Source: Halogeometricum pallidum JCM 14848 | GTDB lineage: Archaea; Halobacteriota; Halobacteria; Halobacteriales; Haloferacaceae | Length of the DNA stretch: 64,000 bases | Assembly: GCF_000337095.1 (NCBI RefSeq) | Contig: NZ_AOIV01000041.1 | Coordinates: 118,977-182,976, forward strand | Reading direction: 5' to 3' | Shown here: one piece after another, positions 1 through 64,000 of the stretch | Position numbering within the stretch: the stretch's first letter is position 1 | How the letters are laid out: each line of letters starts with the position of its first letter | Translations under genes and position numbers: made by a program | The notes under the pieces: generated by a model | The model's database searches: none | What the model saw: only the letters and a program-made list of their open reading frames with translations | Told to the model about the DNA's origin: nothing

Positions 1-991
1 CCGTGAGCGGGAACGTCTCGGGGTCGCTGACGTACCGTCCCTCGCGGGCCAGCGTCAGCACGTCGTCGATTATCTCGGCCATCCGGTCGGTCAGGTCCTC
101 CAGCGTGTCGACGTACTCGTTGTCGCAGCCCTCCACCTCCCGAAGGAGCGTCAACTGCGCCATCGCGGCGCTCAGCGGGTTCCGAAGGTCGTGGCTGAGC
201 ACGCTGGCGAACCGCTCGAGTTTCTCCTCGCGGCGCTTCCGGCGAGTGATGTCGCGGGCGACGCCGACCGCCCCGCCGAACGACTCGCCGTTCCGCGGCG
301 GCAACAGCGCCATGTGCGACTCGATGGTCCGCTCGCTCCCGTCCGCGCGGGTGACGGTTCCTTCTAGACGCACCGAGTCCTCCTCGGACTCTTGGAGCCC
401 GTGGATGGCTTCGAGATGTTCGCGCGACGTCGAGGAACTGAGCGTCAGTTTGGCCGGGTGCGCGCCGATTAGTTCTTCCCGCGAGTAGCCGGTCAGATTC
501 AGCGTCGCCTCGTTGACGTAGTCGATCCGGTCCCGCTCGTCGAACGTAAACACCGGGTCGGAGATGAGCGAGACGAGCCGCTCGTACCGCTCGAGTTCGA
601 GTTCGTGCTCCTTGCGGTCGGTCACGTCGCGGATGACGTTCACGAGCACCGTCCGGTCGCCGAGGTCGGTCTTCGAGATGTCGATGTCGACCCAGAACTC
701 GGTGCCGTCGGCCCGCTTGGCCTTCCACTCGAAGGTGCTCTCCCCCGTTCGTCGCGCCTCGGCTATCAACTCCTGTGCGCGCTCTTCGGTGTACTCCGGC
801 GGCCCGGCGCTGTACGCCTCGATGGGGAGGTCGCGGAACTCCTCGGGAGTGTAGCCGTACACCTCCTCGACGGCGCCACTGACCGCCAGCGTCTCGCCGG
901 TCTCGGCGTCTCGGACCGTGATGACGTCGTTGACGTTCTCCAGTATCTGGAGAAGTCGTTGATCCGAGTCGGACGCCGCGAAGTCCCTCAT
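1..991 (-). CDS. PAS-domain sensor histidine kinase, 3' end beyond window
   Basis: About 330 residues are visible; the catalytic ATPase part lies beyond the left edge. Reading from the ATG at 991, there are two PAS domains (roughly residues 8-130 and 135-250), each ending in a PAC-like 'RDVTDRK' or 'RDITRRK' motif. The dimerisation H-box follows, with SHDLRNPLSAA near residue 263. No membrane segment is seen, so it is probably a cytoplasmic sensor. The layout matches many haloarchaeal orphan PAS kinases, and no response regulator is adjacent. Its ligand cannot be inferred. The H-box closely resembles that of the kinase at 48718-49815. Confidence 0.9.
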   Translation of the reverse strand, partial: MRDFAASDSDQRLLQILENVNDVITVRDAETGETLAVSGAVEEVYGYTPEEFRDLPIEAYSAGPPEYTEERAQELIAEARRTGESTFEWKAKRADGTEFWVDIDISKTDLGDRTVLVNVIRDVTDRKEHELELERYERLVSLISDPVFTFDERDRIDYVNEATLNLTGYSREELIGAHPAKLTLSSSTSREHLEAIHGLQESEEDSVRLEGTVTRADGSERTIESHMALLPPRNGESFGGAVGVARDITRRKRREEKLERFASVLSHDLRNPLSAAMAQLTLLREVEGCDNEYVDTLEDLTDRMAEIIDDVLTLAREGRYVSDPETFPLT

Positions 992-1080
992 CGCCGGGGT
1001 ATCGGCAGTGGCGCGTTGTAAGTTGTTCGGCTATTCCTCGCCGCGAGATGTGGTTGTTCGGCGGTTTCCGTCGGGAGAAC

Positions 1081-1419
1081 TCAGTACAGCGAGAGGTCGC
1101 CGGTCACCTTGTCGACCAACTCGTCCCGACCCGGCCCCACGGCGAGGCAGGTTACGGTCCCCGGCTCCAACTGGGTGTGCCCCGCGTCCCGGATGATGGC
1201 GTGCGGGAGCCCCTGACGCTCGGCGTCGTCCGCGAGACGGAACAGTTCGTCCTCGCCGTTCGCCTTCAGGACGACCTTCTTCTGTCCGGAACCCTTCCAC
1301 TCCGTCCGCGCCTTTCGGTCGGTGTCCTCGTACGCCGAGAGACTGGCGTGGGCGACCTGCGCGGCAAGTTTGCCGCGGCCCATGCCGAGGTCCGCCCGGG
1401 CGACGATGGCCTGTTTCAT
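1081..1419 (-). CDS. pth2: Peptidyl-tRNA hydrolase, archaeal Pth2 type
   Basis: A 112-residue protein of the usual Pth2 length. It begins with the family's N-terminal strand and basic helix ([20 protein letters not shown], then QVAHAS), and carries the C-terminal [13 protein letters not shown] motif followed by TCLAVGP, which form the active site. The enzyme releases peptides from prematurely dropped peptidyl-tRNA in the cytoplasm. The ATG at 1419 starts exactly at the conserved N-terminus. It lies 45 bp after the permease gene on the same strand, with its own short intergenic gap. The assignment is firm. Confidence 0.96.
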
Positions 1420-1464
1420 GGGGCGCAGTCGCCGCCCCGGCGGTAAAGCAGTGCCGAGTCGTTC

Positions 1465-2700
1465 TCAGGCGTCGCCGGGGGAGTTCGACCCGCGTCCGCC
1501 GTCCGACGGCCCGTCGTCCTCGTCGGCAGCGGATTCGTCGTCGCCGGCGGTCGAGTCGCCGGCGTCCTCTTCCTCGGAGAACGCCGCCGGTTCGGTCGTG
1601 CCGAGCGACCGGGCGGCGTCGACGTGCGGCGTCAGCGTGTCGCCGTGAACGAGGTCGGTGAAGGTCACTCGCACCACCTCGATGACGAGGACGACGATCA
1701 GGGGGAGCAGGAAGAACCCGTACCAACCCCAGACGATGGGGCCGAGAATGTAGGCGAACAGCAGGAGCCCCGGGTGGAGCTTTCGGCCCGTGATGTAGGG
1801 CTGGATGATGCCCTGCGGCGCGAGGTCCAACACCACGAGACAGACCGCGAGGAAGCCGCCCACGAACGCGAGTTGGTTGCCGGGCGTCTGTATCGACGAG
1901 AGGGCGAGGTATCCTGCTATCGGGATGTACACCACCTTGCTCACCACCAGCGGGATGAGACTCGACACGCCGGTCAGCACCGCGAGGACGAGCGGAATCG
2001 GGATGGAGAGGCCCTGCGGCGCCAGCATGTTCGTCCCGGAGTAGACCGTCGCGGCGATGACCGCCATCACCACGACGAACAGGACGTTGCCGAAGTACAG
2101 CGACTCCAAGTCGGTGTCGACGGCGGCCATGTACTGTCCGGTGGTCGACTCCTTGCTCGCGACGTTGTCGTGGAACCAGCCGACGATGCGGTCGTCGTCG
2201 CGGAGCAGATAGAACGCCATCGCCAGCGCGAGGACGAGGTGCAAGAGCACGTTCACCGCCGTTCCGAGGACGGCGGTGCCCTGCTGGAGTATCGTCTGGA
2301 CGGTCTGCTGGTCCATGCTGAACGACCGCGGCGGGTTCGAGACGAGGTTCGAGAGCGACTGCCACTGCGCGCCCGAGAGCGACTGGATGCCGGTGAACCG
2401 CTGGATGAGCATCCGAATCGGCTCGGGGAGGCTACCGAGGGAAGTCTGGAGACTCGTCGCGACGTGGACGCCCGTGTACAGCAGCAACAGGACGACGGGC
2501 AACACGAACCCGAGTACCGTCGCCCCCGCGGCAACCCCGTCCGAGTCGGTTACTCGACTGATACGGCCGTACAGTGGCCGCGCCGCGTAGTAGGCGAAGA
2601 CGCCGAGCACGAACGTCCCGACGAACGAGTAGACGACGAACCCGAGGACGACGCCGAGCGCCAGGACGTACGCCCACCAGCCGACTCGAGAGCGGTCCAT
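1465..2700 (-). CDS. AI-2E family transporter (DUF20 permease)
   Basis: 411 residues with about seven or eight hydrophobic segments: two at the N-terminus (WWAYVLALGVVLGFVVYSF and a following one), a central soluble loop (about residues 85-160) and the rest towards the C-terminus. This is the pattern of the AI-2E/YdiK family, whose substrates are mostly unknown. The C-terminus is a hydrophilic acidic tail typical of halophiles. The ATG at 2700 (MDRSRVGWW) was chosen because extending upstream would run antisense into dcd. It is divergent from dcd across 171 bp. Autoinducer transport is not implied; export of small solutes is equally possible. Confidence 0.88.
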   Translation of the reverse strand: MDRSRVGWWAYVLALGVVLGFVVYSFVGTFVLGVFAYYAARPLYGRISRVTDSDGVAAGATVLGFVLPVVLLLLYTGVHVATSLQTSLGSLPEPIRMLIQRFTGIQSLSGAQWQSLSNLVSNPPRSFSMDQQTVQTILQQGTAVLGTAVNVLLHLVLALAMAFYLLRDDDRIVGWFHDNVASKESTTGQYMAAVDTDLESLYFGNVLFVVVMAVIAATVYSGTNMLAPQGLSIPIPLVLAVLTGVSSLIPLVVSKVVYIPIAGYLALSSIQTPGNQLAFVGGFLAVCLVVLDLAPQGIIQPYITGRKLHPGLLLFAYILGPIVWGWYGFFLLPLIVVLVIEVVRVTFTDLVHGDTLTPHVDAARSLGTTEPAAFSEEEDAGDSTAGDDESAADEDDGPSDGGRGSNSPGDA

Positions 2701-2871
2701 CGACGACTCAGAGGAGAGCGATGAGAACGACTTCACGTTTCCCACTACTCTCGGCTTCCCGGAAGGTCTTATGCCCGACCGGTCGGATGCGGGCACTGTC
2801 GTTACCCGCGGCCGGTCGATAGGCGACTCCGAGACGAGTCCTTTACATCGCCCCGATGCACCTCTGTCGAT

Positions 2872-3549
2872 ATGATACTGTCCGACGTGGACATCCTCGA
2901 CCGTCTGGGGGAGGGGGACCTCGTTGTCGATCCGCTTGACGACGTGGACATGCAGGTACAGCCGGCGAGCGTCGACCTCAGACTGGGCGAGGAGTTCCTG
3001 GAGTTCCAGCGGACGAACATCTCCTGTATCCACCCGAACCGGGAGAACGAGGTGTCGAAGTACGTCCGAGAGACGCACGTCGCGGAGGGCGAGGAGTTCA
3101 TCCTGCACCCCGGCGACTTCGTCCTCGGGACGACCAAAGAGCGCGTCGAGATTCCGCCGGACCTCCTCGCCACCGTCGAGGGACGGTCGTCGCTCGGCCG
3201 CCTCGCCATCGTCATTCACGCAACAGCAGGAATTGTCGATCCGGGGTACCACGGACAGATCACGCTCGAACTGTCGAACCTCGGCACCGCCCCCGTCGCC
3301 CTCTCGCCGGGGATGCGCGTCTCCCAACTCGTGTTCACCGAGATGAAGAACCCCGCCGAGCGCCCGTACGGCGTCGAACGCGGGTCGAAGTACCAGAACC
3401 AGGAGGGACCGCAGGCCTCCCGCATCGGCTCCGACCCCGAGTTCGCCGCGGCGCGCGCCGAGGCCGAAGCGGACGCGGATGCAGAAACGGAGGCGGGCAC
3501 AGAGACTGACGCTGACGCCGACGGTGCGGGCGGGACGGGGGAGAGCTGA
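2872..3549 (+). CDS. dcd: dCTP deaminase with acidic C-terminal tail
   Basis: 225 residues. It starts [12 protein letters not shown] and carries the dUTPase/Dcd-fold motifs [20 protein letters not shown] (phosphate binding), [11 protein letters not shown] with the catalytic region, and the C-terminal RPYG followed by SKYQNQEGP, which closes over the triphosphate. It deaminates dCTP to dUTP for dTTP synthesis. The enzymatic part ends near residue 190. The rest is a low-complexity Ala/Glu/Asp/Thr tail, an unusual extension compared with typical archaeal Dcd of about 190-200 residues. Its stop overlaps the ATG of the downstream regulator by one base. Confidence 0.95.
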
Positions 3550-4457
3550 TGCGGTTCATCGAGGAGATAGTCGTCGACGCGTTCCTCCCCACGTTCCGGT
3601 CGATGCTCGCCGAGGAACTCCGCGACCGGGGGTTCACCCAGCGAGAGGTCGCCGAGGCCCTCGGCATCAGCCAGTCGGCCGTCTCGAAGTACGCCCACGG
3701 CGAGGTGAGCCGCAACGAGGTTTTCTTGGAGGACGAACGGGTCGAAGAACTCGTCGAGCGCATCGCCGAGGGGCTCTCGACGGGCGATATGACGCCCGTG
3801 CAGGCGCTCGTGGAGGCCGAGGTACTGGTCCGACGCTTGGAGGAGGGTGACCTCTTGGCGACGCTTCACGAGGAGGCGATGCCGGCGCTTGCGGAGTACG
3901 ACGGCGCCTTGAGCGTCCACGACCCCGACAGCACGCTCCGGACAGCGGAGCGCGTCCGGTCGTCGGTCCGCCGCGGCCTGCGGACGCTGACGAACGCCAG
4001 CGGATTCGCCGGCCTCATTCCGAACGTCGGCTCGAACCTCGTGGAGTGCCTGCCGGACGCCGACGGCATCGACGACGTGGCGGGCATCCCCGGGCGCATC
4101 TTCGACGTGAAGGGACAGGCGACGGTGCCCGGCGACCCCGAATTCGGCGTGAGCGAACACGTCGCGAGCGTCCTGCTCTCGGCGCGTGAGGCGGGCCGGG
4201 ACGTGCGGGCCGCGGTCAACATCCGGTACGACCCGGACGTCGTCTCCTCGCTCGAAGCCGCCGGCCACGACGCCGTCGAGTTCGACCCCGACGCGCCGGA
4301 GGACCCCATCACCGCCGCCCTGTCCGGTCGGGCGGACCTCTCGGACACGTTCGTGGTGTACCAGACCGGCGCGTACGGTATCGAGGCCATCACCTACGTC
4401 CTCGGCCCGGACGCGCCCGCGGTCGCCCGCGCGGTCCGGGGTCTCCTCGCCGACTAA
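3549..4457 (+). CDS. thiR: HTH-ThiN transcriptional regulator, ThiR type
   Basis: 302 residues. An N-terminal Cro/lambda-type helix-turn-helix lies at about residues 18-45 (FTQREVAEALGISQSAVSKY). A linker is followed by a C-terminal ThiN-like domain from about residue 115 (NVGSNLVECLP, GIPGRIFDVKG, SAREAGRDVRAAVNIRYD). In Halobacteria, HTH-ThiN proteins are described as thiamine-responsive repressors that sense thiamine phosphate through ThiN and lack synthase activity. The thi4 gene lies about 1.3 kb downstream with a palindrome in its promoter, which supports that role. It overlaps dcd by one base and ends one base before the methyltransferase, so the three genes are probably cotranscribed. 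Confidence 0.85.
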   Translation: MRFIEEIVVDAFLPTFRSMLAEELRDRGFTQREVAEALGISQSAVSKYAHGEVSRNEVFLEDERVEELVERIAEGLSTGDMTPVQALVEAEVLVRRLEEGDLLATLHEEAMPALAEYDGALSVHDPDSTLRTAERVRSSVRRGLRTLTNASGFAGLIPNVGSNLVECLPDADGIDDVAGIPGRIFDVKGQATVPGDPEFGVSEHVASVLLSAREAGRDVRAAVNIRYDPDVVSSLEAAGHDAVEFDPDAPEDPITAALSGRADLSDTFVVYQTGAYGIEAITYVLGPDAPAVARAVRGLLAD

Positions 4458-4458
4458 G

Positions 4459-5133
4459 ATGGCGGACGGCGTCACCACCACGCAGGAGTTCTACACGCGC
4501 TACGCGGCGCTGTACGACGACATCGCCCGCCGGACGCCGGGCGTCCGGGGCCTCCGACGCGCCGTCGCCGACGCCCTCGACCCGGCGCCCGGCGATATCG
4601 TCGTGGAGATGGGCTGCGGGACGGGTGCGAACTTCCCCTACCTCCGAGAGCGGGTCGGTCCCGAGGGAACCGTCGTCGGCGTCGACTTCACGCCGGGCGT
4701 CCTCGCCGTCGCCCGGGAGCGAATCCGACGGGAAGGCTGGGAGAACGTTCACGTCGTCCGCGGCGACGCCACCCGCCCACCCGTCGGCGACGCCGACGCC
4801 GTTCTCGCCACGTTCGTCTCGGGGATGCTCGCCGACCCCGCCGCCGCGGTTCAAACGTGGGCCGAACTCGTCGGCCCCGGCGGGAGATTCGCCCTCGCCG
4901 ACTTGGCTCGGACGACGCGGACGCCGTTCACGCCGCTCAACGCGATTTTCAGGGGCGTCGTCCGCGCGTCGTCGCCGCCGGGGACGCGGAGTATGACGGG
5001 GTCGCCGACCGATATCCTCGATTCGCGCCTCGTGGCGGCGCACCGCGAACTGGAGAATCAGTGCGAGGACGTTCACCGGGAGACGCGGGCGCTCGGGTTC
5101 GCTCGGGTGGCCGGCGGGCGGGTGCGGCGGTAG
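4459..5133 (+). CDS. SAM-dependent methyltransferase, class I
   Basis: 224 residues. SAM-binding motif I is clear (VVEMGCGTGANFPYL, residues about 49-63), followed by VVGVDFTPG for the acidic ribose-binding loop and VRGDATRPPV for motif III. The N-terminal YTRYAALYDDIAR resembles UbiE/MenG-like enzymes that methylate quinones or other small molecules, but the substrate cannot be assigned. The ATG at 4459 starts one base after the regulator's stop, an operon-like junction. The C-terminus is rich in Arg and Gly and lacks an obvious extra domain. A link to thiamine metabolism is not supported by sequence. Confidence 0.85.
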   Translation: MADGVTTTQEFYTRYAALYDDIARRTPGVRGLRRAVADALDPAPGDIVVEMGCGTGANFPYLRERVGPEGTVVGVDFTPGVLAVARERIRREGWENVHVVRGDATRPPVGDADAVLATFVSGMLADPAAAVQTWAELVGPGGRFALADLARTTRTPFTPLNAIFRGVVRASSPPGTRSMTGSPTDILDSRLVAAHRELENQCEDVHRETRALGFARVAGGRVRR

Positions 5134-5213
5134 CGACCCGACGCGACCCGGAGCGTAGCGTGCTCTGTGTTAACCAGTAACAATATCCGCGTTCGCCCCG
5201 TAGTTACTACTCG

Positions 5214-5723
5214 ATGTCCAACACGACGCGTCGGACGCTCCTCCGCATGGTCGGCGTCGCGACGACAGTGGGGCTGGCCGGGTGTACTGGAGGGGGCGGT
5301 GGCGAGCGAACGGTCGCCGGGAGCGACTACCCGCTAATCGACGAGTGGTTGACCGAGACGAACGTCGGGGGCGCGGCGGACAACTACGACGGCGAGTTGC
5401 TCGACTGGACCGACCGCGAGACGGTCACCGTCCACGTCGGTACGGAGGGAAATCGGGGTGACTTCGCGTACGATCCGCCGGCAATCGTCGTCTCGGCGGG
5501 GACGGAAGTGACCTTCTCGTGGACGGGCGAGGGGGATGCACACAACGTAGATGCCGAACCGGACGAACAACTCGGGAAGTCCGACTACGAGTTCAGTTCG
5601 GGCGAACCGAAGGCCGGGTCGAGCGTCACCTACCGGAAGACGATGGACGAGGCGGGCGTCGCGTTGTACCACTGCGAACCGCACCTATCGCTGGGTATGA
5701 AGGGAGGAATCGCGGTCAGCTAA
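5214..5723 (+). CDS. Halocyanin, blue copper lipoprotein
   Basis: 169 residues. The N-terminus has paired arginines (TTRRTLLRMVG), a hydrophobic stretch and a lipobox LAGC with Cys24, so it is predicted to be a Tat-exported, lipid-anchored protein outside the cytoplasmic membrane. The plastocyanin-like domain shows the type-1 copper ligands His110, Cys154, His157 and Met162 in the spacing CEPHLSLGM. Halocyanins act as mobile electron carriers in haloarchaeal respiratory chains. It is monocistronic: an 80-bp upstream gap carries AT-rich promoter-like sequence and the downstream gene is convergent. Confidence 0.95.
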   Translation: MSNTTRRTLLRMVGVATTVGLAGCTGGGGGERTVAGSDYPLIDEWLTETNVGGAADNYDGELLDWTDRETVTVHVGTEGNRGDFAYDPPAIVVSAGTEVTFSWTGEGDAHNVDAEPDEQLGKSDYEFSSGEPKAGSSVTYRKTMDEAGVALYHCEPHLSLGMKGGIAVS

Positions 5724-5775
5724 CCCCCGACTGCGGGAACGTGGCGTCGGGCCGTCCGACGGTACCGGACGCCGT

Positions 5776-6702
5776 TCAGTCGTCAGCGGGCGCCGCCGGC
5801 GAGAACTCTATCTCCGGGCCGTCGCGGCCCAGTTCGTCCATGATGGACTGGGCGGCGCGCTTTCCGGAGATGAGCATCGCGCCGAACGTCGGTCCCATGC
5901 GCGGCAGGCCGTTGACGGTGGCGACGGCCATCCCGGAGGCGACGACGCCGGGGTGGACGAGGCCCGTGTTCTCGACCACCGCGTCCTCCGATTCGCCGAC
6001 CCACATGGAGTCGTGGCCGGGCGAGTCGTGCCCGGGGGCGCCGTACTCGCCTTCCTCGGTTTGGTCCATCCCGGTGTTGTGCTCCTTCGCGTGTTCGATG
6101 CCGGGGGCGTCGAGGACGCCGCGTTCGGTCAGTTTCGAGATGACGACGGCGTCGTGGCCGGTGGCGTCGAGGACGAGGTCGGACTCGACGGCGACGGGGT
6201 CGACGCAGGTGAGTTCCCGGGGGAGGGCGTGGACGGGCGTCCAGTTGAGGACGACGCCGCCGACGCGGTGGTCCTCGCGGACGACCACGTCGGTGAACTC
6301 GGTCATGTTCTGGACGTTCGCGCCCGCGTCGCAGGCCGCCTCGATGAGCGCCGAGCAGGCGTGCGGCCCGTCGGCGACGTAGAGGCCGGGGGCCTCCTCT
6401 GCCTCCTCGTAGGGGACGCCGAGTTCGTCCAGCACCGACTGAGCGGGGTCGCGGACGGTCACCTTGTTCATCAGGAAGCCGCCCAGCCAGAACCCGCCTC
6501 CGAGGTAGTTGTTCTTCTCGACGATGGCCACGTCGACGTCGCGTTTGGCGAGTTCCTTCGCCGCCATCAGCCCCGAGGGACCGCCGCCGACGACGATGAC
6601 CTCGGTGTCGATGCGGTCCATGAACTCCTCGGTCCAATCCGACGCGATAGCTCGGGTAACCTGTGCTTCGCTCACGTCCGCGAATCCGCTGAATTCGGAC
6701 AT
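5776..6702 (-). CDS. thi4: Thiamine thiazole synthase Thi4, cysteine (sulfur-donor) type
   Basis: 308 residues from the ATG at 6702 ([14 protein letters not shown]). A dinucleotide-binding GGGPSG motif lies at residues 39-44, followed by the Glu of VEKNN and the [13 protein letters not shown] loop. The C-terminal [12 protein letters not shown] and ISGKRAA motifs complete the Thi4 fold. It makes the ADP-thiazole precursor of thiamine from NAD and glycine. Cys166 in [13 protein letters not shown] aligns with the Cys that donates sulfur in yeast Thi4 and is required in Haloferax Thi4, so this is probably a single-turnover enzyme; many methanogen homologues have His there. A further in-frame start at 6720 is less likely. 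Confidence 0.95.
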
Positions 6703-6714
6703 ACCACCTAGTGT

Positions 6715-6733
6715 TACCACTTGGTACTAAACT
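6715..6733 (-). promoter_or_regulatory. thi4 core promoter with candidate ThiR operator
   Basis: On the minus strand the TATA-like GTTTAGTA (6726-6733) is centred about 28 bp before the thi4 ATG, as expected for a leaderless haloarchaeal transcript. Just downstream is the inverted repeat TACCA-AG-TGGTA (6715-6726), with perfect 5-bp arms. It lies between the TATA box and the start, where a bound repressor would block the polymerase. ThiR as the binder is inferred from proximity; the published ThiR motif was not compared. Confidence 0.5.
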
Positions 6734-6879
6734 GTTCGGGTGGGCGTCGGTTCGGCGGACAATCTCCCGTATCGACGAGAGGAAGAGCGGTGGTCGAACC
6801 GCGCGCCGGTGGGCGGGAGGATAAAACGGCTCTTTGAGCGTACTGAAAGCACTTATCGCGGAGCGACGAACGGCCGACG

Positions 6880-7830
6880 ATGAACCGACGACGGCTGCTC
6901 GGACTCTGCGGACTCTGCGTCTCCGGCGCCGCGGGCTGTCTCTCCGGAGGGTCACGGCCCGGCGACGAGGGGAACGAGACGGAGGCCGACGAGTCCGTTC
7001 GAGGGACGAGCGAACCCGACGGCCGAACGGGAACGGAAACCGACGAACCGACGGGCACCGGAACCGACGAACGGACGAGCGAGACGGCCGAACCACCGCC
7101 GGGAGGCGTCGTCGTCGTCGAGGACGTCGTCGTCAGGAAGGCCGTCAGGTACGAGTCGGTGATGGGCTCCGGCGGCGTCCTCGCGGCCGAGGGGGAACAG
7201 TACGTCGTCGCGTCGGTCCGAACCGACCGCGACCTCTCGCCGTCGTCGTTCGCGTTTCTGGCCGACGACGACTCGTGGGACCCCGGACTCCCCCACACCG
7301 TCGGTGCCATCAACTTCTCCGTCGCGGGGCGGACGGGCGCCCCCCTCGGCCGCGCCTTCGGGAGCGGCGACGAGTCGTATCTGGCGTTCGCGGTCCCCGC
7401 ACCCCTGTCGGCGACCGACCCGCGAATCCGATTCGAGGGCGACGGCACGGAGTGGCCGCTCTCGGCTCGGATGCGGGACCGACTCGCGGCGCCGTCGCCG
7501 CGATTCGACCTCGAGAGCCTCACCGTTCCGGAGGCGGTGTCGCAGGGGGAGACGCTGTCTCTGTCGCTGACGGCGACGAACGTTTCGGATACGGACGGGC
7601 GCTTCCTCGCGGCCGTCTACTGGCCGACGGCGCTGATAGCCGACGACGACGAGTCGCACGTGGTCGAACGGACCGTCGCCGCGAACGACGACGTGACGGC
7701 GTCGCTGGAGATAGACACCGCTCACACCGGGTACGAGGCGGGGCCGGTGACGCTGTCGATTCGCGGTCACGTTTCCGCACAACGAGACATCGAACTGCGG
7801 GACGCCTCGACGGCGTCCGAGACGGGGTGA
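6880..7830 (+). CDS. Predicted secreted lipoprotein of unknown function
   Basis: 316 residues. The signal is MNRRRLLGLCGLCVSGAAGC with lipobox Cys20, and the Arg cluster suggests Tat export. It is followed by a Thr/Glu/Gly-rich linker (about residues 22-75) typical of haloarchaeal surface proteins. The mature part appears to hold beta-rich segments, the last (about residues 210-300) resembling an immunoglobulin-like fold (LSLSLTATNVSDTDGR). No catalytic motif is recognised. A promoter-like AT-rich stretch lies at 6820-6860. It is divergent from thi4 and no functional link is visible. Confidence 0.8.
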   Translation: MNRRRLLGLCGLCVSGAAGCLSGGSRPGDEGNETEADESVRGTSEPDGRTGTETDEPTGTGTDERTSETAEPPPGGVVVVEDVVVRKAVRYESVMGSGGVLAAEGEQYVVASVRTDRDLSPSSFAFLADDDSWDPGLPHTVGAINFSVAGRTGAPLGRAFGSGDESYLAFAVPAPLSATDPRIRFEGDGTEWPLSARMRDRLAAPSPRFDLESLTVPEAVSQGETLSLSLTATNVSDTDGRFLAAVYWPTALIADDDESHVVERTVAANDDVTASLEIDTAHTGYEAGPVTLSIRGHVSAQRDIELRDASTASETG

Positions 7831-7977
7831 CGGCGCGTCCGCCGCGTTCGCTCGACTCGCCGTCGGCGTCCGTGTCCTTGTACGGACGGCGCCCGAGCGC
7901 CGAACCGTTTAGCCCGTCCGGTTCCAACGAGCGTCCATGACGCGACAGTCTCTCAACGGCGGTGGTCGACGGTGAAC

Positions 7978-8973
7978 ATGCTCGTCGACGGCGAGTGGCG
8001 CACCGGCGCCTACGAGAGCACGAACGAGGACGGCGAGTTCGACAGACAGGAGACGTCCTTCCGGAACTGGGTTCGAGACGAGGATGACGCCGAGTTCCCC
8101 GCCGAGTCGGGTCGCTATCACCTCTACATCTCGCGGGCGTGTCCGTGGGCGCATCGGGCGGCGATGACGCGTCGCCTGAAGGGGTTAGAAGACGCCATCT
8201 CCCTCTCCGTCGTCGAACCCGTCCGCATCGACGACGGCTGGGAGTTCTCCGAGGAGTACCCCGACCCCCTCCACGGCGAGGAGTACCTGCGCGATATCTA
8301 CGTCCGCGCGGACGAGGACTTCACGGGCCGCGTCACGGTGCCGGTCCTCTGGGACACGGAAAAAGAGACCATCGTCAACAACGAGTCCCGCGAGATAATG
8401 CGGATGCTGAACACCGAGTTCGACGACCACGCGAAACGCGACGTGGACCTGTGGCCCGAGGGCCACCGCGAGGAGGTCGAAGAGATTCTAGACGACATCT
8501 ACGACCCCATCAACAACGGCGTCTACCGCGCGGGGTTCGCAAAATCGCAGGACGCCTACGAGGAGGCGGTGGACGACCTGTTCGACGCCCTCGACCGCTG
8601 GGAGTCGGTACTTGAGGACAACCGCTTCCTTGCGGGTGACGTGCTCACCGAGGCCGACATCGCCATGTTCGTCACCTTGGTCAGATTCGACCACGTCTAT
8701 CACACTCATTTCAAGTGTAACAGACGGGCGATTCACGAGTACCCGAACCTCTGGGACTACGCGAAGGAACTCGCGCAACTGCCGGGCGTCGAGGAGACGA
8801 TAAATCTCGACCACATCAAGCGCCACTACTACGAGAGCCACGGCGACGTGAACCCCTCGCGAATCGTCGCCACCGGCCCGGACATCGACTTCTTCGAGTC
8901 TCACGACCGGGACCGACTGACGGCCGACCTTCCCGAGTCGTTCCGCGGCGACGCGGCGCCCGCTGACGACTAA
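7978..8973 (+). CDS. Glutathione S-transferase family protein (glutathionyl-hydroquinone reductase-like)
   Basis: 331 residues from the ATG at 7978; a GTG two codons upstream (7972) is also possible. The N-terminal thioredoxin fold carries the Xi-class active-site motif SRACPWAHR with catalytic Cys55. The C-terminal helical GST domain includes LAGDVLTEADIAMFVTLVRFD. Xi-class enzymes reduce glutathionyl-hydroquinones. Haloarchaea are known for gamma-glutamylcysteine rather than glutathione, so the physiological thiol is probably different (inference). The gene is immediately followed by a hairpin element starting one base after the stop. Confidence 0.93.
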   Translation: MLVDGEWRTGAYESTNEDGEFDRQETSFRNWVRDEDDAEFPAESGRYHLYISRACPWAHRAAMTRRLKGLEDAISLSVVEPVRIDDGWEFSEEYPDPLHGEEYLRDIYVRADEDFTGRVTVPVLWDTEKETIVNNESREIMRMLNTEFDDHAKRDVDLWPEGHREEVEEILDDIYDPINNGVYRAGFAKSQDAYEEAVDDLFDALDRWESVLEDNRFLAGDVLTEADIAMFVTLVRFDHVYHTHFKCNRRAIHEYPNLWDYAKELAQLPGVEETINLDHIKRHYYESHGDVNPSRIVATGPDIDFFESHDRDRLTADLPESFRGDAAPADD

Positions 8974-9072
8974 CCAGCTTTTTACTGACTCGGGTCGCGC
9001 TTTGCGCGACCACTCGTTGCAAAAAGCTGGACCAAAAATCTGCCACGAGGCTCGCATTCGCTCGCCTCGTGG
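8974..9072. repeat. Nested hairpin element between two genes
   Basis: There are two adjacent inverted-repeat structures. The first has perfect outer arms CCAGCTTTTT (8974-8983) and AAAAAGCTGG (9021-9030), enclosing a GGTCGCGC / GCGCGACC stem with a TTT loop (8993-9011). The second has perfect 9-bp arms CCACGAGGC (9043-9051) and GCCTCGTGG (9064-9072). It starts directly after the GST stop codon. It could be a transcription terminator, a dispersed palindromic repeat or a MITE remnant. I recall similar strings in haloarchaeal intergenic regions, but this was not checked. The remaining bases to 9135 hold only the promoter region of the next gene. Confidence 0.75.
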
Positions 9073-9135
9073 TACATCCGCAGACCTCCTACATTCCGGC
9101 GACGCCTTCTTTCTCACCGGCTCCTTAGCACCGCC

Positions 9136-10269
9136 ATGAGTGACGGGAGCACGGGTCGTCTCGCTCGCCTCCGCCGCCTCCTCGCGGCGGTGGAACCGCC
9201 GCCGCGACTCGTGGACTGGTCCATCCTGACGTGCGTGCTGTTCGAGGCGGCCAGCGGCGTCCTCAGTTTCGGCGCTGGCGCGCCGTCCCACTGGCCCCTC
9301 TTCGCGCTTCACACCGTCGTCGGCCTGACGCTCGTCTCCCTCCTGTTCTACAAGTTCCGTCGCGTCCGGCGACGCGTCACCGACTCGCGCCTGTGGACGC
9401 GAACGACCGGACTCTCGGTGCTCGTCGCCGCCGTCGCCGTCGCGGCCCTCGCCACGGGGTCGCTCTGGGTGCTCGGCGGCAACGCCTCGGTGCTGGGCTA
9501 CTGGAACCTCCTGAACCTCCACGTCGGACTCGGACTCGCCCTCGTCCCCCTCGTCCTCGCGCACCTGTACACCCGGTTCCGAACGCCCTCCCGCGCCGAC
9601 TTCGAGGGTCGGCGAACGGCCCTCAAATTCGGGACGCTCCTCGTCGGCGACGCCCTCCTCCTGCGCGCGCAGGAACTCCTGAACGCCGCTCTCGACACCG
9701 GCGGCCGAGTGCGGCGGTTCACCGGGTCGAAACCCGTCGAGAACGACGGACTGGCTCCGGAGGGCAACGTCGGGAGCGGAAACGCCTCCTTCCCGGTGAC
9801 CAGTTGGGTCGCGGACGACCCCGACCCGATAGACGAACCGGCGTGGCGACTCCGCGTCGGCGGACTGGTCGACGCTCCCCTATCGCTCTCCGCGGCCGAC
9901 CTCTCGCCCGTGACGGAGCGGACGGCGCTCCTCGACTGTACCAGCGGGTGGTACGCCGAACGCGACTGGCGCGGCGTCGAACTCGGGACCGTCCTCGACG
10001 CCGCGGGCGTCGCCGACGAGGCGCGGTGGGTGACCGTCCGGTCGGTCACGGGCTACCGGTGGTCGTTTCCACTCGAGGAGGCGCGCGGGATGCTCCTCGC
10101 CACGCGCGTCGGCGGGGAACGACTGACGCACGGGCACGGCTTCCCGTGCCGACTCGTCGCGCCGGACCGGCGCGGTTTTCAGTGGGTGAAGTGGGTCGAG
10201 TCGGTGGAGGTTCGGCGACGGCGCGATTCGGCGCAGTGGTTGGCGGTGCTGGTCAGCGGCTTCGATTAA
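9136..10269 (+). CDS. Membrane molybdopterin oxidoreductase (sulfite oxidase/YedY-like) with cytochrome b-like N-terminus
   Basis: 377 residues in two parts. Residues about 25-180 contain four hydrophobic segments with His residues at FALHTVVG, LLNLHVGLG and VLAHLY, which could ligate heme b. From about residue 215 there is a sulfite-oxidase-type molybdopterin domain, with LLDCTSGWYAE placing the Mo-coordinating Cys268, then ARWVTVRSVTGYRW and the C-terminal GFQWVKWVESVEV. No separate signal peptide is visible. Electron transfer between the Mo site and membrane heme is inferred from the fusion. The substrate is unknown. Confidence 0.87.
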   Translation: MSDGSTGRLARLRRLLAAVEPPPRLVDWSILTCVLFEAASGVLSFGAGAPSHWPLFALHTVVGLTLVSLLFYKFRRVRRRVTDSRLWTRTTGLSVLVAAVAVAALATGSLWVLGGNASVLGYWNLLNLHVGLGLALVPLVLAHLYTRFRTPSRADFEGRRTALKFGTLLVGDALLLRAQELLNAALDTGGRVRRFTGSKPVENDGLAPEGNVGSGNASFPVTSWVADDPDPIDEPAWRLRVGGLVDAPLSLSAADLSPVTERTALLDCTSGWYAERDWRGVELGTVLDAAGVADEARWVTVRSVTGYRWSFPLEEARGMLLATRVGGERLTHGHGFPCRLVAPDRRGFQWVKWVESVEVRRRRDSAQWLAVLVSGFD

Positions 10270-11021
10270 TCCAGGTCGCCGCCGCGAATCGCCGCTTCGG
10301 CCTCGCGCAACGCCGCCTCGCGGTCGAACTCCGCGACGATGCGCTCCAGTTCCTCGCGGGAGGCCCCCGACTCCGAGAGGTCGCGGGCGTGTTCGGTGAC
10401 GTTTGGGACCGCACGGAGGATGTTGTCGATGATCGGAACCGCCGCGGATTGTGCGGAGCGAGACATCGGGTTGAGGTCGACGACTATCTCGGTCTTCCCC
10501 ATCGCCGCCAGCGCCTCGGCCCTGTCGCCGTCTTCGAGGGGGACGAGAACCACGTCGGCGGCGCCGATGCCGTCGGCGTCGACCTTCGCGCGTTCGTGGT
10601 CCAAGCCGGGAATCCGACCGTCGGCGGTCAGCCCCTTCACCCCCTCGGCGCCGTGGTCGCGCAGGTGGTCGGTGATGGCGCGGATTCGCTCCTCGGTTCG
10701 GTTGAACAGGTTCACCTCCAAGTCCGCTCCCACGGCGGCCGCGAGTTCGACCATCTCGCCGGGGACGAGAGCGGCGACGTTGCCGTTGACGGAGAGGACG
10801 GGACGCTCCGCGAGGAGCAACTGCGCGGCGGCGGTCCGTTCGGCGGCGTCCGCGGAGGGGATGGTCTCCTCGCCGAGGAGGTAGTCGAACGCCTCCCCTC
10901 GTCCCTCCGCGATGAGTCCCTGCTTCGAGGTGATTCCCTTCTCCACGCCCTCCTCGATGCGGTGCCGGGTGAGAAGCGAGAGGTAGCGCGGGTGGCTCTC
11001 CGGGATGTCGACGTCGCTCAT
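10266..11021 (-). CDS. 4-phosphopantoate--beta-alanine ligase (archaeal phosphopantothenate synthetase)
   Basis: 251 residues from the ATG at 11021 (MSDVDIPESHPRY). Family motifs include SHPRYLSLLTRHRIEEGV, GLIAEGRGEAFDYLLGE, NLFNRTEERI and DLNPMSRSAQSA, as in the archaeal COG1701 family. It joins 4-phosphopantoate and beta-alanine using ATP, replacing bacterial PanC/PanK in archaeal CoA synthesis. The preceding gene on this strand is pantoate kinase, which makes its substrate; the two are separated by 110 bp. Its stop overlaps the end of the convergent molybdo-oxidoreductase by four bases. Confidence 0.95.
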   Translation of the reverse strand: MSDVDIPESHPRYLSLLTRHRIEEGVEKGITSKQGLIAEGRGEAFDYLLGEETIPSADAAERTAAAQLLLAERPVLSVNGNVAALVPGEMVELAAAVGADLEVNLFNRTEERIRAITDHLRDHGAEGVKGLTADGRIPGLDHERAKVDADGIGAADVVLVPLEDGDRAEALAAMGKTEIVVDLNPMSRSAQSAAVPIIDNILRAVPNVTEHARDLSESGASREELERIVAEFDREAALREAEAAIRGGDLD

Positions 11022-11131
11022 GCGCGGAGATGAGTCGCAGTGGGAGAAAAACGGGGCGATACGGGACGGCGGACAGGGGACGGTAGACGGCAAGATAACA
11101 GACGGTGGAGGGAGCGGGTCGAACGACCCGG

Positions 11132-11992
11132 CTACTCCGAGACGAGGCCCGACCCGGTCGGATGCACCTCGCAGACGGCGGGGTCGTAGCCCGCGTCCGA
11201 CAGCGCCGTCCCGAACGCGAACACGGTGTCGCCGAGCATCGCCATCGCCGCGTCGCCGCCGGCGGCGCGGACGTCCGCGACGGCCGACTCGACGCGGTCG
11301 GTGGTCAGTTCGGCCTCGCGGGCGAACCGACGCGAGAGGGCGACGAGACGGGCGGGCGTCGGTCGGTCCCGGAGGTCCGCGAGCGAACGCTCGCCCGCCC
11401 TCGTCAGCGACCTCGTGTCGCCGGAGAGTACCGCTTCGGTCGACACCTCGCCGAACGTCAGATACTCCACGCGGGGACGGGCGGGAACGCCGTCCATCGC
11501 GCCGTGTTCGGGAGCGCCGGGTTCGAGTCGAATCGGTAGCCCGCCGCGGGCCTGTCCGACCACATCGCCGAGTCCGGTCCCCGCCTCGACTTCGGCGCAG
11601 TGGGCGGCCGAGACGAGTCCGTTCTCCGACAGTCGACGCCCGAAGACGGCGTTCGCGGCGTAGGCGGTTCCGAGCGCCACCGCGCCGCTGACGCCGAAAC
11701 CCGACCCGAGCGGAAGGGGAGTCTCGGCCTCGACGGCGGCGTCGGGGACGCCGAGTCGCTTCCGGACGCCGTCGACGGGCGGCATCGGGACGGACTCGCC
11801 GTTCAGGGTCGTTCGGGGCGGTCCGTCCGTCGTTTCCCTGCCCTCGTCGGGCCGCCGAACCGTCACGCGCACGCCGTGCGAGAGGGCGACGCCCGCCCCG
11901 CGGGACCCGGCCCTCGCGGGGTTCTCGTGCGGGTGGGCGCTGAAGAAGCCCGTAACGTGCCCGGGGACGAACGCCGTCGCCTCGTCGGTCAT
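11132..11992 (-). CDS. Pantoate kinase (GHMP family)
   Basis: 286 residues. GHMP-kinase features are present: the N-terminal FVPGHVTGFFSAH, the ATP loop PLPLGSGFGVSGAVALG (about residues 92-108) and the C-terminal MAMLGDTVFAFG with the HPTGSG ending. It phosphorylates pantoate ahead of the archaeal phosphopantothenate synthetase encoded just downstream, so the pair supplies two consecutive CoA steps. The ATG at 11992 precedes a canonical N-terminus. The gap to the next gene holds no clear promoter, so cotranscription is plausible. Confidence 0.93.
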   Translation of the reverse strand: MTDEATAFVPGHVTGFFSAHPHENPARAGSRGAGVALSHGVRVTVRRPDEGRETTDGPPRTTLNGESVPMPPVDGVRKRLGVPDAAVEAETPLPLGSGFGVSGAVALGTAYAANAVFGRRLSENGLVSAAHCAEVEAGTGLGDVVGQARGGLPIRLEPGAPEHGAMDGVPARPRVEYLTFGEVSTEAVLSGDTRSLTRAGERSLADLRDRPTPARLVALSRRFAREAELTTDRVESAVADVRAAGGDAAMAMLGDTVFAFGTALSDAGYDPAVCEVHPTGSGLVSE

Positions 11993-12109
11993 ACCCGGAG
12001 GTGGAGGGCGAGCGTTATGTCCGGTGCGGTTTCGGGCGGCGGGGTTCGCGGCGCCGGTGGACGCCGGGTCAGGATGCCCCGGACCCGGGTACGGGGCCGC
12101 GAGACTCGC

Positions 12110-12700
12110 TCAGTTGTGGTCGACGCCGTCGAGGGCGACGCGGGCCTCGGGGTGCTGGTCAGCCTTCTCGGAGAACACGTCCTCGTCACGGAGGCGTTCG
12201 ATCTCCCGTTTGGCCTCCTCCCAGGTGAGCGGACCGAGGGTGGTCACGACGTTGATGAGCGTCTCTTCGGGGATTCCGGCGCCCTGACCGCCGCCCGGGA
12301 AGGCCTCCTGGGAGTCGTCGACGGCGGCGACGATGTACTCGACGAACCGAACCACGTCGTCCTCGCCCGCGAGCGCCTCGTGCCAGTCGCGGGGGTAGAC
12401 GCTCACGTGGTTCTCGCCGGTGACGTAGAGTTTCTCCTCGCCGACCCAGGTGTCGCTGTGCACCGTCTCCTCGGCCAGCGCATCCTTGACGTCCTCCACC
12501 GAGAGCAACTCGGCGCCCGACCGGAGGGCCTCCACGTACGAGATGAGTCGGTCTTCGCTCACGCCGAACTCGTTGGACTCGATGACCGCCGGGTCGTGTC
12601 GCTCGATGAGCGTCACGAGTTCGGTGGTGACGAGGAATTCTCCGCGCTCGGTCGCCGTCTCGAGGATTTCGTCGACGAGGTCGACCTCGGTTTCGGCCAT
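12110..12700 (-). CDS. Conserved haloarchaeal protein of unknown function
   Basis: 196 residues, acidic and soluble, with no signal peptide or membrane segment. The N-terminal half is mainly helical (VDLVDEILETATERGEFLV). The middle holds ETVHSDTWVGEEKLYVTGEN, and the C-terminal helices (TLGPLTWEEAKREIERLRDE) could be a small winged-helix-like unit. No catalytic motif is recognised and no function is proposed. It is monocistronic: 315 bp precede it and 117 bp follow it before pantoate kinase. Acidic composition and codon use match the neighbours, so it is very likely a real gene. Confidence 0.75.
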   Translation of the reverse strand: MAETEVDLVDEILETATERGEFLVTTELVTLIERHDPAVIESNEFGVSEDRLISYVEALRSGAELLSVEDVKDALAEETVHSDTWVGEEKLYVTGENHVSVYPRDWHEALAGEDDVVRFVEYIVAAVDDSQEAFPGGGQGAGIPEETLINVVTTLGPLTWEEAKREIERLRDEDVFSEKADQHPEARVALDGVDHN

Positions 12701-13015
12701 GTTGCCCGAGGGTTAGGACGTGCGGACAAAAGGTGATGCGGCCGTTCGGTTCGCGAGGCACGAGTTAGCGTGTGAACAGGCCCCAAAACACCGTATACCC
12801 GCCGTCGATAAGCGCGAAGACTCCAAAGGTTCCACCGGACCGGTGAACGCCGCGAGCCGGGAGACCGACTCGCAGACGAAGCGGCGAAAGAAAACGGAGC
12901 GTAACCGCAAGTTCGTCCTCGCGGCGTTGCCTACGGCGACAGCCGCTGACGGTCACGCGGGAACTCGGTCGCGGCAGAGCCGCTCCCCATTCCCACTCGC
13001 AGAAACGCCTTCGTC
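12701..13015. other. Intergenic region, 315 bp, no gene supported
   Basis: This lies between the unknown protein at 12110-12700 and the end of aspS, both on the minus strand. It is somewhat lower in GC than its neighbours. It contains a short perfect palindrome CACCGG-A-CCGGTG (12833-12845) and AT-rich patches (AAAACACCGTATA near 12784) that could be promoter or terminator elements. Open frames across it lack haloarchaeal protein composition and overlap aspS, so I call nothing coding here. Confidence 0.5.
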
Positions 13016-14320
13016 CTACGGACTCAGACGTTGTCTGTCTCGCGGGAACAACACGGCCTCCCGGATGTTGTCGAGGCCGAGCATCGTCATGACGAGGCGC
13101 TCGCCGCCGATAGCCCACCCCGCGTGCGGGGGCATGCCGTATTTGAACATCTTCGTGTAGTACTCGAACTGGTCGGGGTCGAGCCCCTGCTGCTCGAAGC
13201 CCTCCACGAGGTGGTCGTAGCGGTGCTCACGCTGCCCGCCGGAGACGAGTTCCATGCGCGGGTGCATCATGTCGAACCCGGTGGAGAGCTGCTCGTCGTC
13301 GTCGTGGTCCTTGATGTAGAACGGCTTGATCTCGGAGGGCCAGTCGGTGATGAAGTAGTGCTCGCCCACGTCGTCGCCGAGAGCGCGTTCGCCCTCGGTG
13401 GGCAGGTCGTCGCCCCAGACGAGTTGCTCGTCCAGTTCGCCCGTCGCGTTGATGCGCTCGATGGCCTCCTCGTAGGTGAGTCGCGGGAACTCGCCGTCGG
13501 GAGCCTCGAACTCGTCGGCGAGGCCGAGCAGTTCGAGTTCGCGCTCGCAGTTCTCCGCGACGCCCTCGTAGGCTGATTTGACGACGTGCTCGCAGGCGTC
13601 CATCGCCTCGGTGTGGTCGAAGAAGGCCGACTCGAAGTCGATGGACGTCGCCTCGTTCAGGTGCCGCGGCGTGTTGTGCTCCTCGGCGCGGAAGATGGGA
13701 CCGACCTCGAAGACGCGCTCCAGACCGGAGCCGACCATCAACTGCTTGAACAACTGCGGCGACTGGTTCATGAACGCCTCCTTGCCGAAGTACGTGATGG
13801 GGAACAGCTCCGTGCCGCCTTCGGTGCCGGTGGCGACGATTTTCGGCGTGTTGATCTCCGTTGCGCCAAGCTCGCGGAAGGCGTCGCGGGCCGAGCGGAG
13901 GATCTCCGCGCGAATCTCGAAGACCGCCTTGACCTCTTCTTTCCGGAGGTCGAGCGTCCGGTTGTCGAGGCGGGTCGACAGTTCGGCGTCGACCTTCCCG
14001 GAAGGGTCGAGGGGGAGTTGGGTGTCCGCCTCGGCCATCACGTCGATGCTCTCGGGGACGATTTCGACGTCCGTCGGCGCGCGCGGTTCCTCTTTCACCT
14101 CGCCCGCGACGGCGATGACGCTCTCGCGGGCGACGTCGAGGCCCGTCTCGACGAGGTCCTCGTCCATCTCGTCTTTCTCCAGTTTGATCTGAATCTTCCC
14201 GCTCTTATCGCGGAGGATGAGGAAGGCGATGCCGCCGAGGTCGCGCACCTCGTGGACCCACCCCGCGACGGTGACGCTGTCGCCGGGGTCGGCGTCTGCC
14301 GTGTACGTTCGGTTCTGCAT
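13016..14320 (-). CDS. aspS: Aspartyl-tRNA synthetase, archaeal type, probably non-discriminating (Asp/Asn)
   Basis: 434 residues from the ATG at 14320 ([14 protein letters not shown]). An N-terminal OB-fold anticodon-binding domain is followed by the class II catalytic core: motif 2 is [19 protein letters not shown] and motif 3 is [11 protein letters not shown] then REAVLFPRD. In archaeal AspRS the residue after GWV separates discriminating (Trp) from non-discriminating (His) enzymes; here it is His23 in [11 protein letters not shown]. Pro residues occupy the second determinant region ([11 protein letters not shown]). The enzyme should therefore also charge tRNA-Asn with Asp, to be amidated by GatCAB (GatB is encoded at 21201-22691). 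Confidence 0.95.
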
Positions 14321-14535
14321 GTGGCGTGATTCCGACCGCCCGGTCTTAAAAACGGTCGTTTCGACCCGAGCGCCGCTCCTATGACCGCGTATCCGTACAT
14401 CTTCGATGATGTACGACGGCCGCCCCGCCACCGAACACCTTCGGCGATATATGCGGACGAGTGGCTAACTTCGATCATCTACTCTTGCGACACGTTTACT
14501 TTTCTCCGCAATCGTACATTAGATGTCTATCAGAT

Positions 14536-14805
14536 GTGCCTCTGCTCCGATTCACTCGGTCTTCGCCTGTCCACCCCCTGACGCTGCTCGCGGTCGGGGT
14601 CGTCGGGTTGCTTCCGACGGTTCCCTACGCGCTCGCGGTCGCGTGGTGTTATCTCCGGTTGGTCGAACTTCTCGGCGTCACCCTCGCCGCGGCCGTCACG
14701 GGCGTCGGGGTGTTCGCGACGCTTCCCGTCGTGCTCGTCGTTCTCATCGCTCTCGAACTACTCCTGATAGAGCGCCTCCCGTGGTCGTCGGAACGGGACC
14801 GATAA
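14536..14805 (+). CDS. Small membrane protein, two hydrophobic segments
   Basis: 89 residues if the GTG at 14536 is used (MPLLRFTRSSPVHPL). An earlier GTG at 14461 would add 25 residues of atypical composition. Two long hydrophobic segments span roughly residues 15-38 and 42-70, ending in a short charged tail (IERLPWSSERDR). No family is recognised. The upstream region is AT-rich (CGTTTACTTTTC near 14498), which could be a promoter. It is convergent with the GGGP synthase gene. The start is uncertain, but composition and a clean stop support a real gene. Confidence 0.55.
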   Translation: MPLLRFTRSSPVHPLTLLAVGVVGLLPTVPYALAVAWCYLRLVELLGVTLAAAVTGVGVFATLPVVLVVLIALELLLIERLPWSSERDR

Positions 14806-14877
14806 CTCGCGGCGGCCGCTCCTGTCCGTTCGGACGGGAGCGGAGGAAGAAGACAGAGGCCCCGGTCGGCGGCGCGG

Positions 14878-15606
14878 TTACCGCTCGGCTTCGGCGCGTT
14901 CGGCCATCGCGTCGCGCGCGCCCTCCACCGTCTCACGAACGGCGTCGACGCCCTCGTCGTGCAGGAGGTCGCCGACGACGACCACGTCGGTGTGGCTGCC
15001 CATCTCGTACGCCGACTCGTAGTCGTGGATGCCGCCGCCGTAGAACAGCGTCGACTCGTCCAAGGCGTCGTACGCGGCGTGCACCTTCTCCGTGTCGCCG
15101 AACGTGCCGGAGTACTCGATGTAGACTATCTCCTGACCGAACATCCGCTCGGCGACGGCCGCGTAGGAGGCCACGTCGTCGACCGCGAGGTCGCAGTTGG
15201 CGTCGGTGAGTTGCGCGACGGAGGCGTCGGGGTTGAGCACGATGTACGCCTCGGTGTGCGTGCGGTCCCAGTCCATCCCGTTCTCGATGCGGACCCACTC
15301 CTTGTGGGCGCCGGTGATCCAGAAGGCGTCCTTCGCGTTGAACACCGTCGGGATGAGGTAGCCGTCGAGGGCGTCGTCGTCGACGACGACCCCGGGGTTC
15401 GACGGTTCTTGGTACAGCGGTACGTCGTACTCGGCGCAGGCGTCGACGACCCGTTGCATCTTGTCTGCGGTGATGTCGAGGGTGCCGCCGATTTCGATGG
15501 CGTCCGTCCCGGTCTGACAGACGTCCTCGAACGTCTCGTCGCCGACGAGGTCTTTATCTGGGTCGACCTTGAGGATGTGATTCCACTCGGTCCAGGGGCC
15601 GGTCAT
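14878..15606 (-). CDS. Geranylgeranylglyceryl phosphate synthase
   Basis: 242 residues from the ATG at 15606 ([18 protein letters not shown]). It has the PcrB/GGGPS TIM-barrel motifs: [24 protein letters not shown], the IEYSGT loop, and the phosphate-binding [11 protein letters not shown] and [12 protein letters not shown]. It joins geranylgeranyl diphosphate to glycerol-1-phosphate, forming the first ether bond of archaeal membrane lipids. The promoter TTAAAAAT (15631-15638 on the reverse strand) is about 29 bp upstream, suggesting a leaderless transcript. Confidence 0.95.
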
Positions 15607-15630
15607 TGGGCGTACTACCACCGGGAGGCG

Positions 15631-15638
15631 TTAAAAAT
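15631..15638 (-). promoter_or_regulatory. TATA-like element of the GGGP synthase gene
   Basis: ATTTTTAA on the minus strand is centred about 29 bp upstream of the ATG at 15606. That is the spacing seen for leaderless haloarchaeal transcripts. Confidence 0.5.
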
Positions 15639-15659
15639 GACGCGGATGGGTCGTGAAGA

Positions 15660-16655
15660 CTATTCACCGAACCCGTGAAGTGCCCGATGTTCTCTTAGAT
15701 ACAGTCTTGCAGGATGCTTGTTTTCGTCCTCGGGGAGGTCGATTTGTCTTCCCTCAAGTGATTCGAAGTCCTCGTGTCCCGGTACCGACTCGCAGCTCTG
15801 TACCAACACTCGGAACTGATCATTGATGGCCAACCAACCCTTGTCGAGGGCCCAGTGGTGTAGTCTGCACAACGCGAGTCCATTACGAACGTCATCCTTT
15901 CCCTTGTGACTCTTCGGATAGATATGTGCGGCTTCGACCTCCGGTAGACCGTTCGGTGATAGCCGATACGACCCACAGATTGCACACCGATTATCGTAGA
16001 GAGACTTCACGTCTCGGGCAAATACCGCAGAACGCTCCTTTCGTCGTTGTTCCGAGTACGACTGTGATTCGGTCAGTTCTGGTGGCGACTCCAACTGTGC
16101 ATCCAGTTCCCGCTTTTCGATATCTGCTGCAGTCGGAGACACATCTACTGAGTGTTCGTCAACGAATCCTTTGACTGATCCATAGGCTGATTCGATGCTT
16201 CGCACAGCCTCTCCAGTCAACCGCATGAAATTCTGTGGGTGCCCCCGACTGTGTCCGGCGTGTTCGTGGTGTACCTCTCGGCTGTCGATGTCGACTGACT
16301 GCACCTCGTCGAGATAGATAATGTTGGGCCACAGTTCATCATTGTTCTCTCGCAGTCCGATTTTGTATTCTGTCCAGAGGTGAGCTGCGAGTGGCTCGTT
16401 GACTTCCCGTCCAATCACGCGTGCAGCGTACTCGTACCGGTTCTCACCCAGGTAGAAAAGCAGTATATCTCCCGCAGACATCCTGCCGAGAAATCGATCC
16501 GCTCCGGGAGAGACGCCCCAGATTGATGCGGGGTCACCGACGTACGCATCGGTGTGCTGCGCGTAGCGACTTCTGGGAACTCCATTGATGACGGTATCGT
16601 GGAGATGCTCTTGTGCCTTTGAGTTGCTACAAGGAACGACGAAGACTTCGACCAT
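15660..16655 (-). CDS. PUA/EVE-like domain fused to HNH endonuclease, probable modified-DNA restriction enzyme
   Basis: 331 residues from the ATG at 16655 (MVEVFVVPCSNSK). The first 150 residues resemble a PUA/EVE-like ligand-binding fold (MSAGDILLFYLGEN, YEYAARVIGREV, WPNIIYLDEVQSVDI, FMRLTGEAVRSIES). A linker leads to an HNH domain: Cys224-x2-Cys227, EAAHIYPKSHKG with His244, NGLALCRLHHWALDKG with Asn258, Cys263 and His266/His267. Such fusions are known among enzymes that cleave DNA with modified bases, so a defence role is inferred. GC is roughly 50% by eye against high-60s nearby, and codon use differs, which suggests horizontal transfer. It stands alone between GGGP synthase and topA. 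Confidence 0.75.
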   Translation of the reverse strand: MVEVFVVPCSNSKAQEHLHDTVINGVPRSRYAQHTDAYVGDPASIWGVSPGADRFLGRMSAGDILLFYLGENRYEYAARVIGREVNEPLAAHLWTEYKIGLRENNDELWPNIIYLDEVQSVDIDSREVHHEHAGHSRGHPQNFMRLTGEAVRSIESAYGSVKGFVDEHSVDVSPTAADIEKRELDAQLESPPELTESQSYSEQRRKERSAVFARDVKSLYDNRCAICGSYRLSPNGLPEVEAAHIYPKSHKGKDDVRNGLALCRLHHWALDKGWLAINDQFRVLVQSCESVPGHEDFESLEGRQIDLPEDENKHPARLYLREHRALHGFGE

Positions 16656-16694
16656 CCACAGCAAAACCCCAGCAACTGACAAATAACTATCTGA

Positions 16695-19202
16695 TTAGTC
16701 TGCGGACGTCTGCCACTTCCGCACCGTATCCGGTCCAACGCCGTCCATCAGGTCGGCTAAGGCGTCGGGTTCGGCCTCCTTCAGCGACGGCACGTCCTCG
16801 ACGCCGGCGGCCTTCAGTTTCTCCGCCGTCTTCTCGCCGATGCCCGTCACGCTCTCCAGTTGCGAGCCGTCGACCTGTTCGGCCTGATACTCTCTGTAGT
16901 TGCAGATGGGACAGCCGAGGTCCCACGGCTCCCTGTCGCTGTCCTCGTAGGTGATCTGAATCTTCGGCAGGTCGTGCTCCTCGCAGTCCTCGTCGGTCAC
17001 CTCGATGTCGCCGCGGCGCGGGAGGGGCAGCGAGTAATCGCAGTCGGGGTAGCGCGTGCAGCCGACCAGTCGAGAGCCGGAACGGAGCCGCTTTATCGCC
17101 AGTTCGCCGCCGTGTTCGTCGCCGCACTCCGGACAGACGCCGATGACGAGGTCCTCCTCCTCGTCGGCCTCCTCGGCCTTACAGAGCGGACAGCCGTGGA
17201 CGAACGTCTTCCGCCCGGCGAGCATCTTCACGTGGTTCAGGTCGTGTTCCTCGCAGGACTCCTCAAGGATGAGCGGCTTGCCCGTCGACGGCAGCGGCAG
17301 CGTGTACGTGCAGTCGGGGTAGCCGTCGCAACCGATGAAGTACGACCCGTGACGGCTCTTTCTTATGACCAGGTCGTGGTCGGACTCGGGGCACTGCCCG
17401 ACGGTCTTGTCCGCCTTCAGCGACTTCTGGAGGTGTTTGCCCACCTCGTCGCCGGACTCCATCAACCCCTCGAACACGCCTTCGAGAATCTCTCTGGACT
17501 CCTCGGTGACGTCGTCGAGGGTGGTCTCTCCGCGCGTGATGGCCTGCATGTCCTCCTCCAGTTGGGCGGTCATCTCCTCGCTCACGATGAGTTCGGCGAA
17601 CTCCTCGGACGCCTCGACGACGGCGCGGGCGAGTCGGGTCGGGCGCGGCGGGTCGCTCTCGATGTAGTTGCGGTCGTAGAGCTTCTGAATCACGTCGTGC
17701 CGCGTCGCCTTCGTCCCGATGCCCATCTGCTCCATCGTCTCGATGAGGCGCGACTGGCCGTAGCGGCGGGGCGGTTGCGTCTGCTTGGCCTCCATCTCCG
17801 TGTCCGTCACGGCGAGTTCCTCGCCCTCCTCCACGTCGGGGACGAACGACTCGCTGGAGTTAAAGTACGGGTACACCGCGTGGTAACCCTCTTTCACGAG
17901 GCGCTTGCCGTTGGCCTTCAGCGAGAGGCCGGCCGCATCGGCGACGACGCGCAGGTGCTCCCACTCGGCGGACTCCGCGACGGTGGCGAAGAAGCGCCGG
18001 ACGACGAGTTCGTACACCTCCCACTCGTCCTCTGTGAGGTCCGCGCGTGAGGGGAGTTCGCCCGTCGGGTGGATGGGCGGGTGGTCGGTCGTCTCGTTGT
18101 CGCCGGCGGTCGGTTCTATCTCCTCTTGGTCGAGGAGCGACTCCGCGTCCTCGGCGAACGTCCGGTTCGCGGTGAAGGCGTCGAGCAGTTCCCGCGGGTC
18201 GAGGTCCTCGGGGTAGACGGTGTTGTCCGTCCGCGGGTAGGTCATATAGCCCGCGGTGTAGAGGTCCTCCGCGATGCTCATCGCACGCTGGGCGGAGTAG
18301 CCGATGGACCCCGCGGCGCGGATGAACTGCGTCGTGTTGAACGGGGCCGGCGGGTCGTCCGTCCGGGTGCGGCGGCGGACCGAGGTGACCGTCGCCGTCT
18401 CCGCCCCTCGAAGCGTCTCGTACGCCGCCTCGGCGTCGTCGCCGTCCCAGACGCGTTCGGCTTCGTTGTCGTCCTCGTCAAGGTAGAAGTACTGCGCCTC
18501 GAACGACTCCGAGCCCTTCTCCAGGTCGGCGAACAGTTCCCAGTAGTCCTCGGGGTCGAACGCGTCTATCTCGCGTTCGCGGTCGACGATGAGTTTGAGG
18601 GTGGGCCCCTGCACCCGGCCGACGGAGATGAAGTCGTCGCCGAGTTGGCGCGCCGACAGCGAGAGGAATCGGGTGAGCGCCGCCCCCCACACCAGGTCGA
18701 CGATCTGTCTGGCCTCGCCCGCCGCGGCGAGGTTGAAGTCGAGTTCGTCGGGGTTCTCGAACGCCTCGGTCACCTCTCGTTGGGTGATAGAGGAGAAGCG
18801 CACCCGGTCGACGGGCACCTCCTCGTTGACCTCGCGGACGAGTTCGTACGCCTCCTTGCCGATGAGTTCCCCCTCGCGGTCGTAGTCGGTGGCGATGACG
18901 ACGCGGCGGGCGTTGCGGGAGAGTCGCCGCAGGGCGGCGACGATGTTCTCCTGCGTCGGGTGCTTGTCGATGGGCGCGTCGATGAGTTCCACCGGTTCGA
19001 CGTCGCGCCAGTCGTTGTACTCCGGCGGGAAGTCCACGCCGACGACGTGGCCCGACAGCCCGATGCAGCGTTTCCCCCCCCACTTGTAGACGTTCACGCC
19101 GTTGACGCGTTCGGCCTCCGCGGACTCGCCGCTCAGGATGTCGGCGATGCGCCGAGCGGCGTTGTCCTTCTCGGTGATGATCAGTTCCGGACCCTTACTC
19201 AT
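16695..19202 (-). CDS. topA: DNA topoisomerase I (type IA) with zinc ribbons and C-terminal HhH
   Basis: 835 residues from the ATG at 19202 (MSKGPELIITEKDNAARRIA). The Toprim domain (GLSGHVVG, IATDYDREGELIG) is followed by the type IA core with the catalytic Tyr322 in AGYMTYPRTDNT and the EMTAQLEEDM region. The C-terminus has several Cys-rich zinc-ribbon modules (GCDGYPDCTYTLPLP, CPLCK, CPECGDEHGGELAIK, CTRYPDCDYS, CPICNYREY). It ends in a helix-hairpin-helix pair (VTGIGEKTAEKLKAAGVED and the final VGPDTVRKW). It relaxes negative supercoils. The HhH tail may add DNA binding. It is followed on the same strand by the low-GC nuclease gene after 39 bp. Confidence 0.96.
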   Translation of the reverse strand: MSKGPELIITEKDNAARRIADILSGESAEAERVNGVNVYKWGGKRCIGLSGHVVGVDFPPEYNDWRDVEPVELIDAPIDKHPTQENIVAALRRLSRNARRVVIATDYDREGELIGKEAYELVREVNEEVPVDRVRFSSITQREVTEAFENPDELDFNLAAAGEARQIVDLVWGAALTRFLSLSARQLGDDFISVGRVQGPTLKLIVDREREIDAFDPEDYWELFADLEKGSESFEAQYFYLDEDDNEAERVWDGDDAEAAYETLRGAETATVTSVRRRTRTDDPPAPFNTTQFIRAAGSIGYSAQRAMSIAEDLYTAGYMTYPRTDNTVYPEDLDPRELLDAFTANRTFAEDAESLLDQEEIEPTAGDNETTDHPPIHPTGELPSRADLTEDEWEVYELVVRRFFATVAESAEWEHLRVVADAAGLSLKANGKRLVKEGYHAVYPYFNSSESFVPDVEEGEELAVTDTEMEAKQTQPPRRYGQSRLIETMEQMGIGTKATRHDVIQKLYDRNYIESDPPRPTRLARAVVEASEEFAELIVSEEMTAQLEEDMQAITRGETTLDDVTEESREILEGVFEGLMESGDEVGKHLQKSLKADKTVGQCPESDHDLVIRKSRHGSYFIGCDGYPDCTYTLPLPSTGKPLILEESCEEHDLNHVKMLAGRKTFVHGCPLCKAEEADEEEDLVIGVCPECGDEHGGELAIKRLRSGSRLVGCTRYPDCDYSLPLPRRGDIEVTDEDCEEHDLPKIQITYEDSDREPWDLGCPICNYREYQAEQVDGSQLESVTGIGEKTAEKLKAAGVEDVPSLKEAEPDALADLMDGVGPDTVRKWQTSAD

Positions 19203-19427
19203 TGGGCGGCGATATGCGAGGGTCCGGCCTAAAGCTTTCGCGGCGAATCGGCCCGAATCGGCGGCCAGCGCGGGCGTACGCGTGGGAGCGCGGATGGGCG
19301 AGCGACGCGGGCGGGCAACGTGTACGGGGGCCGCGAGCGGTCCGGGCGCGGCTTGGAAGGCGGACGAACCGGCAACGCGGCACCGATCCCCAACAGATAG
19401 GTGTCGACGCGCGGAGTGGACGCCACC

Positions 19428-20858
19428 GTGTCCGGACGAGAGAGCCGAATCGATATGACCGACGGAGCGGTGACGCCCAAACTCGTGTCGCTCTCGTGGC
19501 CCCTCGTCGCGGGCAACCTCCTCCAGACGTTCTACAATCTGGCCGATATGTTCTGGGTGGGCCGCGTCGGCCCCGAAGCCGTCGCCGCCGTCTCGCTCAT
19601 GTTCCCCACGGCGTGGATGTTCGTCTCCGTCGCCATGGGCGTCACCGCCGCGGCCGTCGCCCTCGTCTCCCAGCACGTCGGCGCGGGCGACGACCGGAGC
19701 GCCGAACGGGTCGTCGGGCAGACGCTCCTGCTCGCCGTCGGCGTCGGCATCCTCCTCGGTATCGTCGGCTACCTCGGCAGGCACCCCCTCCTCGCACTCA
19801 TCGGCGCACAGGGGCGCGTCTACGCCGAGGCCCTCGCCTACGCCGAGGTGCTGTTCGTCACGCTGCCGTTCACGTTCGTCTTCTTCGCCTTCCGGGCCGT
19901 CCTCCGCGGCGCAGGCGACACCCGCACCGCGATGTGGCTGGTCGTCGTCAGCGCCGGACTGAACGTCGTCTTGGACCCCGTGTTCATCCTCGGATGGGCG
20001 TGGGTCGAACCGATGGGGACGCGCGGCGCCGCCGTCGCCACCCTCCTCGCGCGAATCGTCGCCGCAGTCGCCGGCCTCGCTATCCTCCTCCACGGCGGGT
20101 GGGGCGCGCGCCTGCGCCTCCCCGACCTGCGGCCGGACCCGACGCTACTCCGGAAACTCGTCGACGTGGGGTATCCCGCGACGCTGGACGGCCTCGCGCG
20201 GAGTTTCGCGGCCGTCGCCCTCGCCGCACTCGTCGCCCGGTTCGGCGCGGTGGCCACCGCCGCCTACGGCATCGGCCTCCGCCTCATGTCCGTCTCGTGG
20301 ACCGTCTCGGGCGCCGTCGGCCAAGCCGCCGCGACGGGCGTCGGACAGAATCTCGGCGCGGACACGCCGGACCGGGCGGCGGAGGTGACGTGGAAGGCGA
20401 CGGCCGGGACGATGGCGATTCTCGGCGTCGCCGGCGCCGTCGTCTGGGCGATTCCGGCCGCCTTCATGCGCGTGTTCATCGACGACGCCGCCGTCGTCGA
20501 CGCGGGCGTCGAGATGCTCACCATCGTCGCGCCGTTCTGGGCCTTTTTGGGCGGGCTGATGGTGATTCAGGGGGCGTTCCGCGGCGCCGGGCGCACCCGC
20601 GTCTCGATGGCGCTCTCCCTGATTTCGCGGTGGGTCGTTCGCTTCCCGGCGGCGTTCGTCCTCGCCTACGTCCTCTCGTGGGGCGTCACCGGCCTCTGGT
20701 GGAGTCTGTCGCTGTCGGGCGTGGTGACGTTCGCCGTCGGATGCCTCTGGTTCCTCCGCGGCGGGTGGCGCTCCGCCGTCGTCGAGGGCGACGGGAGGGA
20801 CGGGGAGGAAGAAGACGGCATCGCCGACGGCGAGGAGTCGTCCTCGACGGCCGACTGA
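19428..20858 (+). CDS. MATE family efflux transporter
   Basis: 476 residues from the GTG at 19428 (MSGRESRIDMTDG); alternatives are the ATG at 19455 and a GTG at 19401. I prefer 19428 because MATE proteins usually keep a short 'RID-T-G' lead before the first helix. About twelve hydrophobic segments follow in two similar halves (LSWPLVAGNLLQTFYNLADMF and VGYPATLDGLARSF start them). A charged acidic tail ends the protein. MATE exporters use Na+ or H+ gradients to remove drugs or metabolites; the substrate is unknown. It is divergent from topA. Confidence 0.92.
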   Translation: MSGRESRIDMTDGAVTPKLVSLSWPLVAGNLLQTFYNLADMFWVGRVGPEAVAAVSLMFPTAWMFVSVAMGVTAAAVALVSQHVGAGDDRSAERVVGQTLLLAVGVGILLGIVGYLGRHPLLALIGAQGRVYAEALAYAEVLFVTLPFTFVFFAFRAVLRGAGDTRTAMWLVVVSAGLNVVLDPVFILGWAWVEPMGTRGAAVATLLARIVAAVAGLAILLHGGWGARLRLPDLRPDPTLLRKLVDVGYPATLDGLARSFAAVALAALVARFGAVATAAYGIGLRLMSVSWTVSGAVGQAAATGVGQNLGADTPDRAAEVTWKATAGTMAILGVAGAVVWAIPAAFMRVFIDDAAVVDAGVEMLTIVAPFWAFLGGLMVIQGAFRGAGRTRVSMALSLISRWVVRFPAAFVLAYVLSWGVTGLWWSLSLSGVVTFAVGCLWFLRGGWRSAVVEGDGRDGEEEDGIADGEESSSTAD

Positions 20859-20944
20859 GTCTCCCTCCGCGTCGCGGTTCCGGACGCCGGACTGTCCGGC
20901 GAATCCCGGAAAACGGCCAAGTGTCCGACGGTCGAACGGTACGT

Positions 20945-21127
20945 ATGTCCCACACGCCGGACCTTCCCGAACGGTACGTCTGCGAGAGTTGCCACGCTGT
21001 CTACGCCGGCACCGTCGTCGACAGCGACGGCGAGACGCACGAGTTCGCCGCGCCGGACCAGTGCGCCGCCTGCGGGTCGACGGCGTTCGTCCCGATAGAG
21101 CAGTACATCTACGACATGAAGGCGTGA
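20945..21127 (+). CDS. Small zinc-ribbon protein
   Basis: 60 residues. Two CxxC pairs (YVCESCHAVYAG and DQCAACGSTAF) form a probable zinc ribbon, and the end is EQYIYDMKA. Many haloarchaeal genomes encode such short zinc-finger proteins; their roles are largely unknown and no specific function is proposed. The ATG at 20945 follows a gap of 86 bp after the MATE gene, so it could be cotranscribed or have its own promoter. The stop is 73 bp before the convergent gatB gene. Confidence 0.8.
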   Translation: MSHTPDLPERYVCESCHAVYAGTVVDSDGETHEFAAPDQCAACGSTAFVPIEQYIYDMKA

Positions 21128-21200
21128 GGCGTCCGCGGACGGCGGCCGGAGTCCGCTGGTAACGGAGCAAACGCGCCGAGAGAACGGAGGCGGCGCCTCG

Positions 21201-22691
21201 TTACTCGTCCAGACGCTCGCGGAGCATCCCGTTCACGTCGCCCGGGTCGGCGCTTCCGCCCGTCTTCTGCATCACCTGTCCGACGAGGAAGTTGATGGCG
21301 CCGCCCTCCCCTGCGTGATAATCTTCGACGGCGTCGGGGTTCTCCTCGATGGCCTCTTCGACGGCACTGACGACTTCGTCGTCGTCGGCCGCGCCGAGGC
21401 CCTCCTCCTCGACGATTTCGTCGGGCGCGTCGCCCTCGTCGAGCATCCCGCGGAGCACTATCTCCTCGGCGTTTTTCGTCGTAATCTCCCCCTCCGCGAC
21501 GAGTTCGACCAGTCGGGTGAACTGGTCGAGGCGGTCGGAGACATCGGTAATCGACATATCGCGGTAGTTGAGTTCGCCGAGGAGGTTGTCCGCCACCCAC
21601 GTCGCCGCGAGGTCCGGGTCGAACTGGTCGGCCACGTCCTCGTAGAAGTCCGCCACCTCCTTCGTGGAGGTGAGCTTCGAGGCCGACTCCGCGTCGAGAC
21701 CGTACTCCTCGCGGAAGCGCTCGCGGCGGGCGTCGGGGAGTTCGGGGATGGCTATCTCCGCTTTCCAGTCGGCGACTTCGAGGGGCGGCAGGTCCGCCTC
21801 CCGGAAGTACCGGTAATCCTTCTCCTCTTCCTTCGAGCGCATCGAGACCGTGATTCCCCGGGATTCGTCCCAGTGGCGCGTCTCCTGCTCGACGCCGCGG
21901 CCGCGGGAGATGGCGTTCTTCTGTCGGGTCACCTCGTAGGCCAGGGCCTTCTCGGCGCCCTTGTGACTGGAGATGTTCTTCACTTCGGTCCGGTTCGCCT
22001 TCGCCAGCGTCTCCCCGGAGATTTCGCCGCCCTCGCCCACCTCGTCGTCGGGCACCATCGAGATGTTCGCGTCGATGCGGAGCGACCCGTCGCGCGTCGC
22101 GTCGAACACGCCGAGGTACTCCAGCACCTCCTCCAACTTCGCGAGGAACGCGCGCGTCTCCTGCGGACTGCGGAAGTCCGGTTCCGTCACGATTTCCATC
22201 AGGGGCGTCCCCGCGCGGTTGTAGTTGACGAGCGTGTAGTCGGCGGTGTCGATGCTGCCGCCCTTGTGCTGGAGGCTCCCGGGGTCCTCTTCGAGGTGGG
22301 CGCGTTCGATGCCGACTTCGCGGCGGTTCCCCTCGACGGACACCTCCAACGTCCCGTCCGAGCAGATGGGAGCGTCGTACTGGGTTATCTGGAAGTTCTT
22401 CGGCAGGTCGGGGTAGTAGTAGTTCTTCCGGTGAAAGCGGGTGTGCTCGGCGACGGTGGCGTCGAGCGCTTTCCCCACCTTCACGGCGGCCTCGACGGCG
22501 CCTTCGTTCAGGACGGGAAGCGCGCCCGGCAGACCCAGGCAGACGGGACACGTCCGCGTGTTCGGTTCCTCGTCCTCGGCCGCGTCGGTCGAACACCCGC
22601 AGAATATCTTGGTGTCCGTTTCGAGCTGGACGTGGACCTCCAGCCCGATGACGGTGGCGAGGTCGCGCTGAGAGAGCGCCTTCGCGGTCAT
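21201..22691 (-). CDS. gatB: Asp-tRNA(Asn)/Glu-tRNA(Gln) amidotransferase subunit B
   Basis: 496 residues, normal length. The signature DYTLVNYNRAGTPLMEIVTE lies near residue 155, the N-terminal VIGLEVHVQLETDTKIFCGC and CPVCLGLPGALPVLN carry the conserved Cys residues, and the C-terminal YqeY-like tail ends GQVMQKTGGSADPG. GatB is the kinase/tRNA-binding part of GatCAB, which converts mischarged Asp-tRNA(Asn) to Asn-tRNA(Asn). GatA and GatC are not in the window. The non-discriminating AspRS at 13016-14320 makes its likely substrate. Confidence 0.96.
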   Translation of the reverse strand: MTAKALSQRDLATVIGLEVHVQLETDTKIFCGCSTDAAEDEEPNTRTCPVCLGLPGALPVLNEGAVEAAVKVGKALDATVAEHTRFHRKNYYYPDLPKNFQITQYDAPICSDGTLEVSVEGNRREVGIERAHLEEDPGSLQHKGGSIDTADYTLVNYNRAGTPLMEIVTEPDFRSPQETRAFLAKLEEVLEYLGVFDATRDGSLRIDANISMVPDDEVGEGGEISGETLAKANRTEVKNISSHKGAEKALAYEVTRQKNAISRGRGVEQETRHWDESRGITVSMRSKEEEKDYRYFREADLPPLEVADWKAEIAIPELPDARRERFREEYGLDAESASKLTSTKEVADFYEDVADQFDPDLAATWVADNLLGELNYRDMSITDVSDRLDQFTRLVELVAEGEITTKNAEEIVLRGMLDEGDAPDEIVEEEGLGAADDDEVVSAVEEAIEENPDAVEDYHAGEGGAINFLVGQVMQKTGGSADPGDVNGMLRERLDE

Positions 22692-22812
22692 TAGGCGCGA
22701 TTTGGCGGCGCGCGGCTAAAGACTAACGGGAACGCTCCGAACGACCCCGCCGAACTCATCTCAGCCGAACGCAAATTATTCACAGCAGTACGGTAATGGC
22801 CCACCGAGACAG

Positions 22813-23640
22813 ATGCCCTACCCGTTCGGTTCGCCGCCCGTCGAAGTCGTCCGCGACGCGGCGTTCGCCTCGCCGTCGGAGGGGATCCTCTCGCTCGACG
22901 TCTACCTGCCCGTCGGAGGGAGAGACGGAGACGGCGGTGCGCGCCGAGCGCTCGTCGTCCTCCTGCACGGCGGCGGGTGGCGCGCGGGCGATAAAGCCGA
23001 CCTGCGGGACGCGGCGTTCGCCCTCGCGGAGCGACGGTTCGCCTGCGCCGTCCCGAACTTCCGCGGCAGCGACGAGGCGACGTTCCCGGCGCAGATTCGC
23101 GACGTGAAGGCGGCGATTCGGTGGTGCCGCGCGAACGCGGACGCCCTCGGCGTCGACCCCGAGCGAATCGCCGCGTTCGGCCCGTCGACGGGGGCGCACC
23201 TCGCCGTCCTCGCGGCGCTCTCGGCCGACGACCCCCGGTTCGCCCCCGACCCGGCGCACGTCTCCGACGCCGTCTCCGAGGCGTCCGACGCCCTCGCGGC
23301 GGCCGTCGGCGTCGCCGGCCTGTACAACTTCGAGCACACGCCCGAACGGGCCGAACTCGCGGCGTTCCTGGGCGGGTCGCGGAGCGACGCGCCGGAACGC
23401 TACGAACTCGCCTCCCCGTCCTCGCACCTCGGCGGCGGCCCGCCGATTCTCCTGCTTCACGGCGCCGACGACGACGTGGTTCCCGCGATGGCCTCCGAAC
23501 TGTTCTACGACGGACTGGAGGAGGCGGACGTCGAGGCGGAGTGCGTCGTCGCCGACGGGGTGGGACACGACGTACTCGGCGAGCAGTTCGAGTGGGCCGT
23601 CGACTGGACCGAGGGGTTTCTCGACCGACATCTCCGCTGA
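22813..23640 (+). CDS. Alpha/beta hydrolase (esterase/lipase-like)
   Basis: 275 residues. The oxyanion motif HGGGWRAGDK (about residues 57-66) precedes the nucleophile elbow FGPSTGAHLA with Ser125. A late Asp (LLLHGADDDVVPAM) and His (GVGHDVLGEQ) complete the triad. The HGGG motif places it with hormone-sensitive-lipase or BD-FAE-like enzymes acting on short esters. No signal peptide is visible, so it is probably cytoplasmic. The ATG at 22813 precedes MPYPFGSPPVEVV. It is divergent from gatB across 121 bp. The substrate is unknown. Confidence 0.9.
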   Translation: MPYPFGSPPVEVVRDAAFASPSEGILSLDVYLPVGGRDGDGGARRALVVLLHGGGWRAGDKADLRDAAFALAERRFACAVPNFRGSDEATFPAQIRDVKAAIRWCRANADALGVDPERIAAFGPSTGAHLAVLAALSADDPRFAPDPAHVSDAVSEASDALAAAVGVAGLYNFEHTPERAELAAFLGGSRSDAPERYELASPSSHLGGGPPILLLHGADDDVVPAMASELFYDGLEEADVEAECVVADGVGHDVLGEQFEWAVDWTEGFLDRHLR

Positions 23641-23739
23641 CGGCGTCGCAGTCTCCCGGTTTACCGTCGACTCCGGTCGGGATGCGTCGCCTCTTTCTGT
23701 TCGATATCTATCATTTAACGACTATATGTCTGACGCACG

Positions 23740-23745
23740 TTTATG
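23740..23745 (+). promoter_or_regulatory. TATA-like element before the coiled-coil/smc cluster
   Basis: TTTATG is centred about 28 bp upstream of the ATG at 23770, in an AT-rich stretch that follows the hydrolase gene. The spacing fits a leaderless transcript that could also carry smc and scpA. Confidence 0.45.
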
Positions 23746-23769
23746 TGTCCACGGACGGGGATAACACGC

Positions 23770-24291
23770 ATGAGTAACCGGGTGGAGGAACTCGAATCGA
23801 AAGTCGCGGAACTCCAAGCCGCCGTGAACGGACTGACCGAGGAACTGGTCGAGACGAAAGAACGGGTGCGCCTGCTCGAAGACCAGGTGGAAGTCGACCT
23901 CACCACCGGGACCCGCCCCGTTGGCCACGCCCCCGCCCAGCCCGAGGAGCCGGAAACGGAGTCGGAGTCGACGCCGACGCCGGAACCGGAGTCGAGCGAG
24001 GCCGACGCGGCCGCCGACGGCGGAAACGTCGACGAGAACGAACCCAGCCTCCGCGAGTCGCCCGCGCAGGCGCAGTCGCGCGCCGAGACGTCCGCTCAGC
24101 CCTCCGACGACGCGAGCTTCATCGACGCCGACGCGCCGAAAGACTCGCCCGCGGCCCCCGACGACCCCTCCGACGACGCCGCCGAGGCGGAACCGACCGA
24201 CCCCGCGGACGACGAAGTCAAGTCCGAGGAGTCCGAGACTACCGACGAGGCAGAGTCCGCAGAAGACGACAGCGATATCATCGTCGCGTAA
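23770..24291 (+). CDS. Coiled-coil protein with long acidic disordered tail, in smc cluster
   Basis: 173 residues from the ATG at 23770 (MSNRVEELESKVAELQ). The first 45 residues form a leucine-heptad coiled coil (VEELESKVAELQAAVNGLTE then VRLLEDQVEVDL). The rest is a low-complexity Glu/Asp/Pro/Ser/Ala stretch ending DDSDIIVA. I recall a haloarchaeal family of this shape next to smc. It stands 30 bp before smc and is probably cotranscribed. An accessory role with condensin is suggested only by position; it does not resemble ScpB. Function is unknown. Confidence 0.8.
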   Translation: MSNRVEELESKVAELQAAVNGLTEELVETKERVRLLEDQVEVDLTTGTRPVGHAPAQPEEPETESESTPTPEPESSEADAAADGGNVDENEPSLRESPAQAQSRAETSAQPSDDASFIDADAPKDSPAAPDDPSDDAAEAEPTDPADDEVKSEESETTDEAESAEDDSDIIVA

Positions 24292-24321
24292 CTGGGTGGC
24301 TCTGTCCCCCGCGAGCAACCC

Positions 24322-27300
24322 ATGCATATCAAAGAGCTCGTCCTTGACGGTTTCAAGAGCTTCGGGCGTAAGACCCGGATTCCGTTCTACGAGGACTTCA
24401 CGGTAGTTACCGGCCCCAACGGGTCGGGCAAGTCGAACATCATCGACGGCGTGCTGTTCGCGCTCGGACTCGCCCGCACGAGGGGCATCCGAGCGGAGAA
24501 ACTGACTGACCTCATCTACAACCCCGGCCACGCCGACGACGCCGAGGGCGGCGGCGGCACCAAGGAAGCGAGCGTCACCGTCGTCCTCGACAACGCTGAC
24601 GGCAAACTCGACCGCTCGCAGGTGGTCAACGCCGCCGGCAGCGACGACGTGGGCGACGTCTCCGAGATTCGCGTCAAGCGACGCGTGAAGGAGACGGACG
24701 ACAACTACTACTCGTACTACTATCTCAACGGCCGCTCCTGCAACCTCTCGGATATTCAGGACCTCCTCGCGCAGGCCGGCATCACGCCGGAGGGCTACAA
24801 CGTCGTGATGCAGGGCGACGTGACGGAGATAATCAACATGACCCCCTACCAGCGGCGGGGCATCATCGACGAGATAGCCGGCGTCGCGGAGTTCGACGCG
24901 AAGAAGGAGGACGCCTTCGGCGAACTCGACGCCGTCGAGGAGCGGATAGAGGAGGCCGACCTGCGGATCGAAGAGAAGCGGGGCCGCCTCGACCGCCTCG
25001 AAGACGAACGCGAGACGGCGCTGAAATACCAGTCGCTCCGCGAGGAGCGAGAGGAGTACGAGGGCTTCCTGAAGGCCGCCGAACTCGAAGACAAGCGCGC
25101 CGACTTGGAGAAGACCGAGTCGAAGGCCGAAAAGCGCGAGGCGAAACTCGATTCGCTGCGCGAGGAACTCGACACGCGGCAGGGGAAGGTCTCCCGCCTC
25201 GAGGGCGAGTTGGAGGAGCTCTCGAAGGAGATAGAGCGGAAGGGCGAGGACGAGCAGCTTCGGATAAAATCCGAGATCGAGTCGGTCAAAGGCGAAATCG
25301 ACAGGCTGGAGAACGCCGTCGAGGCCGCCGAGGACCGCATCGACGACGCCGAGACCGAGCGGCGAAAGGCGTTCGTCGAACTCGACCGCAAGCAGGAGAA
25401 GATAGACGACGTGGGCGACGACATCCGCGCCGTCAAGGTCGAGAAGGCGTCGGTCAAATCCGAGATACAGTCGAGAGAGACCGACCTCGCCGAAGTCGAG
25501 GCCGAGATAGCCAGCGTCGACACCGAGTTCGACGAACTGAAAGAGGACCTCGCCGAGAAGAAATCCGAGTTGGAGGAGCTGAAGACCGAGCGGAACGACC
25601 TCCAACGGGAGAAAGACCGCCTCTTGGACGACACGCGCCGGCGCTCCTCGGAGATATCCGAGACGCAGGAGAAGATAGAGGAGATACGCGAGGAACTGCC
25701 GGAACTGAAGGCGTCGCTGTCGGACCTACACTCGGAACTCGACAAGGCCGAGAAGAACAAAGCGAAGATAGACGGCGTCATTGAGGACCTCCGAGACGAG
25801 CGGTCGGACCTGAAAGACGACTTAGACGAGGTCGAAGAGGACCTCCGCTCGAAGCAGTCCGAGTACGCCGAACTCGAAGCGCGCGCGGGCGAGGACGGCG
25901 ACGCGTCGTGGCCGCGCGCGGTGACGACCATCCTCAACTCCGGGCGGTCGGGCGTCCACGGCACCGTCGGCCAACTCGGCTCGGTGCCCGGCGAGTACGC
26001 CACCGCCTGCGAGACGGCCGCCGGCGGTCGCCTCGCGCACGTCGTCGTCGACGACGACGGCGTCGGCTCCGACTGCATCGACTACCTGAAATCGCGGAAC
26101 GCCGGTCGGGCGACGTTCCTCCCCATCACGAAGATGGACGACCGCGGCCTGCCGAGCAAGCCGAACGACCCGGGCGTCGTCGGCTTCGCGCGAAACATCG
26201 TCGAGTACGACGCGCAGTACGAGCCCATCTTCTCCTACGTGCTCGGGTCGACGCTGGTCGTCGAGGACATGGAGACCGCCCGGTCGCTGATGGGCGACTT
26301 CCGGATGGTGACGCTCGACGGCGACCTAGTTGAGCGCTCCGGCGCGATGACGGGCGGGTCGGGCGGCGGCTCCCGGTACTCGTTCTCGAAGTCGGGGTCC
26401 GGCCGACTCGAACGCCTCGCCACCGAAATCTCCTCGCTGGAGGACGACCGCCGCGAACTGCAGAGCGAGATACGCGACGTGGAGTCGCGGTTGGACGACG
26501 CCCGCGAGAAGGCCTCCGACGCCGCCGACCGGGTCCGCTCCGTCGAGGGCGACATCGACCGCGCCGAGGCCGACGTAGAGGAGAAGGAAGCGGAGATAGA
26601 CCGCCTCGAAGACCGCATCGAGGAGTTGCGCGAGGAGCGAGCCGACGTCGACGAGGAGATGCAGTCGCTGGACGCCGACATCGACTCGCTGAACGCCGAC
26701 GTCGCGGACGCGGAGTCCGACATCGACGACCTCGAATCCGAACTGCAGGATTCTGAGATTCCCGAACTGACGGCGAAGGCGGACGAGATACGCGCCGACA
26801 TCGACGAGAAGGAGGCGCGGATGGACGAACTCGACGGTCGCCTCAACGAACTCCAGTTGGAGAAGGAGTACGCAGAGGACGCCATCGAGGAGTTGAACGA
26901 GACGGTCGAGAGCGCACAGGAGCGGAAGGCCGACGCCCGCGACACCGTCCGCGAGAAGGAGGCGGAAATCGAGGCGAAAGCGGAGACGCTCGAGGAGAAA
27001 CGCGAGGCCGTCTCCGACCTCGAAGACGAGTTGAAGGAGCTCAAATCCGAGCGCTCGGAGCTCCGAGCGGACGTGCGCGAGGCCAAGAGCGAACGCGACG
27101 AACAGCGCGATAAGGTCGACCGCGCGGAGTCCCGTGTGGAGAACCTGCGCGAGAGCGCCGAGCGCCTCGCCTGGGAGATAGACGAACTCGAATCGGAGGT
27201 GGGCGAGTACGACCCCGAGGCGATACCCGACCACGAGGAGGTCGAGGCGAACATCGAGGAACTCACCGACGAGATGGAGGCGCTCGAACCGGTCAACATG

Positions 27301-27918
27301 CTCGCCATCGACGAGTACGACGAGGTCGAAGCGAGCCTCGAAGAGATGCAGGAGCGCCGGGACGTACTCGAAGAGGAGCGAGGGGGCATCCGCGACCGCA
27401 TCGAGCAGTTCGAATCGCAGAAGAAGGCGACGTTCATGGACGCGTTCGACGCCATCAACGAGAACTTCACCGACATCTTCGAGCGTCTGTCGGACGGCAC
27501 CGGGGAACTCCTCCTCGAGAACCCGGAGGACCCCTTCGAGGACGGCCTGACGATGAAGGCCCAACCCGGCGACAAGCCCATCCAGCGGCTGAACGCGATG
27601 TCGGGCGGGGAGAAGTCGCTGACCGCGCTGGCGTTCATCTTCGCCATCCAGCGGCACAACCCCGCGCCGTTCTACGCCTTGGACGAGGTGGACGCCTTCC
27701 TCGACGCCGCCAACGCCGAACGCGTCGGCGAGATGGTCGACGACTTGGCGGGCGAGGCCCAGTTCGTCGTCGTCTCGCACCGCTCGGCGCTCTTAGAGCG
27801 ATCCGAGCGCGTCATCGGCGTCACGATGCAGGGCGACAACGTCAGCGCGGTGACGGGCATCCAACTCGGCGAGGAAGACGAGGAGGCGGGCGAACCGGAG
27901 GCCGCGGCGGATGACTGA
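24322..27918 (+). CDS. smc: Chromosome segregation protein SMC
   Basis: 1198 residues, the usual full length. Walker A is TGPNGSGKSNIIDG (residues 30-43). Long coiled coils rich in Glu/Arg span about residues 165-525 and 680-1010, flanking a hinge domain at roughly 530-670 (HGTVGQLGSVPGEYATACET, FLPITKMDDRG). The C-terminal head holds the ABC signature MSGGEKSLTALAF (about 1093-1105) and Walker B FYALDEVDAFLD (Asp1121, Glu1122). SMC condenses and helps segregate the chromosome with ScpA, encoded next with an 8-base overlap. No ScpB gene is adjacent. Confidence 0.98.
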   Translation: MHIKELVLDGFKSFGRKTRIPFYEDFTVVTGPNGSGKSNIIDGVLFALGLARTRGIRAEKLTDLIYNPGHADDAEGGGGTKEASVTVVLDNADGKLDRSQVVNAAGSDDVGDVSEIRVKRRVKETDDNYYSYYYLNGRSCNLSDIQDLLAQAGITPEGYNVVMQGDVTEIINMTPYQRRGIIDEIAGVAEFDAKKEDAFGELDAVEERIEEADLRIEEKRGRLDRLEDERETALKYQSLREEREEYEGFLKAAELEDKRADLEKTESKAEKREAKLDSLREELDTRQGKVSRLEGELEELSKEIERKGEDEQLRIKSEIESVKGEIDRLENAVEAAEDRIDDAETERRKAFVELDRKQEKIDDVGDDIRAVKVEKASVKSEIQSRETDLAEVEAEIASVDTEFDELKEDLAEKKSELEELKTERNDLQREKDRLLDDTRRRSSEISETQEKIEEIREELPELKASLSDLHSELDKAEKNKAKIDGVIEDLRDERSDLKDDLDEVEEDLRSKQSEYAELEARAGEDGDASWPRAVTTILNSGRSGVHGTVGQLGSVPGEYATACETAAGGRLAHVVVDDDGVGSDCIDYLKSRNAGRATFLPITKMDDRGLPSKPNDPGVVGFARNIVEYDAQYEPIFSYVLGSTLVVEDMETARSLMGDFRMVTLDGDLVERSGAMTGGSGGGSRYSFSKSGSGRLERLATEISSLEDDRRELQSEIRDVESRLDDAREKASDAADRVRSVEGDIDRAEADVEEKEAEIDRLEDRIEELREERADVDEEMQSLDADIDSLNADVADAESDIDDLESELQDSEIPELTAKADEIRADIDEKEARMDELDGRLNELQLEKEYAEDAIEELNETVESAQERKADARDTVREKEAEIEAKAETLEEKREAVSDLEDELKELKSERSELRADVREAKSERDEQRDKVDRAESRVENLRESAERLAWEIDELESEVGEYDPEAIPDHEEVEANIEELTDEMEALEPVNMLAIDEYDEVEASLEEMQERRDVLEEERGGIRDRIEQFESQKKATFMDAFDAINENFTDIFERLSDGTGELLLENPEDPFEDGLTMKAQPGDKPIQRLNAMSGGEKSLTALAFIFAIQRHNPAPFYALDEVDAFLDAANAERVGEMVDDLAGEAQFVVVSHRSALLERSERVIGVTMQGDNVSAVTGIQLGEEDEEAGEPEAAADD

Positions 27919-28864
27919 GGACGTCGGCCCCGCCGCGCCGCCCCGTGAGACGGTCGTGCCCGACGGCGTCGACGCCGATGTCGACGCGGGCGCGGACGCC
28001 GACGACGACGAGGTCGAACCGGTCGAACTCCTCGTGCAACTCGCCGAGGATGGCGAGATAGACCCGTGGGACATCGACGTGGTGGAGGTGACGGACGCCT
28101 TCCTCGCGCGCCTCGACGCGACGGACCTTCGAACCTCGGGGCGGGCGCTGTTCTACGCCTCCGTCCTCCTGCGGATGAAGTCCGACGCCCTCCTCGAACC
28201 CGACGCCGACGAGGAGGAACCCGAACTCGAACCGTGGGAGCGGGCGCTGGAGGGCGGCGGCGAGATGGCCGGCGGCGACGACGTCGACGGCGCGCCCGGG
28301 TCGGAATCGGGGTTCGACCCGGTCGACGCCCTCGAAGCCGAGATGGACCGGCGCCTCGAGCGGAAACAGGCCCGCGGGTCGCCGGAGACGCTCGACGAAC
28401 TCGTCCGCGAACTCCGGGAGGCCGAACGCGAGTCGTGGTGGAAGCGCCGCCGCGAGTACGACACCTCCGACTCGCCGCGGGGCTACGGCCGCGGGACGCA
28501 GACGCTCGATTACCGGTCGACCGACGACTTCCGGGCGGACGACGAACCCACCGCCGCGGACGTGACGGGGACGGCGCACACCGAGGACATCGAGTCCTCC
28601 ATCGCCGCCGTCGAAGCGGCCCTGCACGAGCAGTACGGGAAGGGGCGGGCGGAGGTGCTGTACGCGGAGATTCGCACCGCCGCCGAGACGCCGGTGACGA
28701 CGTACCTCTCGCTGCTGTTTCTCTCGCACCGCGGAACCGTCCGCCTCCAGCAGGACGACCTGTTCGGAGACCTATGGGTGCGGGACCCCGCGGCCGTCGA
28801 CGGGGCGGGGGACGGCGGCGACGGCGACGCCGAGGACGAGACGACCGAAGCGATAGCGGACTGA
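27911..28864 (+). CDS. scpA: Segregation and condensation protein A (kleisin)
   Basis: 317 residues. The N-terminal helical part (VEPVELLVQLAEDGEIDPWDI, ALFYASVLLRMKSDALLEP) is the SMC-neck-binding region of ScpA. A long acidic low-complexity middle follows. The C-terminal winged helix is TPVTTYLSLLFLSHRGTVRL then DDLFGDLWV, which should bind the SMC head. Overlap with smc by 8 bases indicates translational coupling. It is longer than bacterial ScpA because of the acidic linkers. The assignment is strong from sequence and context. Confidence 0.94.
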   Translation: MTEDVGPAAPPRETVVPDGVDADVDAGADADDDEVEPVELLVQLAEDGEIDPWDIDVVEVTDAFLARLDATDLRTSGRALFYASVLLRMKSDALLEPDADEEEPELEPWERALEGGGEMAGGDDVDGAPGSESGFDPVDALEAEMDRRLERKQARGSPETLDELVRELREAERESWWKRRREYDTSDSPRGYGRGTQTLDYRSTDDFRADDEPTAADVTGTAHTEDIESSIAAVEAALHEQYGKGRAEVLYAEIRTAAETPVTTYLSLLFLSHRGTVRLQQDDLFGDLWVRDPAAVDGAGDGGDGDAEDETTEAIAD

Positions 28865-28914
28865 GTCGTTACCCCCGGGAGAGATTTTCTACCGCTCGTC
28901 CGTAGTCGGGAACC

Positions 28915-29385
28915 GTGCCTCCACCGACCCTCCTCTCCGGCACCCTCCGGAGGCTCACCGTCGCCGTCTCGCTGCTCACCTCCGCGCTGTTCGCCCTCCT
29001 CGCGGGCGCCCTCGCCGCCGGCGCACTGGGCGTCCCCGCCGGAACGGCTCTCACGGCGGTCGTCGCCGCCCTCGCGTTCCTCCCCGTCTTCTGGTTGCAC
29101 TGCTACGCGGCGGGCTACGTCGCCTACGCGCCGACCGAGTTCGGAGCCGTTCGGCGTATCGAGACGCTCTCGGCGCAGGTCACCGCGTGTACGGTCTGCG
29201 GCGACTCCGACGCGAACGGCGTCTGCCGGCGCTACGGCGAACAGCGGGTCGTTGCGGGCGTTCCGCTGGCGACGACCGAGGAGGGCGAAAACTGGTACTG
29301 CGGGAACTGCCACGCCGTCGAACACGGCGACGGCGGGTCGGCGCCGGACGCGACAGTCGACCGCGCCTTGGAAGAGACGGACTGA
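28915..29385 (+). CDS. Membrane protein with C-terminal zinc ribbon
   Basis: 156 residues from the GTG at 28915. Two adjacent hydrophobic segments (about residues 14-38 and 42-70) form a hairpin. The C-terminal soluble part contains TACTVCGDSDANGVCRRYGE and NWYCGNCHAVEH, a likely zinc-binding site of Cys pairs. No family is assigned. It starts 50 bp after scpA and may be a read-through member of that transcript, or independent. Its role is unknown; the membrane-plus-zinc layout recurs in haloarchaea. Confidence 0.7.
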   Translation: MPPPTLLSGTLRRLTVAVSLLTSALFALLAGALAAGALGVPAGTALTAVVAALAFLPVFWLHCYAAGYVAYAPTEFGAVRRIETLSAQVTACTVCGDSDANGVCRRYGEQRVVAGVPLATTEEGENWYCGNCHAVEHGDGGSAPDATVDRALEETD

Positions 29386-30636
29386 CTATCGGTCGCCGTT
29401 GACCGCGGCGGCGACTTTCGTCCGACTGAACAACTGCTCGCCTTCGGGAATCTCCGGGTACGGCTCGCCGTCCTCGTACTCGGGCCACTCGCCGAACTGC
29501 TCGGGGTAGAGCTGTTTGGCGCCCATCTCCAACTGGAAGAGGTTCATGACGGGGCCCTGATAGCGCATCCCGGCGGGGTAGACGTTCCCGTTCTGTACCG
29601 CGGTTAACTGCCCCCCGACGGGATGGTCTTCGAGCGCCGCGCGCACCTCGCTCATCTCGTAGTTCGGCGTCATGCCCCAGAGGTGGAGGATGACGTCGGG
29701 GTCGGCCTCGGCCAGCGTCTCGAAGTCGACGGTGCCCCAGAGGCCGTTCCACTGCTCGGAGCCGAAGGCGTCGTTGGCGGCCAGCGGCCGGGTATCGGCC
29801 AGCCAGTAGCCGGGCCGGTTGAGGTGGTAGGTCCAGAACGTCTCGTTCTCCGCCGAGTAGGTGGCGCGGACGGCCGTCGGACGCTCCTCTTTCGGCGGAA
29901 GGTTCGACCGGATGGTCGAGAGGAGGCCCCCGTGAACCGCGTTCAGCGCCTCGTAGCGCTCGGTCTCTCGGAACACCTCGGCCACCTTGCCGAACAGTTC
30001 CCAGAGCGTGTAGTACTGGTAGTTGCCGTAGCCGTCCGGTGCGTCGGCGTGGGTGCCGCTGTAGAAGTTGCCGAACCACGGCGCCACCTGCGAGCCAATC
30101 TCCTCGACGTCCGAGTCGTCCCAGTTGTCCTGCGTCGACGCCCACGCGGGGTCGGTCAGGTGGACGTCGCTGCCGAGTTCGAACAGCTTCTCTTTGTTCA
30201 GCCCGCTGCTCAGCGGGTCGTAGAGGTCCTTCCACTCGAAGCCGACGCCGTCGAGGCGGTCGTAGTAGTGGTTCATCGTCGTCCCCGACATCTCGGGTAC
30301 GTAGACGGAGTTGACGGCGTCACCGTGCCCCAGCGCCACCGCCATGTCGGCGTACTGCGGGAAGACGGTGAAGACGTTCTCGGGCACGCCGTCGAACGCG
30401 ACGTCGCCCATCGGCGACATCGACACCGTGTACGACCCCGAGGCGGACGAGCCGGTCCCTTCCTCCGTTCCGTCCGTTCCCCCAGTTGCCGCCCCTTCGG
30501 TCGCCGTCGACCCGCTTACGTCGGTGCCTTCCGTCGCCGTGCCGCCGGAGTCGCCGGAGCAACCGGCGACCAACCCCGCCGCGACGAGCGCGCCGGTCCG
30601 CTTTAGATACGTCCTCCGCGTCGTTTTGTCGACCAT
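29386..30636 (-). CDS. ABC-type substrate-binding lipoprotein, probable iron/siderophore class
   Basis: 416 residues. The Tat/lipoprotein signal is TTRRTYLKRTGALVAAGLVAGC with lipobox Cys26, followed by a Gly/Thr/Glu-rich linker to about residue 68. The remainder resembles the TroA/BtuF-like class III fold (FDGVPENVFTVFPQYADMA, LTDPAWASTQDNW, LAEADPDVILHLWGM). Such proteins capture siderophores, heme or cobalamin. An iron-box-like palindrome lies in its promoter, which favours iron uptake. No permease or ATPase gene is adjacent on either side, so the partners must lie elsewhere. Confidence 0.85.
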   Translation of the reverse strand: MVDKTTRRTYLKRTGALVAAGLVAGCSGDSGGTATEGTDVSGSTATEGAATGGTDGTEEGTGSSASGSYTVSMSPMGDVAFDGVPENVFTVFPQYADMAVALGHGDAVNSVYVPEMSGTTMNHYYDRLDGVGFEWKDLYDPLSSGLNKEKLFELGSDVHLTDPAWASTQDNWDDSDVEEIGSQVAPWFGNFYSGTHADAPDGYGNYQYYTLWELFGKVAEVFRETERYEALNAVHGGLLSTIRSNLPPKEERPTAVRATYSAENETFWTYHLNRPGYWLADTRPLAANDAFGSEQWNGLWGTVDFETLAEADPDVILHLWGMTPNYEMSEVRAALEDHPVGGQLTAVQNGNVYPAGMRYQGPVMNLFQLEMGAKQLYPEQFGEWPEYEDGEPYPEIPEGEQLFSRTKVAAAVNGDR

Positions 30637-30641
30637 CTTGT

Positions 30642-30657
30642 TTTAGGTAGGCCTAAA
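30642..30657 (-). promoter_or_regulatory. Candidate iron-repressor (DtxR/Idr/SirR type) operator
   Basis: The inverted repeat TTTAGG-TAGG-CCTAAA has perfect 6-bp arms and lies 6-21 bp before the ATG at 30636. It resembles the TTAGG...CCTAA boxes bound by DtxR-family metalloregulators in archaea and bacteria. If the transcript is leaderless, the site overlaps the core promoter and initiation region, fitting repression when iron is plentiful. The binder is inferred. Confidence 0.6.
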
Positions 30658-30740
30658 CAGGCGTAAGACGCTTTCGACTCGCGGGAGCGAGGCGGGGGGG
30701 ACCGGACGCGAACGGGCGGGAACGGAGGCGGCTTGACTTG

Positions 30741-31601
30741 CTACTCGACGTACTCGCTGATGAGGGGCGCGAGGTCGGATTTCACGTCCTCGTCGATGGC
30801 GTCGTCCGGCGTGTTGATGGTTCCCTCCAGCGAGGAGTGACACGGGCACTCGTGGTCCTCGGGGATGGCTTCGATGGCGGCCTCGACGGTCTCTTTGATG
30901 GCCGTCTCGTTCTTCTCGGCGTTCTTCAGCACCTCTTCGAGGGTGACCTCGCTGTCCGCCTTCCAGACGTCGTAGTCGGTGACGCCGGTGACGGTGGCGT
31001 ACGCCATCTCCGCTTCCCGGGCGAGTTTCGCCTCCGGAATCGTCGTCATCCCGATGACGTCCCAGCCCTGTTCGCGGTAGAACTCGCTCTCGGCGCGCGT
31101 GGAGTACTGCGGCCCCTCGATGCAGACGTAGGTGCCGCCGCGGACGACGTCCGCGTCCGTCGCCTCCTCGGCGGCGTCGGCGAGTATCTCGTTCAGTTCC
31201 GCGCAGTAGGGGTCGGCGAACGGTTGGTGGACGACGACGCCCTCCTCGAAGAACGTCAGGTCGCGGTGCTTCGTGCGGTCGTATATCTGGTCGGGGATCA
31301 CGAGCGTCTGCGGCGGCAGGTCCTCGCGGAGACTGCCGACGGCGTTCGAGGCGAGGACGTGCGTGACGCCCTGTTCTTTCAGCGCGTAGACGTTCGCGCG
31401 GTACGGCAGCGTCGTCGGCGAGCGCTGGTGTTTCGGCCCGTGACGCGGGACGAAGACGACCTCTCGGCCGGTGTCCCCGAACTCGCCGACGGTGAGCGGC
31501 GCCGAGGGGTCGCCGTACGGCGTCTCCACCTCGACGGTGCGCGTGTCCCTGAGGGGCAGGGCGTCGTAGATGCCGCTTCCACCGATGAATCCGATTGTCA
31601 T
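30741..31601 (-). CDS. mtnP: S-methyl-5'-thioadenosine phosphorylase
   Basis: 286 residues. It starts MTIGFIGGSGIYDALPL, followed by FVPRHGPKHQRSPTTLPYRA, the ASNAVGSL loop, CIEGPQYSTRAES and the purine-binding GMTTIPEAKLAREAEM. These are hallmarks of trimeric MTAP/PNP family members. It cleaves methylthioadenosine with phosphate in methionine salvage. Archaeal homologues may also accept other purine nucleosides. It lies between the substrate-binding protein and the AEC permease on the same strand, with gaps of 104 and 51 bp. Confidence 0.95.
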   Translation of the reverse strand: MTIGFIGGSGIYDALPLRDTRTVEVETPYGDPSAPLTVGEFGDTGREVVFVPRHGPKHQRSPTTLPYRANVYALKEQGVTHVLASNAVGSLREDLPPQTLVIPDQIYDRTKHRDLTFFEEGVVVHQPFADPYCAELNEILADAAEEATDADVVRGGTYVCIEGPQYSTRAESEFYREQGWDVIGMTTIPEAKLAREAEMAYATVTGVTDYDVWKADSEVTLEEVLKNAEKNETAIKETVEAAIEAIPEDHECPCHSSLEGTINTPDDAIDEDVKSDLAPLISEYVE

Positions 31602-31652
31602 ACCCCTCCCTCGCGGGCCGGGGGCTAAAGCGTGGTGAGTCCGGACGAAAAC

Positions 31653-32609
31653 TCAGAACAGCAGGCCCGACTCTAAGAGGGCGATGACGCCCGTGAGCAT
31701 CGGGACGCTGACGAGCGTCGTCACGAAGACGGCGGTGGAGACGAACTCCGCGACCGAGACGCCCCGGACCGTCCCCTCGGAGAACTCCGCGACGAGGATG
31801 AGGGGAGTAATCGCCGCCGGCATCGCGGTTTCGAGGACGATGGTCTTGGCCACCGTCGGGTCGGAGATGCCCGCCGCGAGGGCGAGACCGAGGCCGACGA
31901 CGGGCGCGACGACCATCTTCAGCGTCGTCACCACGCCGACGGTGCGGAGCGTCGCGCCCACGTCCGTCCGGGCGAGTTGGACGCCGACGATGAGCAACAT
32001 CAGGGGGATGGAGGAGTCTCCGACGAGTTGGAGCGTCTCCATCGCCGTCGAGTCCGCGGGGGGGACGGCGCCGAGTGCGCGGGCGAGGAGGGCGGCGAGG
32101 ACGGCGTAGACGAGGGGGATTCGGAACACGTGCTTCAGGCCGGACAGTCCGCCCGACCCGCCGCCGCGCGAGGCGATGAAGACGCCGAGCGTGTAGATGA
32201 GGATGCTCTGCACCGACAGGAAGACGACGGCCGTCGCCCGCCCCGTCTCCCCGAACGCGAAGTTCGAGACGGGGATGCCGTAGTTACCGGAGTTCGAGAA
32301 CGCGGAGACGAGGACGAGCGAACTCAGGAGGGGGTCCGTCTCGCCGAGGGCGCGGCCGACTCCCTCGGCGACCAGTATCATGACGAGGTGGTAGGCGACG
32401 ACGACGCCGACGACTTCGAGGAGCGTCGACCCCGCGAGCGTCGTCGTCGCCAGACTGTGAAAGACGAGTGCGGGCGCGAGAACGTAGACGACGACGGTGT
32501 TCAGGGGGGCGGTGTCGACGTCCTTCGTCCGACCGAGGACGAAGCCGACGGCGCCGACGGCGAGGATGGGGAGGATGGCCGTCGCGAAGATAGACAGCAG
32601 TGATGCCAC
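31653..32609 (-). CDS. AEC (auxin efflux carrier) family permease
   Basis: 318 residues with about ten hydrophobic segments in two five-helix halves separated by a short hydrophilic loop (ASRGGGSGGLSGLKH). Motifs of the BASS/AEC group appear in SAFSNSGNYGIPVSNFAFGE of the first half and LETAMPAAITPLILVAEF of the second. Prokaryotic members carry organic acids or other anions; auxin transport is not implied. It lies on the same strand as MTAP but no metabolic tie is evident. The ATG at 32609 starts directly before the first helix. Confidence 0.9.
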   Translation of the reverse strand: MASLLSIFATAILPILAVGAVGFVLGRTKDVDTAPLNTVVVYVLAPALVFHSLATTTLAGSTLLEVVGVVVAYHLVMILVAEGVGRALGETDPLLSSLVLVSAFSNSGNYGIPVSNFAFGETGRATAVVFLSVQSILIYTLGVFIASRGGGSGGLSGLKHVFRIPLVYAVLAALLARALGAVPPADSTAMETLQLVGDSSIPLMLLIVGVQLARTDVGATLRTVGVVTTLKMVVAPVVGLGLALAAGISDPTVAKTIVLETAMPAAITPLILVAEFSEGTVRGVSVAEFVSTAVFVTTLVSVPMLTGVIALLESGLLF

Positions 32610-32705
32610 GTTCGCGTCTCACGACCGACCGGGTCAAGCGCTTCGGAGACGGCGCGACTTACCGCGTCGTGAAGGACCCTGATACACCGCGCGCGGGCGG
32701 ACGAG

Positions 32706-33140
32706 TCAGCCCCGGGTCTCGTACAGTCGCGCCATCCGATCGAAGAACAAGAACATGACGACGAGCGAAACCGCCGTGCCGACGGCCGTCCGGAGCGACC
32801 GTCGCTCGGCCGCCGCGCGGAGTGTGGACAGGAACACCGGAGCCATGAGTGCCACGAACAGCGCGTCGCCGGGCGACGACAGGAGTCCCCGGTCGAGCCA
32901 GACCCGTTCTCCGAGCACGACCCGGGTCGCCCACGCCGCGTCGTCGTCGGGTTCTGAGAACAGTAACGGGTTCGCCGCGACGAACAGGAGCGTCCCGGCG
33001 AGGAGTCGCCGGTCCCGGCGGTAGACGGCAGCGACCAGTACCGGGTACGCTCCGACCAGCGTCCAGACGCTCCCGGGGTTCGCGTGTCGAGTCCAGAAGA
33101 ACTGCTTCGCGAGACGCCATCGCTCGGCCGCGGTGGTCAT
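32706..33140 (-). CDS. Small membrane protein of unknown function
   Basis: 144 residues from the ATG at 33140 (MTTAAERWRLAKQFFWTRHA). Three or four hydrophobic stretches are seen (VWTLVGAYPVLVAAVY, LLAGTLLFVAANPLLF, ALFVALMAPVFLSTL, VGTAVSLVVMFLFF). WTRHANPGS and FSEPDDDAAWATRVVLGERVW look like conserved loops of a haloarchaeal DUF (possibly DUF6653, not verified). No catalytic motif is recognised. Adjacent genes on the same strand give no functional clue. Confidence 0.75.
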   Translation of the reverse strand: MTTAAERWRLAKQFFWTRHANPGSVWTLVGAYPVLVAAVYRRDRRLLAGTLLFVAANPLLFSEPDDDAAWATRVVLGERVWLDRGLLSSPGDALFVALMAPVFLSTLRAAAERRSLRTAVGTAVSLVVMFLFFDRMARLYETRG

Positions 33141-33187
33141 GCGCGTTCCTTCGTTCGGACCGGAGATAACCGTGACTTCGCGTCGCT

Positions 33188-33901
33188 CTACGCGCCGACG
33201 CCCTCGTTCTCCAACAGTCGCCACGCGTCGCCGCCGGCGGATTCGACGTACCCGCGGCGCTCCATCTCCGAGAGAACCTCGGGCATTCGGCCGGGTTGGG
33301 CTATCTCCATCTCGATGCGGTCGACGCCGTGGTACTCCGCGAGGTAGTGTCTCAGGTCCTCCATCTCGAACGTCTCCTCGTCGGCCTTCTCCATGACGCC
33401 CGTCGTGAGGTCTATCATGTCCTCGATGAAGTTCCACGGGTAGACGACCCACGTCCACTCCTCGAGGCGTTCGCCGACGAAGTCGGGTTCGAACTCGCTC
33501 GTCTGGAGGAGTTGGAGCGTCCCCGTCCGTACTTCGCCGGCGTCGCGTTCGGTGACGTACTCGTAGGCGCGTTCGATAGAGCCGCCGGTGTCGGCGATGT
33601 CGTCGATGATGAGTACGTCTTTGCCCTCGACGCTCCCCTCGGGCATCGGGTAGCGAACTTCGGGTTCGTTCGACTTCTGGGCCGTCCCGACGTAGTGTTC
33701 CATCTTCAGGCTCGTCAGGTCGTCCAGCCCGAGGAAATCGCAGATACAGCGGCCGGCGAACCAGCCGCCGCGCGCGAGTGCGACCACCACGTCCGGGTCG
33801 AACTCCGCGGCTTTCACCTGGTCGCTCACGTCGCGGCAGCGACCGTAGATGTACTCCCAGTTCGTGATAGTGCAGTTAAATTCGTCGGGGAGGTCGCCCA
33901 T
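33188..33901 (-). CDS. Phosphoribosyltransferase family protein
   Basis: 237 residues. The PRPP-binding motif is VLIIDDIADTGGS (about residues 97-109), with an upstream ALARGGWFAGRCICDFLG loop. The layout matches archaeal purine phosphoribosyltransferase-like proteins (xanthine/guanine-type). A C-terminal extension (about residues 165-237) has a winged-helix-like arrangement (MPEVLSEMERRGYVESAGG). It probably salvages a purine base with PRPP, but substrate specificity is uncertain. The ATG at 33901 lies 165 bp from a divergent zinc-finger gene. Confidence 0.85.
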   Translation of the reverse strand: MGDLPDEFNCTITNWEYIYGRCRDVSDQVKAAEFDPDVVVALARGGWFAGRCICDFLGLDDLTSLKMEHYVGTAQKSNEPEVRYPMPEGSVEGKDVLIIDDIADTGGSIERAYEYVTERDAGEVRTGTLQLLQTSEFEPDFVGERLEEWTWVVYPWNFIEDMIDLTTGVMEKADEETFEMEDLRHYLAEYHGVDRIEMEIAQPGRMPEVLSEMERRGYVESAGGDAWRLLENEGVGA

Positions 33902-34020
33902 GAGCTTCGTTCACCACTTCGTGAACGGGTCGTAGACACCTTTAACGTGTTCGTCTCGTCGCGAGTCACACCCTCAGCGGAGGCTGGGCCGCCTTCCCCG
34001 TCGGATACCGGGCGCATAGC

Positions 34021-34027
34021 TTTATAC
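34021..34027 (+). promoter_or_regulatory. TATA-like element of the zinc-finger gene at 34067
   Basis: TTTATAC is centred about 43 bp before the ATG at 34067, implying a leader of about 15 nt. The leader region holds imperfect inverted repeats (CCTTG...CAAGG, about 34029-34057), a possible operator of unknown binder. Confidence 0.4.
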
Positions 34028-34066
34028 TTCCTTGCTGTATGGCAACATGTAACAAGGTGTGTTCCG

Positions 34067-34222
34067 ATGTACACGTGCAACAACTGCGATGGGTTCGTGA
34101 CCCGCGATTTCGTCCGCGTCTTCGGCGACAGCGACGACGAGGTGTTCGGCTGTCCCTCGTGTATGAACATGCGCGAGGTGATGAACGGCGCTGCGTCGCG
34201 TCCGAGCGCCGTCACCGAGTAG
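34067..34222 (+). CDS. Small zinc-finger protein (haloarchaeal)
   Basis: 51 residues. Two Cys pairs, MYTCNNCDGFVTRDF and FGCPSCMNMREV, make a rubredoxin-like or zinc-ribbon knuckle. It looks like a recurrent haloarchaeal small zinc-finger family (I recall DUF7563, not verified). It has its own TATA-like element upstream and is divergent from the phosphoribosyltransferase gene. Such proteins are often regulatory in haloarchaea, but no target can be named here. Confidence 0.8.
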   Translation: MYTCNNCDGFVTRDFVRVFGDSDDEVFGCPSCMNMREVMNGAASRPSAVTE

Positions 34223-34280
34223 TCCGGTCGCCCGTCCGCGACCGCCGGGATTCTTACCGGCGAGCGCCGTCGAGGGACGC

Positions 34281-35180
34281 ATGCAGACGCGCCGCGCGCT
34301 TCTCGTCGACGCCTTCGCGACCGAACCGCTCTCGGGCAACGCCGCCGGCGTCGTCCCCGACGGCGACCTCGACGCATCGCAGATGCGGGCGGTCGCCCGC
34401 GAACTCGCCGTCAGCGAGACGGCGTTCGTCGGACCGTCGAGCGACGCCGACCGACGCCTCCGCTTTTTCACGCCGACCCGGGAGGTGGACCTCTGCGGCC
34501 ACGCCACCGTGGCCGCGCACGCGCACCTCCACGAGGACGGCGTCCTCGACGCCGGAACGCACACCGTCGAGACGAACGTCGGCGTCCTCGACGTGGAGAT
34601 AGCCGAGGACGGCACCGTCTGGATGACCCAAGAGCCCCCGACGGTCGAGACGGTCGACCTCGATTACGACCGCGCGGGCGAGGCCCTCGGCGTCGACCCC
34701 GCGGCCCTCCGCGACGTGGGCCAGGACCTGTCCTCCGCGGTCGCCTCCACGGGTCTCCCGTACCTCGTCGTCCCCGTGAACTTCCTCGAACATCTCGGCG
34801 GCGCGGACCCCGACTTCGCCGCCGTCGAGGCGTTGGCCGACGAGTACGACGCCGCCGGCGTCTACGCGTTCACGTTCGACGCCCTCGCCGCCGACTCGAC
34901 GCTCCACGGGCGCATGTTCGCGCCCGGTCTCGGTATCCCCGAGGATCCGGTGACGGGAACCGCCAGCGGCGCCTGCGGGGCGTACCTCCGCCACGTCGAC
35001 GCCTTCGAGGGTGACCTGCCCGAGGAGATGACCTTCGAGCAGGGCCACTTCCTGGACCGACCGGGTCGCGTCCGCGTCCGCGTCGGCGAGACGGTCCGCG
35101 TCGGGGGGCGCGCCGTCACCTCGCTCGACGGGTCGCTCGCGGTCCCCCCCGCCGCGGACGACGACATCGTCGAAGCCTGA
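34281..35180 (+). CDS. PhzF family isomerase-like protein
   Basis: 299 residues. Family motifs: VDAFATEPLSGNAAGVV at the N-terminus, the catalytic-Glu region VSETAFVGP, FTPTREVDLCGHATVAAHAHL, and a second-half PEDPVTGTASGACGAYL. PhzF-fold enzymes (diaminopimelate epimerase-like) act as isomerases. Most members outside phenazine clusters have unknown substrates, and no phenazine genes are nearby. It lies 58 bp after the zinc-finger gene on the same strand. The acidic C-terminus is typical of halophiles. Confidence 0.93.
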   Translation: MQTRRALLVDAFATEPLSGNAAGVVPDGDLDASQMRAVARELAVSETAFVGPSSDADRRLRFFTPTREVDLCGHATVAAHAHLHEDGVLDAGTHTVETNVGVLDVEIAEDGTVWMTQEPPTVETVDLDYDRAGEALGVDPAALRDVGQDLSSAVASTGLPYLVVPVNFLEHLGGADPDFAAVEALADEYDAAGVYAFTFDALAADSTLHGRMFAPGLGIPEDPVTGTASGACGAYLRHVDAFEGDLPEEMTFEQGHFLDRPGRVRVRVGETVRVGGRAVTSLDGSLAVPPAADDDIVEA

Positions 35181-35300
35181 GGTCGCGGCGTCCGCGGCGC
35201 CATCGCTCGTCGCTCCGATTCGAACGCGGAACGGACTGGCTCTCGTCGCGAGAAGGAACCCCACCGGTCCGCGGTTGCGGTTCGCCGAGCGAGCGCCCGG

Positions 35301-36059
35301 TCAGCCGATGTAGCGCAGGTCGTCGTCGCTTATCGCCTGCCCCTGCTGTTGGTTCTGCATCTCCTGTATCTTGCCGACGACTTCCTTCATCTCCTCGGCG
35401 CGTTCTTCGAGCGACTCGAAGCCGACCTCGAAGCCGATGACGTCCTGCATCACTTCGAGCACCCCCTGTGCGCTCTGCGGGTCGACGAGGTAGCCGCTGG
35501 TCTCGCCCATCAGACAGGCGACCGAGAGGCCGCGGCGTTCGCCCAGACCGAGGAGGAGGCCGCTGACGCCGACGATGCCGCCCGCGGGTTCGTCCTCGCG
35601 GAACTCCACGCCGGCGTCTTCCAGTCGTTCCACGTCGTCGGCGTCGGTGACGGCGCCGAGGACGCTCGGTTCGTCCACGAGTTCGCCCGTCGGGACGCCC
35701 CCCAGGGCGTACCCTTCCTCGACGCCGAACTCCTCGGCGATGTCGAGGAAGGCGTCGGTGAGGTGGTAGTGCCCCTCGTTCGACTGCGCCTGGTGGTCGC
35801 CGGTGAGAATCAGCAGGTCGTGCTCGCCCGCGTCGACGGCGTGGAACTCCGCGCGGGCCAACTGCGCGACGTTGTCGTCGAGGGTGACCTGCGGCGGGAA
35901 CTCGTCGGCGTACACGTGTCGGACGGGTTCGCTGTCGAACTCTTCGAGTAGGTGTTCGACGGCGAGTTTCCCGACGTGTCCGACGCCGGGGAGCCCCTCG
36001 ATCAGTACGGGGTCGCTGAGCTCGGGGTCTGCCAGCGTCTCCACTTCGATATCTTCCAT
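35301..36059 (-). CDS. Proteasome assembly chaperone 2 (PAC2) family protein
   Basis: 252 residues. It starts MEDIEVETLADPELSDPVLI and continues with EGLPGVGHVGKLAVEHL, LTGDHQAQSNEGHYHLTDAF, YALGGVPTGEL and GVSGLLLGLGERRGLSVACLMGETSGY, as in archaeal COG2047 (PAC2/DUF75) proteins. A C-terminal coiled-coil segment (ESLEERAEEMKEVVGKIQEMQ) follows. It is the last gene of the conserved archaeal L44e-S27e-aIF2alpha-Nop10 operon, a position seen in many archaea. A proteasome role is inferred only from family resemblance. Confidence 0.92.
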   Translation of the reverse strand: MEDIEVETLADPELSDPVLIEGLPGVGHVGKLAVEHLLEEFDSEPVRHVYADEFPPQVTLDDNVAQLARAEFHAVDAGEHDLLILTGDHQAQSNEGHYHLTDAFLDIAEEFGVEEGYALGGVPTGELVDEPSVLGAVTDADDVERLEDAGVEFREDEPAGGIVGVSGLLLGLGERRGLSVACLMGETSGYLVDPQSAQGVLEVMQDVIGFEVGFESLEERAEEMKEVVGKIQEMQNQQQGQAISDDDLRYIG

Positions 36060-36063
36060 GCCC

Positions 36064-36246
36064 CTACTCCCGGACGCGGCGTTTAAGAGCGCGTCGGTAC
36101 TCCCCGTACGGGTCCTCGGGGTTGTACGGTGCCGGAGCGCTGTTGACGGCGTCGGCGCCGCAGTCCGGACAGGTCTCCGAAAGAGTGTAGACGGGTCGTT
36201 CGTGGGCCTCCCGCCACTCGTCGCAGACCCGAATGTCCGATTTCAC
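36064..36246 (-). CDS. nop10: Ribosome biogenesis protein Nop10 (box H/ACA RNP)
   Basis: 60 residues. It starts MKSDIRVCDEWREAHERPVY; the zinc-binding Cys residues are Cys8 and the pair in ETCPDCGADA. The C-terminal APYNPEDPYGEYRRALKRR helix contacts Cbf5 and the guide RNA. It is a core subunit of the H/ACA RNP that makes pseudouridine in rRNA. It is in the translation operon, three bases after aIF2-alpha and four before the PAC2 gene. Only two or three Cys remain compared with a full zinc ribbon, which is common in halophiles. Confidence 0.95.
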   Translation of the reverse strand: MKSDIRVCDEWREAHERPVYTLSETCPDCGADAVNSAPAPYNPEDPYGEYRRALKRRVRE

Positions 36247-36249
36247 GCG

Positions 36250-37050
36250 TTACTCGTCGTCTTCGGTGCGTTCGCGGTGGAACAGCGCCGTTCCGCCGGC
36301 CGTCACGATGGAGTCCTCGGCGCGCCCCGCGGCGTCTTCGAGAGCCGTCTCGGCCGACTTGTAGTCGGGCGCCTGCACCTTGATGCGGTACTCGGGCGCG
36401 CCGACGTAGGTGACCTCGAGTTGCGTTTCGCCCTCTTGGGCGTCGTCACCCTCGGCGGCCTTCAGCGCCTCCTTGATGTGATCGACGCCGTCGCCGGTTG
36501 GGCATCTGAGGTCGACGTAGCCGGTGACGTTGACGTACGGCACCGAGACGTTGTCCCGGGCCGTCTCGACGATTGCCTCGACCTCGTCTTCGTCGAGGTC
36601 CGTGTCTTCGAGCGCCTCCGCGCCGTGGATGGCGGCCTGCTCGAAGCCGTCGTAGAGCGTCTCGTACTCGACGAGGACCGCGTTGGCGACGGCGCCGTAC
36701 TCCTCGTCGGAGACGTCCTCGCCGAACGCGATGCTCATCCACTTGTCGGCCTTCTGCTCGTTCTTCCACTCCTGGATCTTCTCCTTGCGCTGGTGCTCGT
36801 TGACGTCCTTGATGGAGAGGTCGATCTGCTGGGAACTCGTATCGACCTCGAGCACCTTCGCGACGACCGTCTGTCCCTCGCGGACGTGGTCGCGGACGTT
36901 CTTGATCCAGCCGTTGGCGACCTCGCTGATGTGGCAGAGGCCGCGCTTGTCTTCGTACTCTTCGAGGTCGACGAAGACCCCGAAGTCGGTTATCTCGTCT
37001 ACTTCTCCGACGACGAGTTCACCGCTGTCGGGCCAACCGCTGTACTTCAT
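36250..37050 (-). CDS. eif2a: Translation initiation factor aIF2 subunit alpha
   Basis: 266 residues. The N-terminal S1 domain ([20 protein letters not shown] then [20 protein letters not shown]) is followed by the helical domain 2 and the alpha-beta C-terminal domain ([15 protein letters not shown]) that binds the gamma subunit. aIF2 delivers initiator Met-tRNA to the small subunit. The ATG at 37050 follows S27e by 24 bp. The family position and residues are unambiguous. The initiator tRNA gene itself is at 43351-43425. Confidence 0.97.
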
Positions 37051-37074
37051 GTATGAATACCTCCAGAGGGGAGC

Positions 37075-37260
37075 TTACGCCTCGGCGGACCGGCGTTCGA
37101 CCGTCTCGACAACCTCACCGTGAATCTCGGCGTCGCCGCCCGTCGGCGTCGCGAGCGTCGTGCCGCAGACGGCGCAGTTGACGGTCGAGGAGGCCTTGCC
37201 GAAGACGACCTGTTCGTTGTCGCAGTCGATGCACTGCACGAGATAGAAGTTACCCGCCAT
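37075..37260 (-). CDS. rps27e: 30S ribosomal protein S27e
   Basis: 61 residues. A zinc ribbon of four Cys (CIDCDNEQVVFGKASSTVNC and AVCG) lies at residues about 9-31. The start MAGNFYLVQCIDC matches haloarchaeal S27e. It sits three bases after L44e and 24 before aIF2-alpha in the same operon. Acidic C-terminal residues (VETVERRSAEA) are a halophilic feature. Confidence 0.97.
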   Translation of the reverse strand: MAGNFYLVQCIDCDNEQVVFGKASSTVNCAVCGTTLATPTGGDAEIHGEVVETVERRSAEA

Positions 37261-37263
37261 GGA

Positions 37264-37545
37264 TTACTCCTGGAACTCCAGTCGCCCGGCGCGCCAGCCC
37301 TCGCGCATGTGAGCCTTGCCGCAGTCCGAGCAGATGTATTTTAGGTGGGTCTTCTTCGTCGGCTTGTCTCCGCCGGGGACCTTCGAGAACTTGCCGGCGT
37401 TCCCGATGACCGCCTTGCCGCGGCGAGTCTGACGGGCGTTCCACTTCATCCCCGTCGAGCGCCCCGTGCGGACCTTTTCCACTTCGTGTTCGTGATGCCC
37501 GTTGCAGTTGGGGCAGTACGTGTTGAATCGGCGTGGCATCTGCAT
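37264..37545 (-). CDS. rpl44e: 50S ribosomal protein L44e
   Basis: 93 residues from the ATG at 37545 ([14 protein letters not shown]). A split zinc site is formed by [14 protein letters not shown] at the N-terminus and [14 protein letters not shown] at the C-terminus. The basic middle ([13 protein letters not shown]) binds 23S rRNA, and the ending [10 protein letters not shown] is diagnostic. It is the first gene of the L44e-S27e-aIF2alpha-Nop10-PAC2 operon. A GTTTTAAC stretch about 35 bp upstream is a likely promoter. Confidence 0.97.
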
Positions 37546-37795
37546 AGATATCGACCTTGCCCGTGTTTTGCCGCCGCCCGTTAAAACCCGTTTGGTTCGC
37601 GGACGCCGCCGGACGGGGGCGTGCGGGTGCGTAGTGTGCGACAGGTCGGTTCGGGAGCGTGCGGGGACGGCGGCCTCACGCCCCGGAGACCGGTGTCGTC
37701 GTGTCTAATCGGGCTAAATATCTGATTATGCGACAGTTAGTGCGAGGATAGTTATCGATGCGGGTAGTAGTAATCAGTCAAAGACGTACCTCACT

Positions 37796-39154
37796 ATGAA
37801 TCGGAGAACATTTCTCGGCGGGGTCGCCGGGTCGGCGGCCGTCGGCGGACTCTTGAACTGGCGGACGGAGTGGGGCGTCCAGCGTCCGCAGACGAGCCTC
37901 ATCGACGACGGCCCGACGGTCGTACTCGACCCCGTGGCGACGGGCCTCGAACAGCCGGTCGCCTTCGCGCCGATCCCCGGGCGGACGGGGAGCTACGTCG
38001 CCGACAAACTCGGGATGGTCTACGTCCACGACGGGGACGACATCCGGGACGAACCGCTCCTCGACGCCCGCGACCAACTCATGGAGTTGGTCTCCTGGGA
38101 GCAGGGGCTGCTCGGTTTCGAGCTCCACCCCGACTTCGAGAACACGCGGCGCTACTACGTCAGATACAGCGCGCCGCGGCGCCCGGGGACGTCCGCCGAC
38201 TACGACCACACGTTCGTGCTATCGGAGTTCACGGCCACGGAGGACCTCATGGGGACGGTTCCCGACTCCGAGCGGACCATCCTGGAGATTCCCGAGTACG
38301 GCCGGAACCACAACGCCGGCGCCATCGAGTTCGGCCCCGACGGCTACCTCTACGTCGCCGTCGGCGACGGGAACAACGGCGGCGGCGACGGCGGAACCGG
38401 ACACGCCAACGACTGGTACCTGCTGAACCGCGGCGGGAACGGGCAGAACGTGACCGACAACCTCCTGGGCAGCATCCTCCGCATCGACGTCGACGTCGAC
38501 GGCGACGAACCGTACGCGGTGCCGCCGGACAACCCCCTCGTCGGGCGCGACGGGCTGGACGAGCAGTACGCGTGGGGCTTCCGCAACCCCTACCGAATGT
38601 CGTTCGACGGCGACGACCTGTACGTCGGCGACGTGGGCGAGGACAAATACGAGGAGATAAACCTCGTGCGGCGCGGGGGCAACTACGGCTGGAACGTCCG
38701 GGAGGGGACGCGCTGTTTCAGCAACCGGCTCTCGATAGCCGCGCTCGCGAGGGTGACGGGCGGCGAGCGGACGTACCCGGCGTGCCCGACGACGACGCCC
38801 GCCGGCGAACCGCTCGTCGACCCCGTCGTCTGCTACCCCCACTCCCGCGACGGCGAGGTGTTCGGCTCGGCGGTCATCGCCGGCTACCGCTACCGCGGCG
38901 CGGACGTGCCCGAACTCGACGGCAAGTACGTCTTCGGCGACGTGCTCGGGTCGCTGTTCGCCGCGACGCCGACGGACCGGGAGGACGAGATGTGGCCGAT
39001 GGAGACGGTGCGCGCGACGACGCCCGACGGCGAACCGTTCCGAAGCCCGGTGCTCTCGTTCGGCCGCGGCGGGGACGGCGAACTCTACGTCCTGGCCTCG
39101 ACGTTCGAACCCGGGTCTGGCACGGTGTACCGGGTTCGTTCGAGCGGGAACTGA
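37796..39154 (+). CDS. PQQ-dependent sugar dehydrogenase-like protein, exported
   Basis: 452 residues. The N-terminus MNRRTFLGGVAGSAAVGGLL is a Tat-type signal without a clear lipobox. The rest is a six-bladed propeller of the soluble aldose/glucose dehydrogenase family: TGLEQPVAFAPIPG, GLLGFELHPDF, YGRNHNAGAIEFGPDGYLYV, LLGSILRIDVD, EQYAWGFRNPYRMSF, GDVGEDKYEEINLV and GGNYGWNVREG. Family members oxidise sugars using PQQ outside the membrane. PQQ supply in this organism is not shown. Its 250-bp upstream region is AT-rich and shared with divergent rpl44e. Confidence 0.9.
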   Translation: MNRRTFLGGVAGSAAVGGLLNWRTEWGVQRPQTSLIDDGPTVVLDPVATGLEQPVAFAPIPGRTGSYVADKLGMVYVHDGDDIRDEPLLDARDQLMELVSWEQGLLGFELHPDFENTRRYYVRYSAPRRPGTSADYDHTFVLSEFTATEDLMGTVPDSERTILEIPEYGRNHNAGAIEFGPDGYLYVAVGDGNNGGGDGGTGHANDWYLLNRGGNGQNVTDNLLGSILRIDVDVDGDEPYAVPPDNPLVGRDGLDEQYAWGFRNPYRMSFDGDDLYVGDVGEDKYEEINLVRRGGNYGWNVREGTRCFSNRLSIAALARVTGGERTYPACPTTTPAGEPLVDPVVCYPHSRDGEVFGSAVIAGYRYRGADVPELDGKYVFGDVLGSLFAATPTDREDEMWPMETVRATTPDGEPFRSPVLSFGRGGDGELYVLASTFEPGSGTVYRVRSSGN

Positions 39155-39223
39155 GGCGGGCGGCCCCCGCCTCCCCGACCCGTCTCCGAAGGCGTTAAGC
39201 CCCGACTGCGTAAACCACGGGGT

Positions 39224-39481
39224 ATGAAGAAGGTCATCATCCGCGGCGACCCCGGCATCCGACGCGGCGCGATCATCGAACTCGACGGCCAGGAGGTCAT
39301 CTGCTTCTCCATCGACCGACAGGGCGATTACCACGGCCCCGACCGGCCGCAACTGTGGTGTACGGTCGGTACCGAGGACGAACGCGAGGCCTTCGAGAAG
39401 CGCGATTTCGTCCCGCACTTTCTCGACACGGTGGCCGTCGACGCCGAGGCGCTGACGGTCATCTCGAAGCGCCCCTCGTAG
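39224..39481 (+). CDS. Small conserved haloarchaeal protein (HAH_0734-like)
   Basis: 85 residues. It starts MKKVIIRGDPGIRRGAIIEL and continues with DGQEVICFSIDRQGDYHGPD, RPQLWCTVGTEDEREAFEKR and HFLDTVAVDAEALTV. I recognise the shape of a haloarchaeal family annotated from HAH_0734, but its function is unknown. It is soluble and small, with no signal or zinc pattern. It lies 69 bp after the sugar dehydrogenase and is convergent with the DUF2298 gene. The composition fits a real gene. Confidence 0.8.
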   Translation: MKKVIIRGDPGIRRGAIIELDGQEVICFSIDRQGDYHGPDRPQLWCTVGTEDEREAFEKRDFVPHFLDTVAVDAEALTVISKRPS

Positions 39482-39498
39482 CCCGTCCTTCGGTCGGC

Positions 39499-41883
39499 CT
39501 ACGCGAGCGACGCCGACTCGTTTCCGGCCGGCAGCGCGCTCCGGTCCACCTCGTATATCGTTATCGACCCCGACCGGTGAGCGACGCTGACTCCCGGCAT
39601 ATCGAACGTTATCTCGCCGTAGCGACCGCGCTCGCTCGGCCCGACCCAGACGTGCGTCACGTCGTACTCGCGGAGAAGTCGGGCGCGCGTCGCCGCGCCG
39701 CCGGTGTAGATGGCGTCCACGTCGCGAACGCGTTCGTAGTAGGCGTCCGGCCCCCGGTAGCCGACTTCGTGGGCCCACCCGACCACCGACGGGACGCCGG
39801 TGAGGCTGGACGCCGGGTTGGCGTTCCAACTGTACATCACGCGCTCGCGGCCGTCGTCGCCGCCGGGGTAGTAGTTCGTCCCGGGCGCCTCGACGAGCAC
39901 CGACGCCTCCTCGTGGTCGTCCAGCCAGTCGATGGCCTCGGCCTGCTGGGGATGGTACGTCTCGACGAACTGCGTCGCGTCGAGCGTCGTCCCGCCGGGC
40001 GGGCCCTCCTGCAGGTGACTCCCGACGGCGGCGACGCCGTAGATGCTCGTGGAGACGACGAGGAGGCAGACGAAGGCGACGGCGGCGGCGCGCGTCCCGC
40101 CGCCGGAGCCGTCGGTGGCGACCGACGGGGCGGCGTCACGCACGCGCGAGGCGACGCGCGACGCGCTCGGAACGCCCCGAATCAGTCCGGCGAGGGCGAC
40201 GCCCATCGCCGGCGCCCACAGCACCCACACCTGCATGTACGTCTTGAACACCGTGTTCATCCGGCCGGGGCCGGCCTGTTCGTTCACGTACACCAGTTCG
40301 ACCAGCGTGACGAGGCCCGCGCCGGCGACGACGAGCACCGTCTCGTAGCCGACGGGCGCGTCCGACCGGAGGGCGACCCAGCCGAACACGACGAGCGGCA
40401 CCGAGACGATGAGGGCGGCCAGTCCGATCTGCGTCCCGACGTAGGCGGCCGCGAAGACGCCGCCGACGAGGTAGACGGGGCGGCGGACGCGGAGGCGCGA
40501 GAGGAGGTAGGCGGCGAACCCGACGAGGAACGCGCCGTGGACGAGGAGGAGGCCGCCGAGGCCGCTCCGCATCTCCGGGCCGAGGAAGTCGACGGTTCGC
40601 TCGCTCCCGCTGACGGCGGTGCCGAGGAAGAACGGGGCTGCGACGGCGACGGCGACGACGGCGCCGAGGACGGTGACGCCGAGGGCGACGCCGAGGCGCG
40701 TCGCCTCCGCGGAGAGCCGAGACCGGGAAGCCAAGCGGTCGCCGACCCGCGAGAGGCCGGGAACGAGCGTCCGCGGGTCGGCGGGAGCGAGGGCGACCGA
40801 CAGCGTTCCCAGGGCGAGGACGCTCGGGAAACTCCACGTGTTGTGAATCGCCTGCCAGCCCGCGATGACGGGTATCGCGGCCAGGAGGAGGCGTCTGCGC
40901 CGCAGGTCCGGCGCGGGCGTCCGGTAGTACGCGTAGCCGACGGCGGCGGCGAGAACGAGGAACGACGTCCCCGTCATGTGCGCGTGGAGGTCGCCGTTCA
41001 GCCACGAGAACAGCGGGAACTCGTTGATGGTGTCGGGGATGACCCGCGAAGCGCTCCAGTAGGAAAAGGACGAGAAGCCGTCGAGCAGCGTCGCCACGGT
41101 GTACTCGCTGTTCTCGGCTATCGCCTCCGCGACCGGTCGCCGCAGGCCCTCCGGCAGCAGGAGGATGCCGAACCGCCACGCGGTGACGAGGTTGCTCGCG
41201 AACCCGACGAAGAAGGCCCCGATACCCCCCGCGACGCGCCGGGAGAGGTCGTGGTCCTCGCCGACCGTCGCGGCGAGTTCGAAGACGGCCGTGACGAGCA
41301 TCGCGTAGAACCCCGCCAGCGCGAGGTTGTAGGCGAACCGCGTCGGCGTCCCGGTCAGCCACGCGAACAGCGTGGTGACGAGGTGGCCGCCGTAGTAGTA
41401 CTTCACGCGGGTGCCCGCGAACCACATGTCCTCCGGCGGGAGCACCGACGCGCGTCGGAGGCTCTTCAGGAGGCCGTAGTCGAGGAACTTCTCTCCGCCT
41501 CCCGGGAACACCCCGGGGTCGAACGCCCGCACGAGGACGAGGAAGGCGAACGAGAGGGCGAACACGACGGCGGCGTCCAGCACCGGACCGCGCGGCACGT
41601 CGACGGCGAGTTCGAGTCGGCCGTCGCGCAGGGCGCCGACGTCGAGGGCCGCGAGGGCGGAGGCGGCGAGGAGGACGACGACGCCCGCGAGAAGCGCCGG
41701 GAGACCGAAGGCGACCTGTCCGACCCAGTACGCCGGAATCACGAGGACGAGCGTCGCGGCGGGGACGGCGAGGCCGACGCCGCGGCCGCGGGTGTTCGGG
41801 AGGAGGCGGGCGACGAGGGGCACTCCGGCGGCGAAGAGGGCGGCGTAGAGGACCAACCAGCGAAGGACGAGCGCGTACTCCAT
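39499..41883 (-). CDS. DUF2298 (Chlor_Arch_YYY) multi-pass membrane protein
   Basis: 794 residues with about 18 or more hydrophobic segments. The family's name-giving Tyr triplet is in VKYYYGGHLVTTLFAW at about residue 160, and FPLFSWLNGDLHAHMTGTSF is a second conserved loop. Near the C-terminus a soluble region (VETYHPQQAEAIDWLDDHEE, APGTNYYPGGDD, YGEITFDMPGVS) resembles the extracytoplasmic domain of lipid-linked glycosyltransferases (GT-C-like). It probably transfers sugars to lipid or protein on the outer face of the membrane; this is an inference. It is divergent from a GT2-GtrA pair, which strengthens a cell-envelope role. Confidence 0.88.
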   Translation of the reverse strand: MEYALVLRWLVLYAALFAAGVPLVARLLPNTRGRGVGLAVPAATLVLVIPAYWVGQVAFGLPALLAGVVVLLAASALAALDVGALRDGRLELAVDVPRGPVLDAAVVFALSFAFLVLVRAFDPGVFPGGGEKFLDYGLLKSLRRASVLPPEDMWFAGTRVKYYYGGHLVTTLFAWLTGTPTRFAYNLALAGFYAMLVTAVFELAATVGEDHDLSRRVAGGIGAFFVGFASNLVTAWRFGILLLPEGLRRPVAEAIAENSEYTVATLLDGFSSFSYWSASRVIPDTINEFPLFSWLNGDLHAHMTGTSFLVLAAAVGYAYYRTPAPDLRRRRLLLAAIPVIAGWQAIHNTWSFPSVLALGTLSVALAPADPRTLVPGLSRVGDRLASRSRLSAEATRLGVALGVTVLGAVVAVAVAAPFFLGTAVSGSERTVDFLGPEMRSGLGGLLLVHGAFLVGFAAYLLSRLRVRRPVYLVGGVFAAAYVGTQIGLAALIVSVPLVVFGWVALRSDAPVGYETVLVVAGAGLVTLVELVYVNEQAGPGRMNTVFKTYMQVWVLWAPAMGVALAGLIRGVPSASRVASRVRDAAPSVATDGSGGGTRAAAVAFVCLLVVSTSIYGVAAVGSHLQEGPPGGTTLDATQFVETYHPQQAEAIDWLDDHEEASVLVEAPGTNYYPGGDDGRERVMYSWNANPASSLTGVPSVVGWAHEVGYRGPDAYYERVRDVDAIYTGGAATRARLLREYDVTHVWVGPSERGRYGEITFDMPGVSVAHRSGSITIYEVDRSALPAGNESASLA

Positions 41884-42039
41884 TCTCTACGGGACGAACT
41901 GCGGGCGGGCGTCATACGTCTTATGATGGCCGACGAGCACCGTCTCGACGCTCCGAACGCGCCCGGCCGTACCGGTTCGAAAGGCGACAGATACGCGTAG
42001 CAGTTCGTTTTTTACCCTCGCCACACCGAATCAACGCCA

Positions 42040-42834
42040 ATGGACCGAACCGTCGGGGTCGTGGTCCCCGCCTACCGGCCGGACCTCCAGCGTCTCGAAG
42101 CGTACGTCGACGCCCTCCGGAAGCACGTCTCGCCGGCCGTCGTCCGCGTCGAACTCGACGCCCCCGGACCGGGCGTCCTCGACCGTCTCGACGACCTGCC
42201 GGCGACGGTGCACGCCGTCGACGGGCGCCGCGGCAAGGGCGCGGCCGTCACCGCCGGCTTCGAGGCTCTCGCCGACGAGGTTGACGTGTTGGCGTTCGCC
42301 GACGCCGACGGGAGCACGCCCGCCGAGTCGTTCGCCGCAGTCGTCGACCCCGTCCGCGAGGGGGAGGCGGACCTCTCGGTCGGGTCGCGGCGACACCCCG
42401 CGTCCGTCGTCGAATCACACCAGACGTTCGCCCGCCGCCGCCTCGGCGACGGGTTCGCGTGGATCGCTCGCCGCCTCCTCGACGAGCGATTGTACGACTA
42501 CCAGTGCGGCGCGAAGGCGCTCTCGGCGGAGACGTGGCGTTCGGTGCGCCCACACCTCTACGAGGCGGGGTTCGCCTGGGACATCGAACTCATCGCCGTC
42601 GCGGGCGCCCTCGGCGAACGCATCGTCGAGGTGCCGGTCCGGTGGGAGGACCACCCGGGGTCGACCGTCTCGCCGGTGGACACCTCGCTCAGTCTGGCGG
42701 TCGCGCTCCTCAGTTCGCGGCACCGCGCCCGCATCATTCGCGAGAACCGACTGCACACGTTCCTCGAAGCGACGCGCGAGCACGAACCCGCGCTGATCGA
42801 ACGACAGGGCGAGACGCTCGACACCTCCGAATGA
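42040..42834 (+). CDS. Family 2 glycosyltransferase (dolichyl-phosphate sugar synthase-like)
   Basis: 264 residues. A GT-A fold with VGVVVPAYRPDLQRLEAYVD at the N-terminus, GKGAAVTAGFEAL, and the DxD-like metal site FADADGSTPAES. Then VGSRRHPASVV and YDYQCGAKALSAETW, a pattern of polyprenyl-phosphate hexose synthases. It probably loads a sugar nucleotide onto a lipid carrier at the cytoplasmic face. The next gene (GtrA) overlaps by four bases (ATGA). The C-terminus is soluble with no extra membrane helices, so the partner GtrA probably supplies the membrane part. Confidence 0.9.
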   Translation: MDRTVGVVVPAYRPDLQRLEAYVDALRKHVSPAVVRVELDAPGPGVLDRLDDLPATVHAVDGRRGKGAAVTAGFEALADEVDVLAFADADGSTPAESFAAVVDPVREGEADLSVGSRRHPASVVESHQTFARRRLGDGFAWIARRLLDERLYDYQCGAKALSAETWRSVRPHLYEAGFAWDIELIAVAGALGERIVEVPVRWEDHPGSTVSPVDTSLSLAVALLSSRHRARIIRENRLHTFLEATREHEPALIERQGETLDTSE

Positions 42835-43280
42835 GCGAGCGCACGCTCTCGGCCCTCCTCTCCGGCGTCCGGTTCGGCAAGTTCGCCTCCGTCGGGGCCG
42901 TCGGCGCCGTGTTCGACGTGACGACGACCACCGCCCTCATCTTCCTCTTCGACGTGCTGAACGAGTACGCCAAACTCGTCGGCGCAGAGGTGGCCATCGT
43001 CGTCATGTTCGTCATCAACGAGCACTGGACGTTCGCCGACGCGGGCGAGGCGGGCCTCCTCCCGACGCTCCGGCGCTTTCTCACCTCGAACCTCGTCAGG
43101 AGTGGCGGCCTCGCGGTCCAGTTCCTCGTCGTTCGGGCGTTCCGCGAGGCGGGCTTCTCCTACGTCGTCCTCGGCGTCGACGTCTGGGAACTGCTCCCGA
43201 TTCCGTTCGCTATCGGCGCGTCGATGCTGTTGAACTACGTCGCCGAGAGCGTGTTCACGTGGCGCATCGCCGGGGGGTGA
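42831..43280 (+). CDS. GtrA-like membrane protein
   Basis: 149 residues with four hydrophobic segments (FGKFASVGAVGAVFDVTTTT, VGAEVAIVVMFVINEHWTF, GGLAVQFLVVRAF and a C-terminal one ending NYVAESVFTW). These match the GtrA family that helps move polyprenyl-linked sugars across membranes or partners GT2 enzymes. Overlap with the GT2 stop (ATGA) indicates coupling. The ATG at 42831 is the only sensible start. It is probably an envelope glycosylation component. It ends 70 bp before the initiator tRNA. Confidence 0.92.
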   Translation: MSERTLSALLSGVRFGKFASVGAVGAVFDVTTTTALIFLFDVLNEYAKLVGAEVAIVVMFVINEHWTFADAGEAGLLPTLRRFLTSNLVRSGGLAVQFLVVRAFREAGFSYVVLGVDVWELLPIPFAIGASMLLNYVAESVFTWRIAGG

Positions 43281-43318
43281 GAAGCGGTGGAAACTGACAT
43301 ACGGCGGTCGAATCACAA

Positions 43319-43325
43319 CCCTTAA
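43319..43325 (+). promoter_or_regulatory. TATA-like element of the initiator tRNA gene
   Basis: CCCTTAACC lies about 28 bp upstream of the tRNA 5' end at 43351, with the AT core near 43321-43324. The spacing fits an archaeal tRNA promoter, and no other plausible element lies between. Confidence 0.45.
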
Positions 43326-43350
43326 CCGTAACCCGCGGTTTGGATGATAC

Positions 43351-43425
43351 AGCGGGATGGGATAGCCAGGAGATTCCGCCGGGCTCATAACCCGGAGATC
43401 GGTAGTTCAAATCTACCTCCCGCTA
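43351..43425 (+). tRNA. tRNA-Met initiator (CAT anticodon)
   Basis: The 75-nt sequence folds to a full cloverleaf. The acceptor stem is AGCGGGA (43351-43357) with TCCCGCT (43418-43424) and discriminator A43425. The anticodon loop is CTCATAA. The anticodon stem CCGGG/CCCGG contains the three G:C pairs typical of initiators, and the A1-U72 pair agrees with archaeal initiator tRNA. CCA is not encoded. The T arm is GTAGTTCAAATCTAC. Its 3' end recurs in degenerate form downstream (see repeats). Confidence 0.97.
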
Positions 43426-43549
43426 TGGTTTTGCCGAACTCACGCCCCAAGCGAGGCGTTTCATCGCCGAGCGACGGTCGAGTTCGGTCCCATAGCTTCG
43501 AGGAGATTTGAACCGGAGAGTGACGTAAGCGTCAGCGAACGGAGCGACC

Positions 43550-43573
43550 GTGGTTCAAATCTACCTCCAGCTA
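43550..43573 (+). repeat. Degenerate copy of tRNA-Met 3' end (copy 1)
   Basis: 24 bp matching the tRNA 3' end (43402-43425) at 22 of 24 positions. The inverted fragment AGATTTGAACC at 43504-43514 is a perfect 11-bp complement of GGTTCAAATCT inside this copy (43552-43562). It could be an att-like duplication from past integration. It lacks the rest of the tRNA. Confidence 0.7.
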
Positions 43574-43592
43574 TTCTCCTGAAATTCACACT

Positions 43593-43703
43593 CCCGAGCG
43601 CCGAGTCTTGTCTCGGCGCGACGACGTGTTTCTGTACGAAGAGTGTAGGTCCCGAGCGGTGCGTTTTATCGCACCGCGAGGACGCGTTTCCGTGCGAAGA
43701 GAA
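43593..43703 (+). repeat. Two hairpin repeat units with compensatory stem changes
   Basis: Two units start CCCGAGCG at 43593 and 43651 (period 58 bp). Each has a perfect 8-bp stem with a 6-nt loop: GCGCCGAG/CTCGGCGC (43598-43619, loop TCTTGT) and GCGGTGCG/CGCACCGC (43656-43677, loop TTTTAT). Four of the eight base pairs differ between units, yet pairing is kept. A following 22-bp tail (ending GCGAAGAG or ACGAAGAG) matches at 18 of 22. A similar weaker stem occurs at 43455-43468. Confidence 0.65.
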
Positions 43704-43746
43704 CGAAGTCGTTTGAACGAGAGAACCGAGCGGTAGCGAGGTTCGC

Positions 43747-43770
43747 ATAGTTCAACTCTACCTCCTGCTG
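43747..43770 (+). repeat. Degenerate copy of tRNA-Met 3' end (copy 2)
   Basis: 24 bp matching the tRNA 3' end at 20 of 24 positions, in the same orientation as the tRNA and copy 1. It marks the right edge of the repeat region, 20 bp before the Rieske gene stop. Confidence 0.6.
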
Positions 43771-43789
43771 TTCGGAGGCGTACGCCGCT

Positions 43790-44227
43790 CTAGCTCCCAG
43801 TGAAGTCGATTCGGCTCCCCGACGAGAGGTCGTGGTCGCCCGACCCGCCGAGGTGTTCGAAGGAAAAGGCGTCGTCGGTGAGATACACCTGCCCGTCCTC
43901 GACGGCCACGTCGAACGTCGAGAGGACGGACCCCTCGCAGGGGCCGAAATCGCAGTACCCCGAGTCGCGTTGGAACGTCGCGCCGTGTTTCTGACAGACC
44001 AACTCGCCGTTTCTGACGTAGGCTCCCGACCCCTTGTCGAGGCGCACGTCCGTCCAGTGCGGACAGGTGTTCTCGAAGGCGACGACCGTTCCGTCGCCGA
44101 GTTTCGTCAGGATGGCCTCCGTCGTCTCCGCGTCCGCGTCCGCGCCCGCGCCCGAACGGACTGTAAAGAGGACGGTGCCGTCGGCGGGAACCTCGTCGGC
44201 GGCGATGATTCGGCGCTCGTCGTCCAT
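43790..44227 (-). CDS. Rieske [2Fe-2S] domain protein
   Basis: 145 residues. The Rieske ligands are Cys55-x-His57 (NTCPHWTD) and Cys78-x2-His81 (VCQKHGATFQ). The second-cluster GYCDFGPCEGS matches ferredoxin-type Rieske proteins rather than the bc1 subunit. It lacks a signal or membrane anchor, so it is probably a soluble electron carrier for an oxygenase or other redox partner not encoded nearby. The acidic Ala/Asp insertion near residues 26-36 is a halophile feature. It is transcribed towards the tRNA-repeat region. Confidence 0.92.
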   Translation of the reverse strand: MDDERRIIAADEVPADGTVLFTVRSGAGADADAETTEAILTKLGDGTVVAFENTCPHWTDVRLDKGSGAYVRNGELVCQKHGATFQRDSGYCDFGPCEGSVLSTFDVAVEDGQVYLTDDAFSFEHLGGSGDHDLSSGSRIDFTGS

Positions 44228-44292
44228 GGGCGGCGTAGGGATGGCGACGATTCAAAAGTAGCGGTTCGCGTGGACGGGTCGCGTCCGGGCCC

Positions 44293-45180
44293 CTAACTGT
44301 CCTCGGCGTAGTGCGTTCGTTCCACGCGCGCGTCGAACAGTCGGGAGAGGAGCCTCGTCACCGGGCCGCCGCCGAGTTCGATGCCGTCCACCGACTCGAC
44401 GGGGCGCAGTTCCCACGTCGTGTTCGTGGCGAACGCCTCCGTCGCGTTCCGCAGGTCGTCGGGGACGAACCGCCCCTCGCGCACGGGGATGCCCTCCTCG
44501 CGGGCGATATCGAGTACCTCGGCGCGGGTGACGCCCGGGAGGACCGGTCCGTCGAGGTCCGGGGTGCAGAGGGCGTCGTCGCGGACGAAAAAGAGGTTGC
44601 TCGTCGCCCCCTCTGCGAGGCGGCCCTCGCCGTCCAGCATCACCGCCTCGTCCGCGCCGGTGGTGCGGAGTTCGAGTCGCGCGAGGATGCCGTTCAGGTA
44701 GTTGTGGGTCTTCGCGCGCGCGGGAACCGCCCGGTCGGGGACCCGGCGGGTCTTCACCGTCTGGAGCGTCGCCGGGCCGTCCCAGACGGAGTCGCCGCCC
44801 CGTCCGCCCCGGGGGAGCGGTTTCACCTGCACCACGACGGTCGGATCCACCTCGGGGTCGGGCGTCAGCTTCCCCGGTTGGACGCCGCGCGTGACGGAGA
44901 GTTTGACGTAGGCGTCCGAGAGGTCGTTCACTCGGAGCGTCTCGTCGACGCGGCGCTTCAGCTCCGGGTCCGAGAGGCCGTGGTCGAGTGCGAGGGCGTC
45001 GGCGCCCTCGGCGAGGCGGTCGGCGTGCGCCTCCCAGCGGAACACGTCGCCGCCGTAGGCCCGGAGCGTCTCGAAGAGGGCGTCCCCGTACGAGAACCCC
45101 CTGTCGCGGACGTTCACCGTCGCCTCCGAGGCGGGGACGAGTTCGCCGTTCACGTGGAACCGGAGGTCATCGTCAATCAT
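44293..45180 (-). CDS. Class IV aminotransferase (PabC / branched-chain aminotransferase-like)
   Basis: 295 residues. The fold-type IV pattern is clear: VNVRDRGFSYGDALFETLRA, the PLP Lys in ARAKTHNYLNGILARLE, and EGATSNLFFVRDD followed by LPGVTRAEVLDIAREEG. This group includes aminodeoxychorismate lyase (folate/methanopterin pABA), branched-chain and D-amino acid aminotransferases. Sequence alone does not separate them; PabC is favoured because haloarchaeal pabABC genes look like this, but no pabA or pabB is adjacent. It uses the ATG at 45180. Confidence 0.87.
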   Translation of the reverse strand: MIDDDLRFHVNGELVPASEATVNVRDRGFSYGDALFETLRAYGGDVFRWEAHADRLAEGADALALDHGLSDPELKRRVDETLRVNDLSDAYVKLSVTRGVQPGKLTPDPEVDPTVVVQVKPLPRGGRGGDSVWDGPATLQTVKTRRVPDRAVPARAKTHNYLNGILARLELRTTGADEAVMLDGEGRLAEGATSNLFFVRDDALCTPDLDGPVLPGVTRAEVLDIAREEGIPVREGRFVPDDLRNATEAFATNTTWELRPVESVDGIELGGGPVTRLLSRLFDARVERTHYAEDS

Positions 45181-45300
45181 CGTCGCCTCCGCAGGCCGCG
45201 ACGGTCGACGTTGGCGAGTCGGTCATGCGGTCAAGTAGGGTACCGGCCGATAAACGAGTTCGTGGTACCGGCGAGTAGAACCAGCGTCCGCTTCGAGGCG

Positions 45301-46233
45301 TTACGCGTCGTGGTCGGCCGCGCGGTCGATCCAGCGCTGGACGCGCTTTTCGGAGACCTCTATCGTCTCGGCGAGGTCGACGGCGTCGGCGGTCGCGAGG
45401 TCGTCGACCGTCTCGATGCCGGCCTCGGCGAGGCGTTCGGCGTAGGCCGGACCGATGCCCTTCACGTTCTTGACGGGTTCGGCGTCGCCCGACGCCATCG
45501 CCTCGCCCGGGTCGGCGTCGCCGGCCGCGTCCGGTTCGTCCACGTCCTCCTCGACGTCGTCGCCGGGGTCGGTATCGGCCTCGACGTCGGTGTCCATCTC
45601 CTCGGAGGACGGTCCGACGGCCTCTGCGGGTTCGGCGGCCTCGGTCGGTTCGTCGGCGTTCTCGTCGTCGAGGAGCGAGTCGGTGGACGCAGCGGAGGCG
45701 GCGTCCGAGGTGGCCGAATCGTCCGTTCCGGCCGGTTCGTCGTCCGGGGTTTCGGTCCCGTCGCCGGTCTCGGCGTCAGATCCTGCGTCCACGCCCGCGT
45801 CCTCGGTCGTGGTGGCGCCGACGGCCTCGGCGGGTTCGGCGGCCTCGGCGGGGTCCCGTTCCTCGTCGACCATCGAACCCGTCGACGCCGCGCCGTCCGC
45901 GTCGGCCGCGGCCGCCTCGTCGGCTTCGTCCGTTTCGGAAGGTTCGGCCTCCTCGATGACGGTCTCGGGGTCCTCGTCGTTCTTGACGCTCTCGACCGCC
46001 TCGGCGGGTTCGCGACCCGCCTCCTCGTCGACCAGCGTGTCGGTCGACGCGGACGCCTGCGTCTCCTCGGAGACGGGTTCTTTCACGGCGGACTCGGACT
46101 CCGTGTCGACCTCGCTCCGCGTGTCGCGTTCGACCGAAACGCGCGTCTCGCGCCGCGACGAGTCGGTAGAAGACGTTTCGTCGCGGCCGAGAAGCGACCG
46201 CAGCGACGACTTTATCGAGTCGAATATACCCAT
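45301..46233 (-). CDS. Acidic repeat protein with C-terminal helix-hairpin-helix domain
   Basis: 310 residues. A short basic/amphipathic N-terminus (MGIFDSIKSSLRSLLGRD) leads to a very acidic low-complexity body. Three related segments occur at residues 62-81, 116-139 and 182-207, each with 'AST-S/T-x-V/L-D' then 'PAEAV' or 'AAEPAEAVG'. From about residue 252 there is a helix-hairpin-helix domain (VKNVKGIGPAYAERLAEAGI) ending in RWIDRAADHDA, which is usually DNA-binding. Possibly it tethers DNA or a repair factor; no specific function is claimed. A strong TATA-like box lies about 28 bp upstream. Confidence 0.85.
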   Translation of the reverse strand: MGIFDSIKSSLRSLLGRDETSSTDSSRRETRVSVERDTRSEVDTESESAVKEPVSEETQASASTDTLVDEEAGREPAEAVESVKNDEDPETVIEEAEPSETDEADEAAAADADGAASTGSMVDEERDPAEAAEPAEAVGATTTEDAGVDAGSDAETGDGTETPDDEPAGTDDSATSDAASAASTDSLLDDENADEPTEAAEPAEAVGPSSEEMDTDVEADTDPGDDVEEDVDEPDAAGDADPGEAMASGDAEPVKNVKGIGPAYAERLAEAGIETVDDLATADAVDLAETIEVSEKRVQRWIDRAADHDA

Positions 46234-46255
46234 TGTGTCACCGTATGAACGCCGC

Positions 46256-46266
46256 TTATTTAAAAA
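46256..46266 (-). promoter_or_regulatory. Strong TATA box of the HhH repeat protein gene
   Basis: The minus strand reads ATTTTTAAATAA across this span, centred about 28 bp upstream of the ATG at 46233. It is one of the strongest TATA boxes in the window and implies a leaderless transcript. Confidence 0.6.
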
Positions 46267-46285
46267 TCGTTACCTCGCCGTCTGT

Positions 46286-47086
46286 TCATCCGAGATTCGC
46301 TCTGAGGGCGTCGTTCATAGCGTCGACGGGCGCGTCCCGACCGGTCCACCGCTCGAACGCCTCGACGCCCTGAAACAGCAGCATCCACGCGCCGTCTATC
46401 GTCGTCGCGCCGGCCGCGGCCGCCTCCCGGAGCAGACGCGTCTCCACCGGCGCGTACACGGCGTCGAGGACGGCGAGTCCGTCGTGGAGGCGTTCGGCGG
46501 GAACCGGCGTCTCGTCGGACTCCATCCCGACGCTGGTCGCGTTCACCAACAGGTCGGCATCGGCGAGTCCGTCGAGCGTATCCAGTCCGCCGCCGGTGGC
46601 GCCCGGCACGTCGGCGGCGAGGGACGTCGCCCGCTCGGTCGTCCGATTCGCCACGTGGACCGACGCGCCCGCGTCCGCGAGGGCGAACGACGCGGCGCGC
46701 CCCGCCCCCCCGGCCCCGACGACGACGGCGCTCCGCCCGTCCAACGGCACGTCGTGGTGTGCGAACGACCGGCGGACGCCCGCCGCGTCGGTGTTGTACC
46801 CGCGCGGCGGTCCGTCCCCGAAACCGACGGTGTTCACCGCGCCGATGCGGGCGGCGAGTTCGTCGGGTTCGACGAGGTCGACCATCTCCCGCTTGAACGG
46901 AATCGTCACGTTCAGCCCCGCGATTCCGAGCGCTTCGGCGCCCTCGACGGCCGCCGAGAGGTCCTCCGGCGAGGGCTCGAAGGTGACGTAGCGCGCGTCC
47001 ATATCGACTCGGTCGTACGCCGCCTCGTGCATCGGCGGCGACAGCGAGTGACCGACGGGGTTGCCGACGAGTCCGAACACCTGCAT
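46286..47086 (-). CDS. aroE: Shikimate dehydrogenase
   Basis: 266 residues from the ATG at 47086 ([20 protein letters not shown]). Shikimate binding is shown by [13 protein letters not shown] and [10 protein letters not shown] with the catalytic Lys, then AVNTVGF and YNTDAAGV. The Rossmann domain has [23 protein letters not shown] and LVNATSVGM. The C-terminal [15 protein letters not shown] is typical. It reduces 3-dehydroshikimate with NADPH in aromatic amino-acid synthesis. It is next to the HhH gene on the same strand but has its own upstream gap. Confidence 0.96.
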
Positions 47087-47271
47087 GGCCGTGGCGTTTC
47101 GACGGGAGAGGGATAAGTGCCGCCGAGTCGGCAGCCTCTGCGGAGCCGATTGCGTCGGGTCGACCGAAACGGCTTCAGGAACAGCATCACCGTTCAACGC
47201 GGCTTTTCGTCCCGTTCGTTGGGACGGAGAAAACGCAAGAGATAGGCGTCGGGGGTGTGGTAGCCCGCACG

Positions 47272-48591
47272 ATGAGTTCACGCCTCAGCCATCCGCTCAC
47301 CGCCGTCGGGTTCGCGGTGCTGTTGACGGCCCCGTGGGTCTTCTTCTGGACGACCGGTTCCGCCTCCTCTCTGTCGCACACCCTCACCGTCGCCGTCAGC
47401 GGTCTGGCGGTGCTCGGCGCATCGTTCCTGCTCGCGTGGGGCGCCGAGACGGCCGAGGAGGACGTCCCGCGCGCGTTCGCGCTCGCCATCCTGGCCGTCC
47501 TCGCCGTCGCCCCCGAGTACGCCGTCGACGCCCTCTACGCCTGGCAGGCGGCCAGCGACCCCTCGAAGGCGAACCTCGCGGTCGCCAACATGACCGGCGC
47601 GAACCGCATCCTCATCGGTCTCGGCTGGTCCGGCATCGCCCTCTTCTCGATATACAAAGCGTCCCGCGGCCGCGACGACGACAACGTCGTGCACAGGGAG
47701 GGCCGCCTCCGCGACGCCGTCGCCCTCGACCCCAGCATCTCCACCGAGATTCTGTTCCTGTTCGCCGCCACGGTGTACGCCTTCCTCGTTCCGCTCGGCG
47801 ACGCCATCGACGCCGTCGACTTCTTCGTCCTCGTCGGTCTCTACGTCACCTACATCGCCATCATCGTCCGCGGCGACGCGGACGAGCACGAAGAGCAGGT
47901 AGGCGTCCCGGCGTACTTTCAGGAGAAGCCGAAGAACCTCCGTGTCGGATCCGTCCTCACCCTGTTCGCCTACTCCGGCTTTCTCATCTTCACCGCCGTC
48001 GAGCCGTTCGCCCACGGCCTCGAACAGCTCGGCCTCCAGTTCGGCATCCCCGAGTTCTTCATGATACAGTGGATAGCGCCGCTGGCCTCCGAGAGCCCGG
48101 AGCTCATCGTGACCGCCTACCTCGTGAACAAGGCGCGCGCGACGGCGGCGTTCAACGCGCTGATATCCTCGAAACTGAACCAGTGGACGCTGCTCGTCGG
48201 GACGCTCGTCGTCGTCTACAGCATCGCGCTCGGCCGCTACGGCGCGCTGCCGTTCGACCTGAAGCAGGAGGCCGAGATATGGCTCACCGCCGCCCAGAGT
48301 TTCTTCGCGCTGACCGTCCTCGTGAACTTCCAGATAGACGTGCGCGAGGCGGTGACCATCCTCGTCCTCTTCGTCTCGCAGGTGGTCCTCGAGTTCGCGC
48401 TCATCGAACTGTACCCGACGGCGGTGGCCGAGCAGTACTCCGTCTCCCTGCTGCTCGGATACTCCGTCCTCTACGTCGTCCTCGGACTCGGCCTGCTCTT
48501 CCGCCGCCGCGGGGACCTGCGGCGCCTCTGGACGCTCACGGCGAAGAACATCCGCGGCGAACCGGTGCCCGAACCCGGGCAGGCGGACTGA
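47272..48591 (+). CDS. Sodium/calcium exchanger family membrane protein
   Basis: 439 residues from the ATG at 47272 ([13 protein letters not shown]). About eleven hydrophobic segments form two related halves. The CaCA-type alpha repeats carry acidic motifs: [14 protein letters not shown] with NMTGANR, and [22 protein letters not shown] with [13 protein letters not shown]. The region between holds a cytoplasmic loop ([18 protein letters not shown]). It probably moves Ca2+ or another cation against Na+ or H+. It is divergent from aroE across 185 bp. The basic C-terminal tail ([14 protein letters not shown]) is cytoplasmic. Confidence 0.9.
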
Positions 48592-48717
48592 GAGCGCGCC
48601 GAGGGACTCGGTTGCGGGCGCACTGCGCATCCGTTCGGTGTTTCCCATCCGAAAGGCGGCAATAACTGTTTATAACGTGGCCGAGATAGCTTCTCGTATG
48701 GGTGGTGAGCGGTCGCC

Positions 48718-49815
48718 ATGAACCGAGAGATTCTCGAGGGGGACGAGGAGTTCCTCCGATCACTCCTCGAGAGCACCACCGAGGGGATACTCGTCATCGA
48801 TACCGAGAGCCGGATTCGGTTCGCCAACCCCGCTATCGAACCCATCCTCGGCTATCGGCCGGAGGAACTGGTCGGACGCGAGAAGATGATCATCATCCCG
48901 GAGCGACTGCGGTCGACCCACGAGGACGGGTTGGCGCAGTACCTCGACACCGGAGAGCAACACATCGACTGGACGGGCGTCGACCTCCCAGCCCTCCACA
49001 AGGACGGCCACGAGGTTCCGGTGTCGGTGAGCATCGAGGAGTTCACCTACCGAGACGAACGGCTGTTCTGCGGCGTCTTCACCGACGTGACGGACCGGAA
49101 ACGGCGGGAACGACGCCTCCGTAAACAGGCGAACGAACTGGAGGAGTTCGCGGGCGTCCTCTCGCACGACCTCAGGAACCCGCTCTCCGTCGCGCAGGGG
49201 TACCTCCAGTTGGCTCGCGACGACGACAGTGAGGTGCTGCGGAAGATAACGGAGTCCCTCGACCGGATGGAACAGATGATCGACGACACGCTGGCGCACG
49301 CCCGGGACGCGCAGGCGGCCGACGAGACGGAGGTGACGTCGCTCCGGGAGTTGGTCCAAGCGGCGTGGCAGAGCGTCGTTACCGACGAAGCGACGCTCGT
49401 CCTTCCTTCGGAGCGGTGGCGCATCCGCGCGCACGAAGGGCGGGTCCGGCAACTGGTGGAGAACCTCGTTCGCAACGCCGTAGAGCACGGCTCCACGGGC
49501 AGTGAGACGGAGTCTCACGACGCCGTTGAGCACGGGACCGGGGACGGCGAGTCCGACGGGACCCGCGTGACGGTTCGCGTCGGCGTCCTCGACGGGGAGG
49601 ACGGCTTCTACGTCGAGGACGACGGACCGGGTCTCCCGGACCACGTCAAGGCGCAATTGGAGGCATCGGCCGAGTCGACGTCGGACCACACCGGCGGCTA
49701 CGGGTTGAACATCGTCCAGACGGTCGCGGCCGAACACGGCTGGGAGATGCGGGTCGCGGACGCCGAGTCGGGCGGCGCGCGCTTCGAGTTCCGCGGCATG
49801 TCGTTCGTCCACTGA
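48718..49815 (+). CDS. PAS-domain sensor histidine kinase
   Basis: 365 residues. One PAS domain (about residues 10-130, EGILVIDTESRIRFANPAIE then VTDRKRRERRLR), then the H-box GVLSHDLRNPLSVAQGYL with His150. The ATPase domain is complete: N-box LVENLVRNAVEHGS, G1-type EDDGPGLPDHV and G2 TGGYGLNIVQTVA. It is cytoplasmic, with no membrane segment. It resembles the truncated kinase at 1-991, but no response regulator is adjacent, as is common for haloarchaeal kinases. An ATG at 48718 was used; the preceding ATG at 48699 is out of frame. Confidence 0.95.
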   Translation: MNREILEGDEEFLRSLLESTTEGILVIDTESRIRFANPAIEPILGYRPEELVGREKMIIIPERLRSTHEDGLAQYLDTGEQHIDWTGVDLPALHKDGHEVPVSVSIEEFTYRDERLFCGVFTDVTDRKRRERRLRKQANELEEFAGVLSHDLRNPLSVAQGYLQLARDDDSEVLRKITESLDRMEQMIDDTLAHARDAQAADETEVTSLRELVQAAWQSVVTDEATLVLPSERWRIRAHEGRVRQLVENLVRNAVEHGSTGSETESHDAVEHGTGDGESDGTRVTVRVGVLDGEDGFYVEDDGPGLPDHVKAQLEASAESTSDHTGGYGLNIVQTVAAEHGWEMRVADAESGGARFEFRGMSFVH

Positions 49816-49940
49816 GGACTCACCCGCTCCGGCCGCCCGCGCGCGGACCGAAGCGCTCGGCCGCCGGTCACCTCCGCCGCCCGTCGCCGTCGTGACAACT
49901 GACCGAACCATTATCCCCCGTCGGTTCCGACCGTTCTCCC

Positions 49941-50207
49941 GTGCTGAACCTCGACAGACGGCGGCGCGACCTGCGGCGCGACGGCGCGCGGTTTCTCGTC
50001 GGTATCGTCGGCCTCCTTGTCGCCGAACTCGTCGTCCCCGCCGCGTCGTTTCTCGCCGCCGACGGAGTGGTGCACGGATTCCTGTTCGGCGCGTCGCTGG
50101 GGGTCCTCCTCTCGGGCGTCTTCCGCGCGACGGCCCGACAGGCCCTCTCGTCGACGCTGGCGCTCGGCGTCGGCTTCGCCCTCGGTGCCGTCGTCGACCT
50201 GTTCTGA
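49941..50207 (+). CDS. Small membrane protein of unknown function
   Basis: 88 residues from the GTG at 49941 (MLNLDRRRRDLRRDGARFLV). A basic N-terminus precedes three hydrophobic stretches (GIVGLLVAELVVPAASFLAA, HGFLFGASLGVLLSGVF, STLALGVGFALGAVVDLF). No family is recognised. It is short, codon use matches the neighbours, and it is 126 bp after the kinase and 78 bp before the tRNA deacylase. Function is unknown. Confidence 0.6.
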   Translation: MLNLDRRRRDLRRDGARFLVGIVGLLVAELVVPAASFLAADGVVHGFLFGASLGVLLSGVFRATARQALSSTLALGVGFALGAVVDLF

Positions 50208-50285
50208 GTCACCGGGCGCCCTCTCCTCCGAGACCGCGTCGCCGGCTTCGACGCGCTTTAGCGTCCCGACCGGTCAGTCTCTCCC

Positions 50286-51638
50286 GTGATAGCCGTCGTC
50301 GTCAGCCGCGCGGACAGCGCATCGGTCCACATCGGAGAGCGCCTGCTCGAACTCGGGACGTGGGACGAACGGACCGACGACTCGCGCCCGGACGCCGAGG
50401 GCGGCGGGACCTACTACGAGAACGAGGACTTCGAACTCCGCGAGTTCGACGACCTGCACCTCGAACTGGAACACGTCGCCGACGCGTTCTCCGAGCCTCC
50501 CGAGTTCGTCGCGTTCGTCTCCCGGCACTCCGGCGAGACGGGACCGCTCCTCACCGCCCACTTCACCGGCAACTTCGGACCGGCGGAGTACGGGGGCGAG
50601 GAGGGAGCGTTCGCCCGCGCCTGTCCGAACGCGGAGAAGGTCGTCGTCGAGGCGTTCGACCGCCACGCACCCGAGGGGTACGAGGTTGGAATCGAGTGCA
50701 CCCACCACGGCCCGACGGACGCCGGCGCCCCGGCGATGTTCGTCGAACTCGGCAGCGGCGAGGAGGAGTGGGGGGACCCCGCCGGCGCCCGCGCCGTCGC
50801 CCGCGCGGTGCTCGACCTCTCGGGGGTCGACGCCGACCGGGAGCGGCAACTCGTCGGCTTCGGCGGCGGCCACTACGCTCCCCGGTTCGAGCGCATCGTC
50901 CGCGAGACGGACTGGGCGGTCGGTCACGTCGGCGCGGACTGGCCCCTCGACGCGATGGGTGCGCCGGCGAAGAACCGCGAGGTGATACGCCGAGCCTTCG
51001 AGGCCTCCGACGCCGAGTACGCCGTCGTCGACGGCGACCGGCTGGAGGTGGTCGAAGCGGTCGAGTCGCTCGGCTACCGCGTCGTCACCGAGACGTGGAC
51101 GCGGGAGACGGCCGGCGTCTCCCTCGACCGACTCGACGAACTCGAAGCGGCCCTGTGCACCGTCGAGGAGGGCCTCAGACTCGGCGCCGACGCGGGCGAC
51201 TCGGACGCCGGCGAGGGCGACCCAGCGTCCGACGACTACGTCGTGGTTTCGCTCCCGGACGACCTCCTCTCCGAAGCGGCCGGAATCGACCTCGACGCGG
51301 CCCGCGACGCCGTCTCCGCGAACGCCGTCGCGTTCGAGACGAGAGAGGGGGGGACGAAGGCGACGGGGCGGGCCGCACTCGTCGAGGCGGGGCGGTACGA
51401 CGACATCGTCGACTCGCTGGCGGCGGTCCTTGGAGAAAAATACGACGAGGTGCGCCGCCAGGAGACGGCCGTCGTCGCCGTCCGGGAGTCGTTCGACGCC
51501 GCGGCGGCCGCCGAGTTGGGCGTCCCCGAGGGGCCGGCGTTCGGGAGGCTCTCGGCCGGTCAGTCCGTCGAACTCGACGACCGCGAGGTGACGCCCGCAG
51601 AAGTGCGCTCGGAGGAGAAAGTAGCGTTCAGGATATAA
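50286..51638 (+). CDS. dtdA: D-aminoacyl-tRNA deacylase, archaeal DtdA (DTD2) type
   Basis: 450 residues from the GTG at 50286 (MIAVVVSRADSASVHIGERL). The catalytic domain is shown by FVSRHSGETGPLLTAHFTGN, GIECTHHGPTDAGAPAMFVE and GFGGGHYAPRF, the DTD2 signature. It removes D-amino acids wrongly attached to tRNA and so protects proofreading in the cytoplasm. A C-terminal extension of about 170 residues, with VPEGPAFGRLSAGQSVELDD near the end, makes it longer than methanogen homologues; long forms occur in haloarchaea. No function is assigned to the extension. Confidence 0.93.
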   Translation: MIAVVVSRADSASVHIGERLLELGTWDERTDDSRPDAEGGGTYYENEDFELREFDDLHLELEHVADAFSEPPEFVAFVSRHSGETGPLLTAHFTGNFGPAEYGGEEGAFARACPNAEKVVVEAFDRHAPEGYEVGIECTHHGPTDAGAPAMFVELGSGEEEWGDPAGARAVARAVLDLSGVDADRERQLVGFGGGHYAPRFERIVRETDWAVGHVGADWPLDAMGAPAKNREVIRRAFEASDAEYAVVDGDRLEVVEAVESLGYRVVTETWTRETAGVSLDRLDELEAALCTVEEGLRLGADAGDSDAGEGDPASDDYVVVSLPDDLLSEAAGIDLDAARDAVSANAVAFETREGGTKATGRAALVEAGRYDDIVDSLAAVLGEKYDEVRRQETAVVAVRESFDAAAAAELGVPEGPAFGRLSAGQSVELDDREVTPAEVRSEEKVAFRI

Positions 51639-51672
51639 TCAGTTATCGATTCACTAATCCGGAGTCTCGGGC

Positions 51673-51692
51673 CGTCCGACGCGCGTCGGACG
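51673..51692. promoter_or_regulatory. 20-bp perfect palindrome upstream of ftsZ1
   Basis: CGTCCGACGC followed directly by GCGTCGGACG is a perfect 20-bp palindrome, 46 bp upstream of the ftsZ1 ATG and 35 bp after the dtdA stop. AT-rich AAAGATAATTAGG (51700-51712), a likely ftsZ1 promoter, follows it. It could be an operator or the terminator of dtdA; the sequence alone cannot decide. Confidence 0.5.
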
Positions 51693-51738
51693 CGGAGGGG
51701 AAAGATAATTAGGCTCCATTCGGTAAGGATGCTCATAA

Positions 51739-52893
51739 ATGGACTCTATCGTCGACGACGCGATTGACGAAGCCGAGGAGACGGGGGATGGGAGGTCCGT
51801 CGACGGGCTCGATAACGACCAAGTACGCCGAAGCGGCACGATGACCGACGACGAACTGAAGGACGTTCTGCAGGATTTACAGACCGACATCACCGTCGTC
51901 GGTTGCGGCGGCGCGGGCGGTAACACCGTCAATCGGATGCACGAGGAGGGCATCAAGGGGGCGAAACTGGTCGCCGCCAACACCGACGTTCAGCACCTCG
52001 TGGAGATAGAGGCGGACACGAAGATACTCATGGGCGAGCAGAAGACCCAGGGCCGCGGCGCCGGGTCGCTGCCGCAGGTGGGCGAGGAGGCGGCGCTCGA
52101 ATCCCAAGAGGAGATTTACGACGCCATCGAGGGCTCCGATATGGTGTTCGTCACCGCCGGCCTCGGCGGCGGGACGGGGACGGGTTCGGCGCCCGTCGTC
52201 GCCAAGGCGGCCCGCGAGTGCGGCGCGCTGACCATCGCCATCGTCACGACGCCGTTCACCGCGGAAGGCGAGGTCCGACGGACGAACGCCGAGGCGGGTC
52301 TCGAACGCCTCCGCGACGTGGCCGACACGGTCATCGTCGTCCCGAACGACCGCCTCCTCGACGCGGTGGGCAAACTCCCCGTCCGGCAGGCGTTCAAGGT
52401 GTCCGACGAGGTGCTCATGCGCTCGGTGAAGGGCATCACGGAACTCATCACGAAACCCGGTCTCGTCAACCTCGACTTCGCCGACGTCAAGACGGTGATG
52501 GAGCGCGGCGGCGTCGCCATGATCGGTCTCGGCGAGTCCGACTCCGACTCGAAGGCGCACGACTCCGTCAAGAGCGCCCTCCGGTCGCCGCTGCTCGACG
52601 TGGACATCTCCGGCGCCAACTCGGCGCTCGTCAACGTCACCGGCGGTTCCGACATGAGCATCGAGGAGGCCGAGGGCGTCGTCGAGGAGATTTACGACCG
52701 CATCGACCCCGACGCGCGCATCATCTGGGGCACCTCCGTCGACGAGGAACTCGACGGGACGATGCGGACGATGATAGTCGTCACCGGCGTGGAGTCGCCG
52801 CAGATATACGGCCGCAGCGACGGCGGGGAGTCCGAGAGCGGTCCCGAACCGCAGGCGCCCCAGCAGGGGCAGGACATCGACTTCGTCGAGTAG
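51739..52893 (+). CDS. ftsZ1: Cell division protein FtsZ1
   Basis: 384 residues. A 40-residue acidic N-terminal extension precedes the GTPase domain: [25 protein letters not shown], the tubulin signature [13 protein letters not shown] (about residues 143-155), and [19 protein letters not shown]. The C-terminal domain ends with a Gly/Glu/Pro/Gln tail and DIDFVE. In haloarchaea FtsZ1 assembles the division ring scaffold together with FtsZ2. It precedes secE and nusG, as in other haloarchaea. Confidence 0.97.
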
Positions 52894-53030
52894 TCGAAGC
52901 TCTCCGTTCTTTCGTCGCTCTCGCTCCGAACACGCCTCGATTCGCCAGTTCCGTCTCTTCTCGCCGCCGGTCTCGCCACCCCGGTTGTATCAATAGATAG
53001 AAAAAGCCCGCCGTCTAAGCCACGGGCAAC

Positions 53031-53204
53031 ATGGACGTCAAGTACGACCTGAACAGTTACGTGCGGGTGCTGAAACTGGCGAGCACCCCCTCGTGGCAGG
53101 AGTTCTCCCAGATCGGTCTCATCGCCGGTGCCGGCATCTTCCTCGTCGGCTTCATGGGCTTCGTTATCTTCGCGCTGATGACCTTCCTTCCCGGAGGTGC
53201 GTAG
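53031..53204 (+). CDS. secE: Preprotein translocase subunit SecE (Sec61 gamma)
   Basis: 57 residues, too short for most gene callers' cut-offs. It has a cytoplasmic amphipathic start ([20 protein letters not shown] then SWQEF) followed by one membrane helix ([20 protein letters not shown]). This is the normal archaeal SecE shape. It is followed two bases later by nusG (Spt5). The upstream sequence (AGATAGAAAAAGC near 52995) can serve as promoter, separate from ftsZ1. Confidence 0.95.
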
Positions 53205-53206
53205 GC

Positions 53207-53653
53207 GTGCCCATCTTTGCCGTAAAGACGACTGCGCGACAGGAACAGACCGTCGCCGACATGATCGCGAACCGTGAGGAGGCGGAGATTCACGCCGTCC
53301 TCGCCCCCGACTCGCTCACGAGTTACGTGATGGTCGAGGCGGACAGCAACGCGGTCATCAACCGCGTCTTAGAGGAGATTCCGCACGCTCGCGGCCTCGT
53401 CGGCGACGGCCAGGCCACCTCCAGTATGGCCGAAGTCGAGCACTTCCTCTCCCCGACGCCGGACGTCGAGGGCATCGCCGAGAGCGACATCGTCGAACTC
53501 GTCGCCGGGCCGTTCAAGGGCGAGAAAGCGCGCGTCCAGCGCATCGACGAGACGAAAGACCAGGTGACGGTCGAACTGTACGAGGCGACGGTCCCGATTC
53601 CGGTCACGGTCCGCGGGGACCAGATCCGCGTGCTGGACTCCGAAGAGCGGTAG
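53207..53653 (+). CDS. nusG: Transcription elongation factor Spt5 (NusG)
   Basis: 148 residues from the GTG at 53207 ([20 protein letters not shown]). The NGN domain ([39 protein letters not shown]) is followed by a KOW motif ([18 protein letters not shown] then [18 protein letters not shown]). With Spt4 it clamps RNA polymerase and promotes elongation. It begins two bases after secE. The GTG is required because no ATG precedes the conserved start. Confidence 0.97.
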
Positions 53654-53744
53654 TTCTCCCGACCCGAATCCCCTCCGATTTCTTCTCGCCGCCGATAGCG
53701 GCGTCACCGGTCGCCCGCGGACGGCGACTGACACCCCGTGTCGC

Positions 53745-54047
53745 CTACAGCGCTCCCCGTTCTTCGAGCGTCTCGACGACCGACTGGAGGTCGATTTCCG
53801 ACTCGATTTCGCCCTTTACCCGCTCCCGTTCGCGGACGTGCGAGGAGTTCGCGTCGTAGGCGCGGACGAACTCCGCGCGCGAGTGTTCCCCGAAAGCGTG
53901 GCGGATGGCGAAGTAGCCCTCGGGGACGACGGTCCCGCAGATCTTGCACTCGTGACGCTCGTGTTCGACCGTCTGGTGGATGACCGCGTCCGCCGCCGTC
54001 TCGAACCGCCCGTCGCACCCGGCGACGCCGCACTTCCACAGGGACAT
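53745..54047 (-). CDS. C2H2 zinc-finger-like haloarchaeal protein
   Basis: 100 residues. A first Cys/His set (WKCGVAGCDGRF then ADAVIHQTVEH) is a C2H2-like finger, and a second (HECKICGTVVPEGYFAIRHAFGEH) resembles another. The remaining C-terminal helix is acidic (RERERVKGEIESEIDLQ). The pattern suggests nucleic acid or protein binding, probably regulatory, but no target is known. It is convergent with nusG and divergent from the PHP gene. Confidence 0.8.
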   Translation of the reverse strand: MSLWKCGVAGCDGRFETAADAVIHQTVEHERHECKICGTVVPEGYFAIRHAFGEHSRAEFVRAYDANSSHVRERERVKGEIESEIDLQSVVETLEERGAL

Positions 54048-54189
54048 ACAGACCCGGACGGATACCGGGAACTAAACCGTTCCGCAGCAGCCGACTCCGC
54101 CGCGCCGACCCGTCGCCGTCCGGTGGCTACGCGGCGCGGCCGGTCGAGAGATAGTAACCCCTAACCGCGGCGACGCCGGACCGACAGAC

Positions 54190-54966
54190 GTGACCGCTAC
54201 GTCCTCCGCCGCGGGCGTCGCCCGCGTCGATATGCACGTGAAGGTGTTGGACGAGCGCGTCGCGTCCCGAGCGAAAGCCCGCGGCATCGACGTGCTGGTG
54301 TACGCGCCGCACTTCACGCGCCTCCCCGACATCCGGGCGAAAGCCGCGGCGTTCACCGACGACGAACTGCTGGTCGTCCCCGGCCGCGAGGTGTTCACCG
54401 GCACGTGGCGCCGTCGCCGGCATCTCCTCGCGGTCGGTCTCTCCGACCCGGTGCCGGACTTCATCACTTTCGAAGCCGCCTTCGCCGCCTTCGCCCGACA
54501 GGACGCCGCCGTCCTCGCCCCCCATCCCGGCTTTCTCAACGTCAGCCTCGGCCGCGAAGACGTCCGCGCGCACGCCGAGGAGATTCACGCCGTGGAGACG
54601 CACAACGGGAAACTGTTCCCCTCGCAGAACCGCCTCGGCCGCGAACTCTCCGCCGAGTTCGACATCCCCGGGTTCGGTTCGTCGTACGCGCACCTCCGCG
54701 GGAGCGTCGGCGAGGCGTGGACGGCGTTCGAACGGGAAATCGACTCCGAGGAGGAACTGGTCGCCGCCCTCCGAGAGGGCGCCCCGCGGCGCGTCTTCCA
54801 CCGCTCCGGCCACCGTCACCGGCTGCGCTCGGCGGCGGAGTTCGCCCACCTCGGCTTCGAGAACTCGTGGGGGAAACTGAACCGACTGCTCCTCTCGGGG
54901 ATGGAACCGACCCACCCCGGCCACGTCGCCTACGAAGGGAAATTCGACGACGTGCGCGAGTACTGA
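54190..54966 (+). CDS. PHP-domain metal-dependent phosphoesterase-like protein
   Basis: 258 residues from the GTG at 54190. PHP features: ARVDMHVKVLDER at about residues 12-24, ARGIDVLVYAPHFTRLPDIRA, ELLVVPGREVFTG, a HPGFLNVS loop, VETHNGK and GFGSSYAHLRGS. Typical PHP proteins start with a metal-binding HxH; here it is DMHVK, with the second His replaced by Lys. It may therefore bind fewer metals or belong to a haloarchaeal subfamily. A PHP-associated C-terminal part follows. Phosphoesterase activity is not certain. Confidence 0.82.
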   Translation: MTATSSAAGVARVDMHVKVLDERVASRAKARGIDVLVYAPHFTRLPDIRAKAAAFTDDELLVVPGREVFTGTWRRRRHLLAVGLSDPVPDFITFEAAFAAFARQDAAVLAPHPGFLNVSLGREDVRAHAEEIHAVETHNGKLFPSQNRLGRELSAEFDIPGFGSSYAHLRGSVGEAWTAFEREIDSEEELVAALREGAPRRVFHRSGHRHRLRSAAEFAHLGFENSWGKLNRLLLSGMEPTHPGHVAYEGKFDDVREY

Positions 54967-54976
54967 GTCGCTCGGC

Positions 54977-55261
54977 TCACGCGGTCCGCCCCTGATTGCG
55001 ACCGACGACGAGATAGAGGACGATGACGATACCGGCGCCGATGAGCGACCCGGCGAGTCCGCCGATGAGCGTCGCCACCGTCCAGAGCAGTCGGTGCGGG
55101 TTGTCGTTCTTTCCGGCGTCGTAGTAGACGAATATCGCCGGTACGACCCCGAGGATGCCGATGAAGAAGATGATGAGCAGTTCCGGACCGCCCGGAATCC
55201 CCGGGAACAGGGGCGTCGGCCCGAGTGCGCGATCGGCCGATAGCTGTAGGGAAGACAACAT
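54977..55261 (-). CDS. Small membrane protein, two segments
   Basis: 94 residues from the ATG at 55261. An N-terminal Pro/Gly-rich stretch (TPLFPGIPGGPELL) leads to helix one (IIFFIGILGVVPAIFVYYD). A short charged loop with AGKNDNPHRLL precedes helix two (VATLIGGLAGSLIGAGIVIV), and the basic end is VVGRNQGRTA. GGPELLIIF recalls the start of TatA proteins, but the rest does not match. Convergent with the PHP gene. Function is unknown. Confidence 0.65.
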   Translation of the reverse strand: MLSSLQLSADRALGPTPLFPGIPGGPELLIIFFIGILGVVPAIFVYYDAGKNDNPHRLLWTVATLIGGLAGSLIGAGIVIVLYLVVGRNQGRTA

Positions 55262-55317
55262 GTCTCGGCGTTCGGACGCTCGTTATTTGTCGGTATCGGT
55301 TCGCCGCGTCGGGACGC

Positions 55318-55848
55318 TCACAGCCCCAACAGCACGGCCGCCTCCGAGAGCGGCGTGTCCAGCGCGAACACGTAGTAGTGGACGACGGCGAGGACGACGA
55401 GTTCGAACGCCGTCACGACGACGGTGACCGTCCGCGCCCACCGACTCGACGTGGCGACGCCCGTCGGAAGGTCGTACTCCCGCGGCGACAGCGGGTAGAA
55501 CAGCGCGATGCCGCGCTTGGAGCCGACGACGTCGAGGACGTAGTGCGTCGCCACGCCCACCCAGACGAACTGGAGGTTGCCGAAGACGTACGGGAAGGCG
55601 ACGAAGAGGGCGAGTACGGGGAGGTTGTGCAGCGTCTTGCGGTGCCTGCCGAACGCCGTGTCCACGTCCGGGAACAACGCGCCGAGGATTATCGGCAGTG
55701 ACAGTTCCGCGACTCTCGTCGCCGCTGTCAGCGCCAGCGCCGACGGCGTCTCCTCGACGAGAGGTCCCACCGTCGGGTCCACAGCGAGGATGGCGCCCAA
55801 CCCCACCGCCAACAGCGCGCCGTTCAGGACGTGCCCGTCTTTATTCAT
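55318..55848 (-). CDS. DUF457 / YdjM-like membrane-bound metal-dependent hydrolase
   Basis: 176 residues from the ATG at 55848 (MNKDGHVLNGALLA). The family's His/Asp motifs are present: KDGHVLNGA, GALFPDVDTAFGRHRKTLHN, and ATHYVLDVVGSKRG, with three or four hydrophobic segments between. DUF457 proteins are membrane-embedded, probably zinc-dependent hydrolases; E. coli YdjM is LexA-regulated. No clear promoter operator is visible. It lies 56 bp before the small membrane protein on the same strand. Confidence 0.88.
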   Translation of the reverse strand: MNKDGHVLNGALLAVGLGAILAVDPTVGPLVEETPSALALTAATRVAELSLPIILGALFPDVDTAFGRHRKTLHNLPVLALFVAFPYVFGNLQFVWVGVATHYVLDVVGSKRGIALFYPLSPREYDLPTGVATSSRWARTVTVVVTAFELVVLAVVHYYVFALDTPLSEAAVLLGL

Positions 55849-55972
55849 CGAGTGACTGTCAGGCGCCGAATAATACAAGCGTTGTGCCACGCCGCGAATC
55901 GTCGGACGGGCGGCTGACGGCGACCGGAGAGCACCGGAGTCCGGTCGGCCCCCTCGTCCCGTCGCCGCCGTC

Positions 55973-56494
55973 TCAGACGCGCCGCGACCCGACGGCGGTT
56001 TCTACCGTCTTCAGGGCGGCGCGGGCGAACCGCTCTTTTACTTGCACCCGGTCGCCGTCGAACTCGTGTCTCGCGGCCGTGGTGTAGGACTCGCCGCTGC
56101 CCCACTCGCCGCGGTAGGCGACGCCGACGTACACCGTCCCGACCGGCTTCTCGTCGGTGCCGCCGCCCGGTCCGGCGATGCCCGTCGTCGCGACGCCCCA
56201 GTCGGTGCCGGCGGTGTCGCGGACGCCGGCGGCCATCTCGCGGGCCACGGGTTCGGAGACGGCGCCGCGTTCGTCCAGCGACTCCCGGGAGACGGCCAGT
56301 TCGGTCAGTTTCGCCTCGTAGGAGTAGGTGACGACCGAGCGGTCGAAGTAGTCCGACGACCCCGGCACGTCGGTGAGGAGCGACCCGACGAGGCCGCCGG
56401 TGCAGGACTCCGCGACTGCGAGCGTCTCTTCGGCGTCCCGGAGGGCGTCGCCGAGGCGTTCTTCCACGGGCGGGTCGTCCGCGAACTCGCGCAT
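55973..56494 (-). CDS. CinA C-terminal domain (nicotinamide-nucleotide amidohydrolase-like)
   Basis: 173 residues from the ATG at 56494 (MREFADDPPVEERLGDALRD); a more upstream ATG would add unlikely sequence. The CinA motif LAVAESCTGGLVGSLLTDVP is followed by FDRSVVTYSYEAKLTEL, GAVSEPVAREMAAGV, VATTGIAGPGGGTDEKPVG and RHEFDGDR. The stand-alone PncC domain deamidates nicotinamide mononucleotide and helps NAD recycling. It is divergent from the aminotransferase gene at 56578. Confidence 0.93.
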   Translation of the reverse strand: MREFADDPPVEERLGDALRDAEETLAVAESCTGGLVGSLLTDVPGSSDYFDRSVVTYSYEAKLTELAVSRESLDERGAVSEPVAREMAAGVRDTAGTDWGVATTGIAGPGGGTDEKPVGTVYVGVAYRGEWGSGESYTTAARHEFDGDRVQVKERFARAALKTVETAVGSRRV

Positions 56495-56577
56495 GGACGC
56501 CGAGAGGAGGGGGTCGGTGAAAAGTCGTCCTGCCGACGGCGAAAGAGCCACCTCCCCCCAGTCCGAGTCGACGGACG

Positions 56578-57702
56578 ATGAGCGCGGACGAGACGGCGAA
56601 CGACGAGTACGACGAGCCCCTGTTCTTCCAGGTGATGCAGTACGCGGCGCGCACCGACAGGGACGTGGTGGGGATGGTGTCCGGCAACCCCGACTGGGAG
56701 CCGCCGGCGGCCCTTCGGGACGGTCTCCGGGAGTACGCCGACGCCGACCCTCCGCAGCTTCAGTACCCCGCGAGCGAGGGGCTTCGGTACCTGCGCGAGG
56801 AGATAGCCGCCCGCCGGAACGTCGACGCCTCCCGAATCGTCGTGACGAACGGGACGGGCGAGGCGAACTACCTCGCGATGGCGCGGGCGATGGAACGGGA
56901 CGCCGGACGGGAGTTTCTCTTGACCGACCCGGTCTACCCGTACTACCCGGGAAAGGCGACGATGCTCGGCGGCACCGCCACGAAGGTGCCCGTGTTGGAG
57001 AGCGGCGCCCCCGACGTGGCGGCGATGCGCGAGGCGGCCTCCCCGGAGACGGCCGCCGTCCTCGTCAACACGCCGAACAATCCGACGGGCGCCGTGTACG
57101 ACCGGGAGACGGTCGAATCGCTCCTCGAAATCGCCGAGGAGAACGACGCCCTCCTCCTCGTCGACGAGGTGTACGACCACTTTGATTTCTCCGGGGAGTT
57201 CGAGAGCGCCCTCACCCTCGACTCCGACCGCGTCGTCGTCACGACGGGCTTCTCGAAGTCGATGGCGATAACGGGCTTTCGGGTGGGGTACGCCGTCTTT
57301 CCCAACCATCTCGTGGAGGCGGCGAAGACGCGTCACATGCTCGTGAACGTCGCCACCACGCGGCCCGGACAGGTCGCCGTCCACCGCGCCCTCGAGGAGA
57401 CGCCGACCGAGTACTACGAGGAGACGCGCGGGATGCTCCGCGAGCGCATCGCGTCGTTCACCGACGCCCTCGACGCCGCGGGCGCGACGTACACGACGCC
57501 GAAGGGGGCGTTCTACGTCATGGCGCGCTTCGAGGACTTCCCGGGCACGATTGCCAACGTGGAGCGACTGATAGACGAGGCGGGCGTCGCGGGGATGCCC
57601 GGCGAGGCGTTCGGCGAGGCCTACGACGACTGGATCCGCTTCGCCCTCGTCACGCCGCGGGCCGACGAGGCGGCCGAACGACTCGCCGACTACTTCGCCT
57701 GA
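56578..57702 (+). CDS. Class I/II pyridoxal-phosphate aminotransferase
   Basis: 374 residues. Family elements: SGNPDWEPPAALRD, the glycine loop VVTNGTGEANYLA, NTPNNPTGAVYDRE with the cofactor Asn, LLVDEVYDHFDF, and the Lys227 Schiff-base site in TTGFSKSMAITGFRVGYAV, then RPGQVAVHRALE. Aspartate or aromatic aminotransferases share this layout, and the amino donor/acceptor cannot be assigned. The acidic N-terminus (MSADETANDEYDEPL) is added to the normal fold. It lies 84 bp from the divergent cinA gene. Confidence 0.93.
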   Translation: MSADETANDEYDEPLFFQVMQYAARTDRDVVGMVSGNPDWEPPAALRDGLREYADADPPQLQYPASEGLRYLREEIAARRNVDASRIVVTNGTGEANYLAMARAMERDAGREFLLTDPVYPYYPGKATMLGGTATKVPVLESGAPDVAAMREAASPETAAVLVNTPNNPTGAVYDRETVESLLEIAEENDALLLVDEVYDHFDFSGEFESALTLDSDRVVVTTGFSKSMAITGFRVGYAVFPNHLVEAAKTRHMLVNVATTRPGQVAVHRALEETPTEYYEETRGMLRERIASFTDALDAAGATYTTPKGAFYVMARFEDFPGTIANVERLIDEAGVAGMPGEAFGEAYDDWIRFALVTPRADEAAERLADYFA

Positions 57703-57802
57703 GCGACGGTACGCGCCGACGCCGGCGCGTTCGCGTCGCTTCCCGCCGGTCTCTCGTCCCGCGACCGACGGGTACACAAGCCCCGACCGCGTGCCTCCCG
57801 CT

Positions 57803-59050
57803 ATGACGAACATCGACGTCGAACCCGTCGACCGCGTCGACGACGACGACGCGCGCGACGGCCACGCTGACGAGGGCGACTCGGAGGAGTCGACGGAACT
57901 GTCGGTCGACGTGGAGACGCGGACGACGGACGGGACCGACCTTCCCGACCGAGTGGACGCGCCGGAGTACGTCCTCTACGGTGGGAAGGGCGGCGTCGGC
58001 AAGACGACGATGGCGGCCGCGACGGCCCTCGCCTCGGCCGCCTCGGGAACCTCGACGCTCGTCGTCTCGACGGACCCCGCCCACTCGCTGTCCGACACGC
58101 TCGGCACCCCCGTCCCCGCCGAACCCGCGCAGGTGCGCGAGGATATGCCCCTGTACGCCTCCGAGATAGACCCCGACGAGGTCATCGAGGGGCCGTTCGC
58201 GGCGGACGAGGGGACGGGCGGGTTCGACGCCGCCGACCGCGACGCCGACGACAACCCGTTCGAGGACGACGGGAACGGCGCGGGCGGACTCGGCGGCGAC
58301 TCCGGCGCGGCCCCCGGGCAGGACGGACGGGCGGGCGCGAACCCGTTCGGCATGGACATGGGCGGCATGGAGGACGTGCTCGGCGACATGATGGGTCCGG
58401 GGTCGATGCCCGGCGCGGACGAGGCGGCGGCGATGCAGCAACTGCTCGCGTACCTCGACGACCCGCGGTTCGACCGCGTCGTCGTCGACACCGCGCCCAC
58501 GGGGCACACCCTTCGACTGCTGGAACTGCCCGAACTGATGGACTCGATGCTCGGGCGCATCGCCCGCATGCGGCAGAAGTTCTCCGGGATGATGGACAAC
58601 CTCAAGGGGATGTTCGGCGCGGGGTCCGGACAGGAGATGGCCGATTTGGACGAACTGCGCGGGCGAATCGAGCGACTGCGCGCGGTGCTCAGAGACCCCG
58701 AGCGGACGGACTTCCGGGTCGTGATGATACCCGAGGAGATGAGCGTCGTCGAGTCCAAGCGGCTCATCGACCGACTCGACGACTACGAGATTCCGGTGCA
58801 GACGCTCGTCGTCAACCGGGTCATGGAGAACCTCGCCGACGTGACGACGACGCCCGTCGACTCCGAGTGGGTCGTCTCGCCGAACCTCGAGGAGTGCGAG
58901 TTCTGCCAGCGCCGGTGGGCCGTCCAACAGCGCGCCCTCCAGCGCGCGACGGACCTCTTCCGCGGGCGCAACGTCAAGCGCGTCCCCCTCCTCGCCGACG
59001 AGGTGAGCGGGGAGGAGGCGCTCCGCGTCGTCGCGGCGTGTCTGGCCTGA
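57803..59050 (+). CDS. ArsA/Get3-family ATPase
   Basis: 415 residues from the ATG at 57803 (MTNIDVEPVDR). An acidic N-terminal extension of about 50 residues precedes a deviant Walker A LYGGKGGVGKTTMAAATALA (about residues 58-77), STDPAHSLSDTLG (switch I) and VDTAPTGHTLRLLELP (switch II). A C-terminal CEFCQRR (CxxC) matches the zinc-binding dimer motif of Get3. The Asp/Gly-rich insert at about 140-180 is halophile-specific. It should insert tail-anchored proteins or, less likely, support arsenite export; no ArsB gene is near. Confidence 0.92.
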   Translation: MTNIDVEPVDRVDDDDARDGHADEGDSEESTELSVDVETRTTDGTDLPDRVDAPEYVLYGGKGGVGKTTMAAATALASAASGTSTLVVSTDPAHSLSDTLGTPVPAEPAQVREDMPLYASEIDPDEVIEGPFAADEGTGGFDAADRDADDNPFEDDGNGAGGLGGDSGAAPGQDGRAGANPFGMDMGGMEDVLGDMMGPGSMPGADEAAAMQQLLAYLDDPRFDRVVVDTAPTGHTLRLLELPELMDSMLGRIARMRQKFSGMMDNLKGMFGAGSGQEMADLDELRGRIERLRAVLRDPERTDFRVVMIPEEMSVVESKRLIDRLDDYEIPVQTLVVNRVMENLADVTTTPVDSEWVVSPNLEECEFCQRRWAVQQRALQRATDLFRGRNVKRVPLLADEVSGEEALRVVAACLA

Positions 59051-59081
59051 GCGGGACGCGTTCTTCGCGCCCCTCGGGGCC

Positions 59082-59930
59082 TCACGCGAGTTTTCTGAGG
59101 TACGAGTACGCCGTGTCGACCCACGAGTTCGGCAGGTACCGCGCGAGGGCAGCGACGCGGGCCGGCGTGCCCGGGAAGTAGCGCGACCGCGGTTTCGTCG
59201 AGGAGGCGGCGTCCACGATGTCCTCGGCGACGCGTTCGGGCGGGATGGCCGCCGGGCCGGCGCCGCCGAGCACCTGCGAGTCCTCGAAGATGTCGTACCA
59301 CGACTCGTACGCTCCGGAGCGCTCGATGCCGGGAATCTCGTTCGTCCCGTCGACCTGTTCGGCGGCGCGTTCGGAGAAGTTCGTCGCCACCGGACCGGGT
59401 TCGACGAGTACGGCGTCGACGCCGTACTCGGCCACCTCGTTGCGCAGGGCGTCGGTCATCGCGCCGAGGGCGAACTTCGACCCCGAGTAGACGCCGCCGC
59501 CGGGGAAGGAGATGCGCCCGGCGACGCTGGAGACGTTGACGATGGTCCCCTCCTCCTGCCGGCGCATGTGGGGCAACACCGCGCGGACGAGGCGGTGCGG
59601 CCCGTAGACATTCACCTCGAACTGGCGGTGAACCTGTTCGGTCGGCACGTCTTCGAGGGGGCCGAACTGCCCGTACCCCGCGTTGTTGACGAGACAGGTG
59701 AGGTGACCCTCCTCCTCGACGATGCGGTCGACCACGCGGTCGACGTCGTCCTGTTCTGTCACGTCGAGCGTCGCTAACTCGCAGCCCTTCTCCCCCAGCG
59801 TCTCGATGTCGGCGGGGTTGCGGGCCGTCGCGTAGACGCGCCAGTCTTCCTCCAGAAACGACAGCGCTGCGGCGCGGCCGATACCGGACGAACAGCCAGT
59901 GATGAGGACCGTCTTCGGATGCACGTTCAC
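59082..59930 (-). CDS. Short-chain dehydrogenase/reductase (SDR)
   Basis: 282 residues. Cofactor binding is shown by TVLITGCSSGIGRAAALSFL (about residues 8-27), LDVTEQDDVDRVV and CLVNNAGYGQFGP. The catalytic set includes Ser in VSSVAGRISFPG and the YxxxK motif VYSGSKFALGAMTDAL. It is a classical SDR, probably NADP(H)-dependent; the substrate is unknown. The C-terminus is helical and slightly hydrophobic (VAALARYLPNSWVDTAYSYL), so it may sit at the membrane. It is convergent with the Get3-like gene. Confidence 0.92.
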   Translation of the reverse strand: MNVHPKTVLITGCSSGIGRAAALSFLEEDWRVYATARNPADIETLGEKGCELATLDVTEQDDVDRVVDRIVEEEGHLTCLVNNAGYGQFGPLEDVPTEQVHRQFEVNVYGPHRLVRAVLPHMRRQEEGTIVNVSSVAGRISFPGGGVYSGSKFALGAMTDALRNEVAEYGVDAVLVEPGPVATNFSERAAEQVDGTNEIPGIERSGAYESWYDIFEDSQVLGGAGPAAIPPERVAEDIVDAASSTKPRSRYFPGTPARVAALARYLPNSWVDTAYSYLRKLA

Positions 59931-59977
59931 GCACTCTCCCCGCGTCGAGTTAATAGTTCTTCAGTCGCGTCGCCCCG

Positions 59978-60745
59978 TTAAGCGTACTCGCCCTTCGCCT
60001 CGTCGGCGTAAGCGTCGGCCTCGCGAGTCGGTTCGGGGAGCTTGTATCCGCCGCAGAGCCGCGAGACGAGTTCCGTTGCCGTCGGCACCGACACGCGGTG
60101 GCCCGGGCTGACGTACAGCGGGTTGATTATCGGTTCGGAGTCGTACTGCCGGGACTGGTAGGCGTGCCCGATTCGATCCTCGGGCGCGGCGTTCTCGACG
60201 GAGCTATCGGCCACTACGTCGGTCCGCCAGCCCTCGGGCCGCCCGTCAACGTCTTCGGCCGTGCGCCCGCACAGCAGGTTCTTCGCCACGCCGACGCTCG
60301 GCACGTCGAAGACGACGCCGAGGTGCGTGGCGAGGCCCGCCTGTCGGAAGTGGATGCGACCGCTGCCGTCGAAGACGACGAGGTCCGGGTCCGACGACAG
60401 TTGCTCGAAGGCGGCGACGATGGGGCCGCCCTCGCGGAACGACAGCAGCCCCGGAATGTACGGGATATCGAGGTCCGTCACCGCGTGGACGCGCTCGACC
60501 ACTTCGCCGCCGCGCATGAGCACGATAGCGCTGACCGCCTCCTCGCCGAGGAACGCCTGGTCGACGCCGGCGACGAGGGGCCTCTCGCCCGTCAGCGACG
60601 CCTCGGTGCCCAGCGAGACGTTCGCGGGGTCGAAGTCGAACGCGTCGGTCCAGTCGGCGGCGTCGGCCACCTCGAACTGGAGGTCCTCCATCTCCCCGCG
60701 GTCGAGCGCCGGGTCGGGGAGGAACTCGGGGTTGGCCGGGCGCAC
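59978..60745 (-). CDS. nfi: Endonuclease V (deoxyinosine 3' endonuclease)
   Basis: 255 residues from the GTG at 60745, three bases after the rhomboid stop. Active-site parts align with E. coli Nfi: Asp in LVAGVDQAFLG (about residue 62), PYIPGLLSFREGG with Glu105, VVFDGSGRIHFRQ with Asp126 and His132, and SPGHRVSVPTA. One familiar residue differs: the DGHG loop reads DGSG here, which is not a catalytic site. It nicks DNA near deaminated adenine. Cotranscription with the rhomboid gene is likely. Confidence 0.92.
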   Translation of the reverse strand: MRPANPEFLPDPALDRGEMEDLQFEVADAADWTDAFDFDPANVSLGTEASLTGERPLVAGVDQAFLGEEAVSAIVLMRGGEVVERVHAVTDLDIPYIPGLLSFREGGPIVAAFEQLSSDPDLVVFDGSGRIHFRQAGLATHLGVVFDVPSVGVAKNLLCGRTAEDVDGRPEGWRTDVVADSSVENAAPEDRIGHAYQSRQYDSEPIINPLYVSPGHRVSVPTATELVSRLCGGYKLPEPTREADAYADEAKGEYA

Positions 60746-60748
60746 GGT

Positions 60749-61666
60749 TCAGAACCGCCCTCCCGGTCCGCCCATGCCGCCGCCGCCGCGGCCGAACTGG
60801 AGCGACTCGGGCGTTCTGACCTCCCGTTTGATACGGACGCCGTAGAGCAGACCGACCACCAGTCCCGCGAGGTGGGCGAGGTGGGCGACGTTGCCGCCCA
60901 GGGCGCCGACGCCGCCGCTGACGCCGAACCCGGCGACGATGCTGAACGCGGCGAAGCCGAACGTCAGCACCCACAGCGGCATCGGGATGACGAAGTAGAG
61001 GTACACTCTGAGGCTCGGGTTCAGAATCGTGAGCACGCCGAGGACGCCCATGATGGCGCCCGAGGCGCCGACGACGCCCGCACCGACCGCCCCGACGGTC
61101 AGGAGCGTGCTCGTCACCTGCGCGAGGCCCGCGAGGATGCCCGCGGCGAAGAACAGGAGGACGAACCGCTTGGTGTTGATGTAGCGTTCGACCACCGGGC
61201 CGAAGAAGTACAGCGCGATGCTGTTGAACGCGATGTGCGTGAAACCGCCGTGGGCGAACATCGAGGTGAGCCACGTCCAGACGTAGCCGATGTGTCCCGG
61301 TCGGAGGACGAACACGGTCTGCCAGAGTTCGGTCCGCGGACCGAAGCCGAGCACCGGGAAGAGGAAGTACTGGAGGGCGAAGGTAATCCACATGAGGCCG
61401 AGGAACACGTAGGACATGTTCCCGCGGACGTAGCTCATCGGGCCACCCGTGCCGGTGAGGCGGTCGAGCGCCCCCTTCGTCCGTCCCCCCTGGTTCACCG
61501 AGTCGTCGAAGCCGCTGTCGAACACGCCGGAGGGGTCGTTCCACTCCGAGAGTCCCGGGCAGTCGTGGTTCTCCGGTAACCGATGTTCCGTGCAGAACGT
61601 CCGCCCGCAGCGCCGACACTGATACGGGAGGTTCTCGTGCTTCCCGCACTTGTCGCACGTAGCCAT
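60749..61666 (-). CDS. Rhomboid intramembrane protease with N-terminal AN1-type zinc finger
   Basis: 305 residues. An AN1-like zinc finger opens the protein (CDKCGKHENLPYQCRRCGRTFC then TEHRLPENHDCPG). Six or so hydrophobic segments follow, with AHGGFTHIAFNSIALYFFGP, the catalytic Ser in VVGASGAIMGVLG and a late His in NVAHLAHLAGLVVGLLYG. Rhomboids cut membrane proteins within the bilayer. The zinc finger on the cytoplasmic side may recruit ubiquitin-like (SAMP) tags, but that is speculative. The C-terminus is a Gly-rich tail ending GGPGGRF. It precedes the endonuclease V gene by three bases. Confidence 0.95.
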   Translation of the reverse strand: MATCDKCGKHENLPYQCRRCGRTFCTEHRLPENHDCPGLSEWNDPSGVFDSGFDDSVNQGGRTKGALDRLTGTGGPMSYVRGNMSYVFLGLMWITFALQYFLFPVLGFGPRTELWQTVFVLRPGHIGYVWTWLTSMFAHGGFTHIAFNSIALYFFGPVVERYINTKRFVLLFFAAGILAGLAQVTSTLLTVGAVGAGVVGASGAIMGVLGVLTILNPSLRVYLYFVIPMPLWVLTFGFAAFSIVAGFGVSGGVGALGGNVAHLAHLAGLVVGLLYGVRIKREVRTPESLQFGRGGGGMGGPGGRF

Positions 61667-61816
61667 TGCAGGGGCTAATCGTCGGTGGCTAAAAGGGGTT
61701 CCCCTCGTTCGGCGGTTACTAACCCCGCTCGGGCGGCGGAAAGCGGACCCTACGCGGGTGTCCGAGCGTTCGGTCCGGTCGAGCAGGCGTCCGAAAACGG
61801 TTGGGGACTGCGCACG

Positions 61817-61957
61817 CTACGCCGTCCCGTCGCCGTCCTTGCCCGCCTCGACGGCGCCTTCCCCGTCTGCGTCGTCAGCGTCCGCACTCTCGGGGTCGAA
61901 GTTGCGCGGAACGACCGTCGCGTGCGCGATGCCGAAGGTGGATTGTTTCGCTGCCAT
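61817..61957 (-). CDS. Small acidic protein, 46 residues
   Basis: 46 residues from the ATG at 61957; an in-frame ATG at 61969 would add four. It reads MAAKQSTFGIAHATVVPRNF then DPESADADDADGEGAVEAGK and DGDGTA. The first half is a mixed, ordered-looking segment; the second is acidic, as in halophilic proteins. A TTTTTAGA-like TATA box lies at 61986-61993 on the minus strand, at an acceptable distance. No family is recognised. It is a small protein missed by length filters, supported by composition and promoter but not by homology. Confidence 0.5.
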   Translation of the reverse strand: MAAKQSTFGIAHATVVPRNFDPESADADDADGEGAVEAGKDGDGTA

Positions 61958-61985
61958 CTCTACGTGCATCTACGAACGTGAGGGT

Positions 61986-61993
61986 CTAAAAAT
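61986..61993 (-). promoter_or_regulatory. TATA-like element for the 46-residue protein
   Basis: The minus strand reads AATTTTTA here, within the AT-rich stretch 61984-62010. It lies about 20-33 bp before the two candidate ATG codons (61969 and 61957), in a region otherwise devoid of coding signal. Confidence 0.4.
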
Positions 61994-62077
61994 TACCCAT
62001 GCGCATAATTCATTGGCGGCGTGCGCCGTGATAACTCGCGGACATGCGAGCGGAGCGGAAAACGGCTCCGTCGGGCG

Positions 62078-62611
62078 TTACGCGAAGTTCTCTTCGTAGA
62101 GGTCCATCGCGTGTTCGATGGCGTCCTTCGCGGCGTCGGCGTCCTCCCAGCCCAGGGTCTCCACTTCCTTGCCCTTCTCTAAGTTCTTGTACGTCTCGAA
62201 GAACTCGGCTATCTCGCGCTTCTGCTGTTCGCTGAGGTCGTCGAGGTCCTGCACGTCGTCGTAGCGCGGGTCCTCGGTGGGGACGGCGATGACCTTGTCG
62301 TCCTTCTCGCCGTCGTCGTCCATGCCCATCAGGGCGACGGGGCGGGCCTCGATGATGCACCCCGGGAACGTCTGATCCTCGACGAGGACGAGGACGTCGA
62401 AGGGGTCCTCGTCGTCGTAGTACGTCTGCGGCATGAAGCCGTAATCGGAGGGGTAGTGGACGTTCGAGTGGAGGACGCGGTCGAGGACGACGCCGGGGAT
62501 ATCCTTGTCGTACTCGTACTTGTTGCGTTCGCCCTTCAGACACTCCACGACCGCGTAGACCACGTCGGGCGCGTCGGGACCGGTCTCGATGTCTTCCCAG
62601 AGGTTAGTCAT
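62078..62611 (-). CDS. ppa: Inorganic pyrophosphatase (family I)
   Basis: 177 residues from the ATG at 62611. Family I residues are conserved: ECLKGERNKYEYDKDIPGVV, LHSNVHYPSDYGFMPQTYYDDEDPFDVLVL with the Asp triad, MGMDDDGEKDDKVIAVP, and FFETYKNLEKGKEVE. It hydrolyses pyrophosphate to drive biosynthetic reactions. The C-terminal helix is acidic. It is preceded by a 311-bp intergenic region with AT-rich sequence. Confidence 0.97.
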   Translation of the reverse strand: MTNLWEDIETGPDAPDVVYAVVECLKGERNKYEYDKDIPGVVLDRVLHSNVHYPSDYGFMPQTYYDDEDPFDVLVLVEDQTFPGCIIEARPVALMGMDDDGEKDDKVIAVPTEDPRYDDVQDLDDLSEQQKREIAEFFETYKNLEKGKEVETLGWEDADAAKDAIEHAMDLYEENFA

Positions 62612-62807
62612 GCGTCTCTCCCGTCGGACAAGGCGGAAAAAGTCCTTTCGCATTTCGAAGCGTCCGACGGCCGGACCGAACACGACCCGACCGGGACCGT
62701 TTCCACCGATATCACCGTGCCACCTAAAATAGATATTCTCCCAAGATTATTTCCGGAGTATCGGTTGTCCGGATTGTCAGACTCCAAACAGCCGTCCGTA
62801 GGCGTTT

Positions 62808-62832
62808 GAGTACATATCTGTACACCGTACTC
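62808..62832. promoter_or_regulatory. Overlapping inverted repeats, candidate operator of the PadR-type regulator
   Basis: GTACA-TATC-TGTAC has perfect 5-bp arms, and the wider GAGTAC-N13-GTACTC has perfect 6-bp arms. PadR-type regulators bind dyads and often regulate themselves, so this could be their site. Position is 90-115 bp upstream of the gene, farther than a core-promoter operator would lie. Confidence 0.35.
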
Positions 62833-62893
62833 CCGAGTTCTTCTTCGAAGCACCCTGTTGTAATCGGCGAACCAAAGCGTCAGTTGAGAAGGG

Positions 62894-62900
62894 TTAAGTA
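62894..62900 (+). promoter_or_regulatory. TATA-like element of the PadR-type gene
   Basis: TTAAGTA is centred about 26 bp before the ATG at 62923, fitting a leaderless transcript. The following TTAGGTGACATTTTTGC contains no other candidate. Confidence 0.45.
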
Positions 62901-62922
62901 GTTAGGTGACATTTTTGCAACT

Positions 62923-63279
62923 ATGTCAGAGGCACAAACAGTTGACAGCTCCGGACTGGCTCGCGATCTGACCGCGTTCCAGCAGAATATCCTCGTCATT
63001 CTGGCCGAGGAACCGATGTACGGACTCGCGATCAAACGAAACCTCGAAGACTACTACGGGACCGAGGTCAACCACGGGCGCCTGTACCCGAACCTCGACG
63101 ACTTAGTCGAGATGGGACTCGTCGAGAAGAGCGAACTGGACAAGCGGACGAACCAGTACGAACTGACCGAGAAGGGCCACGACGCGGTGCTCGATCGCTT
63201 CGCGTGGATGCTCGATAAGTTCGTCACCGACGAGACGCGCGCCGACGAGGTTCGCGAACTCATCGACGCCAACCTGTAG
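62923..63279 (+). CDS. PadR-family transcriptional regulator
   Basis: 118 residues. The winged helix is MYGLAIKRNLEDYYGTEVNH then GRLYPNLDDLVEMGLVEKSE and RTNQYELTEKGHDAV, the classical PadR pattern. The C-terminal helix (FAWMLDKFVTDETRADEVRE) forms the dimer interface. Ligand and target genes are unknown. A nearby palindrome may be its own operator. The gene is monocistronic and convergent with the RnhA-operon gene. Confidence 0.93.
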   Translation: MSEAQTVDSSGLARDLTAFQQNILVILAEEPMYGLAIKRNLEDYYGTEVNHGRLYPNLDDLVEMGLVEKSELDKRTNQYELTEKGHDAVLDRFAWMLDKFVTDETRADEVRELIDANL

Positions 63280-63303
63280 CGGCGACCGAAGGGAAAGAGT
63301 TCT

Positions 63304-63936
63304 TCAGAACTCGGGCACGTCCGCTTCGGCGACCTCGAACACGAGTTCGACGCTGTCGCGGACGATCGACTCCTGCTTTTTTGACGGCCAGGCGTTGCGC
63401 GGATAGTACTCGCTCAGGAACTCCTCCACCTCGGCGCGCGAGGCGGTGTCCATCCGGCGCACGTAGTGATTACCCATGAAGTCCGCGAAGACGCGGGCGT
63501 TCGCCGCGTGGACGGCGCCGTGTTCGGCCTCGACGGCGTCGACGAGGTCGGCGTTGTGTTCCTCGACGGCGTCCCAGTCGCCGTCTACGTCCGCGCCCGT
63601 CAGCGGAATCTCGTACGCGCGGTCGGTGTCGTCGATGCGGTCGGTCCGGACGGTGTCGCCCGCCATCCACTCGGCGGGGTGGAGCACCAACGTCTCGTCG
63701 GCGTCCCGGACGCGCGCTCTGAACTCGTGGTCCGCGAGGACGTCGTCGCGTCGCTCCCGGTAGGCGGCCGCCTCGTTCCCGTCGACGGCGTCCCGCGCGA
63801 GTCGCGTGAGTCGCTCCGCGGCGTCGACCGCCGCCTCGGGCAGTTCGCCCGCCTCGTCTCCCCCGGCGACCGGCGCACCGCGGTCGGCCGCCTCTGACAC
63901 GCTGTTCTCCTCGCCGCGGTCGGTCTCTTCAGGCAT
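63304..63936 (-). CDS. RnhA operon protein (conserved haloarchaeal, unknown function)
   Basis: 210 residues. An acidic disordered N-terminus (about 45 residues) is followed by VDAAERLTRLARDAVDGNEA, YRERRDDVLADHEFRARVRD, LVLHPAEWMAGDTVR and FADFMGNHYVRRMDTASRAE. I recognise the haloarchaeal family annotated 'RnhA operon protein', named for its location after rnhA, which is also the case here (overlap of 8 bases with rnhA). No enzymatic motif is seen; its role is unknown. Confidence 0.85.
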   Translation of the reverse strand: MPEETDRGEENSVSEAADRGAPVAGGDEAGELPEAAVDAAERLTRLARDAVDGNEAAAYRERRDDVLADHEFRARVRDADETLVLHPAEWMAGDTVRTDRIDDTDRAYEIPLTGADVDGDWDAVEEHNADLVDAVEAEHGAVHAANARVFADFMGNHYVRRMDTASRAEVEEFLSEYYPRNAWPSKKQESIVRDSVELVFEVAEADVPEF

Positions 63937-64000
63937 GGTCGAGGGCCTCGTTCGCCAAGGAGTCGGCGCGGTCGTTTATCTCCCTCGGGACGTGTTCGAG
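63929..64000 (-). CDS. rnhA: Ribonuclease HI, C-terminal end only
   Basis: The last 23 codons are in the window (LEHVPREINDRADSLANEAL then DHA). The HVPREINDRADSLA segment matches the C-terminal RNase H helix with the conserved Asp. The rest lies beyond the right edge. RNase HI degrades RNA in DNA-RNA hybrids. Its stop overlaps the next gene's start by 8 bases, confirming the operon with the RnhA-operon protein. Confidence 0.85.
   Translation of the reverse strand, partial: LEHVPREINDRADSLANEALDHA

Follow-up and report, generated by a model that had tools for sequence, protein, structure and literature searches.

In the haloarchaeon Halogeometricum pallidum JCM 14848, the gap between topA and the gene for GGGP synthase (GGGPS) holds a gene that probably encodes a stand-alone type IV restriction enzyme, in which an N-terminal YTH-like domain would read N6-methyladenine (m6A) in DNA and a C-terminal HNH domain would cut nearby. 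A stand-alone type IV-like enzyme had been proposed when the same DNA was first inspected by sequence (hereafter the original prediction), and two independent homologies bear this out: the HNH half shares 50% identity with a modification-dependent endonuclease, and the reader is kin to an McrB N-domain. From these homologies we infer a type IV mode of action. Modification-dependent endonucleases are a known kind of enzyme; for the combination of a YTH-like reader with an HNH nuclease we found no characterized example in the open-access literature, and in the papers searched YTH-HNH fusions are named once, as future work (PMC11037411).

A GC-poor gene between two housekeeping genes

The window is the whole stretch of DNA that was analyzed (64,000 nucleotides). 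The features discussed below are the following:

15660..16655, minus strand: YTH-HNH gene, candidate stand-alone type IV (modification-dependent) restriction endonuclease, 331 aa (ORF, HNH_2, profile matches)
16161..16655, minus strand: reader domain, residues 1-165, PUA superfamily, TgMcrB/YTH-like (profile match to 6p0f/6p0g; alignment of 35 relatives)
16047..16160, minus strand: linker, residues 166-203, between the two matched domains
15669..16046, minus strand: C-terminal nuclease half, residues 204-329 (HHPV4I, 50% identity over 169 aa; TagI HNH)
15822..15986, minus strand: HNH_2 core, residues 224-278 (Pfam HNH_2 and alignments)
14878..15621, minus strand: GGGPS, flanking housekeeping gene (ORF; translation more likely starts at the ATG at 15606)
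about 16695..19202, minus strand: topA, DNA topoisomerase I, 835 aa, flanking housekeeping gene (ORF)
15622..16694, no strand: GGGPS-topA gap, a variable site, occupied in other genomes by restriction genes

ORF calling of the window gave a 331-codon reading frame on the minus strand, from an ATG at 16655 to a stop at 15660; this ATG is preferred over an upstream TTG because the starts of orthologues align there. The gene is real and intact. Relatives from other genera align with it over their full length at 53-55% identity, and it is therefore not a chance ORF. It lies exactly where the original prediction had placed it, between GGGPS and topA, at 38-39 bases from either ORF, and the three genes follow each other on one strand with only these short spacers between them. 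Its direct neighbors are thus topA and GGGPS and no methyltransferase adjoins it, again as first described. In the gaps that we inspected by eye, the T-rich box ahead of the GGGPS ATG persists, which suggests that the cassette spares the promoter of GGGPS.

The gene had been singled out as GC-poorer than its surroundings, and the composition is indeed exceptional: 53.7% GC against 67.5% for the 64-kb window, with a GC3 of 0.56 against 0.90 for topA and 0.91 for GGGPS. Only 0.16% of the 996-base stretches of the window are as GC-poor, and the gene is the only run in it below 57% GC.

The C-terminal half is an HNH nuclease

Pfam HNH_2 matches residues 224-278 (E 1.3e-12). All seven residues on which the original prediction had based a complete HNH domain (C224, C227, H244, N258, C263, H266 and H267) are present, and they are invariant across four full-length relatives; C224, C227, C263 and H266 are candidates for a Zn site. 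From residue 164 onwards the protein is homologous to HHPV4I (50% identity over 169 aa), the m6A-dependent SRA-wH-HNH DNA endonuclease of Haloarcula hispanica pleomorphic virus 4 (PMC10101028). H244, N258 and H267 align, with an offset of 52, with HHPV4I H296, N310 and H319, the mutation of each of which abolishes activity (PMC10101028). Among solved structures the clear match is the HNH domain of TagI (E 1.3e-5; 2.1e-8 by profile). A phosphorothioate-dependent endonuclease was considered and rejected, as the NCBIfam model PT-DNA_restrict (NF045808) reaches 78 bits, below its cut-off of 180, and matches residues 202-324 only, that is, the HNH half.

The N-terminal half resembles the YTH domain of TgMcrB

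Residues 1-165 alone have no significant Pfam match (EVE, E 0.12). Profiles were more informative: one built from ten relatives matched the TgMcrB YTH domain (6p0f/6p0g) at 5e-5, and one built from 35 relatives matched it at E 1e-7 over 135 positions, with EVE proteins at 0.07. Pfam EVE matches weakly in 12 of the 35 reader members. The EVE-HNH enzyme VcaM4I is matched weakly, through its HNH domain only (E 0.07 by profile). No ASCH or SRA domain matches the reader profile, and the whole YTH-HNH protein has no SRA match in Pfam. We therefore set aside a canonical EVE or ASCH domain as the identity of the reader, EVE matches being weak and ASCH matches nil. An SRA domain was discarded as well, since it gave no match and TagI and HHPV4I are homologous to the protein in its C-terminal half only.

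The N-terminus had originally been called PUA/EVE-like. Its place in the PUA superfamily stands by profile; the EVE label is the less likely one, its matches being weak beside that to the TgMcrB YTH domain (E 1e-7). Fold prediction, which had been put forward as a check, gave no confident N-domain: AlphaFold2 reached a mean pLDDT of 35.5 with the window protein alone and 47.4 with two relatives added, the N-domain remaining mostly at 22-40. As this model of the N-domain is unusable, the assignment of a YTH-like fold rests on the sequence profiles, which support the PUA superfamily. The alignment of 35 relatives shows no variation at W46, G47, Y68 and F143 and almost none at W94; W46-G47 and W94 align with a W-G pair and a W in TgMcrB. 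W46, W94 and F143 are thus named here as candidates for an aromatic base pocket. By position, and in our own comparison by eye, Q141-x-F143 resembles Q128-x-Y130 of VcaM4I, described as wedge and stacking residues (PMC7897488).

The TgMcrB YTH domain binds m6A DNA, according to two papers (PMC7641849; PMC7897488). A reader that is YTH-like, of the TgMcrB type, and not a canonical EVE or ASCH domain is therefore likely to target m6A and not modified cytosine, with the reservation that prokaryotic YTH and EVE domains intergrade and are hard to separate by sequence (PMC7641849).

Reader and nuclease occur in other combinations

In other haloarchaea the reader also heads proteins of 510-760 aa with a C-terminal AAA_5 (McrB-type) ATPase, next to a gene that is McrC-like by position and appearance, with no family match; it is also found alone (about 170-200 aa). 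The HNH domain in turn follows halves that by eye are SRA-like in other proteins. Reader and HNH are thus shuffled among restriction enzymes. Three loci (L005, L006 and L010) encode an SRA-like domain (by eye), a divergent YTH/EVE-like reader and an HNH domain in one chain, and these proteins possibly read two modifications. Many genomes of one genus (g14) carry a reader homologue that is short (about 165-220 aa) and stands alone (E about 1e-19); it may be an EVE-like protein with a housekeeping role.

Among 292 class-wide genomes, full-length YTH-HNH genes were found in the window host (G000) and in G014, G095, G185, G222 and G060, the copy in G060 having one in-frame stop; G071, outside this sample, carries one too. 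Haloarchaeal plasmids hold relatives at 32-40% identity, and on rhizobial plasmids there are remoter matches that span 82% of the protein. Four scans found no relatives in viral contigs. At one locus of G185 (L207:4472-5698) about 130 bases separate a head-to-head pair of YTH-HNH genes, which are divergent in sequence.

The topA-GGGPS gap as a restriction hotspot

Of 119 family genomes, 118 yielded GGGPS, and the adjoining region was read in 112 plus the window; the counts below concern the 79 genomes in which topA lies upstream of GGGPS within the stretch read. In these the gap measures from 39 bp to 9.6 kb. Restriction genes or fragments occupy it in 27 of the 79 genomes and in 8 of 20 genera, and they are of five kinds:

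YTH-HNH: the window, L058, L064 (Haloprofundus marisrubri), L066 (Halogranum rubrum)
Reader-McrB: L059, L142, L161, L162
Type IIG/DrmMI-like Eco57I proteins: L054, L061, L128, L143, L154, plus fragments
Mrr_cat: L068 and six genomes of genus g28
DpnII R-M system: L097

Within the gaps (122 kb) the references match at 26 loci, and in 726 kb of the same loci outside them at none, a control biased by references that derive from the gaps. The idea of a unique insertion at this site was abandoned, because two other genera carry the same gene in this position and other restriction genes recur there. Had most haloarchaea carried the gene here with a GC like that of its surroundings, the original prediction would have been weakened; we found it there in 4 of the 79 family genomes, and its GC is unmatched in them, the four intact ORFs having 50-57% in contexts of about 60-66%.

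Traces of lost copies were also seen. In G086 (L057), which belongs to the genus of Halogranum rubrum, the gap retains the last ~13 codons of the gene, LQEHRALHGFSAD-stop, plus the downstream spacer, and shares 88% DNA identity over 93 bases with the Halogranum gap; this is the 3' scar of a lost YTH-HNH copy. In the gap of G102 a fragment of an HNH C-terminus is left. The gene thus turns over in place. Both vertical inheritance with loss and repeated acquisition were considered for its presence here: a locus common to three genera and the 3' scar in a Halogranum-group genome speak for the former, a low GC in every host for the latter. The hotspot is not anchored to a tRNA gene here, as none lies near the topA-GGGPS site; the sole tRNA gene of the window is tRNA-Met (CAT) at 43351-43425. 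In gaps of L053-L164, stretches of DNA around toxin-antitoxin-like genes (DUF5615/PIN-like by eye) are shared among several genera.

Candidate adenine methyltransferases are depleted in reader genomes

An enzyme that cuts m6A DNA should not coexist with adenine methylation by its host, and fewer adenine methyltransferases are therefore predicted in reader genomes. With the reader scored as present at E <= 1e-50 (41 of 292 genomes) and candidate adenine methyltransferases defined by PF02384 at 1e-40, PF02086 at 1e-15 and PF07669 at 1e-12, any candidate was found in 25/41 reader genomes versus 222/251 others (Fisher p 5e-5), an association that is correlational and comes mostly from YTH-McrB genomes. 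Stratified by family, over the 290 assignable genomes, the odds ratio is 0.12 (p 3e-7). YTH-HNH genomes show the same tendency, with any candidate in 2/6 versus 245/286 (p 0.006) and PF02384/PF02086 in 0/6 versus 157/286 (p 0.009). C5-methyltransferases, taken as a control in a sample of a different size, are not significantly depleted (15/41 vs 53/119, p 0.46; stratified OR 0.56, p 0.23). Within the 160 genomes of that control sample, which was enriched by design in methyltransferase-free controls, the m6A difference has a p of 0.06.

The host genome itself encodes one NPPY-motif methyltransferase (L210:46-3072, G000:C35; 1008 aa, Eco57I/N6_Mtase match). This counts against m6A reading, because a nuclease that cuts at m6A regardless of context should not tolerate it. 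Next to the methyltransferase stands a gene that may serve in restriction.

Proposed mode of action and alternatives

In the mechanism that we propose, the YTH/EVE-like domain at the N-terminus scans duplex DNA and flips a modified base, most likely N6-methyladenine, into an aromatic pocket to which W46, W94 and F143 may contribute. Cleavage near the site, with H244, N258, H267 and a metal ion, would then fall to the HNH domains at the C-terminus, which probably act as a dimer. Adenine-methylated foreign DNA, be it from a virus, a plasmid or a methylating neighbor, would in this manner be destroyed with no need for a partner methyltransferase, ATPase or toxin. We see the gene as one of several interchangeable topA-GGGPS restriction cassettes, gained and lost in situ.

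The strongest competitor keeps this architecture and the restriction role and makes modified cytosine (5mC, 5hmC or 4mC) the target of the reader, on the model of the EVE domain of VcaM4I. VcaM4I is itself an EVE-HNH enzyme (PMC7897488) and EVE readers bind 5mC/5hmC; moreover, EVE is the sole widely recurrent Pfam match (12 of 35 members), and the two prokaryotic domain types are not cleanly separable by sequence (PMC7641849). However, the profile favors TgMcrB (E 1e-7) over EVE proteins (0.07), VcaM4I is reached through the HNH domain only, and it is adenine methyltransferases that are depleted in reader genomes, cytosine-5 methyltransferases not significantly so. We thus regard cytosine reading as rather unlikely.

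Much less probable is that the reader senses modified RNA, with the protein cutting RNA or serving in RNA quality control or abortive infection. Eukaryotic YTH domains do read m6A in RNA, and the YTH-like domains of the CoCoNuT type IV systems are predicted RNA sensors (PMC11090510), but HHPV4I, with which the HNH half shares 50% identity, cuts DNA, the hotspot companions are DNA restriction systems, and the TgMcrB reader binds DNA (PMC7641849). Least of all do we expect an HNH enzyme of another sort that reads no methylated base, such as a phosphorothioate-dependent restriction enzyme or a homing-type nuclease: a methyl-base reader is what the N-terminus matches, the flanking genes are unsplit, and the 78 bits by which PT-DNA_restrict does match the C-terminal half are far under the cut-off and concern the HNH half only.

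A wider picture can also be sketched, which we offer tentatively. The YTH-HNH class, together with the reader-McrBC systems, may police adenine methylation across haloarchaea, reader lineages may lose or exclude adenine methyltransferases, and the gap may swap systems that make m6A (type IIG, DpnII R-M) with systems that destroy it (YTH-HNH, YTH-McrBC, perhaps Mrr). The apparent avoidance of adenine methyltransferases by the reader offers a rule for type IV restriction that can be tested at the level of populations. The topA-GGGPS gap, for its part, is a fixed spot in which to look for new archaeal defense genes. To our knowledge, readers of m6A in DNA are few. The YTH-HNH protein is a small, single-chain, salt-adapted candidate, each half of which has a characterized homologue, and it could become a probe for adenine methylation.

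Comparison with known systems

HHPV4I shares with the window protein the HNH half, the catalytic triad with its spacing and a haloarchaeal setting, but it reads m6A with a winged helix behind an inactive SRA domain, whereas the YTH-HNH protein has neither and carries a YTH-like domain instead. The reader half has its closest solved relative, by profile, in the YTH domain of Thermococcus gammatolerans McrB, where it sits on a GTP-dependent motor that needs McrC and is not fused directly to an HNH domain as it is here. VcaM4I (6yex; PMC7897488) is similar in build, with a PUA-superfamily reader followed by HNH in about 310-330 aa and no methyltransferase partner, but its EVE domain reads 5mC/5hmC. 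The SRA-HNH enzyme TagI (6ghs; PMC6212794) resembles the protein in its HNH core and differs in its N-terminus, an SRA domain that reads 5mC/5hmC. WP_152943818, from a plasmid of Natronorubrum aibiense, has the same architecture at 40% identity over 99%, but it is plasmid-borne and annotated merely as an HNH endonuclease. On a plasmid of this species (L214; NZ_CP045489.1) the YTH-HNH relative has a DUF262 (GmrSD-like) gene as its neighbor and a TIR-domain gene nearby, which makes a small defense cluster.

Follow-up and report, generated by a model that had tools for sequence, protein, structure and literature searches.

Repeat units downstream of the tRNA-iMet gene

The DNA analysed, hereafter the window, is a 64,000-nucleotide stretch of Halogeometricum pallidum JCM 14848, in which a tRNA-iMet(CAT) gene on the forward strand (43351-43425) is followed on the same strand by two tandem units with the layout D0-X-I-Y-D1-X-I-Y-D2. 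Here D denotes a direct copy of tRNA positions 54-73, I an inverted copy of about positions 54-64, X a palindromic spacer, T-rich at its start, between the preceding D and I, and Y a purine-rich, partly palindromic stretch that separates I from D. D0, read from the sequence, is the corresponding part of the tRNA gene itself (43406-43425). The spacer of unit 1 (X1, 43426-43504) carries a T4 tract, an outer stem (43434-43441/43480-43487) and an inner hairpin (43451-43472), and by eye a similar spacer is also found behind iMet in five other genomes (G001, G002, G003, G004 and G010). It is followed by the I box GATTTGAA, inverted with respect to tRNA 54-61 (43505-43512), by a Y spacer (43513-43553) that terminates in the tRNA-independent consensus GACCGTGG, and by D1 (43554-43573), a 19/20 copy of tRNA 54-73. 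Unit 2 contains two spacer segments, X2a (43574-43649) and X2b (43650-43710), a degenerate I box, GTTTGAAC (43711-43718), a Y spacer with a hairpin GAACC...GGTTC around GAGCGGTAGCGAG (43719-43750), and the distal, degenerate D2 (43751-43770), which matches the tRNA at 17/20 positions. A 95-aa open reading frame antisense over the array (43461-43748, reverse strand) is probably spurious, and the gene beyond it (43790-44227, reverse strand) carries CPHW and CQKHGATF motifs, from which we take it to resemble a Rieske-type ferredoxin.

The original prediction described two units behind tRNA-iMet, with a 58-bp period, perfect 8-bp stems and 6-nt loops, and this was borne out, as was the tRNA call: the first hairpin, GCGCCGAG-TCTTGT-CTCGGCGC, lies at 43598-43619 in X2a and the second, GCGGTGCG-TTTTAT-CGCACCGC, at 43656-43677 in X2b, so that both fall in the X of unit 2, spaced 58 nt apart within 52-nt repeats of 77% identity. 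Four of the eight stem pairs had been said to differ, but the actual count is three (pairs 4, 5 and 7), plus one covarying pair within the loop (T-[Y]-TY-[R]-T), which is C-G in the first hairpin and T-A in the second. The weaker third stem with a similar loop is real, spanning 43451-43472 with the loop TTTCAT and closing via tandem G.A/A.G mismatches. Dinucleotide shuffles of the 361-nt region yielded two or more such hairpins in 1 of 2000 cases, and the entire window holds 10; the pair is non-random, and one such hairpin alone is not rare. Covariation was also found in homologous loci, where 20 distinct hairpins of this class have two-sided changes at 6 of 9 pairs (30 two-sided cells vs 8.8 when shuffled); since these were picked for the loop TYTYRT and at least 6/8 pairs, the percentage paired arises partly by selection, but the selection put no constraint on the loop pair, which was matched in every case (13 C-G, 7 T-A). 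The statement that the hairpins match no familiar family holds for Rfam: a scan of the window at gathering scores matched tRNA as the sole family, and an Rfam structured-RNA family for the hairpins was accordingly rejected. The hairpins are parts of tRNA-anchored repeat units and not stand-alone RNA; what had been noticed locally is genuine and belongs to an ordered system of wider extent.

The 58-nt tandem is itself probably a product of that system. X2a is identical to the unit 1 spacer of the congener G004 at 70 of 75 positions, and X2b matches G004 unit 3 at 36/43, G004 unit 1 at 40/52 and X2a at 40/52. Because the G004 equivalents sit in separate units with D copies between them, the tandem is best explained as two spacers, X2a and X2b, that were probably fused once the intervening I-Y-D was lost, although a local duplication followed by divergence is an alternative.

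Boundaries and spread across tRNA genes

The D copies begin at T54 and stop at base 73. In a boundary profile of 228 D copies (accepted at ≥17/20 in motif-enriched loci, with full-length tRNA copies excluded), positions 54-73 are 0.89-1.00 identical to the host tRNA; before D identity is 0.98 at -1, 0.72 at -2, 0.27 at -3 and 0.13-0.60 further out to -30, and after base 73 it is about 0.5, both sides being T-rich. The stretch before D is occupied by GACCGTGG, which, like CAGGGAG, is a tRNA-independent flank common to units of different anticodon types.

Within these boundaries both D and I follow the tRNA that they accompany. At positions 62-73 the first D matches its own tRNA at 11.39 of 12 positions vs 5.30 of 12 for other tRNAs (n=177). 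Where the host tRNA has G57, D has G in 11/12 and I has C in 7/7, vs 12/234 and 9/212 for hosts with A57, counts that come from units accepted at ≥15/20 with I at ≥9/12, thresholds that favour matches. When I was located independently of the tRNA (192 of 246 units), it complemented host positions 62-64 at 0.86/0.68/0.56 vs 0.55/0.38/0.23 for other tRNAs; complementarity was marginal at 65 (0.44 vs 0.33) and at background at 66-69. A full-length inverted tRNA end was thus rejected for I, as tracking ends at position 64-65, and a retrocopy of mature tRNA was rejected for D, which is followed by CCA in 1 of 246 units. As the sequence differs from one tRNA to the next, these common boundaries must have been set repeatedly, which may point to a process recognising tRNA architecture.

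Such units are not confined to tRNA-iMet. A search of this genome with RF00005 gave 50 tRNA matches and left 42 genes for scoring, after de-duplication had removed iMet and the copies of Gly-GCC and Asp, and T-arm parsing had removed others. A copy of the gene's own positions 54-73 lies within 450 nt downstream of 16 of the 42 at ≥17/20, three of them neighbouring tRNA-Arg(GCG) genes, and of 19 at ≥15/20; upstream, own copies were found for 0 of the 42 scored genes at ≥17/20 and for one at 15/20, and control probes from other tRNAs matched in 11 of 1714 tests. Tandem tRNA copies are also seen in this genome (L002 1370-1847, L003 and L122), comprising three Gly(GCC) with N between, two Asp(GTC) and three Arg(GCG), and represent either real duplication or an assembly artefact. 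In other loci units occur behind Ser, Leu, Thr, Asp, Lys and other tRNAs, and 246 units, from a locus set that is enriched in that many were fetched by motif, spread over 35 anticodon types with an X-I-Y length of 42-369 nt (median 107).

The motif is near-restricted to one order, the window's own. Of the 194 genomes in a class sample, all from the window's order, 167 contain the pattern GATTTGAAN{20,50}GGTTCAAATC, with 0 for the reversed control, and in a phylum sample the pattern was present in 69 of 81 genomes of that order vs 3 of 311 others. In a scan of an 84,980-species collection, which gave at least 120 stretches, 78 of the 80 matches listed carry haloarchaeal names; the two others among those listed are 'Euryarchaeota' L142, beside an iMet gene, and Methanofastidiosia L156, rejected as an array for being merely the T-arm of a tRNA-iMet. 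Counted individually (82 matches in 80 loci), 70 of those listed follow a tRNA of the same strand at a distance of 34-354 nt, 6 have an opposite-strand tRNA within about 250 nt and 4 lie at the end of a stretch, the last two being L156 and L169, which is 3.1 kb off behind an insertion. A literature search, mostly of work outside subscription journals, found no description of such arrays, and this does not establish their absence from print.

Turnover between relatives and mode of pairing

Close relatives differ by whole units. At the megaplasmid iMet locus of Haloferax gibbonsii, strains ARA6 (L278) and LR2-5 (L279) carry different cassettes between near-identical flanks, with breakpoints at the end of D0 and the start of D1 and a distal spacer common to both; a longer ancestral array that lost different units in the two strains would leave the same picture. 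In one genus (52 species searched) the fetched iMet loci comprised 12 filled and 12 empty, and the filled/empty state needs at least four changes on a downstream-gene tree of 23 loci (left out were L290, with no gene in reach, and the loci lacking a recognised iMet: L302, L304-L307 and L309). The sister species L280 (filled) and L292 (empty) are exactly one 136-bp unit apart, with flanks 97.6% identical before and 94.5% after the unit, and the empty L292 equals the filled L280 minus the unit and one D, as insertion with target duplication requires. Because L292 is nested among filled loci on the tree, the difference is a precise loss; among the 23 loci a loss was clear and a fresh gain was not. 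Amplification is seen in L316, where four identical tandem units of 111 bp each lie behind tRNA-Lys. Of the 66 arrays that hold two or more D copies (D at ≥13/20), 36 have a first D more like the tRNA than the last, 3 show the reverse and 27 show no difference, a distal decay that could be drift of the last copy. After the last D in L320 and L321, which come from sister species with 8 differences in the upstream 300 nt, a native T-rich iMet hairpin has, by eye, changed in both arms in a manner that looks compensatory.

The original prediction left open whether the fold acts as structured RNA or as a DNA cruciform, and the I-D pairing favours the cruciform over the RNA. By positional count, I-D pairs at 54-64 include 62 G.T and 64 A.C among 2409 cells (24:18 at 54-61 and 38:46 at 62-64), whereas tRNA T-stems in 150 genes, selected for at most one non-pair each, gave 45:0 by position. 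As G.T and A.C are equal between I and D and 45:0 in T-stems, I-D pairing on balance looks constrained, or made, in DNA. The flank pair next to D (-1), with 112 G.T and 2 A.C, points the opposite way and speaks for RNA; the ratios are 13:2 at -2 and, further out, 9:8 at -3, 29:47 at -5 and 3:13 at -6. Stems of at least 8 pairs numbered 203 vs 114 in shuffles of the same units, with 22 G.T and 38 A.C. Two other comparisons were discarded: an ungapped stem finder gave 45:42 on units and is uninformative because it gives 21:19 on tRNA genes, and the 235:0 of an ARAGORN-bracket tRNA control comes from brackets that seem to omit A.C pairs.

Hairpin apices were compared with shuffled sequence in the same 246 units. 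GCGNAGC was present at the apices of 118 units vs 22 in shuffles, with all four N represented, and CGAGCGNAGCGAG in 51 vs 0; GCGAAGC is a very stable DNA mini-hairpin. CGANGCG was found in 96 of 246 units vs 50 shuffled, although this pattern overlaps the motif itself, and enrichment of GCGNNAGC in units was not clear (35 vs 25.6 shuffled). Among apex loops, 11 were GNRA and 27 GNYA, so that GNRA was not favoured. CGAGCGNAGCGAG is not confined to tRNA units: it has 16-76 copies in each of 15 haloarchaeal genomes vs 0-9 in ten other genomes of the phylum, although these counts are no measure of enrichment, as the reversed-pattern control overlaps the motif.

Proposed mechanism and alternatives

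The reading that we prefer, at close to even probability, is that the stretch 43426-43770 consists of non-coding DNA cassettes that are arrayed behind tRNA-iMet as their anchor and turned over as whole units. In this model, D copies of tRNA positions 54-73 would flank each X-I-Y cassette, and the units would be created by site-specific recombination or integration with recognition of the T-arm, for which a tyrosine recombinase is a candidate. Ordinary recombination between D copies could then delete, amplify or swap units, such that cassettes would be lost, amplified, exchanged and presumably gained as wholes at D copies, and the 58-nt tandem would have arisen when a D between two spacers was lost. 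Pairing between I and D would most likely act in DNA, as a cruciform or a folded single strand, and pairing within X and Y may do so too. The architecture is surprising and the comparative evidence for it is strong. It is widespread at haloarchaeal tRNA genes, with tRNA-end copies bounding exchangeable DNA blocks; it makes the existence of an archaeal recombination system acting on folded DNA or tRNA T-arms testable, and small-RNA, terminator and provirus annotation near these genes must allow for such arrays. Haloferax is amenable to genetics, so that experiments can decide the matter.

A more specific and rather improbable form of this model is an archaeal integron-like system, in which the tRNA T-arm is the primary site, the I-Y-D hairpins are cassette ends, and dozens of tRNA genes are each followed by an ordered array in which a host recombinase stores gene-less cassettes. 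The likeness to integron arrays, with their folded single-strand attC sites and attI, is a general resemblance and not a test of membership: in both, cassettes follow one another between copies of one core site, each closes with an imperfect inverted repeat whose arms co-vary (here I-Y-D), and the proximal copies are the best preserved. Here, however, the core is tRNA 54-73 and varies with each tRNA, and no cassette gene was noted. CRISPR arrays similarly have a repeat-spacer layout with a degenerate distal repeat, and casposons duplicate their target at a tRNA 3' end, as in these arrays; unlike in either, the spacers here are related palindromes, and Cas1 was not found in this genome (G000) nor in 9 of 15 other motif-rich genomes. 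REP/BIME palindromic repeats, as generally described, are also short intergenic palindromes in many copies, whereas the present units accompany tRNA genes and have a D and I specific to their host, and G163, which carries the motif, gave no Y1 transposase match.

Candidate enzymes were compared between this genome plus 15 motif-rich genomes and 19 of the 27 motif-free genomes from the class sample. Tyrosine recombinases (PF00589, searched as a whole family) were present in all 35 genomes, whether or not the motif was there, and gave no discrimination. Cas1 showed no association with the motif (6/16 motif-rich vs 7/19 motif-free), and Cas1-driven arrays were rejected for this reason. A weak association was seen for the Y1 transposase (15/16 vs 12/19; Fisher p 0.047).

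Alternatively, the arrays could be a neutral by-product, with template switching during replication at tRNA genes copying the T-arm and tidying palindromes, and with slippage or homologous recombination expanding and deleting units, such that neither an enzyme nor a function is needed. We consider this unlikely. Plain recombination between 20-bp direct repeats could account for units that are lost, swapped or amplified, precise deletion and identical tandem units being its expected products, and repeat-mediated deletions are reported in Haloquadratum (PMC3119063). Matching arms, too, can arise by template switching without function, and the equality of I-D G.T and A.C, as well as the two-arm change seen by eye in the native hairpin of two sister species, would fit such an origin. 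However, random switching would not be expected to set boundaries at T54 and base 73 at 35 anticodon types or to give flanks common across them (GACCGTGG and CAGGGAG), and the near-restriction to one order also argues against it. The covariation between units had been taken to indicate selection rather than drift of a dead repeat; a dynamic array agrees with the second part of that claim, whereas the covariation may stem from selection or from a palindrome-making mutational process.

Transcription offers another explanation, in which the units act as folded RNA, as a tRNA 3' trailer, terminator or processing decoy, with either the tRNA end or D as a possible pairing partner of I; this we regard as distinctly unlikely. 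The X spacer is T-rich directly after base 73, and its T tract and hairpin resemble a haloarchaeal terminator, a T-stretch plus C being described for terminators in Haloferax (PMC7237163). By eye, empty sites such as L293 also have a T-rich tract and hairpin, and the covariation of the hairpins and the T.G at the pair adjoining D (110 of 219) are likewise as expected of RNA. However, I-D A.C is as common as G.T, in contrast to tRNA T-stems, GNRA loops are not favoured, and the tRNA-specific D copy would remain unexplained.

Least probable, and very unlikely in our view, is that the units are footprints of tRNA-targeting proviruses or plasmids, that is, att sites left by repeated integration and decay; the pleolipovirus/IntSNJ2 type was rejected, as D spans 54-73 and two viral attP lack the T-loop copy and the I box. 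Such elements do use haloarchaeal tRNA 3' ends (PMC8371274 and PMC7911831) and, like the arrays, have a direct repeat of the host tRNA 3' end beside the tRNA. However, their repeat covers 61-73 where that of the arrays covers 54-73, the array units are 42-369 nt (median 107), and I and Y are missing from the two att sites compared. The annotated attP of Halfgib1 and Harhisp1 (13 and 15 nt) begin at tRNA position 61, as set by comparison with tRNA-Arg and tRNA-Ala ends in other loci, and hold no T-loop copy, I box or GACCGTGG; HRPV-9, which carries no att annotation, was left out. Viral collections also speak against this origin, no unit having turned up in an exact-pattern search of viral_contigs or a blastn search of phages. 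A plasmid search returned the two Haloferax gibbonsii iMet loci and, with a Ser unit, one 34-nt bacterial match. In favour of proviruses, a fragment that resembles a tyrosine integrase in its N-terminal part and shares about 30-33% identity with integrases of haloviruses lies at 498-908 of L169 (Haloterrigena salina), within the 3.1-kb insertion that separates tRNA-Val from its array.
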